Positions 1-64,000 of a DNA stretch of 64,000 nt are shown in pieces (within the stretch, counting starts at the first letter, position 1; every line of letters begins with the position of its first letter). Source of the DNA: an uncultured Aquabacterium sp. (GTDB taxonomy: Bacteria > Pseudomonadota > Gammaproteobacteria > Burkholderiales > Burkholderiaceae_C); NCBI RefSeq assembly GCF_913773725.1, contig NZ_CAJYGK010000160.1:124001-188000 (forward strand), given 5' to 3'. The notes beneath the pieces are model-generated. The model worked only from the letters and a program-made list of their open reading frames with translations. It was not told the DNA's origin and searched no databases. Made by a program: the position numbers and the translations under genes.

Positions 1-2
1 TG

Positions 3-716
3 CACGAGCTGCTGGCCGAGCGCGGCAGCCGGCGCCCCATGTGGTCCATGCACACCACGCTGACGGTCTGGGGCTCTGCGGCGCTCATCGTGCTGGGCAC
101 GGTCCTCTTCTTCTGGGCCGAGTTCGACAACCCGGGCACGCTCGGGCCGCTGGCGCTGGCCGACAAGGCCCTGGCGGCCTTGTTCACGTCGGTGTCGGCC
201 CGCACGGCCGGCTTCAACGCGGTCGACATCGGCGCGCTCACCACCGAATCGCTGGCGGCCCATTACGCCCTGATGTTCATCGGCGGGGGCAGCGCGGGCA
301 CGGCCGGCGGCGTCAAGGTCACGACCTTCTTCGTGCTGATGCTGGTGGTGTGGAACGAGGTGCGCGGCCACCGCGATGTCGAGTTCCGCCGGCGCCGGGT
401 GGCCGATTCCGTCCTGCGCCAGGCGTTCACCATCATGGCGCTCAGTGCGGCCACCGTGGCGCTGGCGCTGCTGCTCATCCTGCCGCTGGCCGCCCCCCTG
501 CCGCTCGAGAAGGTGCTGTTCGAGGTCGTGTCGGCCTTTGCCACCGTCGGCCTGTCCACGGGCATCACGGCCGAGCTCGTTCCTGGCGCCCAGTTCATCC
601 TGATTGTGCTGATGTTCGTCGGCCGGGTGGGCGTCGTCACCCTGGCCATGGCGCTGGCCACAAACCAGCTGCGTCGCCCCTATCGTTACCCGGAGGAGAA
701 ACCCATTGTTGGATAA
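3..716 (+). CDS. ktrB: KtrB/TrkH-type potassium channel subunit, 5' truncated by the window
   Basis: This is the membrane pore subunit of a Ktr/Trk potassium uptake system. The frame is open from base 3 and the true start lies outside the window; the in-frame ATG at 39 is internal. Visible features are several hydrophobic segments, a TAGF selectivity-filter-like loop at 204-215 and a GGGSAGTAGG stretch after the next helix, both typical of the TrkH/KtrB superfamily. The stop overlaps the following KtrA gene by 11 bp, which points to translational coupling. The KtrB assignment over TrkH rests on the partner being a short single-RCK protein; the missing N-terminus prevents a firmer choice. Confidence 0.92.
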   Translation, partial: HELLAERGSRRPMWSMHTTLTVWGSAALIVLGTVLFFWAEFDNPGTLGPLALADKALAALFTSVSARTAGFNAVDIGALTTESLAAHYALMFIGGGSAGTAGGVKVTTFFVLMLVVWNEVRGHRDVEFRRRRVADSVLRQAFTIMALSAATVALALLLILPLAAPLPLEKVLFEVVSAFATVGLSTGITAELVPGAQFILIVLMFVGRVGVVTLAMALATNQLRRPYRYPEEKPIVG

Positions 717-1380
717 GCAAGCAAAGCACCGCTCAGGCAGCGTCGTGGTGATCGGGCTGGGGCGGTTCGGTGCGGGCGTGGCCCAGTCGCTCGTCACGCT
801 GGGCCATGACGTGCTGGCGATCGAGGAGGACGCCGACACCGTGCAATCGTTGTCGAGTGTGCTGCCGCACGTGGTGCAGGCCGACTCCACCGACCTCGAA
901 ACCCTCAAGCAACTGGCGGTCGGGGATTTTTCGCACGCGGTGGTGGCCATCGGCGGCAACCTCGAAGCCAGCGTGCTCACCATCCTCAACGTCAGCCAGC
1001 TGGGGGTGAAGGACATCTGGGCCAAGGCCATCGACCCGCGGCACGGGCGCATCGCCGAGCGGGTCGGTGCCCATCACGTGGTCTATCCCGAAGCCGACAT
1101 GGGCGAGCGCGTGGCCCACCTCGTCACCGGCAAGATGATCGATTTCATCGAGTTCGACGACGGCTTTGCGATTGCCAAGACCCGTTCGCCGATGGAGACG
1201 CACGGCAAGACGCTGGCGCAATCGAACGTGCGGCAACGCCATGGCGTGACCATCGTGGGCATCAAGCGGCGCCACCAGGACTTCATCTACGCCAAGGCCG
1301 AGACCGAGATCAAACCGGGCGACCACCTGATCGTGGCCGGCCCCACGCCCAAGGTCGAGCGCTTCGCGGCGCTGTACTGA
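706..1380 (+). CDS. ktrA: KtrA, NAD(H)/nucleotide-binding RCK regulatory subunit of potassium uptake
   Basis: A cytosolic gating subunit that binds nucleotide and controls the KtrB pore. It has 224 residues, the KtrA size, with an N-terminal Rossmann RCK_N domain (GLGRFG at residues 17-22, acidic residue about position 40) and a C-terminal RCK_C domain from about residue 140. The start is TTG at 706 (a second TTG follows at 709), chosen because a strong GGAGGAG ribosome site sits at 692-698. It overlaps the end of ktrB, so the two form an operon. Family and partner are clear from sequence; the ligand preference cannot be read from it. Confidence 0.93.
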   Translation: MLDKQAKHRSGSVVVIGLGRFGAGVAQSLVTLGHDVLAIEEDADTVQSLSSVLPHVVQADSTDLETLKQLAVGDFSHAVVAIGGNLEASVLTILNVSQLGVKDIWAKAIDPRHGRIAERVGAHHVVYPEADMGERVAHLVTGKMIDFIEFDDGFAIAKTRSPMETHGKTLAQSNVRQRHGVTIVGIKRRHQDFIYAKAETEIKPGDHLIVAGPTPKVERFAALY

Positions 1381-1383
1381 GCT

Positions 1384-1412
1384 GTGACGCCTGGTGCGCT
1401 GCGGCCGATAAT
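1384..1412 (+). promoter_or_regulatory. Probable sigma70 promoter for the aminotransferase gene
   Basis: GTGACG (1384-1389), a 17-bp spacer and GATAAT (1407-1412) match the -35/-10 pattern. It lies 54 bp upstream of the aminotransferase start and just after the ktrA stop. The last bases also spell GCCGATAA, a sigma28-like -10, but no sigma28 -35 accompanies it. Confidence 0.4.
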
Positions 1413-1465
1413 GGCAGGTTGCGGCGCATCAGGCGCCGCCCGTCCGCGTACCAGGAGCCTTCCGC

Positions 1466-2659
1466 ATGTTTCAGCACGTCGACGCCTATCCCGGCGACCC
1501 CATCCTCACGCTCAACGAAGATTTCCAGAAGGACCCGCGCGCGGGCAAGATCAACCTGAGCATCGGCATCTACTTCGACAACGAAGGCCGCCTGCCGGTG
1601 ATGAATGCCGTGCGCGAGGCCGAGTCGGCGCTGCTGTCGGCCATCGGCCCCAAGCCCTATCTGCCCATGACGGGCCACCCCGCCTACCGTGAGGCCGTGC
1701 AGCACCTGCTGTTCGGTGCCGACCATGAAGCGGTGCGCAGTGGCCGCATCGCCACCATCCAGACCCTGGGCGGCTCGGGCGGCCTGAAGGTGGGCGGGGA
1801 CTTCCTCAAGCGCTACTTCCCGGATTCGCAGGTGTGGGTGAGCGACCCGACCTGGGACAACCACCGCGCGATGTTCGAAGGCGCGGGTTTCCAGGTCAAC
1901 ACCTACCCGTACTATGACCCGGCCACCAAGGGCCTGAAGTTCGATGCCATGCTGACGGCGATCGACGCGCTGCCGGCCAAGAGCATCGTGCTGCTGCACG
2001 CCTGCTGCCACAACCCCACCGGCGTCGACCTGAACCCGGCGCAGTGGACGCAGCTGATCGAGGTGCTCAAGCGCCGCAACCTGCTGCCCTACCTCGACAT
2101 CGCCTACCAGGGCTTCGGTGACGGCATCGACGAAGACGCGTTCGCGCTGCGTGCGCTGGCGGACGCGGGCGTGAGCTTCTTCGTGGCCAACTCCTTCTCG
2201 AAGAGCTTCTCGCTGTACGGCGAGCGCGTGGGCGGCCTCAGCGTCGTCTGCCCCGACAAGGCCCAGGCGCAGCTGGTGCTGGGCCAGCTGATGTCGGCCG
2301 TGCGCCGCAACTACTCCAGCCCGCCCACGCACGGCGCGCAGATCGTGGCACGCGTGCTGCAGACGCCCGCGTTGCGCCAGCTGTGGGCCGACGAGCTGAC
2401 CGCCATGCGCGAGCGCATCAAGGTCATGCGCCAGCGGCTGTATGACGGCGTGGTGGCCCAGTTGCCCGGCCGGGACGTGCGCTACTTCATCGACCAGCGC
2501 GGCATGTTCAGCTACACCGGCGTGAGCCCCGAGCAGGCCGATGCCCTGCGCACCGAGCACGGCGTGTACGTGCTGCGCTCGGGTCGCATGTGCGCTGCCG
2601 GCCTGAACGCCAACAACGTCGACCGCGTGGCCGAGGCCTTCGCCGCCGTGCTGCGCTGA
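1466..2659 (+). CDS. tyrB: Aromatic/aspartate class I aminotransferase
   Basis: A PLP-dependent aminotransferase of fold type I (aspartate/aromatic aminotransferase family), expected to interconvert aromatic amino acids or aspartate with their 2-oxo acids in the cytosol. The 397-residue length is standard. The PLP lysine is K246 in [17 protein letters not shown]; the NPTGVDLNP cofactor loop and the C-terminal arginine region typical of the family are present. The start is supported by CAGGAG at about 1451-1456, 9 bp upstream of the ATG. It is a monocistronic unit bounded by a promoter-like site upstream and a strong terminator downstream. TyrB versus AspC cannot be settled from sequence. Confidence 0.9.
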
Positions 2660-2662
2660 ACG

Positions 2663-2698
2663 AAAAAAAGCCGGCCACCGCACAGGCTGGCCGGCTTT
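2663..2698. terminator. Bidirectional intrinsic terminator
   Basis: A perfect 11-bp stem (2667-2677 with 2688-2698) and 10-nt loop, with a run of seven A on the left that becomes a T-run for minus-strand transcripts. It lies 7 bp after the aminotransferase stop and about 20 bp beyond the stop of the convergent chemoreceptor gene, so it can serve both. Confidence 0.85.
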
Positions 2699-2719
2699 CG
2701 CTGCAGATGACGGAACGCT

Positions 2720-4294
2720 TCAGCCAGGGCGACCACTGAGTCTGAAGCGTCCCACCACCTCGGCCAGGTGGCGGGCCTGCTCGTGCAGGCTGCCCGCCGC
2801 AGCGGCCGATTCCTCCACCAGTGCCGCGTTCTGCTGCGTCATCTGGTCCAACTCGCTCACGGCCTCGTGCACCGTGCCCACGCCCTGGCTCTGCGCCTGG
2901 GTGGCCTGCGCGATCTCCTGAATCAGCCGGTTCACCGTCGCCACGGAACCGACGATCGAGTGCATGCGCTCGCCCGCGTCGTGCACCAGCCGGGCGCCGT
3001 TCTCGACCTGCTCGGTCGAGGCCTGGATCAGGCTCTTGATTTCGCGGGCAGCCTGGGCGCTGCGCTGTGCCAGCGTGCGCACCTCACCGGCCACCACGGC
3101 GAACCCCCGACCCTGTTCGCCGGCGCGGGCGGCCTCGACGGCGGCGTTCAGGGCGAGGATGTTCGTCTGGAAGGCGATGCCGTCGATCACGCTGATGATC
3201 TCGCTGACCTTGCGGGCGCTGGTGTGGATGGCGGCCATCGTGGTCACGACCTCGGCCACGACCTCGCCGCCGCGCTCGGCCTGCTCGGTGGCCGCGGCAG
3301 CCTGATGCTGGGCCGTGCCCGATGAGCTGCTGTTGTGCTGCACCGTGCTGGTCAGGGCCTCCATCGATGCTGCCGTGTGCTGAAGGCGGGCGGCCGCCTG
3401 CTCGGTGCGCGTGCTGAGGTCCGTGTTGCCCGCGGCAATCTGGGCGCTGGCCAGCGCCACATGCTCGACCGCCTGCTGTACCTGGCTCACCGTGTGATCC
3501 AGTCCCGTGCTCATGGTCTGCATGGCCTTCAGCAGGTGGGCGATCTCGTCCTGGCCCGCGGCCAGGGGATGGGGCGCCTGCCCTTGGACGATGTCACCCT
3601 GGGCAATGGCCTCGGCGCGTGCCACGGCCTCGCGCACGCCACGGGCCAGGTCCCGGGCGGTGCGTTCCCCGAGCACGGCCAGTACGAGGGCCAGCAGGAG
3701 GACGCCTCCCAGCGTCTCGGCCATCTGCAGCCGGAAGGCCTGTTGCAGGTCGTTGATGTACAGGCCCGAGCCGACCACCCAGCCCCACGGCGCAAACCCC
3801 TGCACATAGGACACCTTGTCCACGGGGTCGACTTCGCCGGGCCGAGGCCATTGGTAGTGGACAAAGCCGCTGCCTTGCTGGCGGACCACCTGCACGAAGG
3901 CCTTGAACAGCGCCAGGCCGTTCGGGTCCTTCATGTCGCTGACATCACGCCCGTTCAGTTCGGGCTTGATCGGGTGGTGCACCACGCGCGGGTGCATGTC
4001 GTTCACCCAGAAGTATTCCGTTCCGCCGTAGCGCAGCCGGTCGAGGGCGGCGAGGGCCTGTTGCTGGGCTTCGGCGCGCGTGAGACGGCCGACGCGCTCG
4101 CCTTCATGCGCCCAGTCCAGCACGCCCCGGGCTACTTCCACGGCGTGCTGCACGGCACGCTGGCGGTCGGCGAGCTGGTGCTGGTAGGACACCCACAGCA
4201 GGGTGCAGGCCACGCCGAGCACGCTCAGCACCGAAGCCAGCACCAGGGCGCGCAGCCGATGGGCCACGCTGATCTGTCTGAACCACGAAAACAT
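2720..4294 (-). CDS. Methyl-accepting chemotaxis protein with single Cache sensor
   Basis: An inner-membrane chemoreceptor. From the N-terminus: one transmembrane helix (about residues 10-32), a periplasmic sCache_2-type sensor of about 150 residues (containing YFWVND and a GWVVGSGLYI end typical of the fold), a second membrane helix, HAMP, and a long cytoplasmic signalling domain with the conserved hairpin tip around [20 protein letters not shown]. There is no C-terminal xWETF pentapeptide; it ends RLSGRPG. The ATG at 4294 was chosen; a TTG four codons upstream (4306) is possible and neither has a strong ribosome site. A sigma28-like motif lies at 4439-4465. Ligand unknown; small carboxylates are common for this sensor type. 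Confidence 0.92.
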   Translation of the reverse strand: MFSWFRQISVAHRLRALVLASVLSVLGVACTLLWVSYQHQLADRQRAVQHAVEVARGVLDWAHEGERVGRLTRAEAQQQALAALDRLRYGGTEYFWVNDMHPRVVHHPIKPELNGRDVSDMKDPNGLALFKAFVQVVRQQGSGFVHYQWPRPGEVDPVDKVSYVQGFAPWGWVVGSGLYINDLQQAFRLQMAETLGGVLLLALVLAVLGERTARDLARGVREAVARAEAIAQGDIVQGQAPHPLAAGQDEIAHLLKAMQTMSTGLDHTVSQVQQAVEHVALASAQIAAGNTDLSTRTEQAAARLQHTAASMEALTSTVQHNSSSSGTAQHQAAAATEQAERGGEVVAEVVTTMAAIHTSARKVSEIISVIDGIAFQTNILALNAAVEAARAGEQGRGFAVVAGEVRTLAQRSAQAAREIKSLIQASTEQVENGARLVHDAGERMHSIVGSVATVNRLIQEIAQATQAQSQGVGTVHEAVSELDQMTQQNAALVEESAAAAGSLHEQARHLAEVVGRFRLSGRPG

Positions 4295-4624
4295 CTTGTG
4301 AACCAATCAGGGTCTGGTGAGGGGCGCCCCGGGGTTCACCGGCCCGCCTGGCGGGGAAAGCCCGAGGCGGCTGCTGCCGTCTTGAGGTGCGGCAGTGGGT
4401 CGAATGCTAGGGGGCGCTTCCCGCGGCGAATCCGCGAACAGTCGGCGTGCAAAGCGGTAATTTTTGGCATGCGGGCGCTTTGGCGACACGCGCAAAGGCG
4501 TTCCTGCGACCGAACGATCGTGCTGCGCCATAGGGACCATCCCCCGAACATGGGGGGCGCAATCTTGGCAAGAATGATCTGCCCAGACCAACGCGGGCCC
4601 GCTGAGCCCGCAGGAGACACGGAG
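4295..4624. other. Gene-free intergenic region, 330 bp
   Basis: It separates the divergent chemoreceptor and acyl-CoA ligase genes. The left half is GC-rich without coding character. It holds the sigma28-like motif for the chemoreceptor (4439-4465) and a CAGGAGAC ribosome site just before the ligase start. No other feature was identified. Confidence 0.6.
4439..4465 (-). promoter_or_regulatory. Possible sigma28 (FliA) promoter for the Cache chemoreceptor
   Basis: On the minus strand AAAAATTA (4465-4458), an 11-bp spacer and GCCGACTG (4446-4439) resemble the TAAAGTTT-N11-GCCGATAA pattern (5 of 8 in each half). This is the weakest of three such motifs upstream of the window's chemoreceptors. 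Confidence 0.3.
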
Positions 4625-6310
4625 ATGGACAAGATCTGGCTCAGGCACTACCCCCCTGGCGTGCCGCACGAGGTGGACACGTCGGCCTACCGTTCGCTGG
4701 TGGCCTTGATGGACGAGGGGTTCCAGCGCCATGTGCGCCTGTCGGCGTTCGGCTTCATGGGCCAGCGATGGCAGTTCGCGGACATCGACACGGCGTCTCG
4801 GGCCATGGCGGGCTATCTGCAAAGCCTGGGCTTGCAGCCGGGCGACCGTGTGGCGGTGATGCTGCCCAACATTCCCCAGTACCCGGTGGCTGTGGCGGCC
4901 ATCCTGCGCGCGGGCTATGTGGTGGTCAACGTCAACCCGCTGTACACGCCGCGCGAACTGCAGCACCAGTTGCGCGATTCGGGCAGCAAGGCCATCGTCA
5001 TCCTCGAGAACTTCGCCACCACGCTGCAGCAGGTGCTCAAGGACACGCCGGTGCAGCACATCGTGCTGGCCAGCATGGGCGACATGCTGGGCTGGTTCAA
5101 GGGCGCCCTGGTGAACCACGTGGTGCGCAAGGTCAAGAAGCTGGTGCCGGCCTACAGCCTGCCTTCGGCGGTGTCGTTCAAGGCGGCCCTCAAGCGGGGG
5201 CGCAGCCTGCCCTTCCGTCAGGCCGACCCGGGCCCCGATGATGTGGCCGTGCTGCAGTACACCGGCGGGACCACGGGGGTCAGCAAGGGGGCCACCCTCC
5301 TGCACCGGAACATCATCGCCAACCTGCTGCAGTCCGAGGCGTGGAATGGCCCCATGCTCAAACAGATCCCGCCGGGCGAACAGGTGGCCACGGTGTGTGC
5401 CCTGCCGCTGTATCACATCTTCGGCTTCACGGTCTGCATGATGCTGGGCATGCGCATGGGCACGCTCAACATCCTGATCCCCAATCCGCGCGACCTGCCT
5501 GCGACGTTGAAGGAGCTGCAGAAGTGGCGCTTTCACAGCTTTCCGGCGGTCAACACGCTGTTCAACGCCTTGGCCCACCATCCCGATTTCGGCAAGGTGG
5601 ACTGGAGCGGCCTGAAGCTGAGCGTGGGGGGCGGCATGGCCGTGCAGCACGCCACGGCCAAGCTCTGGAAGGACAAGACCGGCTGCCCGGTGGCCGAGGG
5701 CTACGGCCTGTCCGAGACCTCGCCGTCGGTCACGTGCAACCCGGTCCAGAGCACCGCGTTCAGCGGCACCATCGGCCTGCCCCTGCCCTCCACCGAGGTC
5801 ACGATCCTGGACGACGATGGCCGCGAAATGCCGCTGGGCACCCCCGGCGAGCTGGCCGTGCGGGGTCCGCAGGTGATGGCGGGGTACTGGAACCGCCCCG
5901 AGGAGACGGCCAAGGTGATGACGGCCGACGGCTTTTTCCGCACGGGCGACATCGCCACCATGGACGAGCGCGGCTACGTCAAGATCGTCGACCGCAAGAA
6001 GGACATGATTCTGGTGTCCGGCTTCAACGTCTACCCCAACGAGGTAGAGGACGTGGTGGCTTCGCTCGAGGGCGTGCTCGAGTGCGCGGCCGTCGGCATG
6101 CCGGATGCCCAGTCGGGCGAGGCCGTGCGCCTGGTGGTGGTCAAGGCCGATCCGTCATTGACCGAGGAGCAGGTGCGTGCCCACTGCGCCCAGCACCTGA
6201 CAGGCTACAAGCGGCCCAAACTCATCGAGTTCCGCGCCGAGCTGCCCAAGACCCCGGTGGGCAAGATCCTGCGTCGGGCGCTGCGCGACGACCCGCCCCG
6301 GATGGGCTGA
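4625..6310 (+). CDS. fadD: Long-chain fatty-acid--CoA ligase
   Basis: An ANL-superfamily adenylating enzyme that activates fatty acids to acyl-CoA for beta-oxidation or lipid synthesis. It has 561 residues, the FadD length. Motifs in order: the P-loop-like YTGGTTGVSKGA at about 212-223, GYGLSET, and the long-chain signature region GFFRTGDIATMDERGYVKIV followed by DRKKDMILVSGFNVYPNE; the catalytic C-terminal lysine lies in PVGKILRR. The frame stays open far upstream to 3335, but the start is the ATG at 4625 with CAGGAGACACGGAG directly before it. It is convergent with yaeQ, with 2 bp between the stops. Confidence 0.93.
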   Translation: MDKIWLRHYPPGVPHEVDTSAYRSLVALMDEGFQRHVRLSAFGFMGQRWQFADIDTASRAMAGYLQSLGLQPGDRVAVMLPNIPQYPVAVAAILRAGYVVVNVNPLYTPRELQHQLRDSGSKAIVILENFATTLQQVLKDTPVQHIVLASMGDMLGWFKGALVNHVVRKVKKLVPAYSLPSAVSFKAALKRGRSLPFRQADPGPDDVAVLQYTGGTTGVSKGATLLHRNIIANLLQSEAWNGPMLKQIPPGEQVATVCALPLYHIFGFTVCMMLGMRMGTLNILIPNPRDLPATLKELQKWRFHSFPAVNTLFNALAHHPDFGKVDWSGLKLSVGGGMAVQHATAKLWKDKTGCPVAEGYGLSETSPSVTCNPVQSTAFSGTIGLPLPSTEVTILDDDGREMPLGTPGELAVRGPQVMAGYWNRPEETAKVMTADGFFRTGDIATMDERGYVKIVDRKKDMILVSGFNVYPNEVEDVVASLEGVLECAAVGMPDAQSGEAVRLVVVKADPSLTEEQVRAHCAQHLTGYKRPKLIEFRAELPKTPVGKILRRALRDDPPRMG

Positions 6311-6312
6311 GC

Positions 6313-6870
6313 TCAGTCCTGCCCCATCAGGCGCTGCGGCGTCACCTCGACAGAGGTGGTGCCGTCGCTCACCCACATCGCGCCGTCCTGCACGCTGACC
6401 TGCAGCTGCATGCTGCGCTGGGCCAGCGCGGCCAGGGCCTGGCTCTGCTCGGCGGGCAACTGCCACACCGTCAGGTTCTGGGCCCGGGTTAGCTTGCTGG
6501 CGATGCCGTCCCACCAGATCGGCGTGCTGTTCTGGAAGGCCCACACGCTCACGCGACGGGCCCGGCCGGCGGCCTTCATCAGGCGCTTGTCGTCGGGCTG
6601 GCCCACCTCGACCCAGTGCAGGATCTCGTCGGAGAAGTTCTTCTGCCACAGCGCCGGTTCGTCCGGTTCCCACATGTCCTTGGCAAGCTCGATCGTGCCT
6701 TCGGACGTGTCGGCCGGCCAGCCCAGGGCCAGGGCCAGCACGCGCACCATCATGCGTTCGTCGGTTTCGGACGGGTGGCGCGCGATCGTCACGCCGATGT
6801 CGGCGTAGACGTGGCGGTCCATGTCGGCCAGGTTGATCTGGGCTTTGTAGATGGTGGCTTTGAGCGCCAT
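6313..6870 (-). CDS. yaeQ: YaeQ family protein
   Basis: A 185-residue cytosolic protein beginning MALKATIYKAQINLADMDR, the characteristic YaeQ N-terminus, with the family's conserved RHPSETDERMMVR and later segments. YaeQ has a PD-(D/E)XK nuclease-like fold and was reported as a suppressor of hemolysin defects in RfaH mutants, but its biochemical role is not established. The frame continues upstream to 7044, but that extension has no family match and overlaps the hydrolase gene, so the ATG at 6870 is taken. The ribosome site is weak. Confidence 0.88.
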   Translation of the reverse strand: MALKATIYKAQINLADMDRHVYADIGVTIARHPSETDERMMVRVLALALGWPADTSEGTIELAKDMWEPDEPALWQKNFSDEILHWVEVGQPDDKRLMKAAGRARRVSVWAFQNSTPIWWDGIASKLTRAQNLTVWQLPAEQSQALAALAQRSMQLQVSVQDGAMWVSDGTTSVEVTPQRLMGQD

Positions 6871-6907
6871 GGCGGTTCGGGCTGGGTCGCGGTGAGGAAA
6901 CCCGCCA

Positions 6908-7783
6908 TCATCCCTTAAAAACGCCGTCCAGCCAGCCGGTGACGGCGGCCAGCACCTGATCCTGCTCGCGCTCGTTGAACACCTCGTGCGACAGGCGGGG
7001 CCAGGGCACGGCCGTGACCTGCGCAGCGGGGGCCGCTGCGGCAAAGGCCGCCGAGCCTTCGGGGCGGACGCAGCGGTCCTCGCCGCCCCAGGTGATGAGC
7101 GTGGGCACGGACCACTGCGGGGCGCGGGCCAGCACGGTCTCGCCTGCGTCGAGCAGGAAGCGGGTCAGGCGACCGGTGACGCGGTCGTGCACCAGCGGGT
7201 CGGCCTGATAGGCGGCCACGGTGGCCGGGTTGTGGCAGATCCACTCGGGCTTGAGGCCGTTGCCCACGGCCACATCGGGCGTCAGCTTGCCCACGGTGGC
7301 CAGCAGCCCCTTCTGCACGGCGCTGATCGGGATTTGCAGCGCCGGGGAAGACAGCACCAGGGCCTCCACCGGACGCGCCCAGCGGGCCCCTTCGGGCGGC
7401 GAGACCTGCGCAGCCACGAAACGCGCTGCGATCGCCCCGCCCAGGCTGTGTCCGACCATCAGCAGCGGCAGCCCGGGGCAGGCCGCCCGCGCGGCGTCCA
7501 CCACGGCGGCGGTGTCGTGCAGGAAGTCGTCGTCGGCCTGCAGGGCGCCACGCGGGCCGGGCGAGCGACCATGGCCGCGGTGGTCGCAGCCGAAGACATG
7601 CCAGCCCTGGGCGTTCAGGGCCGTGGCCACATGGGCGTAGCGGCCCACGTGCTCACCCAGGCCGTGCACCAGCACGGCCACACCCCGTGCAGGCTGGTCG
7701 GTGGCCAGCGGCCAGGACCTCGCTGCCAGGGACAGGCCGTCGCGGGTCGTCACGGAGTCGGGAAAGCGTGGAGAAAGGCTCAT
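6908..7783 (-). CDS. Alpha/beta hydrolase, monoacylglycerol lipase / lysophospholipase-like
   Basis: A cytosolic serine hydrolase of the Hydrolase_4 family (291 residues). The nucleophile is S113 in GHSLGG; the oxyanion-hole HGLGEH is at 40-45, an acid candidate lies in GGEDRCVRPEGS and the catalytic His in LSHEVFNE near the C-terminus. The FGCDHRGHGRSPGPRG segment is typical of monoglyceride lipases. It lies 37 bp upstream of yaeQ on the same strand, so co-transcription is possible. The substrate is inferred from the family only. Confidence 0.85.
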   Translation of the reverse strand: MSLSPRFPDSVTTRDGLSLAARSWPLATDQPARGVAVLVHGLGEHVGRYAHVATALNAQGWHVFGCDHRGHGRSPGPRGALQADDDFLHDTAAVVDAARAACPGLPLLMVGHSLGGAIAARFVAAQVSPPEGARWARPVEALVLSSPALQIPISAVQKGLLATVGKLTPDVAVGNGLKPEWICHNPATVAAYQADPLVHDRVTGRLTRFLLDAGETVLARAPQWSVPTLITWGGEDRCVRPEGSAAFAAAAPAAQVTAVPWPRLSHEVFNEREQDQVLAAVTGWLDGVFKG

Positions 7784-7900
7784 GGTGTGGTGGCGACGAG
7801 GGGCGCCCGTCGGGGCGCAGGCGCGGTGAGCCGAGCGTAACGCATGGAGCCGCGCGGGGCTTGACCGACGCCGTCAGTGTTGGCGTGGTGCGCACCCTGC

Positions 7901-7940
7901 AAACAGACAAGCCGACCGGCGGGGGGGCTCGGTCGGCTTG
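7901..7940 (-). terminator. Intrinsic terminator after the second chemoreceptor gene
   Basis: A perfect 11-bp stem (7908-7918 with 7930-7940) and 11-nt loop lies 36 bp beyond the stop of the minus-strand chemoreceptor gene. On that strand it is followed by GTCTGTTT, a moderately U-rich tail. Confidence 0.7.
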
Positions 7941-7975
7941 CAAGGGGGAGGGCCGGGCCGTCGTGGCCCGTGTGT

Positions 7976-9781
7976 TCAGAAGGTTTCCCAGTCGTCGTCT
8001 GCCGGGGGGCGGGCGGCGACGGCCACGGGCTCGGCAGCGGGCGGCGGGGCGCTGCGCTTGGGCGCGGGGGGCGTGGCAGCCGTCAGTGGGGCCGGGCTGC
8101 TGACCGGGGTGGCTGGGGTCGGCGCCGTGGCGGTCGGCTTCAGCGTCGGCTCGGTGGGAGCCGGCTTGACGGCCGCCGGTTCGCGCGCCGCAGCCTGGGC
8201 TTTGGCGATCACCGTGTGCGTCACGCTGGCGGCCGTGGTGCCCGGGGTGGCCGAGCCGAAGCCCCGTGCACCGCCGCTCAGCTTGAAGGCCGCCACCGCC
8301 TGGGCCAGTCGTCCGGCCTGGTCTCTCAGGCTTTCCGCCGCGGCCGCCGACTCTTCCACCAGCGCGGCGTTCTGCTGCGTCATCTGGTCAAGCTGCGTGA
8401 CAGCCTGGTTGACCTGGCCGATGCCTTCGCTCTGCTCGCTGGATGCGGCGCTGATCTCCCCGATGATGTCCGACACGCGTTGCACGCTGGTCAGGATCTC
8501 GTTCATCGAGCTGCCGGCGTCCTTCACCAGACGGGAGCCGGACTCGACCTTTTCGCTCGAGGCGTTGATCAGTGTCTTGATTTCCTTGGCGGCCTGCGCG
8601 CTGCGCTGGGCCAGGGTGCGAACCTCGCCCGCCACCACGGCAAAGCCGCGGCCCTGTTCACCTGCACGGGCTGCCTCCACCGCGGCATTCAGCGCCAGGA
8701 TGTTGGTCTGGAAGGCGATGCCGTCGATCACGGTGATGATGTCGTTGATCTTGCGGCTGGCGCCGTCGATCTCGGCCATGTTGGCCACCACCTGGGACAC
8801 GATGTGCTCGCCCTGCTGCGCTGCGGTGGCAGCGCCGGATGCCAGCTGGTTGGCCTGACGGGCGGAGTCGGCGCTCTGGCGCACGGTGCCGGTCAGCTGC
8901 TCCATCGAGCTGGCGGTCTGCTGCAGGTTGGACGCCGTCTGCTCGGTGCGCATCGACAGGTCCTGGTTGCCTGTGGCGATTTCGGTCGACGCGGTGGTGA
9001 TCGAGTCCGTGGCCTGGCGGATCACGCTGATGGTCTCGCGCAGCCGGTGCGTCATCGTGACGACCGAGGCGTTGAGGGAATCCTTGTCGCCCGGGGTCTG
9101 ATGCAGATTCAGATCCAGGTCGCCCTCTGCAATGCGGGATACCGCGTCGCGCAGCGCGCTGGGCTCGGCGCCCAGGTCACGCCACACGGAATTGACGATG
9201 GCCGCCGACATGAAGCCCAGCACACCCAGGACGATGATGCCGGTGCCCACCGACACCCACAGTGCGGTCTTCACGCCGCTGGTGGCGCTGGCCTGGGCCA
9301 CATCGATGGCGGTACGGGCTTCGGTCTTGCGGTTGTCCAGGGCCTTCTGCAGGGCCAGCAGGCTGGACTGCATCTGGCCGACCATGTCGCCCGGCGGCTG
9401 GTTGGTCAACAGGGCGCGGGTGGCCCCGATGGCGGCCGCCTGGTAGGCGTCGAAGGCGCTGCCCAGTTCCTTGGCCACCCCGGACTTGTCGGGCAGCTGT
9501 CCCATGGCGCTCAGTGCCGTGCGGGCGGATCCCACCAGGGCTTCTGCTTCCTTGAGCTTCTCGGCGTCGCCCTCTGCGGCCGCGGTCTGCAGCGTCAGGC
9601 GCAGCTGTTCGGTCGACCTGTCGACGGTGACCATGTGGTTCATGTGGGGGTTGTCCACCTGGTGAAGGTGATCCAGGACCGCCGAAGTGCGGTCACCCAC
9701 CACGACGCTCACGGCGACGCCCACGAGGAACACCGCCGCGGCGCTCACCGGCAGCATCCAGATCTTGGTGCGAAAGTTCAT
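7976..9781 (-). CDS. Methyl-accepting chemotaxis protein with C-terminal xWETF pentapeptide
   Basis: A 601-residue chemoreceptor: membrane helix at about residues 7-29, a periplasmic four-helix-bundle-type sensor, a second membrane helix near 190-210, HAMP, and a canonical signalling domain with IDGIAFQTNILALNAA. After the signalling domain comes an Ala/Pro/Lys-rich flexible tail of about 90 residues ending DDDWETF. That end matches the NWETF-type CheR/CheB docking pentapeptide of high-abundance receptors. The start is the ATG at 9781 with GGAGG 4 bp upstream, in preference to an upstream in-frame extension. A sigma28-like promoter motif is at 9839-9866. Ligand unknown. Confidence 0.94.
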   Translation of the reverse strand: MNFRTKIWMLPVSAAAVFLVGVAVSVVVGDRTSAVLDHLHQVDNPHMNHMVTVDRSTEQLRLTLQTAAAEGDAEKLKEAEALVGSARTALSAMGQLPDKSGVAKELGSAFDAYQAAAIGATRALLTNQPPGDMVGQMQSSLLALQKALDNRKTEARTAIDVAQASATSGVKTALWVSVGTGIIVLGVLGFMSAAIVNSVWRDLGAEPSALRDAVSRIAEGDLDLNLHQTPGDKDSLNASVVTMTHRLRETISVIRQATDSITTASTEIATGNQDLSMRTEQTASNLQQTASSMEQLTGTVRQSADSARQANQLASGAATAAQQGEHIVSQVVANMAEIDGASRKINDIITVIDGIAFQTNILALNAAVEAARAGEQGRGFAVVAGEVRTLAQRSAQAAKEIKTLINASSEKVESGSRLVKDAGSSMNEILTSVQRVSDIIGEISAASSEQSEGIGQVNQAVTQLDQMTQQNAALVEESAAAAESLRDQAGRLAQAVAAFKLSGGARGFGSATPGTTAASVTHTVIAKAQAAAREPAAVKPAPTEPTLKPTATAPTPATPVSSPAPLTAATPPAPKRSAPPPAAEPVAVAARPPADDDWETF

Positions 9782-9838
9782 TGTGCCTCCTGCTCGGGCG
9801 ATAGCTGTCCATGAAGGCAGGCGCTTCACCCGTTCGGT

Positions 9839-9866
9839 CTATCGGCATGATCCAGCGCGAACTGAA
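9839..9866 (-). promoter_or_regulatory. Probable sigma28 (FliA) promoter for the xWETF chemoreceptor
   Basis: On the minus strand TTCAG (9866-9862), a 15-bp gap and GCCGATAG (9846-9839) match the FliA -10 GCCGATAA at 7 of 8 positions. The predicted start is about 50 bp upstream of the receptor gene. The same TTCAG-N14/15-GCCGATA arrangement precedes the chemoreceptor at 14604. Confidence 0.5.
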
Positions 9867-9948
9867 ACCCGAATTGAGGAAAAGTCCCCCGAACGTCGGG
9901 TAATCCGCTACGTCGGGCGGCCCGGGCGCGTCCGATCGCCCCTGTTCC

Positions 9949-9954
9949 TACAAT
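9949..9954 (+). promoter_or_regulatory. Possible -10 element giving a leaderless AmpG-like mRNA
   Basis: TACAAT lies 6 bp before the ATG at 9961, so a start 7 bp downstream of the -10 would fall on the start codon. No ribosome-binding sequence precedes the ATG. No good -35 is visible. Confidence 0.3.
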
Positions 9955-9960
9955 CCACGC

Positions 9961-11493
9961 ATGTCAGCCCCCTCTTCCACGCCGGCCGTGTCGGCCCCCC
10001 CGCCCGTTCACCGCCGCCTGATGTTCTGGGTGGCGCTGCTGTACTTCTCCGAAGGTCTGCCGCTCGGTGTCTTTTACGACCTGTTTCCGGTCAACATGAG
10101 GCAGGCCGGCGTGGGCCCGGCCGAGATCGGGTTGTTGAGCCTGCTCGGCCTGGCGTGGACCGTCAAATTCCTGTGGGCCCCGCTGGTGGACGCCTGGCGC
10201 GGGCACCGCGTCTGGATTGCCGGCGCCAACCTGGGGATGGCCGCGGTGCTGGGCACGCTGGCCGCGTCGCCCGACGCGCTCGGGCAGGGGGCGACCTGGC
10301 CCTGGGTGCTCCTGGCCGCCTTCACTTTTCTGTCGGCCACCAACGACATCGCCACCGACGGCTACACCATCGAGTTGCTGCGCAAGGACCAGCTCGGGGT
10401 GGCCAACGGCCTGCGCATCGGCTTCTACCGGGTCGGCATGCTGGCCGCGGGCGGTCTGCTGGTGGTGGCGGGCTGGGCCGGCACGGCGGGGCAGCCCAAC
10501 TGGTCGGCGGCCTACCTGCTGGGGGCGGTGCTGATGATGGGCAACGCCGCCCTCCTCCTGATGGCGCCGCCGCAGCCACCCCGCCCACCCCGCGAGGCCG
10601 GCGCTTCGGCGCGGGAATGGGCCACGTTGCGGGAGCAACCGCTGTGGCTGGCCGCGCTGGCGCTGGTTCTCATCGGCCTGTTGTGGCCGGTGCTCGGGCC
10701 GGTGGCCAAGGCGCTGGAGTGGTCGGCCGTGCAGGCCGTCAGCGGCACCTGGTGGTTCAAGGGCGCCGTGCCGGTGGGCCTGATGTTCGCCGGGGCGGGC
10801 CTGATGGTGACGGCGGCCCGGGGTGAACGGGCCCAGGCACTGGCCGATGGCCCGGTGTTCGGCGCCTGGGTGGAATTGCTGGCGCGCCCGGGCATGCTGG
10901 CCGTGCTGCTGTTCATCCTGTTGTTCAAGCTCGGTGACGCGGCCATGGGCTTCATGGTCAAGCCCTTCTGGGTGGATGCCGGGTTCACGCCCGCACAGAT
11001 CGGCCTGGTCAGCGTCAACGTGGGGCTCGGGCTGTCGATCGCCGGGGGGCTGGTGGGCGGCTGGTATGTCGACCGCGCCGGCATCTTCAAGGGGCTGTGG
11101 GTGCTGGGGCTGGCGCAGGCGCTGTCCAACCTGGGCTATGCCGCGGCCGCCTGGTTCGTGCCGCATGCCGAGCCCGGGCAGGCGATCCCGCTGGCGCACC
11201 AGGCCGCGGTGTACGGGGCCAGCGCGCTGGAGAGCTTCACCGGCGGCCTGGGCACCGGTGCCTTCATGGCCTTTCTGATGGGCATCACCAGCAAGGCCCG
11301 CGCCACGACCGAGTACGCCATCCTGTCTTCGATCTTCGCGTTCTCGCGCGCGGTGGCGGGCTGGGCGGGCGGCCTGGGTGTGGAGCAGATGGGCTATGCG
11401 GCCTTCTTCTTCCTGACGTTCTGGCTGTCCTTCCCGGCGTATGGGCTGCTGCCGGCGGTGCGGCGTATGCTGGAAAAGGCCGGCGTGCGTTAA
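9961..11493 (+). CDS. AmpG-like MFS permease
   Basis: An inner-membrane major-facilitator transporter of 510 residues with about 12-14 hydrophobic segments. The N-terminal half (SEGLPLGVFYDLFPVNMR, LSLLGLAWTVKFLWAPLVD and LSATNDIATDGYTIELL) resembles the AmpG/PAT group, whose AmpG members import anhydro-muropeptides from the periplasm for peptidoglycan recycling. No beta-lactamase or amidase gene is adjacent, so the muropeptide substrate is an inference. The middle loop is longer than in E. coli AmpG. No ribosome site precedes the ATG. Confidence 0.8.
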   Translation: MSAPSSTPAVSAPPPVHRRLMFWVALLYFSEGLPLGVFYDLFPVNMRQAGVGPAEIGLLSLLGLAWTVKFLWAPLVDAWRGHRVWIAGANLGMAAVLGTLAASPDALGQGATWPWVLLAAFTFLSATNDIATDGYTIELLRKDQLGVANGLRIGFYRVGMLAAGGLLVVAGWAGTAGQPNWSAAYLLGAVLMMGNAALLLMAPPQPPRPPREAGASAREWATLREQPLWLAALALVLIGLLWPVLGPVAKALEWSAVQAVSGTWWFKGAVPVGLMFAGAGLMVTAARGERAQALADGPVFGAWVELLARPGMLAVLLFILLFKLGDAAMGFMVKPFWVDAGFTPAQIGLVSVNVGLGLSIAGGLVGGWYVDRAGIFKGLWVLGLAQALSNLGYAAAAWFVPHAEPGQAIPLAHQAAVYGASALESFTGGLGTGAFMAFLMGITSKARATTEYAILSSIFAFSRAVAGWAGGLGVEQMGYAAFFFLTFWLSFPAYGLLPAVRRMLEKAGVR

Positions 11494-11597
11494 GGTCGTG
11501 CGCGCGGTCGCACACCTGCTTGACAATACCGGACGCGCCTCCATCTGATGGGGGCCGCCGTTCTTCCGCGATGTTTTCCAGCGATCTGCATCCAGCC

Positions 11598-12587
11598 ATG
11601 ACCCACTCTGTTCGCTCCCGTGTCCGCCCCTCCGCGCTGGCCGCGCTCGGCCTGGCCGCCGCCCTGGGCTTCAGCGCTCCGGCATGGGCGCAGGGGCAGC
11701 CACAGGAAGGGGTGCGGTCGGCCGTGGGCAAGCAGTCGGCGTTCGCCCGTTTCGTGCCTGCCGAGGACATCGAGGCCGCCGCGGCGCAACAGTACGGCCA
11801 GATGGTGGCCCAGGCCCGGCAGCAGAATGCGCTGCTGCCGGACGACCATCCCCAGGTGGTCCGTCTGCGGGCGATCGCGCAGCGGCTGGTGCCGTACAGC
11901 CTGGACTGGAACAAGCGCGCCCGCGAGTGGAAGTGGCAGGTGATCGCGCTGCAGTCCAAGGAGCTCAATGCTTTCTGCATGCCGGGGGGCAAGATCGCGT
12001 TCTACACCGGCATCCTCGAGCAGCTGAAGCTGACGGACGACGAGGTGGCGATGATCATGGGGCACGAAATCGCCCACGCGCTGCGCGAGCACGCCCGTGA
12101 GCGCATGGGCAAGACGGCGGCCACCAAGATGGGCGCCAACCTGATCTCCAGCCTGCTCGGTCTGGGCAGCGCCGGTGACGCGTTGCTCAACATGGGCGGG
12201 CAGCTGCTGACCTTGCGTTTCAGCCGCGAGGACGAGTCCGAGGCCGACCTGATCGGCATGGAGCTGGCGGCCCGCGCCGGCTACGACCCGCGTGCCGGGG
12301 TCAGCCTGTGGCAGAAGATGGGGGCCGCATCCAAGGGGGCCCCGCCGCAGTGGCTGTCGACGCACCCCTCGGGCACGTCGCGCATTCAGGACATCCAGGC
12401 CAACCTGCCTCGGGTGATGCCGCTGTTCGACCGGGCCGAGCGCCCGCCGCGCCGGTTTGATGCCCCGCTGCGCATGGGCTCGGGCACGGACGACATGCAG
12501 TTCGCTTTCTGGGGGCGGGGCGACGTGCGCCTCGGGGCGGTCGCCTGGTCCGGCCACGCCCACCCGGACGCGCACCACGCCCACTGA
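11598..12587 (+). CDS. M48-family periplasmic zinc metalloprotease
   Basis: A secreted peptidase of the M48 (Ste24/HtpX-like) family related to LoiP/BepA-type envelope quality-control proteases. The start at 11598 gives a clean signal peptide (RSRVRPSALAALGLAAALGF, cleavage near AWA-Q at about residue 31); an ATG nine codons upstream (11571) is possible. The zinc motif is HEIAH at 156-160 and the third ligand lies in the ESEADLIGMELA segment. The C-terminus has the THPSGTSRIQDI region shared with BepA-type proteins but no TPR repeats. A TTGACA at 11520-11525 could be the -35; the matching -10 (ATCTGA at 11543) is poor. Confidence 0.88.
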   Translation: MTHSVRSRVRPSALAALGLAAALGFSAPAWAQGQPQEGVRSAVGKQSAFARFVPAEDIEAAAAQQYGQMVAQARQQNALLPDDHPQVVRLRAIAQRLVPYSLDWNKRAREWKWQVIALQSKELNAFCMPGGKIAFYTGILEQLKLTDDEVAMIMGHEIAHALREHARERMGKTAATKMGANLISSLLGLGSAGDALLNMGGQLLTLRFSREDESEADLIGMELAARAGYDPRAGVSLWQKMGAASKGAPPQWLSTHPSGTSRIQDIQANLPRVMPLFDRAERPPRRFDAPLRMGSGTDDMQFAFWGRGDVRLGAVAWSGHAHPDAHHAH

Positions 12588-12602
12588 GCGGGCCGCCCGG
12601 GT

Positions 12603-14045
12603 TCAGGCCTCGGCGCGCGCGCTGGCCAGTTCCTGGGCCAGCTGCCCGACGCGGGCCAGTGCGCGCCGCTCCGGCTCGCCCCAGTGCCCGCCCAAGCCCA
12701 GCCGCAGGCAGTGCTGGAAGCGCCCGGTGGCGGAAAACAGGCTGCCCGGCGCGATGCAGATGCGCTCGTCCAGGCACGACTGGAACAACGCCAGTGTGTC
12801 GATCTTGTCCGGCAGTTCCAGCCACAGGATGAAGCCGCCTGCTGGAGCCGTCATGCGGGTGCCCCGGGGAAAGTGCTTCGAGATCAGACGGCGGGCCTCG
12901 TCCATGCGGGAGGCGACCACGCCGCGCAGCTGCCGGTAGCTGGCTTCGATGCCCGGCTGGGTCAGCAGGTCGGCCAGCGCCCGCTGCAGCACCACGGTCT
13001 CGCTGCCGCTGGTGGCGGCCTTCAGGCGCTGCAGGCGGTCGGTCCATGCGGGCGCGGCGATCCAGCCCAGGCGCAGCCCGGGGGCCACGGTCTTGCTGAA
13101 CGAGCCGCACAGCATCACCTGGCCGGCGGCGTCGAACGACTGCACGGCACGGCGGCGTTCGTCGTCCTCGCACAGGTCGTTGTACAGCACGTCCTCGATC
13201 AGGGGCACCTTGTGCTTGGCGAGCATCTGCGCGAGCCGCTTGCGTTCGGACACCGGCATGCTGGCGCCGATCGGGTTGGACAGCGTGGGCACGGCAAGCA
13301 AGGCCTTCACGGGCTGGGTGTCGAGCGCCAGCTGCAGCGCGTCCAGCGACAGCCCGGTGCGGGGATGGGTCGGGATCTCGAGGGCGCGCAGGCCCAGGTG
13401 CTCAAGGATCTCGAGGAAGCCGTAGTAGGTGGGGGACTCGAGCGCGACCACATCGCCCGGCTTCGTGACGGTGCGCAGGCACAGGCTGATGGCCTCGAGA
13501 CAACTGCCTGTCACGATGACATCGGACGCATCGATGTGGCAGCCCATGCGTAGCGCATGCCGGGCGATGGCCCGACGCAGGGACTCGTCGCCCGGGCCGA
13601 TGGGGTACTGGCACAGCGTGGCGCGGTGGCGCTGGGTGGCGCGGCTCACGGCCCGGCGCACCCGTTCCTGTGCGAACAGCGAGGCATCGGGGCAGGCGGC
13701 GCCGAAGGAGACAAAGTCAGGGTCATGGGCCAGGCTCATGATCTTGGCCGCCAGCGCACTGATGCCCACCGGCACCGAGCGCCTCGGTGGCCGCGAGGTG
13801 TCCGGTTCGGGCAACTGCGGAGGCCGTGCGGCCACGAAGTAGCCCGAGCGCGGCCGGGCCTCGATCAGGCGGGCGTCTTCGAGCGTGCGATAGGCCTGCA
13901 CGACGGTGGACTGCGACACACCGTGCTGCGCGGCGAGCAGGCGCACCGAAGGGATGCGTTCCCCGCGCGGGAGGGTGCCGGTGCGAATCTGCCGCGCCAT
14001 CGCGTCGGCGATCTTGAGGTACAGGGTGTCGGCTTGCGGCTGCAT
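12603..14045 (-). CDS. MocR-type regulator (GntR winged helix fused to aminotransferase-like domain)
   Basis: A PLP-binding transcription factor of 480 residues. The N-terminal GntR winged helix spans about residues 1-75 (RIPSVRLLAAQHGVSQSTVV recognition region). The rest is a fold-type-I aminotransferase domain including NPIGASMP and the PLP lysine in GSFSKTVAPGLRLGW. MocR proteins usually control a divergent gene and bind direct repeats in the shared promoter; here a regular repeat array (14058-14172) lies between this gene and the divergent DUF2917 gene. The ATG at 14045 starts the winged helix; the upstream in-frame extension is rejected. The stop is 15 bp from the convergent M48 gene. 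Confidence 0.92.
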   Translation of the reverse strand: MQPQADTLYLKIADAMARQIRTGTLPRGERIPSVRLLAAQHGVSQSTVVQAYRTLEDARLIEARPRSGYFVAARPPQLPEPDTSRPPRRSVPVGISALAAKIMSLAHDPDFVSFGAACPDASLFAQERVRRAVSRATQRHRATLCQYPIGPGDESLRRAIARHALRMGCHIDASDVIVTGSCLEAISLCLRTVTKPGDVVALESPTYYGFLEILEHLGLRALEIPTHPRTGLSLDALQLALDTQPVKALLAVPTLSNPIGASMPVSERKRLAQMLAKHKVPLIEDVLYNDLCEDDERRRAVQSFDAAGQVMLCGSFSKTVAPGLRLGWIAAPAWTDRLQRLKAATSGSETVVLQRALADLLTQPGIEASYRQLRGVVASRMDEARRLISKHFPRGTRMTAPAGGFILWLELPDKIDTLALFQSCLDERICIAPGSLFSATGRFQHCLRLGLGGHWGEPERRALARVGQLAQELASARAEA

Positions 14046-14057
14046 GGTGAAACCATT

Positions 14058-14172
14058 CTGTACGGATTTGCAGCCGCATGACCAGTACAGATGGCGATCA
14101 GGACAACCAGCACAGTGCCGAGCAAGTGGTGAGAAACCAGTACAGATGTCGGGTGGGCCGACCAGCACAGCC
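14058..14172. repeat. Regularly spaced operator-like repeat array between MocR and DUF2917 genes
   Basis: Four direct copies of ACCAG(T/C)ACAG start at 14081, 14106, 14136 and 14161 (spacings 25, 30, 25). T-type copies (14081, 14136) share ACCAGTACAGAT, and T-type and C-type alternate, so a two-site unit repeats every 55 bp. A fifth, inverted partial copy (minus ATCCGTACAG, 8 of 10) sits at 14058-14067, next to the MocR start. This matches known MocR operators, which are direct repeats roughly two to three helical turns apart. Confidence 0.75.
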
Positions 14173-14282
14173 GGGGGCGGCGGCGGGCTGTATGGCCTCT
14201 GGAGGACGTGCTCTGCATCTGCACCGCCGTGCAGTGGCGGCGCACGATGAAGCCATCCCGACATCACGCTGTGGAGCCCGCC

Positions 14283-14600
14283 ATGATTGCCTTGCTGCAC
14301 CCCGTTCTGCCCCGCCTGCTGGCCGCCCTGTCGCGGCGCGCCGTGACGGCCGCGCCGTCTGTTTCACGGAAGGCCGCCCCTGTGTGGACGCTGCAGCCGG
14401 GCCAGGCGCGCACGGTGGTGCTGAGCCGGGGGCAGGCGCTGCAGGTGCTGGCGGGGCGGGTCTGGCTGACCCGCCCTGGTGACCCGCGAGACCACGTCCT
14501 CGTCACCGGGCAGCAGCATGTGGCCGGGGCGCGGACGGCGTACGTGCTCGAAGGGCTGGATGCCCGGCCGGTGCGCTTTCGCATCGGCCGCGCCGAGTGA
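14283..14600 (+). CDS. DUF2917 domain protein
   Basis: A small protein (105 residues from the ATG at 14283, which has GGAG at 14273-14276; an ATG at 14247 is an alternative). After an Arg-rich N-terminus it carries the DUF2917 pattern: WTLQPGQARTV, then VWLTRPGDPRDHVL, then a glycine, in a predicted all-beta cupin-like fold. The function of DUF2917 is unknown. It lies divergent from the MocR regulator with the repeat array between them, so it is the likely regulatory target. Its stop is 3 bp from that of the convergent chemoreceptor gene. Confidence 0.8.
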   Translation: MIALLHPVLPRLLAALSRRAVTAAPSVSRKAAPVWTLQPGQARTVVLSRGQALQVLAGRVWLTRPGDPRDHVLVTGQQHVAGARTAYVLEGLDARPVRFRIGRAE

Positions 14601-14603
14601 GCG

Positions 14604-16148
14604 TCAGACGGACTGAACCCGGAAGTGCCCGGCGGTGCGCAGCAGGCCGTTGGCCTGATCGCGCAGCGAAGCGGCCGAGGCAGCCGATTCTTCGACGAGG
14701 GCCGCATTCTGCTGGGTCAGGGCGTCCAGGTCGCCCACAGAACGGTTGAGCAGGCTCAGCCCTTGAGCCTGCTCCGTCAGTCGCTGGTTCATGTCGCTCA
14801 TCATGGTCGAGACGCGGTCGATCGTGGCGATGATGGCCTTCATCTCGGCGCCCGCGTCGCGGGCCAGCTGCCCGCCGGAGCCCACCTGTTCGGTGGCGCT
14901 GCGCACGAGGCTGTTGATCTCGCGGGCGGCCTCGGCCGAGCGCTGAGCCAGCTGGCGCACCTCGGCGGCCACCACCGCAAAGCCGCGGCCCTGCTCGCCG
15001 GCCCGTGCCGCCTCCACGGCCGCGTTGAGGGCCAGCAGGTTGGTCTGGAAGGCGATGGCATCGATGACGCCGGTGATCTGTGCGATCTGGTCCGAGCCCT
15101 TCGCAATGTGCGACATGCTCGTCACCACGCTGAACACGATCTCGCCGCCCTTGTGCGCAGCCTGGGCCGACTGCCGCGCCAGGCCGGCGACTTCGCTGGC
15201 GGCGCGCTCGGAGTCGTTGACGGCTTCGGTGAGTTGGGCCACGGCGGAGGCCGTCTGTTGAAGGTCGGCTGCGGCCTGTTCGGAGCGCTGTGACAGATCC
15301 TGGCTGCCCTGGGCGACCTCGGCGCTGGCCGTGTCGATCGCCTCGGCGGCCTGCTGCACGTCGGTCACGAGGGCGCGCAGGCTGGCCTGCATGCTGGACA
15401 GTGCCCCCAGCAGGGCCGCCACCTCGCGGCTGCCCTGCACCGCAATGCGCTGAGAGAGGTCGCCGTCTGCCACGCGGTGGGCGATGGCGATGGCCTGCTC
15501 GAGCGGCTGAAGGATGGAGCGAACCGTGACCCACAGGGCCGGCACCAGCACGCCCAGCACAAGCAGGGCCAGGCCACCGGTCAGGGCCAGCTGGGTGGTG
15601 GCCAGCGCACGCACGTCGGCGGTGCGGTCCTCGGCGGCCTTCTGCACCCGGGTGGCCAGCTGGTCCAGCAAGGGCTCGGCCTGGTACATGGCCTTCTTGG
15701 CCGTGGCCATCTGTTGGTTGGCGTCGGGAGCCGTGACGATCTGGCCGTTGATGGTGCGCTGGATCACCTCGGCTGCGGCGGTCTCGTAGTCCTTGAGGTG
15801 GGCGGCGATCTTCGGGCAGTCGGTGCACTGGCCGCCGGCCTGCAGCTGCTGCAGCACCGCCTGCGTGGCGCGGACGGACTTGGCCCATTTCTCCTGGTAC
15901 TGCTGCGCCTTGTCGACTTCGTCGATGCTGAGCAGCACGTCCTTTTCATAGCGGCGGATGTCGCCCATGCCCATGCGCAGCGTGGTGAGCCGGCCCTGGG
16001 TGATGAACTCGTGTTCGGCGAAGGCGCCGAACTGGTCGCGGAGCTGGGACACCGAGAGGCTGCCCAGGCCGCCGACGAGGACAAGGGCGCCGACGGCCAG
16101 CAGGCCGAGGGCGATCAGGCGGGCGCGGATGGAGAGGGGGTACTGCAT
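14604..16148 (-). CDS. Methyl-accepting chemotaxis protein with a CxxC-containing periplasmic sensor
   Basis: A 514-residue chemoreceptor: membrane helix at about residues 7-30, a four-helix-bundle-type periplasmic domain to about 185, a second membrane helix, HAMP, and the signalling domain ([20 protein letters not shown]). The sensor carries GGQCTDCPK, a CxxC pair in a predicted loop, unusual for this fold. It lacks a C-terminal xWETF motif, ending HFRVQSV. The start at 16148 has GGAG 8 bp upstream (16157-16160). A sigma28-like promoter is at 16209-16235. The ligand is unknown; the CxxC pair could bind metal or respond to redox, which is inference. Confidence 0.92.
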
Positions 16149-16208
16149 GAGAGGGGCTCCGTGGGGGGGGCGCCACGATGACGCTCGGGGAGCGGTGGCG
16201 CCCGTGTA

Positions 16209-16235
16209 GTATCGGCGTTCGCACGGAACGCTGAA
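16209..16235 (-). promoter_or_regulatory. Probable sigma28 (FliA) promoter for the CxxC chemoreceptor
   Basis: On the minus strand TTCAG (16235-16231), a 14-bp gap and GCCGATAC (16216-16209) give a 7 of 8 match to the FliA -10 with the canonical distance. The predicted leader is about 55 nt. Confidence 0.5.
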
Positions 16236-16436
16236 TGGCACCCGCGCAGAAATAGTTGGGCGGGATGTGTGCACCGCTGCATGGTGGGGGCGCCAGGTTT
16301 CACGGCGCCGACACCCGGCTGTCACATCGAGCGCAGAGGTGACCGAAAAAGCGAGGCGCAGGGTCTGTCGACGTGGCGCGACGCGGCTGTCCGGCGGTCT
16401 CCCCCGACCGGGGCGGTCCCCCTTGCTGAGGTCCGG

Positions 16437-16466
16437 TTGTATCGCTACGCTGAATCTCTTTACAAA
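16437..16466 (+). promoter_or_regulatory. Possible sigma70 promoter for the DUF2846 lipoprotein
   Basis: TTGTAT (16437-16442), an 18-bp spacer and TACAAA (16461-16466) lie in a short AT-richer stretch, predicting a start near 16473, 60 bp before the coding region. Confidence 0.4.
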
Positions 16467-16533
16467 ACGAAACGGACCGTCAGGGGGGCAGGGGCCGCCT
16501 TCGGCCGCTTCACCTTCATCGGAAAGGCCTCCC

Positions 16534-16971
16534 ATGTTGAAGAAGTTGTTCCTGTCGCTCGCCGTGGTGTCTGCCCTGGCGGGCTGTTCGTCGGTGCCAA
16601 TGGCCGACGCGCCGCAGGACCAGGCTGCCAAGACGTTCAAGGCCGACGCGGCCAAGTCCGGCATCTACATCTACCGCAATGAACTGCTGGGCGGTGCCGT
16701 GAAGATGGACGTGTCCATCGACGGCCAGCCCGTGGGCGCCACCAAGGCCAAGACCTACCTGTTCAAGCAGGTCGAGCCAGGCAAGCACACCATCGTGTCA
16801 GAGGCCGAGAACACCTCGGTGCTCGAGCTCGAGACCAAGCCCGGCATGCTGTACTACATCTGGCAGGAAGTGAAGATGGGCGTCATGTACGCCCGCAACA
16901 AGCTGCAGCAGGTGAGCGATGCGCAAGGCCAGGCCGGCGTGATGGAAAGCCAGCTGGCCGTCACGAAGTGA
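16534..16971 (+). CDS. DUF2846-type lipoprotein
   Basis: A 145-residue predicted lipoprotein. The signal peptide [20 protein letters not shown] has an LAGC lipobox with the acylated Cys at residue 18; the following SS favours outer-membrane sorting. The mature part contains a beta-rich domain with [26 protein letters not shown] and [13 protein letters not shown], the DUF2846 (PEGA-like) pattern. GGAAAGG at 16521-16527 is the ribosome site. The function is unknown. It is convergent with the metallo-hydrolase gene. Confidence 0.85.
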
Positions 16972-16989
16972 TCAGGCGGGCGCCACGGC

Positions 16990-17619
16990 TCACAGATAGG
17001 GGTTGTGGCGCCGTTCTTCCCCGAGCGTGCTCTCGGGGCCATGGCCCGGCGTGAAGGTCACGTCGTCGCCCAGCGGCAGCAGCTTGCCCTTGATGGCTGC
17101 GATCAACTCGGCGTGGTTGCCGCCCGGAAAGTCGGTGCGGCCGATGCTGCCGGCAAACAGCACGTCGCCCACGAAGGCGTGCTTCAGTTCCGGCGAGTAG
17201 AACACCACGTGGCCCGGCGTGTGGCCGGGGCAATGCAGCACCTGCAGCGTGTGCCCGCCCAGTTGCACCGTGTCGCCCTCGTGCAGCCAGCGCGTGGGCG
17301 CAAAGGGCTCGGCCTTCGGAAAGCCGAACATGCTGCTCTGCTGCGGCAGCCCGTCGATCCAGAACTGGTCGCCCGGATGCGGGCCGACGATCGGGAGATC
17401 GTGTTCGCGCGCCAGCGTGCCCGTGGCCCCGGCGTGGTCGATGTGGGCGTGCGTGAGCCACAGCGCCACCAGCTTGAGCCCGCGCGATTCAACGGCCTGC
17501 ATCAGCACCGGGATGTCGCCACCCGGGTCGATGAGGGCGGCTTCGTTCGTGTCGCTGCACCAGATCAGGGAGCAGTTCTGCTGGAAGGCGGTGACGGGGA
17601 GGGTGAGGCGGTGGAGCAT
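16990..17619 (-). CDS. Metallo-beta-lactamase-fold hydrolase, glyoxalase II-like (YcbL type)
   Basis: A 209-residue cytosolic metallohydrolase. The metal motif THAHIDHAG (HxHxDH) and later ligands in LHCPGHTPGH and VGDVLFAGSIGRTDF are intact, and PGHGPEST supplies the final His. The size and the lack of a long C-terminal substrate-binding domain fit the short YcbL-type glyoxalase II group rather than full GloB. The start at 17619 (MLHRLTLPVTAFQQNC) matches the family N-terminus. It borders the AT-richer patch that begins just upstream. Confidence 0.87.
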   Translation of the reverse strand: MLHRLTLPVTAFQQNCSLIWCSDTNEAALIDPGGDIPVLMQAVESRGLKLVALWLTHAHIDHAGATGTLAREHDLPIVGPHPGDQFWIDGLPQQSSMFGFPKAEPFAPTRWLHEGDTVQLGGHTLQVLHCPGHTPGHVVFYSPELKHAFVGDVLFAGSIGRTDFPGGNHAELIAAIKGKLLPLGDDVTFTPGHGPESTLGEERRHNPYL

Positions 17620-18183
17620 GGGCGAGGGGGCTGATAACAAAGTGTGGAACTTCGTCGTGACGGCCAAGAGCAGCGTGCGGGCAATTATCGAGCTCGTTCA
17701 ATGCAGATTGTGAAGGCGTGTGCGCGGCGCCCGCGGATGACTGTTTTGCGCGGGCTGTACTCCTTCACAGCTGCTTGGGCGGTTGACGTCAATGATTGCG
17801 AAAGGCTGAACAGAGTCATTCGCCGGTGAATGATGAGTGTCGGCGACCTCAGCAAGCGGTCATTGGGCGTATTGGCCCCTGGCCGGCTGGTCTTCACCCC
17901 AACCCGGTCATCCATCGGTCATAAGAGCCGCTACCAGTATCGGTTGCCATTGAAGGCCGCCAGCTATCCTGTTCATGTTCCAGGTCGTCGCACCAAGTCA
18001 ATGCCAGCAAGCGGTGTTGCTGAATTTGGATCAGCGGTGTGCCCCTGAGTAGCCAAAGCGAATCAGCAACTACTCTCGACGCAGGTACAGCCCAGGGTCT
18101 CGGCTGTGTTCAACTGTTGAGAGAACTGCCTCAGCTCTTACCTGGAAATGACGCCCAACGCAATCCAGGAAAAGCTTAAGGTC
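17620..18183. other. Gene-free region at the left edge of an AT-richer patch, 564 bp
   Basis: Base composition drops from the surrounding high-GC level and no frame looks coding. The longest plus-strand frame (17830-18048, 72 codons) has no ribosome site and no recognisable domain. No tRNA, integrase or clear repeat boundary was found. It may be decayed sequence at an insertion edge. Confidence 0.55.
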
Positions 18184-18858
18184 TCAGAGACCCGCGAGGT
18201 GCCGAAGACGCTGAATGACTAGCTCGGACCGCCCGTCCGGAAATACCCACTCCAGTTGATCAGCGAAGGTCTGGTCGGCCAAGTACTCATCGAGTTCATT
18301 TTGGATGAACTCGCGTACTTCAGCGGGGGCGGAGGCGCACTCGGCCAGCAGTTCTTCCCGCCCATCCACAACATTCAGGATGTCCTCCATGTCGTGGTGC
18401 ATGTAGTCCCCTCCACCCCGATTGTTGAAGGATTCCAGCTTGGTTGCGATGAAGAAGGGCGCAGTGATGACGCTGATTGCTTCACCGCTGGGCAGCGTGT
18501 GCACCTGGGCTGCCTTCACCGCCTCAGCGTACCAGCGGTTCACTGAGTGGCCGAGAATCTCAGTGGTAGGCATCACGTCTACTATGAGTTCACCCTTCCG
18601 CCAACGGCACATGTGGTCTTGGGACGGGTCCTCTTTGAATCCGGTCTTGTTCAGCTTTGGGCGAAGCGAGTAGTAGTCCGCAATCGAGGTCACCTCGGCC
18701 ACCATGTCAACATCGACGGTTGGTCGGACTGGCGGTCTTGCTTGGTCCGTTATCAGGAGACCCACTGCGCACCCTCCAACGAGCATGAACTCCTCTCGGA
18801 GATCGCCTAGTGCATGCGCGACAAGGCTCACAACAGACAAATTCGGATCTTTATTCAT
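18184..18858 (-). CDS. Nucleotidyltransferase-fold protein, AbiEii-like toxin candidate
   Basis: A 224-residue protein with the minimal nucleotidyltransferase signature: FMLVGGCAVGLL followed by PTVDVDMVAEV (GG then TxDxD), and a later KLESFNNRGGGDYMHHDMED segment resembling the K-x7-R-...-D region of AbiEii/DUF1814 proteins. AbiEii-type enzymes act as toxins paired with a winged-helix antitoxin. Here the gene directly follows such a winged-helix gene and its ATG overlaps the preceding stop by one base (TGATG), which implies coupling. It is shorter than typical AbiEii (about 300 residues). Toxicity is inference; an antibiotic-type nucleotidyltransferase is less likely given the context. Confidence 0.72.
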   Translation of the reverse strand: MNKDPNLSVVSLVAHALGDLREEFMLVGGCAVGLLITDQARPPVRPTVDVDMVAEVTSIADYYSLRPKLNKTGFKEDPSQDHMCRWRKGELIVDVMPTTEILGHSVNRWYAEAVKAAQVHTLPSGEAISVITAPFFIATKLESFNNRGGGDYMHHDMEDILNVVDGREELLAECASAPAEVREFIQNELDEYLADQTFADQLEWVFPDGRSELVIQRLRHLAGL

Positions 18859-19385
18859 CAGAGCTTCGCTTGAAGTTCGTTGACAGCGATCTCTCGTTCT
18901 CGGGCTGTACCCACGCGAATGGCATCGACGAGCGCCAGCACTTCGTACAGAGCGGCATCCTTCAACGCGACCTTCGGCACTGACGGATGTAGCGGCACTA
19001 GCTCAAAACCGAAAACCTTTCCCTCTGGGTGGGGCCAAACAGGCACTGGAGCGTCAGTGGCTTCAAAGTGCCTGGCCAGAATCGGAGCGCCTATCGCGGT
19101 GGGGACGCCTCTAGTGGAGCGTCCCACGGCAGCAGGGAATGCGTACTTCAACCCAGAAATGGCAAATTCCTGAAGAGCGGACGGTACGGCCCTAAGCGGC
19201 CCAGAGGAGCGACTCAGTAGCCGCGCAGCTACTCCGCGCTTCAACGCACCGTGAACAGTGGAGAGCGACACGCCGAACTCCTCGGCAAGCTGGGCGATCA
19301 GGAAGTCTTTGTCCTTGTTCACGGCAATTTTTATCGCCAAGACGAAGTCAAAAGGCTTAAGTGTGAGCTGCGTGTCCCTGAGCAT
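18858..19385 (-). CDS. Winged-helix protein, candidate antitoxin/autoregulator
   Basis: A 175-residue protein with an N-terminal helix-turn-helix (FLIAQLAEEFGVSLSTVHGA, about residues 29-48) and a C-terminal region without a recognised domain. Its position ahead of, and translational coupling to, the nucleotidyltransferase gene parallels AbiEi-AbiEii modules, where the winged-helix protein represses its own operon and counteracts the toxin. An exact 18-bp repeat with a TTTCGCGAAA palindrome lies just upstream of the start (19417-19488), a plausible autoregulatory operator. Similarity to AbiEi is structural inference only. Confidence 0.7.
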   Translation of the reverse strand: MLRDTQLTLKPFDFVLAIKIAVNKDKDFLIAQLAEEFGVSLSTVHGALKRGVAARLLSRSSGPLRAVPSALQEFAISGLKYAFPAAVGRSTRGVPTAIGAPILARHFEATDAPVPVWPHPEGKVFGFELVPLHPSVPKVALKDAALYEVLALVDAIRVGTAREREIAVNELQAKL

Positions 19386-19416
19386 GAAAGTTCCCGTGGC
19401 GTTGTGCCTTTTCGCG

Positions 19417-19488
19417 TTTCGCGAAATCAGAAAAAAGCATGAAAGCTACTCTGCTGCGCAATTTTTCGATTTTCGCGAAATCAGAAAA
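19417..19488. repeat. 18-bp direct repeat with palindromic core upstream of the toxin-antitoxin-like pair
   Basis: TTTCGCGAAATCAGAAAA occurs exactly at 19417-19434 and 19471-19488, 54 bp apart (about five helical turns). Each copy contains the perfect palindrome TTTCGCGAAA. The first copy is 32 bp before the winged-helix start, in an AT-rich stretch that could hold the operon's promoter. Confidence 0.7.
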
Positions 19489-19579
19489 CTCTTATAGGTT
19501 TTGGGTCTGTACCGGGCAAAAAGTTTGCAAGAAGCATCTTGTCCCGCGTTGACACTCCCGGAGTAGCTGTGAAGGTGGG

Positions 19580-19609
19580 TTGCTTGCTGAGTAGAAGCTG
19601 CACTATACT
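19580..19609 (+). promoter_or_regulatory. Probable promoter of the lone winged-helix gene
   Basis: TTGCTT (19580-19585), an 18-bp spacer and TATACT (19604-19609) precede the start at 19634. An AGGAGAG ribosome site follows at 19624-19630. Confidence 0.55.
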
Positions 19610-19633
19610 CCAGTCTCGACGATAGGAGAGAGT

Positions 19634-20419
19634 ATGCCCGCCCCAGACGCTGTTCGCAAGAAGAGTCCGCGTGCGCCGTCTATCCCCCTAGACGATGCCT
19701 TGGACAAGGCCCTGAAGGTTTACGACAAGGAACGCCTGCACCCCGCGCCGACGGATGTGGTTGCGCAGCACATGGGGTACAAGGATGCCAACAATGGGAG
19801 GGCGCTAGGGGCGCTGGCATCCCTTCGCTACTATGGTCTGGTGGAGCGGAACAGCAATGGGCTTCTGAGCGTCACGAAGGACGTAGAGAGCTACAGGTAC
19901 GCGCCGAGCGACGAGATGCGCCGCGCATACTTGCGCCGATTTTTGACGGCTCCGGTGCTGTTTGCAGAACTGCTAGAGAGGTATTCCTCGGGACTGCCAT
20001 CGGATGGAAATCTGAGGTACGAACTCATTCAACGAGATTTCTTGCCTGCGACGGCAGAGAGTCTCGTCGGCATTCTTCGCCGCTCTGCCGACTTCGCGAA
20101 GATCTATGAACAGGAGCCTCTGCAGGGCGCCTCCACGGGTGCACCTGAAGGAGAAGAGTTTGAGCCTGCCCCAGAACTGGTCCAACCAGTCGAAATTGCT
20201 CGATCAGCTCCGGCAATCCCAGTCCAGCAGCGATCAGCAACCGTCCAACGGGAGGAAAGCCTCGGTCCAGATGAAATGATTGGGCATGACCGTATTCCCG
20301 TCAGGCTCTCAAGGGGCAGGAGGGCTTGGCTACTCATTCCTCATGTATTTCACGAAGCAGACAAGCAACGACTCAAGGCGCAGATAGACCTTCTTCTCAC
20401 GGAAGATGAGCAGCCATAG
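19634..20419 (+). CDS. Conserved hypothetical protein with winged-helix-like N-terminus
   Basis: A 261-residue protein with a strong ribosome site (AGGAGAG) and promoter. Residues about 17-75 (IPLDDALDKALKVYDKER, VVAQHMGYK, ALASLRYYGLVER) look like a winged helix that reads out two states; a helical middle follows, then an acidic, Pro/Glu-rich linker (about 165-210) and a short C-terminal domain ending in an amphipathic helix. No enzymatic motif is visible. Its place in the AT-richer patch beside a toxin-antitoxin-like pair suggests accessory origin, but no function can be assigned. Confidence 0.7.
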   Translation: MPAPDAVRKKSPRAPSIPLDDALDKALKVYDKERLHPAPTDVVAQHMGYKDANNGRALGALASLRYYGLVERNSNGLLSVTKDVESYRYAPSDEMRRAYLRRFLTAPVLFAELLERYSSGLPSDGNLRYELIQRDFLPATAESLVGILRRSADFAKIYEQEPLQGASTGAPEGEEFEPAPELVQPVEIARSAPAIPVQQRSATVQREESLGPDEMIGHDRIPVRLSRGRRAWLLIPHVFHEADKQRLKAQIDLLLTEDEQP

Positions 20420-20788
20420 CAAGAAGTCATGGAGCGCTGATGCAATACCTCGTAGACGTACGGCGTAAGAAGTTCCCTCCCCACGCCGCGGCGCGATCCG
20501 CCTCATGGGAGCTCTACTGCCGAAGTACCTCGTAGGGCCGTCATTCGAGAGTCGCCAGCCCCTACGGCTGCTTGGTGCCAGACAGCGTGAGTACGCCCGG
20601 GGGCGGCCAACGAAAGCACCCGCTGCAGAGCGGCAGCTCATCAGGCAAGGACGGGGCTGGGTTGTGAGCGGTCATTCGGCGCCAAGCCGCGGCCGACTGC
20701 AACCTCCGCTGTTGCGGACCCTAAGTGATCAGCAGAGAGGGGCCCAACTCCGCGCCAATCAGGAGCCGCGCGGTTTGCGGCAAACGTG
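20420..20788. other. Gene-free region at the right edge of the AT-richer patch, 369 bp
   Basis: No frame looks coding. The only repeat noted is TACCTCGTAG at 20446-20455 and 20526-20535. Composition returns to high GC toward 20780. It looks like decayed or joined intergenic sequence. Confidence 0.5.
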
Positions 20789-21847
20789 TCAGCCCAGTTC
20801 AGGAGCCGGCTCCGCCAGCAACGCCTTCAGATGAAGGTCGATCTGGCCGATCGCATGCGCGTCCGTTCCGAACAGGGCGAGATGCCCATCCAGGCTGTCG
20901 ATCGGCCTGAACTCGCTGTTCGGGATCAACTTCTGCTCGGCCTGGCAGTCGGACGGAGGGAAGAACATGTCGGTCGCGATGGGCATGACACAGGTTCTTG
21001 CGCGGATGCGTCCCAGCGCCGCGGCCTTGTACCCGTCGGTGTGCCGGCTGATGTCGCCGCGCTGCCACTTCCACGCCATGCACAGCAGGTTGTTCGGGTC
21101 CATGGGGCCGAAGTAGCCGGTCATGAAGCCGTCCACGAAGGCCTGCACGGACTCGAAGCCCAGCACCCGATGGCGTCCACACCGAAAGAACTCGGTGCTC
21201 CACCCCATCACGGTCCAGAGCTTGGCATGGCGCTTGAGGCCGGCTGCGACATCGGCCGGCGATTGATAGCGGCCTTCCTGGAAGCCCGGGTCGGTGGTGA
21301 TGGCCTCGATCAGTGTTTCTGCGAAGAGAAAGTCGTGCTCGGTGTTGCAGGCCGTGCCGGCGATGGGGGCGGCGCGTTCCACCATGTCGGGGTAGCGCAC
21401 GGCCCATTCGTAGGTCTGCTGGGCGCCCATGGAGCCGCCGACAACCAGCGCCAGGCGCCGTATGCCGAAGTGCTCCGTCAACAGGCGGTGCTGGGCACGC
21501 ACATCGTCGCCGATGCGCACCTTCGGAAAGTTCGGCCCGCCCTGGTCACCGGTGGTGTTGTGCGGTGAGACAGACAAGCCGTTGCCAATCTGGTTGACCA
21601 CGACGATGAAGTACCGGCTTGGGTCCAGCGCGCGCCCGGGCCCGATGTAGACCTGCTCCATGATCTTGCTGGTGCCCGAGTACCACGTGGGGACCAGGAT
21701 GGCGTTGTCCTTGGCCGCGTTGAGCTGGCCATGGGTGGCCACGGCCAACTCGCAGTGCGACAGCACGCCGCCCTCTTCGAGTTCCAGTCGCCCGATGTCG
21801 ATCAGCTGAAAGGGGCCGTGGTTTTCTTGCGTGTAGTAGGTGTTCAT
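20789..21847 (-). CDS. Alpha/beta hydrolase of the homoserine O-acetyltransferase-like family
   Basis: A 352-residue protein of the MetX/HAT superfamily: the nucleophile elbow is GGSMGA (S139), a preceding TTGDQGGPNFP segment is in the acyltransferase position, and SLDGH near the C-terminus supplies the likely His. It is not a clear MetX, since the family's acyl-CoA and homoserine signatures are altered. It begins 25 bp downstream of a Baeyer-Villiger monooxygenase with a GGAG site 6 bp before the ATG, so the two are an operon. A role as an esterase cleaving the ester made by the monooxygenase is plausible inference. Confidence 0.8.
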   Translation of the reverse strand: MNTYYTQENHGPFQLIDIGRLELEEGGVLSHCELAVATHGQLNAAKDNAILVPTWYSGTSKIMEQVYIGPGRALDPSRYFIVVVNQIGNGLSVSPHNTTGDQGGPNFPKVRIGDDVRAQHRLLTEHFGIRRLALVVGGSMGAQQTYEWAVRYPDMVERAAPIAGTACNTEHDFLFAETLIEAITTDPGFQEGRYQSPADVAAGLKRHAKLWTVMGWSTEFFRCGRHRVLGFESVQAFVDGFMTGYFGPMDPNNLLCMAWKWQRGDISRHTDGYKAAALGRIRARTCVMPIATDMFFPPSDCQAEQKLIPNSEFRPIDSLDGHLALFGTDAHAIGQIDLHLKALLAEPAPELG

Positions 21848-21872
21848 GCTTGTCTCCGTGTGCGGGGGCGCT

Positions 21873-23525
21873 TCAGCGAATGTCGAAGCCGGGATAGCCC
21901 GTGCGTGCCAGTTCATCGCACTTCGCGTGGTAGGTGCCTGCCCCACCGATGTACGACACCAGGCGACGTGGCTTGCCCTCGACGTTCGAGCCCATGTACC
22001 AGGAGTCGGTCTTGACCACGAGCGTTTTGGCCGCAGTCTCATCGTGGTGCTGTACCCAGGCATCCTCGAATTCCTTGGTCGCTTCGACGACGGTCTTGCC
22101 TTGCCTGCGCACGTGGGCAATGAAGTCGCTGATCCAGTCCACCTGCTGCTGCAGGCAGGTTGGCATGTTGCACAGCGCGGCAGAGGGGGCGAGCGGCGCG
22201 CCCGTGGTGAACAGGTTGGGGTAGCCATGCACCTGAAGGCCCATGGCGGTGCGGATTTCCTGTGACCACTGCTCCTTCAGCGAGCGGCCACCGCGGCCGC
22301 GGATGTCGATGCGGCTGAGTGCACCGGAGCCCGCGTCAAAGCCCACGGCCAGCACGATGATGTCGACCTCGTGCACCTTGCCGTCGGCCGTCTGGATGCC
22401 TTCGGGCACGATGCGTTCGATCGGGGTCTCCCGGCAGTCCACCGCCTCGACGTTGGGCTGGAGGTACACCTCCAGGTACTTGTTTTCCAGCGGCACGCGG
22501 TGGGTGCCGAACCCGTAGTCGGTCGGGATCAGCAGCTTGCACAGATCCGGGCGGTGCTGGAGGCGGGCGCGCAACTTGGCACGAACGAATTCCGACACTT
22601 GTTCGCTCACCTGTTCGTCGAAGAACATCTCGGAGAAGGACGCCAGCCACAGCGCCAGAGAGCCGTCGTTCCAGAACTTCTCCAGAATGGCCGTGCGCTC
22701 TTCAGGGGTCTTGTCGGCCCACGGACCGGCTTCGAAGTCGTAATCGAAACCGGCAAAGGTTTCGCGCACCCGCTTCTTGAGCTGGTGGAACTGTGCGCCC
22801 CACTTGGCCCAGTCGTCGGCGCTGTACTTGGGGTTCTTCATCGGGAGCACGTACTGCGGCGTGCGCACGAAGACCTTCATCGAACCCACCTCGGGCGCGA
22901 TGGTCTGGATGACCTGGATGCCCGTCGCGCCCGTGCCCACCACCGCCACACGCTTGCCCTTGAAGTCGACGGGCGTCTTGGGCCACAGGCCCGTGTGGTA
23001 GATCTCCCCTTTGAAGTCGGCCTGTCCCTGAAAGCGGTTCGTCAGGGGCGCGGACAACATGCCGCAACAGGCGATCAGGAACTGTGCATCGATCTTCTCG
23101 CCCTGGTCGGTGGTGATGTGCCAGCGTTGGCTTGCTTCATCGTAGTGGGCCGAAGCGATGCGGGTGTTGAACTGGATGTCCTTCCTCAAGTCGAGCTTGT
23201 CGGCGACATGGTTGAGCCAGCGCTCCGTTTCCGGTTGTGCCGGAAACCGCTCCGACGGTTGCCACGACTTGTACAGCTCCTCCGAGAACCAGTACTGGTA
23301 GATCTCGGCCTGGGAGTCGAAGCGCGCGCCGGGGTAACGGTTCCAGTACCACGTGCCCCCCACGCCGGAAGCGGTGTCATACGCCCGCACCGACAGGCCC
23401 ATTTCGCGAAGGCGGTGCAGTTGATACAGGCCGGCCACGCCGGCTCCGATGACGACCGCGTCGTAGCTTGCAACGGCGGATTCCGACTGGCCTTGCCCGG
23501 CCTTTTCCGAAGTGAGGGTGCCCAT
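21873..23525 (-). CDS. Baeyer-Villiger flavin monooxygenase
   Basis: A 550-residue class B flavoprotein monooxygenase that converts ketones to esters or lactones using NADPH and O2. Motifs: the FAD Rossmann GAGVAG at 27-32, the BVMO fingerprint FKGEIYHTGLWP at 171-182 (FxGxxxHxxxWP), and the NADP Rossmann GTGATG at 197-202. GGTWYWNRYPGARFD is also typical of cyclohexanone-type enzymes. The ATG at 23525 is chosen because AAAGGAG lies directly before it; a second ATG seven codons upstream has none. It forms an operon with the downstream hydrolase, with an AraC regulator upstream. The substrate is unknown. Confidence 0.92.
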   Translation of the reverse strand: MGTLTSEKAGQGQSESAVASYDAVVIGAGVAGLYQLHRLREMGLSVRAYDTASGVGGTWYWNRYPGARFDSQAEIYQYWFSEELYKSWQPSERFPAQPETERWLNHVADKLDLRKDIQFNTRIASAHYDEASQRWHITTDQGEKIDAQFLIACCGMLSAPLTNRFQGQADFKGEIYHTGLWPKTPVDFKGKRVAVVGTGATGIQVIQTIAPEVGSMKVFVRTPQYVLPMKNPKYSADDWAKWGAQFHQLKKRVRETFAGFDYDFEAGPWADKTPEERTAILEKFWNDGSLALWLASFSEMFFDEQVSEQVSEFVRAKLRARLQHRPDLCKLLIPTDYGFGTHRVPLENKYLEVYLQPNVEAVDCRETPIERIVPEGIQTADGKVHEVDIIVLAVGFDAGSGALSRIDIRGRGGRSLKEQWSQEIRTAMGLQVHGYPNLFTTGAPLAPSAALCNMPTCLQQQVDWISDFIAHVRRQGKTVVEATKEFEDAWVQHHDETAAKTLVVKTDSWYMGSNVEGKPRRLVSYIGGAGTYHAKCDELARTGYPGFDIR

Positions 23526-23686
23526 CTTGTCTCCTTTGACGTTCATGTGGACCGGCCTGGCTGGCCGGCGAATCCGGTATCGCCGCCCCAATGGAGGTCG
23601 TGCGCTACCGTGAACGAATCTTGGAGACGCCCGCTGTGCGGGTCTTGTCGATTTCAGGCGATTTCTTGTACCGGACGGTGAACCGG

Positions 23687-24568
23687 CTAGTCGCACTTCT
23701 TCAGTCGTGCGGGGGTGACGCCCAGCCGGGTACGGAAGACGCGCGTCATGTGCGCCTGATCCGCAAAGCCGCAAACAAACGCAATTTCCTTGATCGCCAT
23801 CTGCCCTTGAGACAGCAGGCGGCGGGCGCGTTCGACGCGTCGGTCCATCACATACGCATGGGCCGAGCGCCCGGTGGTCGACTTGAAGTGCTTGGTGAAG
23901 GTCCACACACCGAGCTCTGCCACCCTGGCCAGTTGCTCGATGGTGATGTTCTCCTGCAGATGCGTTTCGATGTACTCGTCGAGCCGGCGCAAGCGGCCGG
24001 GCGAGAGCGCACCTGACCCGAGGCTGTCCTTGTAGGTGACGGCGGCATAGCGACGCAGCAGGTGCACGGTGAGCTGCATGGCCAGAGATTCTGCGTACAG
24101 CGCGCCCCCCAATCGCTGCTGTTGGGCCTCGAGCGTGATTGCATCGGCGATGCTCGTGACGATCGGGTCCTGTGCGCTGAGCAGGTCAAGGAGCCGGACC
24201 GCGGCGACCGGCCGATCCATCACATCAGAGGCCACCCTGCACATGAGCGCTTCAGACAGATACGTGTGGGACACGTCGATGCACTGCGTCCAATGCCAAT
24301 GTGACGGCTCGCAGTGTGTCAACAATGAGAAGACGCCCGGTTCACAAGCGGCCTTGCTCCATTTGCCGTCCAGGCAGCGCTCCATTGGCGTCTGACCCGA
24401 CCGGTAGCGGACGATCATGACGTGGTCGATCGGAGGAATCGGCACGTCAAGGCCGGTGTACCGGTAGGAACGGTGCGAAACGTCCTTCCACCCGAGTCCA
24501 TCGCTCGCAGACAGGATGCGGCCGGGCACCCACTTGGGCAGGTCGGGGGGCGAGATCAGGACCGGCAT
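23687..24568 (-). CDS. AraC-family transcriptional regulator
   Basis: A 293-residue regulator with a variable N-terminal sensing half and a C-terminal AraC double helix-turn-helix (from about residue 195: LARVAELGVWTFTKHFKSTT and then EIAFVCGFADQAHMTRVFRT). It lies 161 bp upstream of the Baeyer-Villiger monooxygenase on the same strand, its probable target. The ATG at 24568 is used; a TTG at 24619 would add 17 residues and neither has a clear ribosome site. The inducer is unknown. Confidence 0.88.
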   Translation of the reverse strand: MPVLISPPDLPKWVPGRILSASDGLGWKDVSHRSYRYTGLDVPIPPIDHVMIVRYRSGQTPMERCLDGKWSKAACEPGVFSLLTHCEPSHWHWTQCIDVSHTYLSEALMCRVASDVMDRPVAAVRLLDLLSAQDPIVTSIADAITLEAQQQRLGGALYAESLAMQLTVHLLRRYAAVTYKDSLGSGALSPGRLRRLDEYIETHLQENITIEQLARVAELGVWTFTKHFKSTTGRSAHAYVMDRRVERARRLLSQGQMAIKEIAFVCGFADQAHMTRVFRTRLGVTPARLKKCD

Positions 24569-24796
24569 CTTGATATGGTTCAAGAATGCGGCGTGCAAAC
24601 ATACCAGTGGAATCCTCAATAGGGTTAGCCACGAGGGCGGTGCGCTTGACGCCCCGGCGTGCTTCCCTGCAAACCCGCTGCGGCGGGCCCCCGATTTCTG
24701 TTACAAGGCATGGTTGAGCACGCGGATGTAGCGCACGACCCGCCCTGACGATCGCCACGCGTCCCGGCGGGGTTCCATCGATCGACATGGTTCCAG

Positions 24797-27271
<2,475 letters not shown>

Positions 27272-27278
27272 GCGTTCT

Positions 27279-27641
27279 TCAGCCCTTGTGCTCGGCGGTG
27301 TCGAAGATCGACATGAAGCCGCCGAAGATCATGCGCTTGCCGTCAAAAGGCATGTCCATCTTTTCCATCTCGGGGTCTTCCATCATCTTCTTGTTGGCGG
27401 CGTCGCGCACCTCTTTCGACGGCCACTCGATCCACGCGAACACCACCGTCTCGTCCGGTTTGGCGTCCACCGCGCGCTTGAAGTCGGTGACCTTGCCGTC
27501 GGGGACATCGTCGCCCCAGCACTCCACCTGGCGAATTGCGCCCAGGTGCTTGAACTTCTCGTGGAACTGCTGCGCGGCGGCGCGGTAACGCTCGCGACCG
27601 CCGGAGGGCACGGGGATGACGAAGCCGTCGATGTAGCTCAT
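27279..27641 (-). CDS. DUF1428 family protein
   Basis: A 120-residue protein that is a full-length DUF1428 match by pattern: MSYIDGFVIPVP at the start, GAIRQVECWGDDVPDGKVTD, and EMEKMDMPFDGKRMIFGGF at the end. The family has a dimeric alpha-beta barrel (YbaA-like) fold of unknown function. CAGGAG precedes the ATG. It is convergent with the hybrid kinase, with stops 7 bp apart. Confidence 0.88.
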   Translation of the reverse strand: MSYIDGFVIPVPSGGRERYRAAAQQFHEKFKHLGAIRQVECWGDDVPDGKVTDFKRAVDAKPDETVVFAWIEWPSKEVRDAANKKMMEDPEMEKMDMPFDGKRMIFGGFMSIFDTAEHKG

Positions 27642-27825
27642 GGTGCTTGCTCCTGCCGAGGTGGTGGTAAATGGGGTTAAGGCTCATGGAGTGAGCCTGT
27701 GTGGCCATGGCCCGCAGCGTCGCACCCCGCCCCACGGGCGGTGAACGCCAGCCCGAACGCGACGCCCAGTGTCCAGGGCGATGCCGACCCTGTCAACGCT
27801 GAGGGCGTCGTGTCCGGGCGTCGCG

Positions 27826-29145
27826 TCATCGGCGTCGCGCCAGTGCCTTCTGGTACGCGCGCATGGCCGGCGTCGCTGTCGACCCGTGCAGCAGCACCGA
27901 CAGGGCGATGGTGGCCAGCACGGCGTGGGCCACGGCGGTCAGTTCCCCCGTGATGGCACCGTGCGTCACCGCGAACATCAGGTAGTACATCGAGCCCACG
28001 CCCCGCACGCCGAACCAGGCCGCAAAGCGCCGTTGCGCTGTGGTGAGCGAAGAGCGCACGGTGGTCAGGTAGATGGCCACCGGCCTGATCACGAAGACCA
28101 GCCCGAAGGCCACCGCCAGGCTGAAGGCATTGAATGTGGCGAGGGACAGCAGGCTGCCGATGATCAGCATCACCGTCAGCTCGGCAATTTTTTCCAGGTC
28201 GAGCGTGAAATCGAGCACCTCCTTGGCCATGTAGGCCGAGGCCATCGTCGGGCTGGCCTCGGCCGAGGGCCCCAGGTCCTCGACGCCGTCGTCGGGCGCC
28301 CTGGCCCGGTCGCCTGCTGTGCCAGGCTGGCGGTCGTCGCTGTCGGTCCGTTCGAACTGACGCACGGCCAGGCCGGCCGCGAACACCGCAAGAAAGCCGT
28401 AGGTGTGCAACAGCAGTGCCAGGCCGTAGGTCAGGGCGATCAGGCCGAGCGTGAAGAAGCTCTCCATGCCGAAAGCCTGGGATTGCTCGCGCCGCAGGTG
28501 GACAACGACGCGACTGAAGAGCAGGCCGGTGAGCCAGCCCAGGCCCAGGCCCCCGGTCGTCGCCCACACGAGGTCCACCGCAACCCAGCGCAAGCCCCAG
28601 GCCCCCAGGTCATGCAAGCCCATCAGGCCCAGCGCCAGCATCACCATCGGAAACGCCGCGCCGTCGTTGAGCCCGCCTTCGCCGGTCAGGCTGAAGCGCA
28701 GCCCGTCACGGTCTCGGGGGTGCGCCACTTGCACGTCGGAGGCCAGCACCGGATCGGTGGGGGCCAGCACGGCGGCCATCAGCACGGCGCTGCCCAGCGA
28801 CAGGCCCAAGCCCATGCCGAGCGCGGTGACCAGCCCGACTGTCACCAGCATCGCCAGGGTGGCCATGCGCACCGGGGCACGCCACAGGCCATCCTTCAAG
28901 GGCGCGCGCAGGCGCAGGCCCACCGCAAAGAGCGAGATGAGCACGGCGATCTCGGTCAGCACCTCCAGCAACCCGGCGTCGCGAACCAGTTCCAGATCGA
29001 TGAAGGCAAAGGCCTGTGGACCGAGCAGGTAGCCGCACAGCAGGTAGATGGCCGAGGTGCCGACGGGCAGTTTGCGCCTCAGCGTGTCGGTGAGCCCGAT
29101 GACCACCAGCAGCACACCGATGACCAGGCACCATTGCATGAACAT
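27826..29145 (-). CDS. CPA1-type cation:proton antiporter
   Basis: An inner-membrane sodium (or potassium)/proton antiporter of the NhaP/CPA1 group, about 440 residues with about 12 membrane segments. The functional region includes APTDPVLASDVQVAH and GEGGLNDGAAFP, the ND pair being typical of electroneutral CPA1 exchangers. A hydrophilic insert (about residues 240-265) breaks the helices. The ATG at 29145 is used (ATG 29139 or TTG 29160 possible). It is the last gene of the antiporter operon, 33 bp after mnhG; the pairing with a complete Mrp complex is unusual. Confidence 0.85.
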   Translation of the reverse strand: MFMQWCLVIGVLLVVIGLTDTLRRKLPVGTSAIYLLCGYLLGPQAFAFIDLELVRDAGLLEVLTEIAVLISLFAVGLRLRAPLKDGLWRAPVRMATLAMLVTVGLVTALGMGLGLSLGSAVLMAAVLAPTDPVLASDVQVAHPRDRDGLRFSLTGEGGLNDGAAFPMVMLALGLMGLHDLGAWGLRWVAVDLVWATTGGLGLGWLTGLLFSRVVVHLRREQSQAFGMESFFTLGLIALTYGLALLLHTYGFLAVFAAGLAVRQFERTDSDDRQPGTAGDRARAPDDGVEDLGPSAEASPTMASAYMAKEVLDFTLDLEKIAELTVMLIIGSLLSLATFNAFSLAVAFGLVFVIRPVAIYLTTVRSSLTTAQRRFAAWFGVRGVGSMYYLMFAVTHGAITGELTAVAHAVLATIALSVLLHGSTATPAMRAYQKALARRR

Positions 29146-29178
29146 GCGGGACCCGGGCAACCCGCATGCCCGCGGCGA

Positions 29179-29523
29179 TCAGGGGGCCGGGTCCCGCGTG
29201 GCGATCGGCGCGGCGGTCGCGGCGCTGTCCACCGCCTCGTCCAGACTGGCCTCGCGCACGGCCGCCCGGGCCAGCAGGTGCGATGACACGGGCAGCGTCG
29301 CGAGCAGGAAGCCGACGGTGAGCAGCAGGCGCCAGGTCCAGGCGCCATCCTGGGCGATCAGCATGGCGCCCGTGCACACCAGGGCCAGGGCCAGGGTGCC
29401 GGCTTTGGTCGCGGCGTGCTGCCGCGCCAGCGCATCGGGCAACACGATCACGCCCCATGCGGCGATCACCAGCAGCACGGCGCCGGCGGCCAGCAGCACA
29501 CAGCCCAGAAGCACGAGCATCAT
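29179..29523 (-). CDS. mnhG: MnhG/MrpG subunit of multisubunit Na+/H+ antiporter
   Basis: A 114-residue subunit with three predicted membrane helices; GVIVLPDALARQHAATKAGTL is the PhaG/MnhG signature region. Its ATG overlaps the mnhF stop by 4 bp (ATGA). The subunit is needed for the complete Mrp complex but has no known catalytic motif. Confidence 0.9.
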   Translation of the reverse strand: MMLVLLGCVLLAAGAVLLVIAAWGVIVLPDALARQHAATKAGTLALALVCTGAMLIAQDGAWTWRLLLTVGFLLATLPVSSHLLARAAVREASLDEAVDSAATAAPIATRDPAP

Positions 29524-29831
29524 GGCCGTGGCTCCTGTGTGTCGTGGGGTGCCGACCGCTCGATGAGCCGGGCCCAGCCTGCCGTGCCCACGAAGCCGAC
29601 CAGGGCCAGGCCCATGCCCACGTCGAGGAACACCGTGCGCGCCGTGGCCAGCGAGGCGGCCACGCACAGCGCCACGGCGGCGGCCAGGAAGATGTCCAGC
29701 GCGACCACGCGGTCGGCATGGCAGGGCCCGCGCACGATGCGCACCGAGGCAATCAGCGTGGCGAGCAGGGCCAGGGCCGTCAGCAGCGCGATGGCGACCG
29801 TCAGCATCGTGCCGGAGGACAGCGCGTTCAT
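29520..29831 (-). CDS. mnhF: MnhF/MrpF subunit
   Basis: A 103-residue subunit with three membrane helices; RIVRGPCHADRVVALDI is the MnhF/PhaF family hallmark. It overlaps mnhE and mnhG by 4 bp each, so translation of the three is coupled. Confidence 0.9.
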   Translation of the reverse strand: MNALSSGTMLTVAIALLTALALLATLIASVRIVRGPCHADRVVALDIFLAAAVALCVAASLATARTVFLDVGMGLALVGFVGTAGWARLIERSAPHDTQEPRP

Positions 29832-30175
29832 GCCGCCACCCCGAACCAGGCCAGCAGCGGGGGCTCGAAGCGGCGTCGGATGGTCTCCACGGCCGCGCCC
29901 GCGTCGCGCGTGTCGAGCATGTGCAGCACCATCTGCCGCCGGGGCAGGTCGATGTCCACCACGGTCGTGCCCGGCGTGAGCGAAATCATGCAGCCGAGCA
30001 GCGCCGCGCCCTGGGCGTTCATGGGCGCGAAGTCGATGCGCACAAAGGCTGCCGGCGGCGGGGCGCCGATGGCCAGCCCGTGGCGCGCGATGGTGCCGAC
30101 CGTCTGTAAGCCGGAGGTGACCATGGCCACGGTGAAGCGCCAGGGCAGGACGATGGCGGCGGTGAGCCTGTTCAT
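29828..30175 (-). CDS. mnhE: MnhE/MrpE subunit
   Basis: A 115-residue subunit, shorter than typical MnhE (about 160), with the N-terminal helices reduced. The core CMISLTPGTTVVDIDLPRRQ and the following LHMLD segment identify the family. It starts 30 bp after mnhD and overlaps mnhF by 4 bp. Confidence 0.85.
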   Translation of the reverse strand: MNRLTAAIVLPWRFTVAMVTSGLQTVGTIARHGLAIGAPPPAAFVRIDFAPMNAQGAALLGCMISLTPGTTVVDIDLPRRQMVLHMLDTRDAGAAVETIRRRFEPPLLAWFGVAA

Positions 30176-30205
30176 GCAGTCAACCTCCTTCTCGCGTGGG
30201 CCCCG

Positions 30206-31668
<1,463 letters not shown>

Positions 31669-31672
<4 letters not shown>

Positions 31673-32067
31673 GCGCGGGTCCCCCCGTCGGTGGACAGCG
31701 GGGGCTTGACCGGGTCGGTGGCCGGCGGCTCTGCCAGCCGCAGCGCCAGGGCGTCGTCGGTGCCCACACGTCGGACCATCTGCATGACCAGCACCAGGGC
31801 GAAGCACATCAGCGCAAAGCCGATGACGATGGCCGTGAGCACGAGCGCCTGCGGCAGGGGGTTGGCGGCCTCCTGCAGGGCCTGCTGACCGACTTCGATG
31901 ATGGCGGGCCGCTCGGGCCCGAGCCGGCCCGCAGCGAGCAACAGCAGGTTGATGGCGCTGCCCAGCAGGGCCAGGCCGACCACGCAGCGCAGCACGTCGC
32001 GCGACAGGGCCAGGTAGAGCCCGGTCGCCAGGGTGATCCACAGTCCGAACGCCACGGCCCAGATCAT
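31669..32067 (-). CDS. mnhC: MnhC/MrpC subunit (NuoK-like)
   Basis: A 132-residue subunit homologous to NuoK, with three membrane helices; SRDVLRCVVGLALLGSAINL and PLPQALVLTAIVIGFA are the family-defining stretches. It overlaps mnhB and mnhD by 4 bp each. A short Pro-rich C-terminal tail follows the last helix. Confidence 0.92.
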
Positions 32068-32504
32068 GGTGCCTCCTCCTTCGCATCCTGATTGAGCAGC
32101 GCCACGGCATAGCCTCCGAGCGCGCCCCAGACGGCCAGGTACACCCCCAGGTCGAAGACCAGCACGGTGGACACCGGCACGTCGGTGAAACCCAGCGGCA
32201 AGGCGCCCCACTGGTGCGTGAGGTAGGGCTGGCCCAGCGCCCATGCCGGCAGGCCCGACACGAGGCCCGTCAGCACGCCCAGCGCCGCCAGGCGCACGGG
32301 CGAACGCAGGGGCAGCCGCTGCGTGGCCGCGTCGGGCCCATGGGCCAGGGCCCACAGCACCGTCGCGGTCACGGCCAGCAGGCCACCGATGAAGCCGCCG
32401 CCGGGCTCGTTGTGGCCGCGCAGCAGCACGAACACCGATGCGGCGAGGATGACGGCATACAGCGGCCGGGCCACGACCTCGAGGATGAGCGGTTGGCGCT
32501 TCAT
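32064..32504 (-). CDS. mnhB: MnhB/MrpB subunit
   Basis: A 146-residue membrane subunit; RGHNEPGGGFIGGLL near residue 30 and the C-terminal DLGVYLAVWGAL match MnhB. It is a free-standing gene rather than a fusion to MnhA, so the cluster has the seven-gene (A-G) layout. ATGA overlaps occur on both sides. Confidence 0.92.
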   Translation of the reverse strand: MKRQPLILEVVARPLYAVILAASVFVLLRGHNEPGGGFIGGLLAVTATVLWALAHGPDAATQRLPLRSPVRLAALGVLTGLVSGLPAWALGQPYLTHQWGALPLGFTDVPVSTVLVFDLGVYLAVWGALGGYAVALLNQDAKEEAP

Positions 32505-34819
32505 GGCGTGTCTCCTGGCTCACGTGATGAGCGGCTGGCCCGCAGCAGCGGGATGGCGGCGAGCAAGGACAGCATGACCACCGTGATCTCGCCCAGCGTG
32601 TCGAGCGCGCGGAAGTCCACCAGGATGACGTTGACCACGTTGCGGCCATGTGCGGCCGGCACGCTCTCGGCGCCGAACCAGCGCGACACCGTGTCGTCGA
32701 ACGGTGTGGCCACCGTGAGCAGCATCAACGCGGTGAGCACGGTGGCAAACGTCAGCGACAGCACCAGGGCCAGCGGGCGCCATGCCGGTTCGGCCACGCT
32801 GTCGGCCTTGCCCTGACGCTGCAGGGCCAGCAGCACGGCGGCCACGACGATGACGAACACGGTTTCCACCACCACCTGGGTGAAAGCCACGTCCGGGGCG
32901 CCGGCAAACAGGAAGAGCACGGCACTGCCATAGCCGACGAGGCCCGTGCCCAGCAGCAGCACCATGCGCTGCCGCAGCGAGGCCGCAGCCAGACAACCGA
33001 GGGTCATCAGCAGCACGGCGCCGGACACGCCCACCGAAGGCGCCGACCATGCGGGCCAGGACAGGTCGGGCAGGCTGGCCAGGAGCGGCAGCCCCACCGC
33101 CACCACGGCCGCGGCCGCCGCCAGGAACATGTAGCCGGGCGAGCGCCCGTGCTGCAGCGTGCGCGTGGTCACGGCGGCGATGCGGGGAATCCAGCCCAGC
33201 GAGCGCTCGTAGTGCGCCGCGAAACCGAACACCGCCAGCCGCGCCGAACCGGCGGCCACCACGCGGTGCAGGGGTTCCCACAGCAGGAACACCGTGGCGC
33301 CCAGGCCGAAGGTGACCGCAAAAGACGACAACTCGGGCCCGAGGACCTCGGCGAGCTGGGCCAGCACCGGCTCGTCGCCTGGCGTCATCGCCACGCCGGC
33401 GGCCTGGAGCATGGGCTGGGCCCACATCGGGAACAGGCCCAGCACGACGCCGCACAGGGCCAGTGCCAGGGGCGGGAGGACCAGCGCCGGGCCGCCGTCC
33501 AGCCTCCCTGGCGCGTCGGGCGATGTGTCGAGGCCGGTGTCGGGAGGTCTCTCGCTGACCTCGTGCCAGAACACCCGCACGGCCGCGACGCCGGCCACGG
33601 CGACCGCAATCGCCGAGAACACGGTGTTGGCCAGCGGCACGAAGGGCAGCACGTCACCGGTGGCCTTGGCGTTCGCGATCAGCGCCTTGACCACGTAGCC
33701 GAAGGACAGCGGGATGCCTGCCATCGACATGCCGGCCAGCGCGGCACAGAGGGCGGTCCACGGCATGGCGCGGCGCAGGTGGCCGAGCCGGTCGATCAGG
33801 CGCGTGCCGGTCGCGTGGTCGATGTTGCCCGCCACGAAGAACAGCGGTGCCTTGTACAGCGCATGCGCCAGCAACAGGGCGCCCACGGCCACCGCAGCGC
33901 CTTCGCCGGGCATGCCGACCAGCGCGACCAGCGTGCCCAGCGTGGCCACCGTGGACCACGCGAGGATGCGTTTGAGGTCGCGTTCGCGCAGCGCCAGGAC
34001 CATGGCCCACGCTGCCGTGATGGAACCCGCCCCCTGCAGCAGAACCTGCCACATCGGCCAGGTGTCGAGCCCCGCGTCCAGCCGTGCCATCAGGTAGACA
34101 CCCAGCTTCACCATGGTGGCCGAGTGCAGGTAGGCCGACACCGGCGTGGGCGCGGCCATGGCGTTGGGCAGCCAGAAGTGGAAGGGGAACTGCGCGCTCT
34201 TGGTGAAGGCCCCGGCCAGCACGAGCAGCACCCCCGCCGTCAGCACGGGCGAGGCCGGCGTGGCCGGCAGGCGCTCCACCAGCGTGCCGATCGAGGTGGT
34301 GCCCACGGCCTGGCTCAGCAGGATCAGGCCAGCCAGCAGGGCCAGGCCGCCCGTGCCCGTCACGAGCAGGGCCTGCTGCGCCGACTTGCGGCTGCCGGTC
34401 TGCGTGTGGTCGAAGCCCACCAGCAGGAAGGACAGCACACTGGTGGCCTCCCAGAACAGGAAGAGGCTGAACAGGTCGTCGGCCGTCACGCAGCCGATCA
34501 TGGCCAGCATGAACAGCGTCAGCAGCACGTACAGCCGCCGCTGCCCCGGATGGCCGGCCATGTAGCCGCCGGCGTACACGAACACCGCCGTGCCCACGCC
34601 CGTGACCATCAGCAGCATCAGGGCCGCGAGGCCGTCGATGCGCCAGGCCAGCCGGATGCCGAGCGCCGGCACCCAGTCCAGGCTGCCGGCCAGGGGCAAC
34701 GCTGTGTGCAGCAGCAACGAGAGCACTGCGAGCAGCGCCGCCAGCGGCAAGGCGGTGAAGGCGGCCCGGGCCATCAGGCCCAGGGTGGGGGCGTCGGGGT
34801 GGTGGGAGGCCTGTCCCAT
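32501..34819 (-). CDS. mnhA: MnhA/MrpA large antiporter subunit
   Basis: A 772-residue membrane protein with a NuoL-like proton channel half (about residues 60-480, e.g. FLLVGFDHTQTGSRKSAQQA and FHFWLPNAMAAPTPVSAYLH) and the MrpA-specific C-terminal extension of about 250 residues containing further helices and an MbhD/E-like domain. With MnhB-G it forms the Mrp antiporter that exchanges Na+ for H+ and supports pH and sodium tolerance. It begins 2 bp after the calcium/sodium exchanger gene. Confidence 0.93.
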   Translation of the reverse strand: MGQASHHPDAPTLGLMARAAFTALPLAALLAVLSLLLHTALPLAGSLDWVPALGIRLAWRIDGLAALMLLMVTGVGTAVFVYAGGYMAGHPGQRRLYVLLTLFMLAMIGCVTADDLFSLFLFWEATSVLSFLLVGFDHTQTGSRKSAQQALLVTGTGGLALLAGLILLSQAVGTTSIGTLVERLPATPASPVLTAGVLLVLAGAFTKSAQFPFHFWLPNAMAAPTPVSAYLHSATMVKLGVYLMARLDAGLDTWPMWQVLLQGAGSITAAWAMVLALRERDLKRILAWSTVATLGTLVALVGMPGEGAAVAVGALLLAHALYKAPLFFVAGNIDHATGTRLIDRLGHLRRAMPWTALCAALAGMSMAGIPLSFGYVVKALIANAKATGDVLPFVPLANTVFSAIAVAVAGVAAVRVFWHEVSERPPDTGLDTSPDAPGRLDGGPALVLPPLALALCGVVLGLFPMWAQPMLQAAGVAMTPGDEPVLAQLAEVLGPELSSFAVTFGLGATVFLLWEPLHRVVAAGSARLAVFGFAAHYERSLGWIPRIAAVTTRTLQHGRSPGYMFLAAAAAVVAVGLPLLASLPDLSWPAWSAPSVGVSGAVLLMTLGCLAAASLRQRMVLLLGTGLVGYGSAVLFLFAGAPDVAFTQVVVETVFVIVVAAVLLALQRQGKADSVAEPAWRPLALVLSLTFATVLTALMLLTVATPFDDTVSRWFGAESVPAAHGRNVVNVILVDFRALDTLGEITVVMLSLLAAIPLLRASRSSREPGDTP

Positions 34820-34821
34820 GC

Positions 34822-35907
34822 TCAGGTGGCCTCCCGGCGCAGCAGCGTCACACCGAGGGTGACGATGGTCAAGGGCACGACAAAGCCCAGCATGGCGTCA
34901 CCGAAGGCGTCCAGCCCGGCGTGGCGCTGTGCCGCCATCACGAGGTAGGCCACGTAGGCGACGTAATAGGCCAGGAACAGGACCCCCTCCCAGCGCGCGA
35001 TCTCGCGTCCGGTGACGAACACCGGCACGCAGGCCACCAGCGTGGCGAGCATCACCCACAGGTCGAACTGGGCGACGTTTGGCGGCAGCGACAGCCCCTG
35101 CGGCGAGCCGATGCCGGCCACCACGGCGCCCAGGCCGATCACCCCGAACAGGTTGAAGACGCAGCTGCCGACCACGTTGCCCACCGCGATGTCCCGCTCG
35201 CCCTTGATGCTGGCCATGACCGAGGCGGCCACTTCGGGCAGGGAGGTGCCGGCGGCAACGATCGTCAGGCCGATGACCACCTCGGACAGGCCGAGCGCGC
35301 GCGCCACGGCGACGGCGGCCTGGACCAGCCAGTCGGACCCGAGCACGAGCAGCGTCAGCCCGGCAACGATGAGGACGAGCTGGGCCGGCAGGCGGGCATC
35401 CCAGCGGCCGGGCTGCACGGGAGGCAGGTTGTCGGCGAACTCGCCCGGGCCGGTCGTGGCGGACTCTGCACGCGACTGGCGCACGAGGAACACGGTGTAC
35501 GCGAGCAGCAGGCCCAGCAGCAGGGCGCCGTCGAACAGACCCAGCACGCCGTCAAGCCCCAGCACGATGAGCAGCACCGCGCCGCCGATCATGATGGGCG
35601 CCTCCTGGCGGATGACCTGCCGGTGCACGGCCAGCGGCGTGATCAGGGCGGCCAGGCCCAGGATGAACAGCACGTTGAAGATGTTGCTGCCCACCGCGTT
35701 GCCGACCGCCAGCCCGCCCTGGCCCGACAGCACCGCGCCGGTGGACACCGCCATCTCGGGCGCGCTGGTGCCGAAGGCCACCACCGTCAGGCCGACGACC
35801 AGCGGCGACAGGCCCAGTCGCAAGGCCAGCAACGAAGCCCCTCTCACCAGCAGGGTCGCACCGACCACCAGGGCCACCAGCCCTGCAATGAAGAGGATGA
35901 GCGTCAT
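34822..35907 (-). CDS. CaCA-family calcium/sodium antiporter (YrbG-like)
   Basis: A 361-residue exchanger with the two inverted alpha repeats of the CaCA family: VAFGTSAPEMAVSTGAVL with GNAVGSNIFNVLFILG, and VAAGTSLPEVAASVMASI with GNVVGSCVFNLFGVIG. About 10 membrane helices. It is the first gene of a nine-gene minus-strand run reaching the CPA1 antiporter at 27826, so calcium exchange may be coordinated with the Na+ gradient handled by Mrp. An AGGAGG lies about 12 bp before the start. Confidence 0.92.
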   Translation of the reverse strand: MTLILFIAGLVALVVGATLLVRGASLLALRLGLSPLVVGLTVVAFGTSAPEMAVSTGAVLSGQGGLAVGNAVGSNIFNVLFILGLAALITPLAVHRQVIRQEAPIMIGGAVLLIVLGLDGVLGLFDGALLLGLLLAYTVFLVRQSRAESATTGPGEFADNLPPVQPGRWDARLPAQLVLIVAGLTLLVLGSDWLVQAAVAVARALGLSEVVIGLTIVAAGTSLPEVAASVMASIKGERDIAVGNVVGSCVFNLFGVIGLGAVVAGIGSPQGLSLPPNVAQFDLWVMLATLVACVPVFVTGREIARWEGVLFLAYYVAYVAYLVMAAQRHAGLDAFGDAMLGFVVPLTIVTLGVTLLRREAT

Positions 35908-35983
35908 CGTCCGTGGGTCCTCCTGGCGTGTTGGGACAACGTGCGTTCCGACCCATTCTGCACCGAGTCCGTTGCCGACAGGT

Positions 35984-36040
35984 GCATGGTTCTTTCAGAC
36001 CATGCCATGCGGTCAGGGGGCATGCAGGCGCGTCATGCCC
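35984..36040. repeat. Two inverted repeats sharing CATG in a divergent promoter
   Basis: GCATGGT-N8-ACCATGC (35984-36005) and GGGCATG-N9-CATGCCC (36018-36040) lie between the divergent CaCA exchanger and 5'-nucleotidase genes. Both arms are perfect 7-mers. They may be operators or transcript hairpins; no matching regulator is known. Confidence 0.5.
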
Positions 36041-36107
36041 GCTCTCTAGGCTGTGCAGCCGATCCGATCCCGTTCTCGCTGTTCCCGCTTTGCCAAGGAA
36101 GCCCTTC

Positions 36108-38009
36108 ATGCGCACCACCCTGATCGCCGCTGCGGCGGCCGCAGCCCTGCTCGCGCCTGCTGCGTTCGCCCAGACCTGCTCGCCTGCGGATCCCTCGCCC
36201 ACCGTGGTGCTCGGCAGCACCGACTCGGGCGTGCCCAACCGTTTGCTACCCTCCGGCTGCAGCATCGACGACCTCATCCAGGACGAAGTGCAATGGGGCA
36301 GCCAGGCCGGCTTCCTCACGCATGTCTCGAACGTGACCTTCGGGCTGATGCGGGATGGCCGTCTCAGCGTCGCCGAGCGTGCGCGCCTGCTGCAGGCCGC
36401 CCAGACTTCGAAGATCGGCACGACGATCACGGTCAAGGTGATCGGCTTCAACGACTTCCACGGCTACATCAAGGGCGGTGAAGGCTCGTCGAGCAACCCG
36501 GGCGTTGCCCGCATGGCCACGCGCATCGACGAACTGCGCGCGAAGAACCCGCTGAACGCGGTGGTGTCGGCCGGCGACATGGTGGGCGCCAGCCCGCTGA
36601 CCTCGGCGTTGTTCAAGGACGAGCCCACCATCGAGGCCATGAACCGCATCGGCATCGACTTCAATGCCACGGGCAACCACGAGTTCGACGAAGGCAAGGC
36701 CGAGCTGCTGCGCCTCAAGCAGGGCGGCAACCACCCGACCGACCCGTACTCCGGCAAGGGCCTGCCGCAGGATCTGAGTGCCGATGGCGAGTTCGCCGGG
36801 GCCCGCTTCGACTTCCTGTCGGCCAACGTGGTCGACACCACCACGGGCAAGACCGTGTTCCCCGGCTATGGCGTCAAGCGCTTCCTGGGTCACAAGGTGG
36901 CCTTTGTCGGCATGACGCTGGAGGCCACGCCCACCATCGTGTCGCCCGCGGGCGTGGCCGGGCTGCGCTTCGACGACGAGGCCGACACCGTCAACGCGCT
37001 CGTGCCCAAGCTGAAGGCCGAAGGCATCGAGGCCATCGTCGTGCTGATCCACGAAGGCGGCTTCGCCTCGGGCGGTATCAACGGCTGCAGCGGCGTGTCG
37101 GGGCCCATCGTCGACATCGTCAAGCGCCTGGACCCGGCCATCGACCTGGTCGTGTCCGGCCACACGCATGCGGCCTACAACTGCCTGCTGCCCAACAGCG
37201 CGGGCAAGCCTGTGCGCGTGACCTCGTCGGGTCAGTATGGTCGCAACCTCACCGACATCGACCTGGTGATCGACACCCGCACCCGCGACGTCGTGTCCAC
37301 CACGGCCACCAACATCGCCACCGGCACGACCACGGCCGAGGCGGCCTACCTGACCGACCTGGTGGCGCACTACGACGCGCTGGCCGCCGTGCCCAAGGCG
37401 CGCCCGATCGGCGTGATCACCGCGGCCATCAGCCGCACGGCCAACGATGCGGGCGAGTCGGCCCTGGGTGATGTGATCGCCGATGCGCAGCTGGACGCAA
37501 CCGACGACGCCGGTTTCGGCGAGGCGGTGGTGGCCTTCATGAACCCGGGCGGCATCCGCGCCGACCTGCCGTACAACGCCGGTGGCGTCGTGACCTATGG
37601 CGATGCCTTCACCGTGCAGCCCTTTGGCAATTCGCTGGTGACGATGACACTGGACGGCGCGCAGATCCGCACGCTGCTCGAGACCCAGTTCGCCGGCTGC
37701 AATGGCCAGACGCAGGACCGCATCCTGCAGGTCTCGCGCGGCTTCAGCTACAGCTGGTCTGCCAGCGGCAGCTGCGGCGCGCGCATCAGCGCCATCACGC
37801 TGAACGGCACGCCGGTGCAGCCGGCCTCGCGCTACCGCGTCACGGTCAACAGCTTCCTGGCCGACGGCGGCGACGGCTTTGCCGTGCTGCAGCAGGGCGA
37901 GGCGCGCCTCGGCGGCGCGGTGGACACCGACGCCTTCGAGGCCTACCTGCAGGCCAACCCGGCCGGTGTGGCCCCGGGCGCCCAGAACCGCATCAAGCGC
38001 CTGCCCTGA
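36108..38009 (+). CDS. Secreted bifunctional metallophosphatase/5'-nucleotidase
   Basis: An exported nucleotidase of the UshA family, 633 residues. The signal peptide (MRTTLIAAAAAAALLAPAAFAQ) is followed by an extra segment of about 80 residues not usual in UshA. The metallophosphatase domain has FNDFHG, SAGDMVG, ATGNHEFDEG and SGHTHAAYN; the C-terminal 5'-nucleotidase domain contains ESALGDVIADAQ and FMNPGGIRAD. It likely releases phosphate from extracellular nucleotides. AAGGA at 36095-36099 is the ribosome site and the upstream open frame is rejected. A PEP-CTERM gene follows after 18 bp, probably in one operon. Confidence 0.92.
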   Translation: MRTTLIAAAAAAALLAPAAFAQTCSPADPSPTVVLGSTDSGVPNRLLPSGCSIDDLIQDEVQWGSQAGFLTHVSNVTFGLMRDGRLSVAERARLLQAAQTSKIGTTITVKVIGFNDFHGYIKGGEGSSSNPGVARMATRIDELRAKNPLNAVVSAGDMVGASPLTSALFKDEPTIEAMNRIGIDFNATGNHEFDEGKAELLRLKQGGNHPTDPYSGKGLPQDLSADGEFAGARFDFLSANVVDTTTGKTVFPGYGVKRFLGHKVAFVGMTLEATPTIVSPAGVAGLRFDDEADTVNALVPKLKAEGIEAIVVLIHEGGFASGGINGCSGVSGPIVDIVKRLDPAIDLVVSGHTHAAYNCLLPNSAGKPVRVTSSGQYGRNLTDIDLVIDTRTRDVVSTTATNIATGTTTAEAAYLTDLVAHYDALAAVPKARPIGVITAAISRTANDAGESALGDVIADAQLDATDDAGFGEAVVAFMNPGGIRADLPYNAGGVVTYGDAFTVQPFGNSLVTMTLDGAQIRTLLETQFAGCNGQTQDRILQVSRGFSYSWSASGSCGARISAITLNGTPVQPASRYRVTVNSFLADGGDGFAVLQQGEARLGGAVDTDAFEAYLQANPAGVAPGAQNRIKRLP

Positions 38010-38027
38010 ACGTTCCTGGAGACCGAC

Positions 38028-38870
38028 ATGAAGCGCAATGTGATGACCGTGATGGCCGCAGGCCTGCTGACCGCTGCGGGCCTGCCCGGAGCCCATGCCG
38101 CCCGCCTGCAGCTCGTGGGACTGGGCGAGGGCTTCGACCTGGTGCTCGCCTCGGCGACCGTGGGGGGCCAGATGCATGACCTGGTGCTGGGTGACAGCCT
38201 CACCGACCTGTCGTCGGCGCAGGAGCTGGGCCGCGCCGGGGCCGGATGGACGACCCTGCCGGCTGGTGTGGGCGAAGGCGGTGCCGAGGTGGGCTGGGAT
38301 GGTGGCCTCTTCGCGGGCAACCGCCCGGACGGCGTGGCCCATGTGACGACGTACACCTCGGCCAGCCTGACGGCCCAAGGCCCGGCCCCGTTGGCGGCGG
38401 ACGGTGCCGGGGTCTCGGCCGAGGTGGGGGTGATTGGCCTGCAGTGGCGCGTCGTCGGCGATGCGGGCGAGGCGGCAGGGGCGCTGGTCGATGTGCATTT
38501 CGCAGGCCTGGCCCACACCTTTGCCACCTCGGACATCGCCCAGGTGACGCCGGGTTGGGGGGGCGCCAGCGGGCTGCAAGTGTCGATCGATGGCGTGGAC
38601 GTGCTGGGTGCGTGGTTCGATGTCACCCAGGCTGTGAGCCTGCGCTTTCAGGCGCGGGTGGGCGACCTGCTGACCGTGTCGGCCTTCAGCCGCGCACAGA
38701 TGGATTCCGCGGTAGGCGACACGCTGCTGGCGGGGCAGGGTTATGGCGCCGCAGCCGGGCTGCAGGGCACCTTCTCGGTGACCAGCGCGGTGCCCGAGCC
38801 GGCCTCTGTCGCGCTGGTGCTGGCCGGGCTGGCCGTCGTGGCCACGCTGACGCGTCGCCGCCCGCGCTGA
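38028..38870 (+). CDS. PEP-CTERM sorting-domain exported protein
   Basis: A 280-residue exported protein. An N-terminal signal peptide (cleavage near AHA-A, about residue 25) is followed by a low-complexity Gly/Ala/Val-rich beta domain, ending in a PEP-CTERM tail: VPEPASVALVLAGLAVVA then TRRRPR (motif, helix, basic cluster). Such tails are processed by exosortase, usually in EPS-producing Gram-negatives; no exosortase is in the window. GGAG at 38018-38021 supports the start. The function of the main domain is unknown. Confidence 0.88.
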   Translation: MKRNVMTVMAAGLLTAAGLPGAHAARLQLVGLGEGFDLVLASATVGGQMHDLVLGDSLTDLSSAQELGRAGAGWTTLPAGVGEGGAEVGWDGGLFAGNRPDGVAHVTTYTSASLTAQGPAPLAADGAGVSAEVGVIGLQWRVVGDAGEAAGALVDVHFAGLAHTFATSDIAQVTPGWGGASGLQVSIDGVDVLGAWFDVTQAVSLRFQARVGDLLTVSAFSRAQMDSAVGDTLLAGQGYGAAAGLQGTFSVTSAVPEPASVALVLAGLAVVATLTRRRPR

Positions 38871-38888
38871 GGGCGCTGAGCGGGCGCG

Positions 38889-41007
38889 TCAGCCGCCAGC
38901 CTGCTGCAGGGCCAGGCGGGCCTTGAAGGCCCGCTTGGCCACGTACATCGCCCGGTCGGCGGTGTCGAGCAGGCGGTGGGCGTCGGTGTCCACATCCGGC
39001 GCCAAGGCGACCCCGAAGCTGATGGTCACGGCGACCTCATGGCCGTCCGGCAGGCGGACTGGCTGGGCCACGGCCTGGCGCGCGCGCCAGAATCAGCTCG
39101 ACCTCGTCCGGGGCGGTCAGCTGGGTGAGCACCAGCACGAACTCGTCGCCACCCAGGCGGGCCGCGGTGTCGTTGGCGCGGATCACGCCCTGAAGCCGGC
39201 GGGCCACCTCGCACAGCAGGCGGTCGCCTGCGTCGTGCCCGTGACGGTCGTTGACCGCCTTGAAACCGTCGAGGTCACCGAAGCACACCGCCACATGCTT
39301 GCCATTGCGTGCCGTGCCGGCAATCGCCTGCTTCAGGCGGTCCAGCAGCAGAGCGCGGTTGGGCAGGCCCGTCAGGGCATCCTGGAAGGCCATTTCCTCG
39401 ACCTTCTGCTGGTAGGCCTTCATCGCGGTGATGTCCTGCATCATCCACACCGACTCGTTGTGCTCGGGCGTGAGCATCGTGCCGCTCATGTCCACCCACA
39501 GGCGCCGCCCGTCACGGGCCAGCATCTGCTCCTGCGTCCGGTAGATGCCGCCGGCATGCACGACCGGGTAGGCCTCGGCGGACACCCGTTCGAACGCCGT
39601 CGGATCGGCATAGAGCATGGCACTGTTCTTGCCGAGCAGCTCGGAGAGGTCGTAGCCCGAGAGCTTTTCGAAGGCGCGGTTGGCCCAGGTCACGCGCAAC
39701 GAGGCGATCTTGACGATGCCCACCATCTCGTTGTCCAGCATCAGGTGCTGCTGCCGGTTGGCGGCCTGCAGCGCCAGGCGGGTGCGGTGCAGTTCGGTCA
39801 CGTCGATGATGACCGTGCGGCTGCGCAGGAAACGGCCCTCGTCGTCGTACAGGGCGGTGGCCATCACGCTGACGTGGCGGGCCTGACCGTCGGCGGCGAG
39901 CAGGTCGAACTCTTCCGGCCCGAAATGGCCTTCGCGCATGAAACGGGGGTAGACCTCGGCGAAGCGGGCGCGGCCGGCGTCGGTGAAGAACTCGCGCGGG
40001 CTGCGGCGACCCAGCAGCGACTCCCGCGGGGCGCCGTAGAGCTCGGCGGCCTTGCGGTTGATGTCGACGAAGGTGCCCGAGGCGTCGAGCGAGTAGTAGC
40101 CACAGGGCGCGTTTTCGTACAGGTCTTCGAGATGCCGCTTGGATTCAGCCAGGCGCTTCTGGGCGTCCTGTCGCTCGGAGATGTCGTGCAGAAAGGCCGC
40201 GTACAGCGTGCCCCGCGTGGTCGACTGCAGCGCGGTGACCGTGACCTCGCACGGAAACACGGTGCCATCACGGCGGACGGCCGGCAGCTCGCGGCGGCGG
40301 TCCACCACACGGGCGATGCTGGGGTCGTGCATCTGCGCCATGCCGGTGCGGTGTCGGCCGCGGTAGGCCGGCGGCACCACCAGCTCGTCGAGCGGGCGGC
40401 CGAGGGCCTCCTCGCGTGTCCAGCCAAAGGTCAGCTCGGCTTGGCGGTTCCACTCCACGATGGTGCCTGCGGCGTCCATGCAGATGTAGGCGTCATAGGA
40501 GTTGGCGAGCAAGGCGCGCAACTCGGCGTGCAGCTCGTGCAGCTGGGCCTGCTCGGAAGGCCCCGGCTCCTGCACCGCGGCCGCGACCAGGGGAGCGAGG
40601 TCCGTGAGCAGCCCCAGTTCGACGTCCGTGAACGACCGCGGACGGTCTGCCAGTGCCCACAGGGCGCCAATCAGGGCACCCGTGTCGCCGCGCAAGGGGA
40701 CTGCAACGCAAGCTTGCACGCTGCGCCCGACCGCTGCCAGCCAGGCGGCAGACAGCGCGGGCTCGGTGCGCAGGTCGGTGACGGCCCACGTTTCCGTGAG
40801 CGCCGGCAGCGCCACCGTCGGTGGCCGGGCGCCGGTGCCCGCCTCGGCAGAGGCCAGACACACCACGACCTGAGCGTCATCCCGCACCAGCGACACCGCT
40901 GCGAGCGGCAGCTTCAGCTGTCGGCAGACGAGACGGGCAAAGCCGTCGAGCACGGTGGAGGGTCCGGCCGGCGTACTGCATGCCGGGCTGGTGAGGAGTG
41001 GGGCCAT
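38889..41007 (-). CDS. GAF-PAS-GGDEF diguanylate cyclase, frameshifted near its end
   Basis: A cytosolic signalling protein expected to make cyclic-di-GMP. From the start at 41007: a GAF domain (about residues 20-165), three PAS domains to about 490, then GGDEF with the active-site GGDEF preceded by an I-site RAND five residues upstream. The open frame stops at 39037 after 656 residues with a non-homologous tail. The natural C-terminus (VTISFGVALAP, then TADRAMYVAKRAFKAR) continues in another frame to 38889. The break maps to a GC dinucleotide run (39078-39087), which needs a 2-bp gain or 1-bp loss to restore the frame. It could be a real mutation, slippage or a sequencing error. Confidence 0.85.
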
Positions 41008-41182
41008 GGTGGGCCCGGACGGCGGAAGCGCCCGCTGTCCGGTCGGGGTACTGCAAAACGTGAGGCATCCATTGTGCTGCGTTCAGGCCGCCGTGAAACG
41101 CCGATATCCCGCAGGAACCGGGCCGAGTTGTGTGGTGTGGCCGAATCTGCCAACACAACGGCCCGTGCGGTGGGGCGAGGGC

Positions 41183-42916
41183 TCAGTGGCCGCTCAGGCG
41201 CAGACCGAGCAGCAGCAGGCAACCCGCCCCCAGCACCGCACTCAGGGTTTGCCAGAACACCACCGGGTTGCGTTCCACCAGCGGGGGGGGGCGGTGGCCC
41301 AGGTAGGCGGCTCCGGGCACATGCAGGTCGTGCACGAACTCGGACAGCGCCTCCTGGCGCCGAGCCGGATCGGGGTGCAGGGCTCGGCGCAGCACGGCGT
41401 CCAGCCAGGCCGGCAGGTCGGGACGCCGCTCACGCAGCGGCACATAGCGCAGGCGCCGCACGTCGGCCGGGGTGCGCACGCGTGGCACCTGCAGGCCATA
41501 GGGCAGGTGGCCGGTCAGCATCTGGTAGCCCAGCACGGCCAGCGAGAACAGCTCGGAGCGGGGGGTGCCGACGCCGCCCGTGAAGTACTCCGGGGCGGTG
41601 TACTGCAGCGAACCGGCGATGGCGTCGGGGCGGGTGGCCGCCGCGCCTTCGGTCAGCCCGGCCACGTGCACCGAGCCGAAGTCGATCAGCCGCACCGTGC
41701 CTGTGCGGTCGATCAGGATGTTTTCGGGGCGCAGGTCCTGATGCAGCATCTCCTTGCGGTGAAAGGCCTGCAGGCCCTTGGCGATCTGGCCCAGCAGATC
41801 ACGCACGGTGTCGAGGTCGGGCGTCGGGTGGTCGGTCATCCACTGGCTCAGTGTCTGACCTTCCACATACTCCATGGCCACGTGCAGGTGTGCACGGGGG
41901 CGGTTGTGCGTGCAGGGCTTGAGCACGTGCGCGCTGTCGATGCGCCGCGCAATCCACTCTTCGAGCAGAAAGCGGTCGAGCAGCGCTGGCTGCTCGCGCA
42001 GCTCGGCCGCCGGGGTCTTCAAGGCCACCTGGCGCCCGGTGGACTCGTCGACGGCCAGCCACACCTGGCTGCGGGCGCTGGTGTGCAGTTCGCGCACCAG
42101 GGTGTAGCCCTCGAACGTGCTCCGGGCGTGCAGCGGCGGAGGCCATTGCAGGGCGGCGCGCTGGGCGCCCAAGGGGTGCGCGTGCGCCTGGGGCAACGCC
42201 CGCACCCGCACGATCTGTACCGTGAGGTTGTCGTCGCTGCCGCGAGCCAGGGCTGTGTCGGCCAGCATGCAGGCGGCGGCGTCCAGGTCATCCGGGTGCG
42301 CGGACAGCGCCGCCTGCACGGCGGCGGCATCCAGGTGCTCCCACACGCCGTCGGTGGCCAGCAGGTAGACCTCGCCGGGCTCGGTGTCCCAGCAGCGGTA
42401 GTCGATCTCGACTGCGGGCCCGGCGCCCAGTGCCCGGCCCAGGTAGGTCTCGGTGGACGACACCCGCACCCGATGGTCTTCGCTGAGTTGTTCCAGCGCC
42501 TGGGGATGCACGCGGTAGACGCGCGTGTCCCCCACATGCAGCAGATGGGCCTCACGCCCCTTGAAGACCAGCGCACTGAAGGTGCAAACGTGGCCCCGGT
42601 CGCGGTCAAAGCGCGCATCGCTGCGCTGGTTCTGCGCGTGCAGCCACGAGTTCGTGGCCTCGAGCACGCGTTGTCCCGACCGCCGCACCGACCACGCCTC
42701 GGAGGTGTCGTAGTAGTCGTCCAGAAAGCCCCGCACGGCGGCGGCACTGGCCACCTGGCTGACCGCGCTGCTGCCGATGCCGTCGGCCAGCGCCACGGCC
42801 ACACCCTTGGTGTGCAGCAGCGGCCCTTCCGGCACGCTCGCGCCATGGAAATCCTGGTTCAGTGCCTTGCGGCCAGCCCGACTGTGCTGGCCGACCAGCA
42901 GTTTCAGGTCGCTCAT
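41183..42916 (-). CDS. Bifunctional PP2C-type phosphatase / Ser-Thr protein kinase
   Basis: A 577-residue fusion. Residues about 1-240 are a PP2C phosphatase (NQDF, ALADGIGSS, VGDTRVYR, LATDGVWEH, SDDNLTV: the metal-binding Asp residues are intact). Residues about 265-530 are a kinase with HQDLRPENILID (catalytic loop) and DFGS; the glycine-rich loop is weak but the VAIK-like lysine is in QVALKTPA. A C-terminal membrane helix (about 545-570) anchors it. Such fusions recur next to nitrate/nitrite uptake genes, as here: the transporter gene ends 28 bp upstream on the same strand. The targets are unknown. Confidence 0.9.
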   Translation of the reverse strand: MSDLKLLVGQHSRAGRKALNQDFHGASVPEGPLLHTKGVAVALADGIGSSAVSQVASAAAVRGFLDDYYDTSEAWSVRRSGQRVLEATNSWLHAQNQRSDARFDRDRGHVCTFSALVFKGREAHLLHVGDTRVYRVHPQALEQLSEDHRVRVSSTETYLGRALGAGPAVEIDYRCWDTEPGEVYLLATDGVWEHLDAAAVQAALSAHPDDLDAAACMLADTALARGSDDNLTVQIVRVRALPQAHAHPLGAQRAALQWPPPLHARSTFEGYTLVRELHTSARSQVWLAVDESTGRQVALKTPAAELREQPALLDRFLLEEWIARRIDSAHVLKPCTHNRPRAHLHVAMEYVEGQTLSQWMTDHPTPDLDTVRDLLGQIAKGLQAFHRKEMLHQDLRPENILIDRTGTVRLIDFGSVHVAGLTEGAAATRPDAIAGSLQYTAPEYFTGGVGTPRSELFSLAVLGYQMLTGHLPYGLQVPRVRTPADVRRLRYVPLRERRPDLPAWLDAVLRRALHPDPARRQEALSEFVHDLHVPGAAYLGHRPPPLVERNPVVFWQTLSAVLGAGCLLLLGLRLSGH

Positions 42917-42944
42917 GTGACGAGCCAGAGACGCTTCGCGGTGT

Positions 42945-43757
42945 TCAGACAGCGACGCGCTTCGGCGCGGTCTTGTAATGCGTGGAGTACAGCGTGGCGC
43001 CCACGAAGGTCAGGCCGCCCACGAGGTTGCCCAGCACCGTCGGGATCTCGTTCCAGATCATGTAGTCCATGAAGGTGAAGTTGCCGCCCAGCATCAGGCC
43101 CGAGGGGAAGAGGTACATGTTGACGATGCTGTGCTCGAAGCCCATGTAGAAGAACACCAGAATGGGCATCCACATCGCGATGACCTTGCCGGATACGCTG
43201 GTGGACATCATGGCCGCGACCACACCGGTCGAGACCATCCAGTTGCACATCACGGCGCGCACGAACAGCGTCAGCATGCCGGCGGCACCATGAGCTGCGT
43301 AGCCCACTGTGCGGCCTTCGCCGATGTGGCCGATCTTCTGGCCGATGGCGTTGGGCGCTTCGGTGAAACCGTTGGTGAAGATGATGGCCATGAACACGGC
43401 CACCGTCAGGGCCCCGGCGAAGTTGCCGGCAAACACCAGCCCCCAGTTGCGCATCACGCCACCCCAGGTGGCACCCGGGCGGCGGTCCAGCACGGCGAGC
43501 GGGGCCAGCGTGAACACGCCGGTCAGCAGGTCGAAGCCCAGCAGGTAGAGCATGCAGAAACCGACCGGGAAGAGCAGGGCGCCCACCAGCGGGTTGCCGG
43601 TGTTGACCGACACCGAGACGGCAAAAGCCGCCGCCAGAGCCAGGATGGCGCCGGCCATGTAGGCGCGGATCAGCGTGTCGCGGGTGGACATCAGGAGTTT
43701 CGATTCGCCGGCGTCGACCATCTTGGTGACGAACTCGGTGGGGGCGAGGTAGGCCAT
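42945..43757 (-). CDS. FocA/NirC-family formate/nitrite channel
   Basis: A 270-residue inner-membrane channel with six helices, FNT family: RAYMAGAILALAAAFAVS, LLTGVFTLAPLAVLDRRP, NWGLVFAGNFAGAL and FEHSIVNMYLFPSG are conserved elements, including the NxxxP-type end of the last. Context with nirBD and nasR indicates nitrite rather than formate. The start at 43757 has GGAAGGAAG just upstream; an in-frame ATG at 43784 is rejected. A terminator and a hexaloop hairpin in its 290-nt leader suggest antitermination control. Confidence 0.9.
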   Translation of the reverse strand: MAYLAPTEFVTKMVDAGESKLLMSTRDTLIRAYMAGAILALAAAFAVSVSVNTGNPLVGALLFPVGFCMLYLLGFDLLTGVFTLAPLAVLDRRPGATWGGVMRNWGLVFAGNFAGALTVAVFMAIIFTNGFTEAPNAIGQKIGHIGEGRTVGYAAHGAAGMLTLFVRAVMCNWMVSTGVVAAMMSTSVSGKVIAMWMPILVFFYMGFEHSIVNMYLFPSGLMLGGNFTFMDYMIWNEIPTVLGNLVGGLTFVGATLYSTHYKTAPKRVAV

Positions 43758-43808
43758 GGGGCTTCCTTCCAGCAGGGGATGCAATCAGAGGCTGAGCGGC
43801 ACGCGGGC

Positions 43809-43838
43809 AAAAGAAAACGGCGCCCCTTCCTGGCGCCG
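43809..43838 (-). terminator. Intrinsic terminator in the leader of the nitrite channel gene
   Basis: On the minus strand CGGCGCC (43838-43832), a 7-nt loop and GGCGCCG (43824-43818) are followed at once by TTTTCTTTT (43817-43809). It is only 51 bp upstream of the channel start and 210 bp after the nasR stop, so it is more likely an attenuator than the nasR terminator. Another hairpin (CCGGC-CTTACA-GCCGG) just upstream would compete for its left arm. Confidence 0.75.
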
Positions 43839-43915
43839 GCTGTAAGGCCGGGCAGGACGGGACGCCGTCATCCGCGTGTGTGGTGCGGCCCGTGCGGGTG
43901 CATCGGGCCAGGCAT

Positions 43916-43933
43916 CAGGCCGTCGTTGGCCTG
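43916..43933 (-). promoter_or_regulatory. Hexaloop hairpin, candidate NasR (ANTAR) binding site in channel leader
   Basis: On the minus strand CAGGCC-AACGAC-GGCCTG: a perfect 6-bp stem with a six-base loop whose first base is A and fourth is G, the pattern reported for ANTAR-protein RNA targets. It lies 78 nt upstream of the intrinsic terminator. The loop and the following GGC recur in the nirB leader at 49065-49080. Confidence 0.55.
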
Positions 43934-44047
43934 GTGTGCACCGAGAGCATGCAGGTTCTGTGCCGGAATTGGGCGCGCCAAGCGCCACGCGGCGGTGCGT
44001 GATGCGTCACGCGTTGCGCGGAGATGGTGCGCGCACGCCGTGTGTGA

Positions 44048-45361
44048 TCACTTCTGGTGCGTCGAGCCGTGGCGGGCCGCGAACGCGATGTCGGGCAAGG
44101 CCAGCGTCGCCTCTGCCACATCGAGCAGGCGACGGTTGTGGTCCATGGCGGACTTCTGCAGCGCGCGGAAGGCCGCTTCTTCCGTCAGGCCCAGGCGCGA
44201 CATCAGGGCGCCCTTGGCTCGCTCGATGATCTTGCGCTCGTGCAGCGCGCGGCGTGCGGTGTCGAGCTCGGCTTCCATGCTGGCCAGGCGGGCCGACTGG
44301 GTCTGCAGGAGCTCAACCAGTGAGCTCACGGCGGCGCCACCGGGTGCGGCCTTGGTGCCGTCTGCCACAGCCGACAGCACCGGCGCGGCCTCGGGTTGCG
44401 CGGCCGAGTTGAAGAAGCGCTCGACCGCATGGGTGTGCGGCGGCGGGTTGTCGCGCAGCTGGCGCAGCAGGCCTTCCGAGTCCTGCAAGGCCTGCTCGGC
44501 ACGCTGGATCTGGTCGGCGCAGGCCTGGCGCAGGCCATGTACCAGGTCGTTCTGCAGCTGCCCCATCTCGGTGATGCGGGCGCTGCTGACCTCGAACCAG
44601 CTTTCGCTGAGCGCGCTGTCGAGCGCGGCACCGGGGCGCGCCGTGCACAGGGTGCGACGCAGGCGTTCGAGCTGGGCCACCACCGGGGTCAGGTGGTGTT
44701 GCTGCCAGCGGGCACGTTGCGCGTCATCGGCAAACTCTTCGAACACACGCAGGCAGCGCTCCTGGGCGTCGATGAGGTGCACGATGCGCTGCTGCTCGGT
44801 GTCGTCGCAGGTGCCCGAGGCAAACAGCTGCGCGCCCACGGCCCGCTCCTGGCCAGCCGCCTCCTTGCCCTGCACCAGATGCACATAGGCCACCAGCAGC
44901 CGTGAGATGCCCGGGTCGGCCGCGGCATCGGCGAGGTGAAACACCAGCTCCACCAGGCCGGCGATGACCCGGCTGTAGGCGGCGACCGCGTCGTGTGCCG
45001 TGGGGCCGCGCTGCTCGATGGCCGCACGCAGGGCACGCAGCGCGTCCAGGTCCAGCATCACCCAGGCCATCAGCGACAGCGTGCGCGAGGTGGCGCCGTG
45101 TTCGGGCGCCAGTTGTTCGGCGAAGAGCTCGCGCAGGGCGGTCTCGATCGGTTGGGCCTTGTCCACGGCGGTCTGCCGCTCGGTGGCAAAACGCTGTCCG
45201 CCCGACGCCAGGAAGAGGCTGGCCGCACCCCGCTCGCGCTGCAGGGCGTGCACGAGCCGCCCGATGACATCGGCGAGGTCGACGCGCCGGGCGAGCTGCC
45301 GCAAGGCCTCGATGTCGAGTTGCCGGGCACGCAGAACGAGTTGGGAGACGGACAGGGACAT
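44048..45361 (-). CDS. nasR: NasR-type nitrate-sensing transcription antiterminator (NIT + ANTAR)
   Basis: A 437-residue cytosolic regulator. An N-terminal helical NIT nitrate/nitrite-sensing domain spans about residues 30-290 (RERGAASLFLASGG is the NIT start motif). The C-terminal ANTAR RNA-binding domain (about 370-425: ERKIIERAKGALMSRLGLTE, EAAFRALQKSAM) has the conserved aromatic and Ala residues. In Klebsiella, NasR binds nitrate and prevents termination in the nasF leader. Here it lies upstream of the nitrite channel in the same orientation and near nirBD, whose leaders have hexaloop hairpins. Confidence 0.9.
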   Translation of the reverse strand: MSLSVSQLVLRARQLDIEALRQLARRVDLADVIGRLVHALQRERGAASLFLASGGQRFATERQTAVDKAQPIETALRELFAEQLAPEHGATSRTLSLMAWVMLDLDALRALRAAIEQRGPTAHDAVAAYSRVIAGLVELVFHLADAAADPGISRLLVAYVHLVQGKEAAGQERAVGAQLFASGTCDDTEQQRIVHLIDAQERCLRVFEEFADDAQRARWQQHHLTPVVAQLERLRRTLCTARPGAALDSALSESWFEVSSARITEMGQLQNDLVHGLRQACADQIQRAEQALQDSEGLLRQLRDNPPPHTHAVERFFNSAAQPEAAPVLSAVADGTKAAPGGAAVSSLVELLQTQSARLASMEAELDTARRALHERKIIERAKGALMSRLGLTEEAAFRALQKSAMDHNRRLLDVAEATLALPDIAFAARHGSTHQK

Positions 45362-45436
45362 TGGGGGCCAGCATGGTGCGAAGAGCAGGCCCTGATTGTC
45401 GTCAATTTGGGCCGGTTGCGGGGCCGGGCCTTTGCC

Positions 45437-45844
45437 TCAGAGGTGGAATTGGCCCGCGGCCTCGGGCTGGAACGGGATGGCTGCCAGCACGGCCCGGCGC
45501 GGCACGCCGTCGAGTCCGGTCCACTGCACCGCTTCGCCCACGCGCTGGCCGATCAGGGCCGCACCCAGCGGGGTCAGCACCGAGAGGCCATCGGACGGGG
45601 TGTCGTGCGGGTAGCTCAGCGTGACCTTCAGCGTGCGGCCGTCTTCGTGGGCCAGCAGCACCACGCTCGATCGCATGGTGACGATCTGCTCGGGCACGGC
45701 CTCGGGCGGGACCAGGTCGGCGAAGTCCAGCACCTCGTTCAGTTGAGACCAGGTTGCGGGCGGGCAGGGGGCCCCGCGTTCGAGCAGGGCGGACAGGCGG
45801 CTGTGGTCGACTTCAGTGACCACGCGGGAAGCAGGGGTTGGCAT
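45437..45844 (-). CDS. rnk: Rnk-like regulator of nucleoside diphosphate kinase (GreA/B C-terminal domain)
   Basis: A 135-residue protein with a short N-terminal helix and a C-terminal GreA/GreB-type FKBP-like domain (VTMRSSVVLLAHEDGR through LTPLGAALIGQRVGEAVQW). Rnk proteins bind RNA polymerase near the secondary channel but lack the Gre acidic coiled coil. It sits between nirD and nasR with no evident functional link to nitrate. A probable promoter is at 46052-46081. Confidence 0.87.
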   Translation of the reverse strand: MPTPASRVVTEVDHSRLSALLERGAPCPPATWSQLNEVLDFADLVPPEAVPEQIVTMRSSVVLLAHEDGRTLKVTLSYPHDTPSDGLSVLTPLGAALIGQRVGEAVQWTGLDGVPRRAVLAAIPFQPEAAGQFHL

Positions 45845-46091
45845 ACAGGTGCTCCGGGTATCGCGCGGAATGCCCGGAGACCAGAGTGCGCAGGATGGGG
45901 GAAAGGGCGGTCGCCGGGCTCAGTGATGTGCGGCCGTGACCCGGGGCACCGACCGGAAGGTCGGCACGCCGCGCATGCACGCACGCACACGCGTCACGGC
46001 AAGCAGGCCGTGGGCGCTGACAGGAGCGTGGTGCAAGGCGAACATGAATGGATTGTAGGGAGGAAAGGCACCGCCCCGCAAACAGGGTCAA
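45845..46091. other. Intergenic region between nirD and rnk, 247 bp
   Basis: It contains a promoter-like site at its left (minus-strand upstream) end, a 41-codon minus-strand frame (45920-46045) directly behind that site, and a CCGACC-GGAA-GGTCGG hairpin at 45949-45964. The frame has no ribosome site or known homology, so it is not called as a gene. Confidence 0.5.
46052..46081 (-). promoter_or_regulatory. Probable promoter upstream of rnk
   Basis: On the minus strand TTGCGG (46081-46076), an 18-bp spacer and TACAAT (46057-46052). The start would fall on an ATG at 46045 that opens a 41-codon frame; the same transcript would reach rnk about 200 nt on. Confidence 0.45.
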
Positions 46092-46451
46092 TCAGGCGCA
46101 GCGCACGTGCACCCGTCCCCCTTCGACCTGCACGGCGTGGGCCTGCACCGACAGCGCCGGGTCTTCCAGGCAGGCGCCGGTTTCGAGGTCGAAGTGGTGC
46201 TTGTACAGCGGCGAGGCCACCACCACCCGGCCACCCAGGCTGCCGATCAGTCCGCGCGACAGCACGCTGGCGCCGTTCTTCGGGTCGACGTTGTCGATCG
46301 CGAGGAAGCGGTCCGTGCCGATGCGGAAGACGGCGATGTGGCGGGCGCCGATGCGGGCGCACACCCCGGTGTCGGGCAGGATGTCATCGATGGCACACAC
46401 CGGGGTCCAGGTGGTGGTGTCGGGGCGGTCTTGGATCATGTCGGTCTGCAT
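46092..46451 (-). CDS. nirD: Nitrite reductase (NADH) small subunit NirD
   Basis: A 119-residue Rieske-like protein (VCAIDDILPDTGVCARIGAR, then SPLYKHHFDLETGACLEDP) that lacks Rieske cluster ligands, as NirD does. It pairs with NirB to reduce nitrite to ammonium with NADH in the cytoplasm. It starts 16 bp after nirB; the ATG at 46451 gives the usual length, while the upstream open frame (to 46493) overlaps nirB. Confidence 0.92.
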   Translation of the reverse strand: MQTDMIQDRPDTTTWTPVCAIDDILPDTGVCARIGARHIAVFRIGTDRFLAIDNVDPKNGASVLSRGLIGSLGGRVVVASPLYKHHFDLETGACLEDPALSVQAHAVQVEGGRVHVRCA

Positions 46452-46467
46452 GGTGGGCTCGTGCGGC

Positions 46468-48993
46468 TCAGGCGGTGGTCGTGGTGGTGCCATCGCGCTC
46501 TTCGGCGGTGGCCGGGCGGATCTGCCCGCGCTCCGGGACGAACACGATGCGTTCGTCCGGCACGTCGCTGTTGACGAAAGACCGGAAGCGCTTGCGCACG
46601 TCGGGGTTGGTCACCGCGGTCTTCCATTCGCACTGGTAGGTGTCGACCACATGCTGCATCTGGGCTTCGAGTTCGGCACCCAGGCCCAGCGTGTCCTTGA
46701 TCAGCACGTCCTTCAGGTAGTCCAGCCCGCCTTCCAGGTTCTCGCGCCAGGTGCTGGTGCGCTGCAGTCGGTCGGCCGTCTTCACGTAGAACATCAGGAA
46801 GCGGTCGATCAGCCGGACCAGTTCTTCCTTGTTCAGGTCGGACGCGATCAGCTCGGCATGGCGGGGCTTCATGCCGCCGTTGCCGCACACGTACAGGTTC
46901 CAGCCCTTTTCGGTTGCGATGATGCCGATGTCCTTGCCCTGGGCCTCGGCGCATTCGCGGGTGCAGCCCGAGACGCCGAACTTGATCTTGTGCGGCGCAC
47001 GCAGGCCCTTGTAGCGGTTCTCCAGCTCGACCGCCAGGCCCACCGAGTCGCCCACGCCATAGCGGCACCAGGTCGAGCCCACACAGCTCTTCACGGTGCG
47101 CAGGCTCTTGCCATAGGCGTGGCCCGATTCGAAGCCGGCGGCAATCAGCTCTTCCCAGATCAGCGGCAGCTGTTCCACGCGGGCGCCGAACAGGTCGACA
47201 CGCTGCCCGCCCGTGACCTTGGTGTACAGGCCGTACTTCTTGGCCACCTGGCCCACGGCGATCAGCCCGTCTGGCGTGACCTCGCCGCCCGGCATGCGGG
47301 GCACGACGCTGTAGGTGCCGTCCTTCTGGATGTTGCCCAGGTAGTAGTCGTTGCTGTCCTGCAGGCTGGCCAGGTCCTTCTTGAGGACGAACTCGTTCCA
47401 CACCGAGGCGAAGATGGACGCGGCCGTGGGCTTGCAGATGTCGCAGCCCAGGCCCTTGCCATGCTTGGCCAGCAGGTCGGCAAAGGTCTTGATCTGGCCG
47501 ACGCGGACCAGGTGATAGAGCTCCTGGCGCGAATAGGGGAAGTGCTCGCACAGGTGGTTGTTGACCGCCATGCCGCGCTTGGCCATCTCGGCCTTCATCA
47601 CCTGGGTGACCAGGGGCACACAGCCGCCGCAGGTGGCGCCGGCCTTGGTGCACGACTTCAGCTGCGCAATGGTGGTGGCGCCGTCGGCCACGGCCGCACA
47701 GATCTGGCCCTTGCTCACGCTGTTGCACGAGCAGATCTGGGCGCTGTCGGGCAGGGCGTCCGGGCCCAGGCCGGGCTTGGCCTTGCCGTCGCTGCTGGGC
47801 AGGATGAGGAACTCGGGCTCGGCGGGCAGGGTGATGCCGTTGAGCGCCATCTGCAGCAGCGTGCCGTATTCATCGGCATTGCCCACCAGCACGGCGCCCA
47901 GCAGCTTCTTGCCATCGGCACTCACCACGATCTTCTTGTAGACCTGCTTGACCTCGTCCACGTACTGGAACGAGCGGCAGCCCGGCGTGCGGGCGTGCGC
48001 GTCGCCGATCGAGGCCACGTCCACGCCCATCAGCTTGAGCTTGGTGCTCATGTCGGCGCCGGTGAAGGCGGCCTCGGCCTCGCCGGCGATGTGGCGGGCG
48101 GCCACGCGGGCCATGTCGTAGCCGGGGGCGACCAGGCCGAAGGTTTGGTCCTGCCAGGAGGCGCATTCGCCGATGGCGTAGACGTTGCGGTCGCTGGTGC
48201 GGCAGTGGTCGTCGATGACGACGCCGCCCCGTGCGCCGATGGCCAGCACGCACTGGCGGGCCAGTTCATCGCGCGGGCGGATGCCGGCGGAGAACACGAT
48301 CATGTCGGTGTCGAGGTGGCTGCCGTCCTCGAATACCATGCGGTGGCGGTGCTCGGCGCCGTCTTCGATGCGCACGGTGCTGTGGCTGGTGTGCACGCGC
48401 ACGCCAAGCTCCTCGATCTTGGCGCGCAGCACGCGGCCGCCCTGGTCGTCCACCTGCACGGCCATCAGGCGCGGGGCGAACTCGACCACGTGGGTTTCGA
48501 GGCCCATGTCGCGCAGCGCCTTGGCGCATTCCAGGCCCAGCAGGCCGCCGCCGACCACGACGCCGACCTTGGACTTCGCGCCCGAGGCCTTCATCTTGTC
48601 GAGGTCGTCGATCGTGCGGTAGACAAAGCAGTGCGGGCGGTCGCGGCCCGGGATGGGCGGCACGAAGGGGTTGGAGCCCGTGGCGATCACCAGCTTGTCG
48701 TAGGGCAGCACCTCGCCGTCGAGGGTGGTGACGGTGTGGTTGCGGCGGTCGATGCTGGCGGCGCGGCAGGCCAGGCGCAGGTCGAAGCCGGTGCGGTCGA
48801 AGAAGCCGGGCTCGACCAGGGACAGGTCCTGGGCGGTCTTGCCCGAGAAGTATTCGGAGAGGTGGACGCGGTCGTAGGCGGGGCGCACTTCCTCGCACAG
48901 CACGGTGACCTGCGCATCGCGCACGCCCGCTTCTGCGAGGCTTTCAAGGAATTTGTGGCCGACCATGCCGTGGCCAACGAGGACGATCTTCAT
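46468..48993 (-). CDS. nirB: Nitrite reductase (NADH) large subunit NirB
   Basis: An 841-residue assimilatory nitrite reductase. Domains in order: FAD and NAD binding (GHGMVGHKF at the start; VGVVVGGGLLGLECAKALRD), a BFD-like [2Fe-2S] domain (CSCNSVSKG and CTKAGATCGGC, residues about 420-460), and two ferredoxin-like/sirohaem repeats with the 4Fe-4S/sirohaem cysteines in SCVGSTWC and GCTREC. A GCAGGAG ribosome site precedes the ATG. The 259-nt leader carries hairpins, one with the ANTAR-type loop. The operon is nirBD; no nitrate reductase gene is in the window. Confidence 0.95.
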   Translation of the reverse strand: MKIVLVGHGMVGHKFLESLAEAGVRDAQVTVLCEEVRPAYDRVHLSEYFSGKTAQDLSLVEPGFFDRTGFDLRLACRAASIDRRNHTVTTLDGEVLPYDKLVIATGSNPFVPPIPGRDRPHCFVYRTIDDLDKMKASGAKSKVGVVVGGGLLGLECAKALRDMGLETHVVEFAPRLMAVQVDDQGGRVLRAKIEELGVRVHTSHSTVRIEDGAEHRHRMVFEDGSHLDTDMIVFSAGIRPRDELARQCVLAIGARGGVVIDDHCRTSDRNVYAIGECASWQDQTFGLVAPGYDMARVAARHIAGEAEAAFTGADMSTKLKLMGVDVASIGDAHARTPGCRSFQYVDEVKQVYKKIVVSADGKKLLGAVLVGNADEYGTLLQMALNGITLPAEPEFLILPSSDGKAKPGLGPDALPDSAQICSCNSVSKGQICAAVADGATTIAQLKSCTKAGATCGGCVPLVTQVMKAEMAKRGMAVNNHLCEHFPYSRQELYHLVRVGQIKTFADLLAKHGKGLGCDICKPTAASIFASVWNEFVLKKDLASLQDSNDYYLGNIQKDGTYSVVPRMPGGEVTPDGLIAVGQVAKKYGLYTKVTGGQRVDLFGARVEQLPLIWEELIAAGFESGHAYGKSLRTVKSCVGSTWCRYGVGDSVGLAVELENRYKGLRAPHKIKFGVSGCTRECAEAQGKDIGIIATEKGWNLYVCGNGGMKPRHAELIASDLNKEELVRLIDRFLMFYVKTADRLQRTSTWRENLEGGLDYLKDVLIKDTLGLGAELEAQMQHVVDTYQCEWKTAVTNPDVRKRFRSFVNSDVPDERIVFVPERGQIRPATAEERDGTTTTTA

Positions 48994-49064
48994 GTGTGCT
49001 CCTGCGACGGAAACCAGATGGGGGGATAAGCAGCGGGCACCCGGGGCGCGGGGCCGGCTCTCGT

Positions 49065-49080
49065 CCGCCGTCGTTAGCGG
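49065..49080 (-). promoter_or_regulatory. Hexaloop hairpin, candidate NasR (ANTAR) binding site in nirB leader
   Basis: On the minus strand CCGCT-AACGAC-GGCGG: a 5-bp stem (closing U-G wobble) with the loop AACGAC, identical to the loop in the nitrite-channel leader (43916-43933) and having A at loop position 1 and G at 4. It lies 72 nt before the nirB start. No intrinsic terminator with a T-run follows it. Confidence 0.5.
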
Positions 49081-49109
49081 AGATCACATGTGTGCGCCGG
49101 GGCGTCACT

Positions 49110-49130
49110 ACCTTGGGCACACGCCAAGGT
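49110..49130 (-). promoter_or_regulatory. Second hairpin in nirB leader
   Basis: A perfect 7-bp inverted repeat ACCTTGG / CCAAGGT with a 7-nt loop, 30 bp upstream of the hexaloop hairpin. Its role is unknown; it could be an operator or part of the structured leader. Confidence 0.4.
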
Positions 49131-49200
49131 TTACGCAATATGTGTGCCGATCTGGTTTCGTGGGGCAAGGGGCAGGGAAGACCGCCTGCGAGGGCATCGG

Positions 49201-49240
49201 CACCTCCGCTTTGGTGCGGAGGTGCACCCCTCTGGTGCAC
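49201..49240 (-). terminator. Tandem hairpins after the Phn-like binding-protein gene
   Basis: GTGCACC-N5-GGTGCAC (49222-49240) and a perfect 9-bp CACCTCCGC-N6-GCGGAGGTG (49201-49224) follow the stop at 49253. Their arms share three bases. No T-run follows, so this may be a mRNA 3' end or a weak or Rho-type terminator rather than a classic intrinsic one. Confidence 0.4.
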
Positions 49241-49252
49241 TGGCGCCCGCGT

Positions 49253-50170
49253 TTACTTCAGCAGGCCGGTCGAGCGGCCCACCTGCTCGATCACGTCGAA
49301 GTCTTCCACCTTGGCCGGCACGAAGCGCTTGGCACCCTGCAGCGCCATCACGGCCTGGTCCGCCGGGTCGCTGGCTTCCAGTTGCATGAAGGCGTTGGCG
49401 AACTTCTGCACCGTGGCCGGCGGCAGGTCCTTGCGCGCTGCCCACACGTAGTCCACGAAGGGCGGCGTGGTCCAGATCACCTTGACCTTGTTCTTGTCGA
49501 ACTTGTCGCCCGCCACCAGGCGGTTCCACACCTCCATGTTGAGCGCGCCGGCCTGCACCTTGCCCGACTCGACCATCTTCACCGTTGCATCGTGGGCGCC
49601 GCTGTAGATCGGGGCGCCGGCGAAGTCCTTGTCCGGATCGATCTGGAAGCGCGAGCTCAGGAAGTGCCGCGGGAACAGGTGCCCGGAGGTCGAGCTCTTG
49701 GCGCCGAAGGCGAAGCTCTTGCCGCGCAGCTCCTCCGGCTTGCTGATGCCCGAGGCCGTGTTGACGATGAACACGCTGTGGAACTCGCGGTCGATGTCGC
49801 GCATCACCACGGGGCGCGCGCCGGCCAGCACCTTGGCCTGCACGAAGGTGAAGCCGCCCAGCCACGCGAAATCGACCTTGCCGGCCGCCAGGGCCGAGAC
49901 GGCCGCGCCGTAGTCGATCACCGGCACGTACACCACCTTGACGCCCAGGTGCTTCTGCAGGTGGTCGATCAGCGGCTGGTACTTGCGTGCCAGCTCGGTC
50001 GGGTTTTCGTCGGGGATGCCCGAGACGCGGATCACATCCTGAGCCTGGGCATGGGCGGCGCCCAGCCCCAGCGGGCTCAGCGCGCTCAGGCCGAGCAGCG
50101 TGGCGGTGGCGGCCAGCGCGGTGCGGCGCGCGCGGGACACGGTCGACGGGCGGGTGGACAGGCGTTTCAT
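49253..50170 (-). CDS. Phn/Ptx-like ABC transporter substrate-binding protein, probable selenium oxyanion binder
   Basis: A 305-residue periplasmic protein with a signal peptide (cleavage near AHA-Q, about residue 41). The phosphonate-binding-like fold is indicated by RVSGIPDENPTELARKYQPL, GKVDFAWLGGFTFVQA and a GKSFAFGAKSSTSGHLFPRH loop. PhnD-like proteins bind phosphonate, phosphite or phosphate; a clade encoded beside selD/selU is annotated in protein-family collections as putative selenate-binding. Here the operon is selU-ATPase-permease-this gene, divergent from selD, so a selenium oxyanion is the favoured ligand. That is context-based, not tested. Confidence 0.85.
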   Translation of the reverse strand: MKRLSTRPSTVSRARRTALAATATLLGLSALSPLGLGAAHAQAQDVIRVSGIPDENPTELARKYQPLIDHLQKHLGVKVVYVPVIDYGAAVSALAAGKVDFAWLGGFTFVQAKVLAGARPVVMRDIDREFHSVFIVNTASGISKPEELRGKSFAFGAKSSTSGHLFPRHFLSSRFQIDPDKDFAGAPIYSGAHDATVKMVESGKVQAGALNMEVWNRLVAGDKFDKNKVKVIWTTPPFVDYVWAARKDLPPATVQKFANAFMQLEASDPADQAVMALQGAKRFVPAKVEDFDVIEQVGRSTGLLK

Positions 50171-51960
50171 GGGTCAAGGCTCCTTGAGGGGGGATTCGGG
50201 TTGGAGAGGTGGGCCGCCGGATCGCACGCCGGCAGCGGCAGGCGGGCCACGCGGCCCTGCAGCAGGCGGGACCGCAGCCGGTCGCCCAGCGCGTCCACGG
50301 CCGTCACCAGCAGCAGCATGGTCAACAGCAGCACGCCCAGGTCGTGCAGGTGGAACAGGCTGATGGCCGTGTTGAGCGCATCGCCGATGCCGCCGGCGCC
50401 GACGAAGCCCACCATGGCCGTGGCGCGCACGTTCACTTCGAAGCGGTAGAGCGTCAGCGCCGCCAGCCGGGCCTGCACCTGGGGCAGCACGCCGAACAGA
50501 AAGGTGGCCAGCGTGCCGGCGCCCAGGCTTTGCAGCGCGGCGGGCGGGCCGGGCTCGGCCTCTTCCAGCACGTCGGCATACAGCCGCCCCATCACGCCGA
50601 TGTTGTGCACGGCGATCGCCAGGATGCCGGCCAGCGGCCCGCCACCGACCCACACGACGAAGACCAGGGCCAGCGTGAGCTCGGGCATCACGCGGGTGAA
50701 CTGCAGCACCACGCGGCTGACCAGGGCGCCGACCGGGCGCAGCCACCGCCCGGCGCCGCGTGGGCGGGGCGGGTCGACCAGGTAGCTGCCCACGCTCAGG
50801 CGGGCTGCGCCCAGCGGCGCCAGCACGAAGGCCACGAGCGCCGACAGCAGCGTGGCCACCCAGGCCATCCACAGCGTGTCGGTGATCTGGCCGGCTGCAA
50901 GTTTCAGGAAGGCCGTGTCGATGGCCAGGGTGTCGAGCCGGGGCAGCAGGGCGGTCTGGGCGCCGCTGAACAGGTCGCGCCACGGGATGTCGAGCCGCAT
51001 CAGGGCCCACACGGTGCCCACGGCGCCGAGGCCCAGCGTCCAGCGGGTGGGCGCGCGCCGCAGCCGGTTGCTCAGCCATTCCAGCGCCACGACAAAGCCC
51101 AGCACGGCGATCAGCGTGGTGGCCAGTTTGTCGTACTGGAAGTAGCGCAGGCTGAGCGCGATCTCGCTGCCCAGTCCGCCGGCGCCCACCACACCCAGGA
51201 TGGAGCCGATGCGGATGTTGCACTCGAGGCAGAACAGCGCGTAGCCCGTCCACTGTCGGCCGACCTGGGGCAGCACCGCATGCAGGAACAGCGCCCAGCG
51301 CGAGGCTCCGGCGGCACGCAGGGCCTGCACCGGGCGGGGATCGACCGCCTCGGCCAACTCGGCGAACAGCTTGCCGATGTTGCCGCCCACCGTGAGCCCG
51401 ATGGCCAGCACCGCCGCACCCGGTCCCAGCCCCAGCCACTGCACGAACAGGTAGGCCCAGACGATTTCGGGCACGGCGCGGCAGACGCCCAGCAGGCCGC
51501 GTGCGGTGCTGCGGCTGGCGGCCAGCGCCGCGCGAACGGCCCTGGGCGGCGGCCGGGGCGGGTCGACCAGATCCGGCACGCGGGTGGCGAAGAACGCCAG
51601 CAGGGTGCCCAGGCCTGCAGCCAGTGCCGTGCCCAGCAGGCCGATCAGCAGGCTCTCGATCGACAGGTCGAGCACGCGCTGCAGGAACTCGGCGGACAGG
51701 TCCGGTTGCCGGAAGCCGCTCAGGATGTCGCCGGCGTTGCGCAGGCCGTCGGCGTCGAACAGGCGCAGCGGGTCGGCGCCCGTCCAGGCCAGGCAGAGCA
51801 GGCCGCTGAGCGCCAGACCCAGCCACAGCACGAAGCGCGACAGGGCCTGGCGCCGCGCCGCGTGCAGCGAGCCCGGGCCGGTCGTGTCACGCCACAAGGG
51901 CCCGGCGTCGGGCCCGGCGGTGGTCACGCGGGGCTCAGAGCCGCTCGTTGCTGCCGGCAT
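50167..51960 (-). CDS. Fused double permease of Phn-like ABC importer
   Basis: A membrane protein of about 597 residues in which two PhnE-type permeases are joined. Each half has an EAA-like loop (AVDPRPVQALRAAGASRWA and EEAEPGPPAALQSLGAG) followed by a GAGG segment (GVVGAGGLGSEI and GFVGAGGIGDAL). Two halves in one chain replace the usual homodimer or PhnE1/E2 pair. It overlaps the ATPase gene (ATG at 51960; a GTG at 51927 is an alternative start without overlap) and the binding-protein gene by 4 bp. It is the channel of the selU-linked importer. Confidence 0.88.
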   Translation of the reverse strand: MPAATSGSEPRVTTAGPDAGPLWRDTTGPGSLHAARRQALSRFVLWLGLALSGLLCLAWTGADPLRLFDADGLRNAGDILSGFRQPDLSAEFLQRVLDLSIESLLIGLLGTALAAGLGTLLAFFATRVPDLVDPPRPPPRAVRAALAASRSTARGLLGVCRAVPEIVWAYLFVQWLGLGPGAAVLAIGLTVGGNIGKLFAELAEAVDPRPVQALRAAGASRWALFLHAVLPQVGRQWTGYALFCLECNIRIGSILGVVGAGGLGSEIALSLRYFQYDKLATTLIAVLGFVVALEWLSNRLRRAPTRWTLGLGAVGTVWALMRLDIPWRDLFSGAQTALLPRLDTLAIDTAFLKLAAGQITDTLWMAWVATLLSALVAFVLAPLGAARLSVGSYLVDPPRPRGAGRWLRPVGALVSRVVLQFTRVMPELTLALVFVVWVGGGPLAGILAIAVHNIGVMGRLYADVLEEAEPGPPAALQSLGAGTLATFLFGVLPQVQARLAALTLYRFEVNVRATAMVGFVGAGGIGDALNTAISLFHLHDLGVLLLTMLLLVTAVDALGDRLRSRLLQGRVARLPLPACDPAAHLSNPNPPSRSLDP

Positions 51961-52690
51961 AGAGCTGGTCCAGGCGCGCCTCGGTGGCGTCCTGCGGGGC
52001 ACAGTCGAACAGGATCTCGCCGCGGCGCAGGCCGATCACGCGGGTGCAGTCCTGTCGGGCGATGTCGAACCAGTGGGTGCAGAACACCAGCGTCATCCCG
52101 CGCAGGCGGGCCTGTTCGGTGATCAGGCGCGTCACGGCCTTGGCGGTGTGCGGGTCGAGCGAGGCGGTCGGCTCGTCGGCCAGCAGGATGTCGGGCTCGG
52201 ACACCAGCGCGCGGGCGATGGCCACCCGCTGCATCTGCCCGCCGCTCAGCGCGCCGGCCAGGGCCCACTGGTGGGCGCCCATGTCGAGGGATTGCAGCAG
52301 CGCGGCCACCCGCTCGGCTTGCACCGGCCACAGCGCCGCGGCCAGCGTGCGCCACCACGGCCAATGCGGCAGCAGCCCGGCCAGCACATTGCGGTGCACC
52401 GTGGCCTGCGGCACCAGCAGGTTCTGTTGCTCGACGATGCGGCAACGTGCCCGGTGGCGTTGCAGCGCACGCCAGCCCATGCGGTCCAGCGGTGTGCCGT
52501 CCACGTCGATCGTGCCGGCGGTGGCGCGCAACGCGCCGGCCATCAGGCGGATCAGCGTGGACTTGCCCGCCCCGCTGGGGCCGATCAGGGCGATGCGCTC
52601 GCCCGGCTGCACGCGCAGCGACAGGTCGCGCAACACCGGTGTGCCGCCCCAGTGGCGGCTGACGCCCTTCAGTTGCAGCTCAACCGACAT
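51935..52690 (-). CDS. Phn-like ABC importer ATP-binding protein
   Basis: A 251-residue ABC ATPase: Walker A GPSGAGKST, Q-loop in IVEQQNLLV, signature LSGGQMQR, Walker B ILLADEPTASLD and the switch His in FCTHWF. It is closest in pattern to PhnC (phosphonate importer). Its ATG lies inside the last codons of selU, an 11-bp overlap, which couples it to selenium modification. An ATG at 52723 is possible but would overlap selU more. Confidence 0.9.
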   Translation of the reverse strand: MSVELQLKGVSRHWGGTPVLRDLSLRVQPGERIALIGPSGAGKSTLIRLMAGALRATAGTIDVDGTPLDRMGWRALQRHRARCRIVEQQNLLVPQATVHRNVLAGLLPHWPWWRTLAAALWPVQAERVAALLQSLDMGAHQWALAGALSGGQMQRVAIARALVSEPDILLADEPTASLDPHTAKAVTRLITEQARLRGMTLVFCTHWFDIARQDCTRVIGLRRGEILFDCAPQDATEARLDQLYAGSNERL

Positions 52691-53768
52691 GGGCGCGGGG
52701 TGTTTCAGGCTGATCGACGGCATCCCGCGCGAGCAGCGCGGCCGCCAGCGCATCGATCCCGGCCTCGTCCAGCGATGCGCCCGGCACCGTCTGCCGCTCG
52801 GCCCAGCGGTGGAAGTGCGTGGCCTGCGAGCGCGCGTACTGCGGGTCGTAGTGCAGGCGGGCCAGTTCCTCGAACAAGGGCGCAAGCTGCCGTGTCTGCG
52901 CCCAGCCTTGCCAGCGCTCGATCGTCTCGGCGCCCAGCAGCGGGCGCAGGGGCTCGAGCTTGCGCACCAGCGCGTCCGCGTCGTCGCCCAGGTAGGCGTA
53001 GTCGCGCAGCAGGAAGGCCAGCCGGGCATCGAAGGGCACGTCCAGCTCGATGCAGGGGCTGGCGCGCAGCCGCTCCAGCAGGGGCGTGGGCAGCGCGATG
53101 CGGCCGATCTTGCGGCTCTCGGCCTCGACGTACACCGGCCGGCTCAGGTCCAACTGCTCGATCTGTTCGGCCAGCCGGGTTTCGAAGGCCTTCTGAGAAG
53201 GCTGGGGCACGCCGGGCAGCGCGCCCAGCAGCGAGCCCTTGTGGCAGGCCAGGCCTTCCAGGTCGATGACCTGGGCGCCCCGCGCCGCCAGGGCGTGCAG
53301 CACCCGCGTCTTGGCACTGCCGGTGGCGCCGCACACCACACGCAGCGGCAGTTGCGGGCATTGCGCTTCCAGCACCGCCAGCACGTGATGGCGCCAGCGC
53401 TTGTAGCCCCCGGGCAGCTGCTGGGCATCCCAGCCCACCAGGCGGAACCAGTTCACCATCGAGCCGCTGCGCATGCCACCACGCCAGCAGTACACCAGCG
53501 GCTTCCAGTTCGCGGGCTTGTCGGCGAGGTGCTCGCGCAGGTGCCGGGCCAGGTTGGCGGCCACCATGGCGCCGCCCACACGCCGGGCCTCGAACGCGCC
53601 CTGCTGTTTGTAGATCGTGCCGACGATGTGGCGTTCTTCGTCGTCCAGCACCGGCAGGTTGATGGCGCCGGGGACGTGGTCGAGCGCAAACTCGGCAGGC
53701 GAGCGCGCGTCGATCAGGCAGTCGAACTGGTGGCGGTCTTCGATGCGGACCGGGGCGCGTGCACTCAT
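52680..53768 (-). CDS. selU: tRNA 2-selenouridine synthase
   Basis: A 362-residue SelU/MnmH enzyme that replaces the 2-thiouridine sulfur at tRNA position 34 with selenium, using selenophosphate from SelD and a geranylated intermediate. The N-terminal rhodanese domain has the active-site Cys at 94 (YCWRGGMRSGS) and a P-loop-like GATGSAKT at 147-154 in the C-terminal domain. It is divergent from selD across 45 bp and heads the operon with the Phn-like importer. The ATG at 53768 is used; the open frame upstream overlaps selD. Confidence 0.94.
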   Translation of the reverse strand: MSARAPVRIEDRHQFDCLIDARSPAEFALDHVPGAINLPVLDDEERHIVGTIYKQQGAFEARRVGGAMVAANLARHLREHLADKPANWKPLVYCWRGGMRSGSMVNWFRLVGWDAQQLPGGYKRWRHHVLAVLEAQCPQLPLRVVCGATGSAKTRVLHALAARGAQVIDLEGLACHKGSLLGALPGVPQPSQKAFETRLAEQIEQLDLSRPVYVEAESRKIGRIALPTPLLERLRASPCIELDVPFDARLAFLLRDYAYLGDDADALVRKLEPLRPLLGAETIERWQGWAQTRQLAPLFEELARLHYDPQYARSQATHFHRWAERQTVPGASLDEAGIDALAAALLARDAVDQPETPRAHVG

Positions 53769-53813
53769 GCCGCAGCCCCCGCTGGCACAATTGCCGCGTA
53801 CTTCTGTTGACCG

Positions 53814-54866
53814 ATGATGTCCATTGCGCTGACCCAGTTCTCTCACGGTGGCGGCTGCGGCTGCAAGATTGCCCCGGGCCTCCTGTCCGAGATTTTGTCA
53901 CGGGCCCCTCAGGGGCTGGTGCCGCCCGAGCTGATGGTCGGCCTGGAGACCAGCGACGACGCGGCCGTCTACCGCCTCAACGACCAGCAGGCGCTGGTCG
54001 CCACCACCGATTTCTTCACCCCCATCGTCGACGACCCGCGTGACTTCGGCCGCATCGCCGCCACCAACGCGCTGTCGGACATCTACGCCATGGGCGGCAC
54101 GCCCATCATGGCGCTGGCGCTGGTCGGCATGCCCATCGCCAAGCTGCCGCCCGAGGTCATCGGCCAGATCCTGGGCGGTGGCGCCGAGGTGTGCCGGGCC
54201 GCGGGCATCCCGATCGCCGGCGGCCACTCCATCGACCTGCTCGAACCCATCTATGGCCTGGTGGCGCTGGGTCTGGTCCACCCCGACCGCGTGCACCGCA
54301 ATGCCGATGGCCGCGCCGGTGACGTGCTCGTGCTGGGCAAGCCGCTGGGCGTGGGCATCCTGTCGGCCGCACTCAAGAAGGGCCGGCTGGACGAGGCCGG
54401 TTACGCGCAGATGCTGCGTCACACCACGCAACTCAACCGTGTGGGGGCCTCCCTGGGCGCCATGCCGGGCGTGCGCGCCATGACCGACGTGACCGGCTTC
54501 GGTCTGGCGGGCCACCTGCTGGAGGTGTGCCGCGGTTCCGGCCTGGATGCCGAGGTGGCGCTGACCCGGCTGCCGCTGATCGAGGTGGCGGCCGGTTTTG
54601 CGCGCGAAGGCATCGTCACCGGCGCATCGGGCCGCAACTGGGCGGCCTACGGTGCCGAGGTGACGTGGCCCGAGCAGGCCGAGGCCTGGCAGCAGGCGCT
54701 GGTGTCGGATCCGCAGACCAGCGGTGGCCTGCTGGTGAGCTGCGCCCCCGAGGCGGTGGACGCCGTGCTGGCCGCCATGGCCGCCGAAGGCTGTGGTGAA
54801 GCCGCGGTGATCGGCACGCTGCGCGAGCCCGCCACACCGGGCGCGCCCCGGCTGCATTTCGCCTGA
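53814..54866 (+). CDS. selD: Selenide, water dikinase
   Basis: A 350-residue SelD, which makes selenophosphate from selenide and ATP. The catalytic loop is HGGGCGCKIAP: the catalytic residue is Cys (C15, with K18) rather than selenocysteine. The AIRS ATP-binding motif is in VATTDFFTPIVDDP, and the later VTGFGLAGHLLE and DPQTSGGLLV segments are intact. ATG ATG at 53814/53817. No selA, selB or selC is in the window, so here SelD supports at least tRNA selenation by SelU. Confidence 0.95.
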   Translation: MMSIALTQFSHGGGCGCKIAPGLLSEILSRAPQGLVPPELMVGLETSDDAAVYRLNDQQALVATTDFFTPIVDDPRDFGRIAATNALSDIYAMGGTPIMALALVGMPIAKLPPEVIGQILGGGAEVCRAAGIPIAGGHSIDLLEPIYGLVALGLVHPDRVHRNADGRAGDVLVLGKPLGVGILSAALKKGRLDEAGYAQMLRHTTQLNRVGASLGAMPGVRAMTDVTGFGLAGHLLEVCRGSGLDAEVALTRLPLIEVAAGFAREGIVTGASGRNWAAYGAEVTWPEQAEAWQQALVSDPQTSGGLLVSCAPEAVDAVLAAMAAEGCGEAAVIGTLREPATPGAPRLHFA

Positions 54867-54905
54867 GTCGTCGCCCGGCAGGAACGCGCCTTGCCGGTCA
54901 GCGGC

Positions 54906-55556
54906 ATGGCCCATCCTGTCCACCTCTTCGTCTACGACGGCTTTGCCGACTGGGAAGCGGCGTTTGCCATTGCCGGCATCCAGCAGCCGGCCTTTCAGCG
55001 GGTGCCGGGGCGCTACACCGTGTGCACGGTGGCCTTGAGCCAGGCGCCGGTGCGGTCCATGGGCGGTGTGGCGGTGCTGCCCGATCGCCTGCTGGACACC
55101 CTCACACCGGCCGAGAGCGCCATGCTCATCCTTCCCGGGGGGCTGGGCTGGGAAGAGGGCCAGCACAGCGCCGCGGCCGAGATGGCTCGGGCCTTCCTCG
55201 CGGGCAACGTGCCGGTGGCGGCCATCTGCGGCGCCACGGCCGGGCTGGCCCGGCTCGGCCTGCTCAACGGCCGCCGCCACACCAGCAACGCGCTGGCCTA
55301 CCTCAAGGGGGTGGCGGCCTACGAAGGCAGCGACCGCTACGAAGACCAGCCGGCCTGGCGCGATGGCCCGCTGATCACGGCCGGTGGCATGGCGCCGCTC
55401 GAATTCGCGCGGGAGATCTTCCGCTGCCTCGACGTGTACGACGAGCCGGTGCTGGCCGCGTGGTACGACCTCTACCGCACGGGGCGTTCGGAGCACTTCG
55501 CGCGGATGCAGCAGGCGGCCGACGTGTCGGATGACGTGAACGCGGCGGGCGACTGA
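54906..55556 (+). CDS. DJ-1/PfpI family protein
   Basis: A protein of about 216 residues with the DJ-1/PfpI fold; FVYDGFADWEAAFA begins the family domain and the nucleophile Cys is in AAICGATAGLA. Members include glutamine amidotransferase-like hydrolases and glyoxalase III-like enzymes; this one is closer to the YDGFADWE group of uncharacterised proteins. A TTG at 54891 has a better-placed ribosome site (GGAA 6 bp upstream) than the ATG at 54906, so the start is uncertain. It lies 39 bp (24 from the TTG) after selD, probably in the same operon. Confidence 0.82.
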   Translation: MAHPVHLFVYDGFADWEAAFAIAGIQQPAFQRVPGRYTVCTVALSQAPVRSMGGVAVLPDRLLDTLTPAESAMLILPGGLGWEEGQHSAAAEMARAFLAGNVPVAAICGATAGLARLGLLNGRRHTSNALAYLKGVAAYEGSDRYEDQPAWRDGPLITAGGMAPLEFAREIFRCLDVYDEPVLAAWYDLYRTGRSEHFARMQQAADVSDDVNAAGD

Positions 55557-55607
55557 GCCCGGCTGCCCCCGCGAGGCCTTGGGGAATGGCGTTTGCCCCG
55601 ATCGGCC

Positions 55608-56507
55608 ATGACCCCCTCCGATGCGCCCTTGATGGACTGCGTGATCGTCGGCGCCGGCCCCGCCGGTTTGGCGGCCGCGCTGTACCTGGCGCGGTTCCAC
55701 CGCCGCATCCGCGTGCTCGACAGCGGCGACGCCCGTGCGCTGCGCATCCCGCGGTCGCACAACGTGCCCGGTTTTCCCGACGGCATTGCGGGCCCCGAGT
55801 TGCTGGCGCGCCTGCGGGCGCAGCTGCTGCGCCATGGCGGCGCCGTGACGGCAGCCCGCGCCACCGGGCTCAGTCGGGACGAGCGCGGCTTTCTGGTGCA
55901 CGTGGGCGGACTGCGCTGGCCGGCGCGCCGGGTCTTGCTGGCCACCGGGGCCCGGGACCGCGAGATCGACCTGCCTGGCCTGCGCGCCGTGCGGGCCATC
56001 GGCCTGTTGCGAGAGTGCCCGATCTGCGACGGGCACGAGCACCGGGGGCGCCGCATCGGCGTGATCGGCAGCAGCCCGCACGCCGTGCGCGAAGCGCTGT
56101 TTCTGCGGCATTTCAGTGAACACCTGCAGCTCTTGCCGGTTCGGCCCGACGACGTGCTCGGCCGCGAGGGCCATGAGGCCCTGCAGGCCCGGGGCATCGG
56201 CTGGCGACCGGGCGGGCTGGCGGGGGTCGAACACAGGGGCAGCGTCCTGAGGGTGCACCGTGTGGTGGGCGATCCGGTGGAGGTGGACGTGCTGTACGCC
56301 GCCCTGGGATGCCAGCCCGCCGCCGACCTGGGGCGGGCGGTGCAGGCCCGCTGCGAGGCCGGGGGCAACCTCGTGATCGACGGCCATTGCCAGACCACCT
56401 GTCCAGGGCTGTTTGCCGCAGGCGACGTGACGAGTGGCTTGGACCAGATCGTCGTGGCCATGGCGCAGGGCGCAGTGGCAGCCACCGCCATCCACAACAG
56501 CCTGTGA
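55608..56507 (+). CDS. Thioredoxin-reductase-like FAD/NAD(P) oxidoreductase with CxxC
   Basis: A 299-residue flavoprotein: FAD Rossmann [14 protein letters not shown], a redox Cys pair in CPICDGHE, a second (NAD(P)) Rossmann [13 protein letters not shown] with a GxxxxS variation of the usual glycine motif, and [16 protein letters not shown] as the FAD C-terminal motif. It resembles low-molecular-weight thioredoxin reductases but lacks the canonical CATC. It follows the DJ-1/PfpI gene by 51 bp on the selD side. A role in reducing oxidised selenium or sulfur species is speculative. Confidence 0.8.
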
Positions 56508-56625
56508 CCCGCTTGGGGTGCGTGGTGCCCACGCGACCCAGGGGGGGCGCTGGACACAGGCTGTCACACGCGCGGTACGGGCTTGTTTCACACTGAGGGC
56601 AGGTTCACCATCAGAAAGACCAGGG

Positions 56626-57816
56626 ATGCAGATACCGGCCACGGGCACGGCGGGCGCGCCGGGCAGGCGCTGTCGACGCGCAAAGCATGGGGCGTTCCAC
56701 CGGGCGCCGGTCACGTGGGGGGTCATGCTGGCCTTGCAGGCTTGCGCGGTCTGGGCGCGGGAGCCCGGTGAGGCCAGCCGCTGCGCGCGCCTGCCGGACG
56801 ATGCCGCGCGTCTGGCGTGCTATGACGGCTTGTTCCGACCCGGCCCGGTGTTGCCGCCCGGTGTGGTCCCTCCCGCCCCGGATGGCCCGGCTGAGGGCGC
56901 GCGCTCGGGGGCTGAACCGGAGCGTGCCGAGGCCTTGCCGGGATTGCCCCCCGAGCGTCAGCCCCTGGACCCGGCCCAGGCCCCGCCCGCGGCGACCCTG
57001 CTCGACAAGGCCTGGGAGCTGACGCCCGAAGAAAAGCGGGGCACCTTCGCGGTCAAGACCTACCTGCCGAACTTCGTGCTGCCGGCCCACGTCAGCACCG
57101 AGATCAACCGGACCCCATCCTCGCCCACGCGGGGCCCCGCGCCGTCCCGCATCACCTACAAGCCGCTGGAGGTCAAGGTGCAGGTGTCCTTGCGTGCCAA
57201 GGTGGCCGAGGGGCTGCTGCTGCGGGATGCCGACCTGTGGTTCGCCTACACCCAGCGATCCATGTGGCAGCTGTGGAACACGCGGGAATCGGCCCCGTTC
57301 CGCAACACCGACCACGAGCCCGAGATGATTTACGTCGTGCCGATGGCGCGCCACACGCCCACCTTGCCGGGCGGCTGGCGCTGGCGCATGCTGCAACTCG
57401 GGCTGCAGCACCAGTCCAACGGGCAGAGCGACGCGCTGTCGCGCAGCTGGAACCGGGTGTACGCGCACGCGGCGCTGGACAGCGGCCCTTTGGCGGTGTC
57501 GCTGCGGCTGCATCGGCGGCTGCGCGAAAGCACCCGCAACGACGACAACCCCGACATCCAGCACTACCTGGGCAACGCCGAGTTCGGCGCGGCCTGGGTG
57601 GGGGGGCCGTCGACGGTGTCGCTGACATGGCGCACCCGCTTGCCCGAACCCCGGCGGGGCGCGTGGCAGCTCGACTGGACCTACCCCGTGCACCGCGACC
57701 GCCCGGCGGGGCTGCGCTGGTACGTGCAGCTGTTCTCGGGCCACGGGGAGACGCTGCTCGACTACAACCACCGCCACGACAGCCTGGGTGTGGGGTTGTC
57801 GCTCTTTCAGTTCTGA
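56626..57816 (+). CDS. pldA: Outer-membrane phospholipase A
   Basis: A 396-residue PldA/OMPLA-type outer-membrane phospholipase. After an N-terminal region with a signal-like helix (WGVMLALQACAVWA) and a Pro-rich linker comes the 12-strand barrel domain; the catalytic triad region LQHQSNGQSD...SRSWNRVY contains the expected His, Ser and Asn in the PldA spacing. It ends with an aromatic residue (QF), as porin-fold proteins do. The start at 56626 is the best in-frame ATG before the signal helix. A role in phospholipid turnover and membrane asymmetry is inferred from the family. Confidence 0.9.
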   Translation: MQIPATGTAGAPGRRCRRAKHGAFHRAPVTWGVMLALQACAVWAREPGEASRCARLPDDAARLACYDGLFRPGPVLPPGVVPPAPDGPAEGARSGAEPERAEALPGLPPERQPLDPAQAPPAATLLDKAWELTPEEKRGTFAVKTYLPNFVLPAHVSTEINRTPSSPTRGPAPSRITYKPLEVKVQVSLRAKVAEGLLLRDADLWFAYTQRSMWQLWNTRESAPFRNTDHEPEMIYVVPMARHTPTLPGGWRWRMLQLGLQHQSNGQSDALSRSWNRVYAHAALDSGPLAVSLRLHRRLRESTRNDDNPDIQHYLGNAEFGAAWVGGPSTVSLTWRTRLPEPRRGAWQLDWTYPVHRDRPAGLRWYVQLFSGHGETLLDYNHRHDSLGVGLSLFQF

Positions 57817-57850
57817 GGCCGTTGGGGCGCGTCGTGGCGCCGAGGGCCGC

Positions 57851-58675
57851 TCACTGCGGGGCGCTGGCCGCGGCCGGCGCGGGCTGCCCCGAAGGGGCGA
57901 CGGCGCGTGCATCGACCACGCCCGGGATGGGCCCAGTCTCGCGAGGGAAGGCGCCCAGCAGGGCGTCCACGCCTTCCTGCGGGCGGGCAATCTGCTGCAG
58001 GTCGGCCCGTTCGCGGCGACGCTCGGTGCTCTGCAGGCGCAGCCGCTGATCCCGCTGCAGCAGCAGGCCCGGGACGATCTCCCCGTCGCGGTTGAACGAC
58101 CACGCCAGACGGGGCTCGCCCAGGGGCAGCGCATCCCCGGGCACGCCGAAGGCGCCGGTGTGCCAGACATGCCAGGTCTTCCCGTAGCTGTTGACCTTGT
58201 CCCGCATCAGAGCCTTTTCGGCCGCGCGGGGGATGCCGGGGGCGATCAGCTGCCCTGACAGGATCTCCCCGTTGTGCGGGTGCCAGTAGCGGCGCTCGCC
58301 TTCGGGCAGGCGCAGAAACAGCTTTTCCGAGATGATGTACTCGATGCCGGTCAGGTTGGCGGTGCGCTCGGCACTGTCGAACAGCACGCACTGGGCGAAG
58401 TCTTCGTTGACCTGGTGGCAGAAGTGATGGGCCTCGACCTGATGGCCGGGGTCGTCCTTCATCGGATGAAAGCCGTTCAGGTAGATGTTCAGCGTCCCGA
58501 CGGGCGCATGGGTCTGCAGGGCGCGCGCGCCCAGCTCGAGCGCGCGTGTGCGGCGGCTCTTGTCTGCGCCGGGCGGGTGGGCGTCGGGCGCAATCTGCGC
58601 CAGGGGCAGGGAGCCGGACGAGCCCAGCACGGTGGCGATCACGGCCAGGCGGGCAGCACGCTTGCAGCTTGTCAT
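57851..58675 (-). CDS. DUF1264 (OBAP-like) protein
   Basis: A 274-residue protein whose central 180 residues match DUF1264: LNGFHPMKD, VEAHHFCHQVNEDFAQC, GIEYIISEKLFLRLPEGER, WHPHNGEILSGQL and YGKTWHVWH. Plant oil-body-associated proteins share this domain; the bacterial role is unknown. The N-terminus (KRAARLAVIATVLGSSGSLPLA) may be a signal sequence. The C-terminus is Pro/Ala-rich. It is convergent with pldA. Confidence 0.82.
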   Translation of the reverse strand: MTSCKRAARLAVIATVLGSSGSLPLAQIAPDAHPPGADKSRRTRALELGARALQTHAPVGTLNIYLNGFHPMKDDPGHQVEAHHFCHQVNEDFAQCVLFDSAERTANLTGIEYIISEKLFLRLPEGERRYWHPHNGEILSGQLIAPGIPRAAEKALMRDKVNSYGKTWHVWHTGAFGVPGDALPLGEPRLAWSFNRDGEIVPGLLLQRDQRLRLQSTERRRERADLQQIARPQEGVDALLGAFPRETGPIPGVVDARAVAPSGQPAPAAASAPQ

Positions 58676-58749
58676 CAGGGGGCCTCGGGCAGCAACACGG
58701 TGCCCGCCGGCGGCAAGCCGCGTGCCCGCGTGGGCGCCGCCCTGAGGGA

Positions 58750-59196
58750 TCAGCTCGACGGCAGGGCCGCGGGGCCGTAGGTCTGCAGAAAGCGCTCCGG
58801 CATGCGTCGCACCCGGCCTTGTGCGATGTCAACGCACACGTAGTGCGTGCGCCCGCGGAAGACGGTCGCGCCGTCGGTCTCGCGCACGAACTGGAAAGCG
58901 CGGTGCAGCGAGAGCTTGTCGACGGCGGTGATCCAGGTGGCCAGCAGCAGGGGCTCGTCCAGGCGTGTGGCCTGCAGGTAGGTCAGCTCGTGCTGGCGCA
59001 CGACCACCCCATGGCCCAGCGCTTCGTATTGCGCGGGGCCCAGGCCCAGGGCGACCGAGTGCGCCCAGGCGACGTCTTCCAGCCACTTGAGGTAGACGAC
59101 GTTGTTGGTGTGACCCATGAGGTCGATGCAGCTCGCATCGACGCGCACGGGCAGGGTGAACGGCTCGGGGTGATCCCAGGCAGGGGCGTCAGACAT
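58750..59196 (-). CDS. Acyl-CoA thioesterase, 4HBT/YbgC-like hotdog protein
   Basis: A 148-residue hotdog-fold thioesterase. The conserved DLMGHTNNVVYLKWLEDVAW segment has the Asp and the GHxNN motif of the 4HBT class; RQHELTYLQATRLDEPLLL follows. The start is the ATG at 59196 (an ATG at 59205 is possible). The preferred acyl-CoA is unknown. Confidence 0.88.
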   Translation of the reverse strand: MSDAPAWDHPEPFTLPVRVDASCIDLMGHTNNVVYLKWLEDVAWAHSVALGLGPAQYEALGHGVVVRQHELTYLQATRLDEPLLLATWITAVDKLSLHRAFQFVRETDGATVFRGRTHYVCVDIAQGRVRRMPERFLQTYGPAALPSS

Positions 59197-59236
59197 GGAT
59201 GGCATCAGGGCGAGCGGGCATCGCCCGATGATGCCA

Positions 59237-60007
59237 TCACACCCCGGTCGTGCGCGTGACGGCGTGCCAGGCGTCGGGGGCGACCGTCGGCAGGTGCTCG
59301 AAGCCCGGGCGGGCAAAGAGGTAGCCCTGGAACAGGTGCACCCCGAGGTCCTGCAAGGCCAGGCACTCTTCCGCCGTCTCGATCCCTTCGGCGATCACGC
59401 GGATGCCGAGGTCGGCGCACATCCCCATCGTGGCCTGCACGATGCTGCGGCGCACGCGGTCACGGTCGATGTGGCGGGTGAGCGCCATGTCGAGCTTGAC
59501 GATGTCGGGCTGGAACTCGGCCAGCAGGTTCAGCCCGGAATGGCCGGCGCCGAAGTCGTCAATGGCGGTGGTGAAGCCCTGTCGGTGGTATTCCGCGAAG
59601 ATGGCCTTGAGGTGGGCGTGATCGACCACGCGCTCGCTTTCGTTGACTTCGAACATCAGCCGCTCGGTCGGAAAGCCGTGGGTGCGTGCTGCCTGCAGCG
59701 TGGCGCGGATGCAGGTCTCAGGTCGGTAGACCGCATTGGGCAGGAAGTTGATGCTCAGCATGCCCTGCAGCCCGAGCTGCGCAGCCAACTCGATGGCGCG
59801 CACGCGACAGCTCTGGTCGAATGCGTAGCGGTTGGTGTCGTTGACCTGGGCCAGCACATGCGCCGCGGACTCCTGGGCCGGGCCGCGCACCAGGGCTTCA
59901 TGACCGACCACGGCCCGTGCGCGCACGTCGACCAGGGGCTGGAAGGCCATCGAGATGGGCAGCCGGGTGGTCTCGTCGTCGTGGCAGGCTCGGCAGGCGT
60001 GGGACAT
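59237..60007 (-). CDS. Stand-alone EAL-domain c-di-GMP phosphodiesterase
   Basis: A 256-residue cytosolic EAL protein. The active-site elements are present: EALVRG, the Asn in LSINFLPNAVY, Glu in FEVNESE, DDFGAGHSGLNLL, Lys in VKLD, the AEGIET Glu and QGYLFARP. It probably hydrolyses c-di-GMP. The N-terminus starts MSHACRACHDDE, a Cys-rich start seen in this EAL subgroup. No GGDEF partner or sensor is fused. The GGDEF protein at 38889-41007 is a potential antagonist. Confidence 0.9.
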   Translation of the reverse strand: MSHACRACHDDETTRLPISMAFQPLVDVRARAVVGHEALVRGPAQESAAHVLAQVNDTNRYAFDQSCRVRAIELAAQLGLQGMLSINFLPNAVYRPETCIRATLQAARTHGFPTERLMFEVNESERVVDHAHLKAIFAEYHRQGFTTAIDDFGAGHSGLNLLAEFQPDIVKLDMALTRHIDRDRVRRSIVQATMGMCADLGIRVIAEGIETAEECLALQDLGVHLFQGYLFARPGFEHLPTVAPDAWHAVTRTTGV

Positions 60008-60140
60008 CGTGAACGGGGGCAGTCAGGATCGGTGCTGGGTCGACGGGCGTTCGACGACCAGTCGACACCAATATGTCACAGAATCACAGGGGCCAGCATG
60101 CCGTGGGATCCAGACAACCCCGGGGGTGCCGGATGGCGGC

Positions 60141-61151
60141 TCAGGGGCGGGCCGGACCGCGCGGGTAGGTCGACGGTGCGACGCCTTCCCATCGCTTGAA
60201 CGCCCGTCGGAAGTTCGCCGGGTCGGTGTAGCCCAGGTGAAAGGCGATTTCCTGCAGCGTCAGTTGCCCCGCCTTCAGGTGTTGCACCGCCAGCTGATGG
60301 CGGACCTCGTCCAGCAGGGCAGCAAACGATGTGCCTTCCTCCTGCAGCCGGCGGTGCAGCGTGCGCGGCGTCATGTTGAACAGCCGCGCCGTCACCACCA
60401 GCGAGGGAAAGCCTGTCGGCTTGTCCAGCAGCAGTCGCCGCACCCGGCTGGCCAGGCCGTCGTCGGCGTGTCGCCGATCGAGCTCGCGCTGGCACAGGCG
60501 CACCGCTTCCTCGGCGCTGGCCGGGTCGGCGGTACTCAGCGGCTGGTCGATGCCGGCCAGCGGCAGCACGAGGCCGGACCAGCCTGCGCCGTAAGCGACG
60601 TCGCAGCGGAACATCGACGCGGCCAGGGCCGCATAGGCCGGTTCAGGCCCCCGAAAGCAGGCCTGTCGCACCGGGCAGGCGCCCATGGTGATGTGGTCCA
60701 CCAGGTTCTTCACCGTCAGCATCACGGCTTCACAGACGAGGTCTTCGAGCTCGTCGAGCGGACGGGCCGGTTCGAAGTGCACCCGCACGTGCTCGCCGTC
60801 GACCTCGTGGCGCACGGTGACCAGCGTTGTGCGCACCGGCACGAAGCGCTCGAACAGCACGAGTGCCTGCCGCAGTGAGCTGCTGTTCATCGCGGCGTAG
60901 CCCAGCATGCCGTGCGTGTTGATGCGCAACCGCTCGCCCACCAGCAGGCCGAGGGCCGGCTCCTGGGTGCTGGCGAGCGCATCGCGCATCAGCGCCTGAA
61001 AAACCGTGTAAGGCACCCCGGCGTCGGCCTGGGACAGCCAGCCCTCATCCAGCCCGTTGCGGCGCAGCCAGGCAGGCACGTCCATGCGCATGCCCGCCAG
61101 CAGATCGGCAATGAGGCGCAGGTACTGAACGGGCAGGGCGAAATCGGCCAT
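60141..61151 (-). CDS. AraC-family regulator with arabinose-binding-like N-terminal domain (OruR/ArgR type)
   Basis: A 336-residue regulator with an N-terminal domain of about 200 residues of the type found in OruR/FeaR/AlkS-neighbouring AraC proteins (LLVGERLRINTHGMLGYAAM), and a C-terminal AraC helix-turn-helix (RTLHRRLQEEGTSFAALLDE and EIAFHLGYTDPANFRRAFKR). It is divergent from the hydroxylase-reductase operon, with 108 bp between. A direct repeat TGTCAA spaced 21 bp lies there and is the likely operator. The inducer is unknown. Confidence 0.88.
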   Translation of the reverse strand: MADFALPVQYLRLIADLLAGMRMDVPAWLRRNGLDEGWLSQADAGVPYTVFQALMRDALASTQEPALGLLVGERLRINTHGMLGYAAMNSSSLRQALVLFERFVPVRTTLVTVRHEVDGEHVRVHFEPARPLDELEDLVCEAVMLTVKNLVDHITMGACPVRQACFRGPEPAYAALAASMFRCDVAYGAGWSGLVLPLAGIDQPLSTADPASAEEAVRLCQRELDRRHADDGLASRVRRLLLDKPTGFPSLVVTARLFNMTPRTLHRRLQEEGTSFAALLDEVRHQLAVQHLKAGQLTLQEIAFHLGYTDPANFRRAFKRWEGVAPSTYPRGPARP

Positions 61152-61159
61152 GGCGCGCG

Positions 61160-61188
61160 ATTGTCAAAAAATGACCTGTCGATGTCAA
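61160..61188. repeat. Two TGTCAA half-sites 21 bp apart, probable AraC operator
   Basis: TGTCAA occurs at 61162-61167 and 61183-61188, the same face of the helix two turns apart, as AraC-family dimers bind. They lie upstream of the probable promoter of the reductase-hydroxylase operon. Confidence 0.55.
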
Positions 61189-61197
61189 TTGGCGCCC

Positions 61198-61226
61198 TGT
61201 GCAGCCGGCCGTCGGATTTCTACGAT
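61198..61226 (+). promoter_or_regulatory. Weak sigma70-like promoter of the reductase-hydroxylase operon
   Basis: TGTGCA (61198-61203), 17-bp spacer, TACGAT (61221-61226). The poor -35 fits an activator-dependent promoter, with the AraC half-sites just upstream. Confidence 0.35.
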
Positions 61227-61259
61227 GCCGTCATCCCCCCAGCCAGCCCGAGACCCACC

Positions 61260-62303
61260 ATGCTGTCCCTCGTCTCCCGTCTGTTTGCGTCCCAGGGGCC
61301 GGTGACGGCCCACATCAACGGCCGCCCCGTGGCCCTGGCTCCGAAGGAAACCCTGCTGCAGGCCGCGCTGCGCGAGGGCATCGCCTTTCCGCACAGCTGC
61401 CGGGTCGGAGGCTGCGCCACCTGCAAGTGCAAGCTCGTGTCCGGCAAGGTGCGTGAGCTCACGCAGAGCGGCTACATCCTGTCCGACGACGAGCTCGATC
61501 AGGGCTACATCCTGGCTTGCCAGGCCGTCCCGCAGACCGACGTGCGCATCGAGGTGGACCTGTCGGCCCAACCCGCCCGCCGGCAGGTGGGCGGGCGCAT
61601 CCTGGGGCAGGAGCACCTCACGCACGACATCGTGCAGCTGCGCGTGCAGCTTGACGAGGCGATGGCCTACAAGGCCGGGCAGTTCGCGGATCTGACGCTC
61701 GAGGGCCTGCCTGGTGTGACGCGCAGCTATTCCTTCGCGACACCGGTGCAGCCGGACGCGCAGGTGAGCTTCTTCGTGCGCATGGTGCCCGGCGGGCGGT
61801 TCTCGACGTGGGTGCACACGCACGCGCTGGCGGGGCAGCGCATCTCGGTGCAAGGGCCTGCCGGCGACTTCTGGCTGCGACCTGGCACGGCACCGCTGCT
61901 GATGGCAGCCGGTGGCAGCGGGTTGGCCCCCATCCTCGCGATGCTGACCGACGCACGCGGCCAGGGTGTGAGCCGCCCCGTGACCCTGTTGTTCGGCGCG
62001 CGCCAGCAGCGTGATCTGTACGCCATGCAGGCCATCGAAGCGCTGGCCCGGGACTGGCCCGCCGACTTCCGCTTCCTGCCCGTGCTGTCGGATGAGCCAC
62101 CGCGCAGCACCTGGGCCGGTGAGCGCGGCCTGGTCACCGACGTGATGGACAACCTCGTCGCCCCGAACGCGCATGCCTACCTGTGCGGCCCCCCGCCCAT
62201 GGTGGACGCCGCGCGCGCGCTGCTGCAGCGCCACGGCCTGGCCGCCGCCGACATCCACGCAGACCGGTTCACGACCCTGCACGACAAGCCGCTGGCCGCC
62301 TGA
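61260..62303 (+). CDS. XylA-like NADH:ferredoxin reductase with fused 2Fe-2S ferredoxin domain
   Basis: A 347-residue electron-transfer protein. The N-terminal plant-type ferredoxin has cysteines at 47, 52, 55 and 87 (CRVGGCATC and ILACQ); the C-terminal ferredoxin-NADP+ reductase half has RSYSFAT (FAD site), AAGGSGLAPILAM and YLCGPPPMVD (NAD(H) sites). It is like XylA of xylene monooxygenase rather than an AlkG/AlkT rubredoxin pair. It lies 37 bp upstream of the diiron hydroxylase gene. Confidence 0.9.
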   Translation: MLSLVSRLFASQGPVTAHINGRPVALAPKETLLQAALREGIAFPHSCRVGGCATCKCKLVSGKVRELTQSGYILSDDELDQGYILACQAVPQTDVRIEVDLSAQPARRQVGGRILGQEHLTHDIVQLRVQLDEAMAYKAGQFADLTLEGLPGVTRSYSFATPVQPDAQVSFFVRMVPGGRFSTWVHTHALAGQRISVQGPAGDFWLRPGTAPLLMAAGGSGLAPILAMLTDARGQGVSRPVTLLFGARQQRDLYAMQAIEALARDWPADFRFLPVLSDEPPRSTWAGERGLVTDVMDNLVAPNAHAYLCGPPPMVDAARALLQRHGLAAADIHADRFTTLHDKPLAA

Positions 62304-62340
62304 GGCCGCGCCACGGCCTCATCACAACAAGGAGACAGAC

Positions 62341-63537
62341 ATGGCCCTCTTTCACTACCTCAAGTACTTTCTGTTCCACGCCATCGGCCTGATGTCGCTC
62401 GCGTTCATCCTGGCCGGCGGCGCATGGGTGACGGGCGGGCTGCTGACCGTGCTCGTCATCTACATGGTGGGTGACGCGGTGTGCGGCGACGACACCTCCA
62501 CCCCCGTTTTCCGCCACCCCGGCATCCTGACCTTCCAGCTGTGGATGGCCTTGCCGCTGCTGGCGCTGATCGTGTTCGCGGCCGTGTGGTCGGTCAGCCC
62601 GGGCGATCCCCTGGGGTTCGGGGCGTGGGTGGCCGCGCTCACGGGCTACGACGTGCTCGCCGCACGGGACGCCACGTTCTGGGGACACCACCTCTCGACC
62701 ATCCTGCTCACGGGCCTGATGATTGGCATGGTCGGGACCATCACCGCGCACGAACTGACGCACCGCACCTGGGATCCGGTCTCGATGCTGATCGGCCGCT
62801 GGCTGCTGGCCTTCAGCTTCGACACCATCTTCTCGATCGAGCACGTCTACGGCCACCATCGCTACGTGTCCACCATCGACGACCCGGCCACGGCGCCGCG
62901 CGGCCGCAACGTGTACTTCCACGTGGTGGCCTCCACGATCAAGGGCAATGTGAGCGCGTGGCGCATCGAGCGCCGCCGCCTGCAACGCGCCGGCCAGGCC
63001 GTGTTCGGTCCGCACAACGCCGTGATCCGCGGGCACCTGATGAGCGTGCTGCTGGTGGCGGGCGCGTGGGCTTTGGGCGGCTGGGTGGCGGCCGGCTTCT
63101 TCGTGGCCTGCGCGCTGTGGGGCAAGGCGCTGCTCGAGATCGTCAACTACATGGAGCACTACGGCATGGTGCGCGACCCGAAGACGCCGGTCCAGCCGCG
63201 CCACTCCTGGAACACCAACAAGCGCATCAGCTCGTGGTCGATGTTCAACCTGACGCGCCACTCGCACCACCACGCGCAGGGCGAGGTGCCCTACCAGGAT
63301 CTGAAGCCTTTCCCCGACGCGCCCATGATGATCAGCGGCTACCTCACCACCATCGTGGTCGCCATGATCCCGCCGCTGTGGCACCGGCTGATGACGCCCA
63401 AGGTGCTGGAGTGGGACCGCCGCTACGCCACGCCCGACGAGCGCCGCCTGGCCGCCGAAGCCAACGCCCGCAGCGGCATCCCGGCCCTGATGGCCCAGGC
63501 CTCGCCGCCAGCCGCCCCGCAGGCCCGCGCCGCCTGA
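62341..63537 (+). CDS. Membrane-bound non-haem diiron hydroxylase, AlkB/XylM type
   Basis: A 398-residue membrane enzyme of the alkane hydroxylase/fatty acid desaturase superfamily. It has about six membrane helices and the eight-histidine ligand set: HELTHR, HVYGHH, and RHSHHH, plus NYMEHYG. The last segment ([21 protein letters not shown], then [20 protein letters not shown]) is of the XylM type. AAGGAGACAGAC gives a strong ribosome site. With the XylA-like reductase it probably oxygenates alkanes, alkylaromatics or related hydrocarbons; substrate range cannot be read from sequence. Confidence 0.9.
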
Positions 63538-63622
63538 GCCCGGCCCAGACACACCGACGCGGGCTGTACCATCGCGGTCCCGCGGCCGGCCGGCTGCGGA
63601 GCACCGACTGTTGGTCTCCGAC

Positions 63623-64000
63623 ATGAACGCTTCTCGAATGCGGGCCGATGTGCTCGCGGGCATCACCACCGCGTTTGCGCTGGCTCCGGAGTGCATTGCC
63701 TTCGCGCTGGTGGCCCATCTGCACCCCTTGATGGGCTTGTATGGCGCCTTCATCCTGTGCACGATCACGGCGCTGTTCGGCGGTCGCCCGGGGATGGTGT
63801 CGGGGGCTGCGGGCTCGATGGCGGTGGTCATCGTGGCGCTCGTGGTGCAGCACGGCGCGCAGTACCTGCTGGCCACGGTGCTGTTGTCCGGGCTCATCAT
63901 GCTGGCGTTCGGGCTGTTGAAGCTCGGCAAGCTGGTGCGCATGGTGCCGCACCCCGTCATGTTGGGCTTCGTCAACGGGCTGGCCATCGTCATCGCCACG
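63623..64000 (+). CDS. SulP-family inorganic anion transporter, 3' truncated by the window
   Basis: The first 126 codons of a SulP/SLC26-type anion transporter. The N-terminal domain is clear: [50 protein letters not shown]. The remainder and the usual C-terminal STAS domain lie beyond the window. The substrate may be sulfate, bicarbonate or another anion. A TACCAT at 63567-63572 could be a -10 element. Confidence 0.85.

Follow-up and report, generated by a model that had tools for sequence, protein, structure and literature searches.

The closest described relative of the arrangement analyzed here is the NasR/nasF system of Klebsiella oxytoca, in which a NIT-ANTAR regulator is reported to act on tandem hexaloop hairpins in a leader whose terminator overlaps the second hairpin (PMC3369931, PMC7496416), and in which nasF is reported to be under Ntr control (PMC5424462). 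According to published work, RNA binding by K. oxytoca NasR strictly requires nitrate or nitrite, and its full affinity is attained only with both hairpins, a single hairpin being bound more weakly (PMC7496416), and the ANTAR dimer has been proposed to meet the two hexaloops one after the other (PMC8934654). The eut leaders of Enterococcus likewise combine a dual hexaloop ANTAR target with an overlapping terminator; EutV, however, relays a two-component signal, and the linkers between the hairpins of eut leaders are reported to span 5-12 nt, longer ones being inactive (PMC3369931, PMC8934654). The NasS-NasT system, with the NalA leader of nirBD in Pseudomonas putida, resembles the present locus in its ANTAR antitermination, its sigma-54/NtrC start and its association with nirBD, but its sensor is a separate protein, NasS, and the available portion of the review describing it mentions no channel leader (PMC12830290). 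In general terms, ANTAR RNAs have also been predicted to precede "nitrate and nitrite transporters" (PMC3369931); this is a bulk prediction, and the portion of that paper considered here describes no NasR-channel unit. Among the matches listed in the open-licence PMC literature, we found no NasR leader preceding an FNT gene and no structured ANTAR linker. The novelty of the locus presented here lies in its target, its structured linker and its two-leader layout, the principle of antitermination being already known.

In K. oxytoca, nasR is located just upstream of nasF. On the minus strand of the window, that is, the whole 64,000-nt stretch of DNA analyzed here, the gene order is nirB, nirD, a GreA/GreB-C-terminal (Rnk-like) gene, nasR, an FNT (formate/nitrite transporter) family channel gene and a PP2C phosphatase/kinase fusion (Table 1), which agrees with the neighbours that an earlier note, made from the letters alone, had assigned to the leader. 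Unlike nasF, to the extent that its leader can be compared by description, the target here is thus an FNT channel together with a kinase/phosphatase instead of nasFEDCBA. The nearest solved relative of the window NasR is the nitrate regulatory protein of PDB entry 4akk (E 8e-45), which is the structure of K. oxytoca NasR (PMC7496416). By the alignment offset, residues R340, K341, K345 and K347 of the latter correspond to R376, K377, R381 and K383 in the window; R340, K345 and K347 are reported to have been tested for RNA binding, with K345R similar to the wild type, and K341 is reported to be conserved. E191 and R193, described as partners in autoinhibition, fall by this offset on T187 and Q189, and the contacts of the off state may therefore differ. 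The channel belongs to the FNT family by its Pfam match, but its score against the NirC model is 39.7 bits for a cut-off of 293, it also falls under the NCBIfam cut-off of FocA, and its nearest PDB sequence is LCIA (9v2a), with algal LCIA and FocA closer to it by sequence than NirC. Since the protein scores under both cut-offs and its nearest solved relative is LCIA, the name nitrite channel rests on context, and nitrite is a putative substrate. The genome of the window contains both rpoN and ntrC and a narG that scores far over its cut-off, while its five molybdopterin matches all fall short of the cut-off set for a model of assimilatory nitrate reductase; the source of nitrite could be respiration or outside supply.

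Table 1. Features of the nasR-channel region and of the nirB leader in the window
Feature	Positions	Strand	Basis
Sigma-54-type -24/-12 site GGCACAGAACCTGC, GG-N10-GC	43951..43964	-	Spacing kept in relatives
P1 hexaloop hairpin CAGGCC-AACGAC-GGCCTG, loop with A1 and G4	43916..43933	-	Compensatory changes
P1-P2 linker, 42 nt, with its own (spacer) hairpin	43874..43915	-	Fold z -3.19
P2 hexaloop hairpin GGAT-GACGGC-GTCC (RNA GGAU-GACGGC-GUCC), putative antiterminator	43860..43873	-	Found in 40 of 41 leaders; covariance-model match 43935-43860
Intrinsic terminator hairpin, left arm ACGGCGTCCC overlapping P2, right arm GGGGCGCCGT	43817..43868	-	Alignment pairing; minimum-energy fold
CCGGC-CTTACA-GCCGG, apex of the terminator	43836..43851	-	Minimum-energy fold; sequence not conserved
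U-tract TTTTCTTTT after the GC-rich hairpin	43809..43817	-	Read in the sequence
FNT family channel, 270 aa, ATG at 43757	42945..43757	-	Pfam PF01226, 213 bits
PP2C phosphatase/Ser-Thr kinase fusion, next gene after the channel	41183..42916	-	Domain search; neighbour kept in most relatives
nasR, NIT-ANTAR one-component regulator, 437 aa	44048..45361	-	Pfam NIT 172.5 bits, ANTAR 70 bits
nirB and nirD, nitrite reductase subunits	46092..48993	-	Pfam/NCBIfam model matches
Sigma-54-type site before nirB, GGCACACATATTGC	49135..49148	-	Leader scan
P1' hexaloop hairpin of the nirB leader, GGT-AGTGAC-GCC, 3 bp	49101..49112	-	Hexaloop rule
P2' hexaloop hairpin of the nirB leader, TCCGCT-AACGAC-GGCGGA	49064..49081	-	Hexaloop rule

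The gap between nasR and the channel gene measures 290 nt and contains, in this order, the sigma-54-type site, P1, the linker, P2, the terminator and the U-tract. The sigma-54 consensus and its -24/-12 numbering would place a transcription start near 43939, in which case the terminator would lie inside the leader; a scan of 43600-44200 found no sigma-70 sites. P1 is the hairpin with an AACGAC hexaloop that the earlier note had recognized, and the T-run stands, as stated there, 51 nt before the channel start. The intrinsic terminator it proposed is present as well, although the 7-bp stem drawn for it represents a shorter, local form of a more extended hairpin (43868-43817). Its choice of CCGGC-CTTACA-GCCGG as the competing hairpin, on the other hand, has to be abandoned: the minimum-energy fold makes this segment the apex of the long terminator (ACGGCGUCCC...GGGGCGCCGU), its loop is devoid of A1 and G4, and the apex differs in a second genome of the genus (G061) even though the NasR of the latter is identical at 436 of 437 residues. 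The true competitor, P2, had been overlooked.

As expected of an ANTAR target, the leader comprises two hexaloop hairpins with stems of at least 3 bp (6 bp in P1, 4 bp in P2), the second of which overlaps an intrinsic terminator, and it is linked to a NIT-ANTAR protein, whose gene is adjacent in most loci. It departs from expectation in two respects. The loop of P1 has both A1 and G4, but that of P2, GACGGC, has G4 together with G at position 1, where the published NasR SELEX prefers A (PMC7496416); and the linker, instead of being short, spans 42 nt by sequence, of which the predicted fold leaves 11 nt single-stranded beyond the linker's own hairpin. These two features also distinguish it from the nasF leader as described. 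In agreement with the attenuator reading of the earlier note, the whole leader is more stable than all 200 dinucleotide shuffles (z -4.58). The terminator segment in isolation folds at -44.4 kcal/mol, against -21.7 kcal/mol with P2 forced, and this cost of about 23 kcal/mol implies that termination is the default and that P2 has to be held by a protein. A composite rule demanding two hairpins with RANG hexaloops, the second overlapping an intrinsic terminator, has a single match on both strands of the 64 kb, which is this leader, on a background of 99 hexaloop hairpins and 16 terminator-like sites, the rule having been composed with the sequences already known.

NasR was searched in 61 genomes, including that of the window, and 45 of them match at E 0.001, some through a short ANTAR stretch only. 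The channel follows nasR in 14 of the 30 loci examined (window included), and in all 14 of these genus leaders GG-N10-GC is found 28-31 nt before P1, with P1, P2 and the T-run following, the patterns having been composed after the sequences were known. In the genus alignment of P1 and P2, 99.3% of 140 cells pair, as compared with at most 46.8% in slid versions, and one P1 pair is A-U in seven sequences and G-C in the other seven. P2 is invariant across the genus; since it never varies, its invariance alone proves nothing and its conservation is inseparable from that of the terminator. Two pairs of this alignment are changed on both sides, which 71 of 500 shuffles reach, but its covariation score is reached by none of the 500. 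A similar picture emerges for the terminator in the genus, where 94.3% of the cells pair (at most 63.6% in slid versions) and two pairs show changes in both partners, a number that 152 of 500 shuffles attain, with a covariation score reached by one of the 500.

A covariance model (R1) trained on 14 sequences, that of the window included, has one strong match in the genome of the window (53.3 bits; next 16.6) and 18 strong matches in 42 genomes of the genus, one per genome, at 48-68 bits, four of these genomes (G061, G062, G063 and G065) being outside the training set. The next genus match reaches 25.8 bits, and matches up to that score were taken as background, 37 of the 42 genomes having some match at E 0.1. 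The composite rule matches in 15 of 33 loci, which are the 15 with nasR followed by the R1 element or the channel, and has no other match in these loci. In 399 genomes of the family, 21 match R1 at E 0.001, with 22 matches. Outside the genus, eight of 19 R1 matches lie between nasR and the channel, one precedes a channel without nasR in the 1.5-kb flank and one follows a 41% NasR without a channel in the flank; the remaining nine (L193, L194, L196-L202), with E-values down to 8.6e-6 and no nasR or nirC neighbours, were taken as chance. In line with the leader assignment of the earlier note, a second model (R2), built from 23 elements that carry no label of this genus, recovers the element of the window at 51.7 bits (E 2.7e-10; next match 13.4 bits), and it is to be regarded as held out but not blind, because its sequences had been obtained by means of R1 or through their linkage to NasR. 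In the alignment of these 23 sequences, changes in both partners affect three P1 pairs (15 of 500 shuffles reach this number), the double changes amount to eight cells (one of 500), and P2 pairs in every row, its closing pair being U-G in 16 and C-G in seven.

A wider set of 41 leaders, which includes near-duplicates and one channel start set by hand (L141), was analyzed with a single script. P2 was found in 40 of them, P1 together with the sigma-54-type site, scored jointly, in 37, and a terminator starting in or at the edge of P2 in 36. The script missed P1 in L195, L203, L132 and L133, an interrupted stem being visible by eye in L195, L203 and L133, and it missed the terminator in L100 and L023, where a hairpin is followed by TTCTTTTT, in the U-poor L187, in L133, where none is seen by eye, and in L136, which has no P2. 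In the leader of L140 (Burkholderia cenocepacia, 7545-7616), the P2 loop reads AACAGC, and the terminator begins with the final base of P2, so that the two overlap by one base only. These features of L133, L136 and L140 count against a switch. G occupies loop position 1 in 10 of 37 P1 and 19 of 40 P2 hairpins, A being the other base seen there and some leaders having G1 in both loops, and it occupies position 4 in 39 of 40 P2; position 4 of P1 is no test of G4, as the P1 rule itself required it.

Over 80 loci, R1 has 45 matches at E 0.01. The element occurs in several genera of the Burkholderiales, the cultured Aquabacterium soli SJQ9 (L138) included, and two bins labelled Rhodocyclaceae also carry it. 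In loci of Hydrogenophaga, Variovorax and Xylophilus whose NasR is about 40% identical, the R1 match follows nasR and no channel comes after it; scores are 37.8 bits in Xylophilus and from 34 down to 18 bits in the others, and several such loci have no match. The nasR-linked leaders of nitrate-transporter operons in Hydrogenophaga and Variovorax carry a similar P1/P2/terminator element just after nasR, but their P2, unlike that of the window, closes with C-G. Nitrate ABC transporter genes follow in L149, where the genes after the element exceed the cut-offs set by NCBIfam for nitrate ABC permease and ATPase and a NirB-like gene lies further on; L184 has frames that look similar by eye, plus a NirB-like gene. 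Rfam gave no match above the gathering score in the window or in 16 loci of relatives. Two candidates below it in the leader, narK RNA (14.9 bits, gathering 43.2) and ctRNA_p42d (26.6 bits, E 6.5e-4, gathering 50), were discarded; neither turned up in the relatives' loci (16 searched at gathering, nine at E up to 1) or in the nirB leader.

Within the genus, the channel is present in 20 of 42 genomes and the element in 18, all of them among the 20, so that two genomes, G033 and G006, have the channel and no element. The order in G033 is nirB-nirD-nirC-PP2C-nasR, which puts the channel behind the nirB leader and inside the nirBD operon; no element precedes it there. In G006 (L239) the order is nirB-nirD-nirC-PP2C and no NasR match was obtained. 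Its nirC leader keeps a sigma-54-type site (TGGCACGAAAGCTGC), 96 nt from the ATG, and shows neither P2 nor a run of four T, and its nirB leader also keeps such a site (TGGCACGCATATTGC). No R..G hexaloop hairpin of at least 3 bp is found in the two G006 leaders; in the window the same rule recovers P1 and P2 (in the stricter RANG form), P1' and P2', and one more hairpin beside the nirB ribosome-binding site. G006 would thus be a natural case in which the regulator is absent along with the attenuators and the promoter-type sites stay. Among the six genus genomes checked for nirB (G006, G007, G009, G023, G031 and G064), a close nirB (85-86%) was found in G006 and G064 only; G064 has NasR, whereas G007, G009, G023 and G031 have no full-length NasR. 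The loss of NasR with that of the hairpins is therefore a single natural case, since only G006 combines a close nirB with no NasR, and it comes from one draft genome, given as 94% complete, in which the absence at the locus itself was read directly.

These distributions bear on two alternative explanations. Given its position behind nasR, the hairpin would also halt transcripts running on from the nirBD-nasR operon, and it might accordingly be a constitutive terminator of that operon, accompanied by a hexaloop hairpin by chance. We deem this very improbable, because the promoter-type site upstream places the hairpin in the channel's own leader, tandem hexaloops with the overlap occur once in 64 kb, the element recurs in other genera and is matched by the held-out model, the nasR-less G006 is also without it, and genus genomes with nasR and without the channel have no strong R1 element. 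Alternatively, the leader could be an ANTAR switch on which another protein acts, given that the genome encodes two ANTAR proteins, the second being a receiver-ANTAR response regulator on contig C71 (L002). That a protein other than NasR is in charge seems scarcely credible in view of the position of the element, which adjoins nasR in most loci; G023 and G031, which have short ANTAR matches and no full-length NasR, are also without a strong R1 element, but this argument is weak because both lack the channel too.

Hence, it appears highly probable that the 43939-43809 leader is a NasR-dependent antitermination switch of the nasF kind, as the earlier note had anticipated for a gene of the FNT family; the tandem hexaloops, the terminator overlap, the sigma-54-type site, the presence of the element in other genera, the match of the held-out model and the joint absence with nasR in G006 all argue for it. 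The motif, its overlap with the terminator, the promoter-type site, the association with these genes and the lack of the motif in a relative devoid of nasR are shown by sequence comparison. We infer NasR binding, a nitrate response and the direction of control at this leader, and nitrate as the signal is suggested by the NIT domain and by homology to 4akk. RNA polymerase with sigma-54 would start near 43939, probably activated by NtrC under nitrogen shortage. As long as neither nitrate nor nitrite is present, the nascent RNA would form the strong terminator at 43868-43817 and transcription would end ahead of the channel. NasR carrying nitrate or nitrite would grip P1 and then the weak P2, and, since P2 uses part of the left arm of the terminator, the latter could not form and the channel and kinase/phosphatase genes would be transcribed. 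The hairpin in the 42-nt linker may keep P1 and P2 close. It is also conceivable that NasR acts mainly on read-through from the nirBD-nasR operon and not on a sigma-54 transcript, as the genes are collinear and the start at 43939 is deduced from the site itself. We regard this as unlikely, for the spacing between GG-N10-GC and the P1 that follows it hardly varies in 37 of 41 leaders (by joint scoring) and the sigma-54-type site is kept in G006 while the rest of the leader is gone. If it operates as outlined, the NasR-dependent switch extends NasR antitermination from nitrate-assimilation operons to a channel and a kinase/phosphatase.

The linker deserves separate consideration. Induction by EutV is reported to be lowered with linkers of 3 or 14 nt, in a paper that defines the linker as variable (PMC3369931), and to be abolished by 20 nt added to it (PMC8934654), while linkers of 2-25 nt were accepted for actinobacterial ANTAR targets (PMC8164766); these limits are an EutV result and a curation rule, and are not known for NasR. 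We measured 40 linkers, a set that leaves out some loci (e.g. L009, L024, L190, L132, L133), and found eight of 7-15 nt, with 7 nt in L026, and 32 of 23-60 nt. All but three of the 32 long ones (L189, L153 and L175) fold better than the shuffle mean, with a mean z of -1.9 (window -3.2), values that come from related, non-independent sequences with ends cut by a fixed offset from the model match; their predicted folds leave 2-20 nt unpaired at the ends. One seven-row alignment of the spacer hairpin, with two rows misaligned, contains three double-change pairs and a score reached by 23 of 500 shuffles, which lends it weak support. We propose that the spacer hairpin accounts for the 42-nt linker of the window in the face of the EutV limit. 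With linkers of 7-60 nt that are bimodal in length and mostly structured when long, the way in which an ANTAR dimer meets two hairpins becomes testable.

A second NasR-type leader, at nirB and mostly without a T-run, is, together with the structured 42-nt linker, the unusual aspect of the locus. A permissive rule, run without a control, finds a tandem pair and a sigma-54-type site in 39 of 39 nirB leaders, picking an evidently wrong P1' in a few rows (e.g. L073 and L089). A run of four T follows P2' in seven of the 39, and the nirB leader of the window (49148-48994, minus strand) has no clear U-tract terminator. The loop and 3' arm of P2' include CGACGG, which can pair with CCGTCG (49010-49005), a stretch immediately 5' of the nirB ribosome-binding site. 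This six-base complementarity is perfect in 16 of 39 nirB leaders, as compared with a mean of 0.6 and a maximum of 6 after shuffling; in six (L072, L090, L119, L120, L122 and L123) it needs G-U pairs to be complete, in the other 17 it is incomplete, and one compensated case was identified, L133, with CGATGG and CCATCG. The position of nasR behind nirBD raises the possibility of feedback by NasR on its own operon, and the layout suggests one sensor with two leaders flanking its own gene. A tentative and rather doubtful extension is that NasR runs the two leaders differently, preventing the terminator at nirC, where the spacer hairpin would hold P1 and P2 across the linker, and freeing the translation start at nirB or acting there through a poor or Rho-type terminator. 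Should this two-way reading be true, the EutV linker limit would be one of distance in space, not of sequence length.

Several minor observations concern the surroundings of the leader. The PP2C/kinase fusion adjoins the channel in most loci, L136 and L140 being the exceptions. The GreA/GreB C-terminal gene (45437-45844, minus strand), similar to a regulator of nucleoside diphosphate kinase and just below the NCBIfam cut-off, occupies the position between nirD and nasR in a few relatives only (L004, L025, L027, L090 and L091). In the last of these (L091, from G061), NirB, NirD and NasR are nearly identical to those of the window, but the terminator apex is not the same and PP2C stands at 91%, which looks as though the two ends of the locus differed in their history. 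Finally, a selenium cluster (49253-54866) lies 5' of nirBD, with a binding protein that exceeds the cut-off of TIGR04553, a putative selenate family, followed by MnmH (tRNA 2-selenouridine synthase), and with a divergent SelD.
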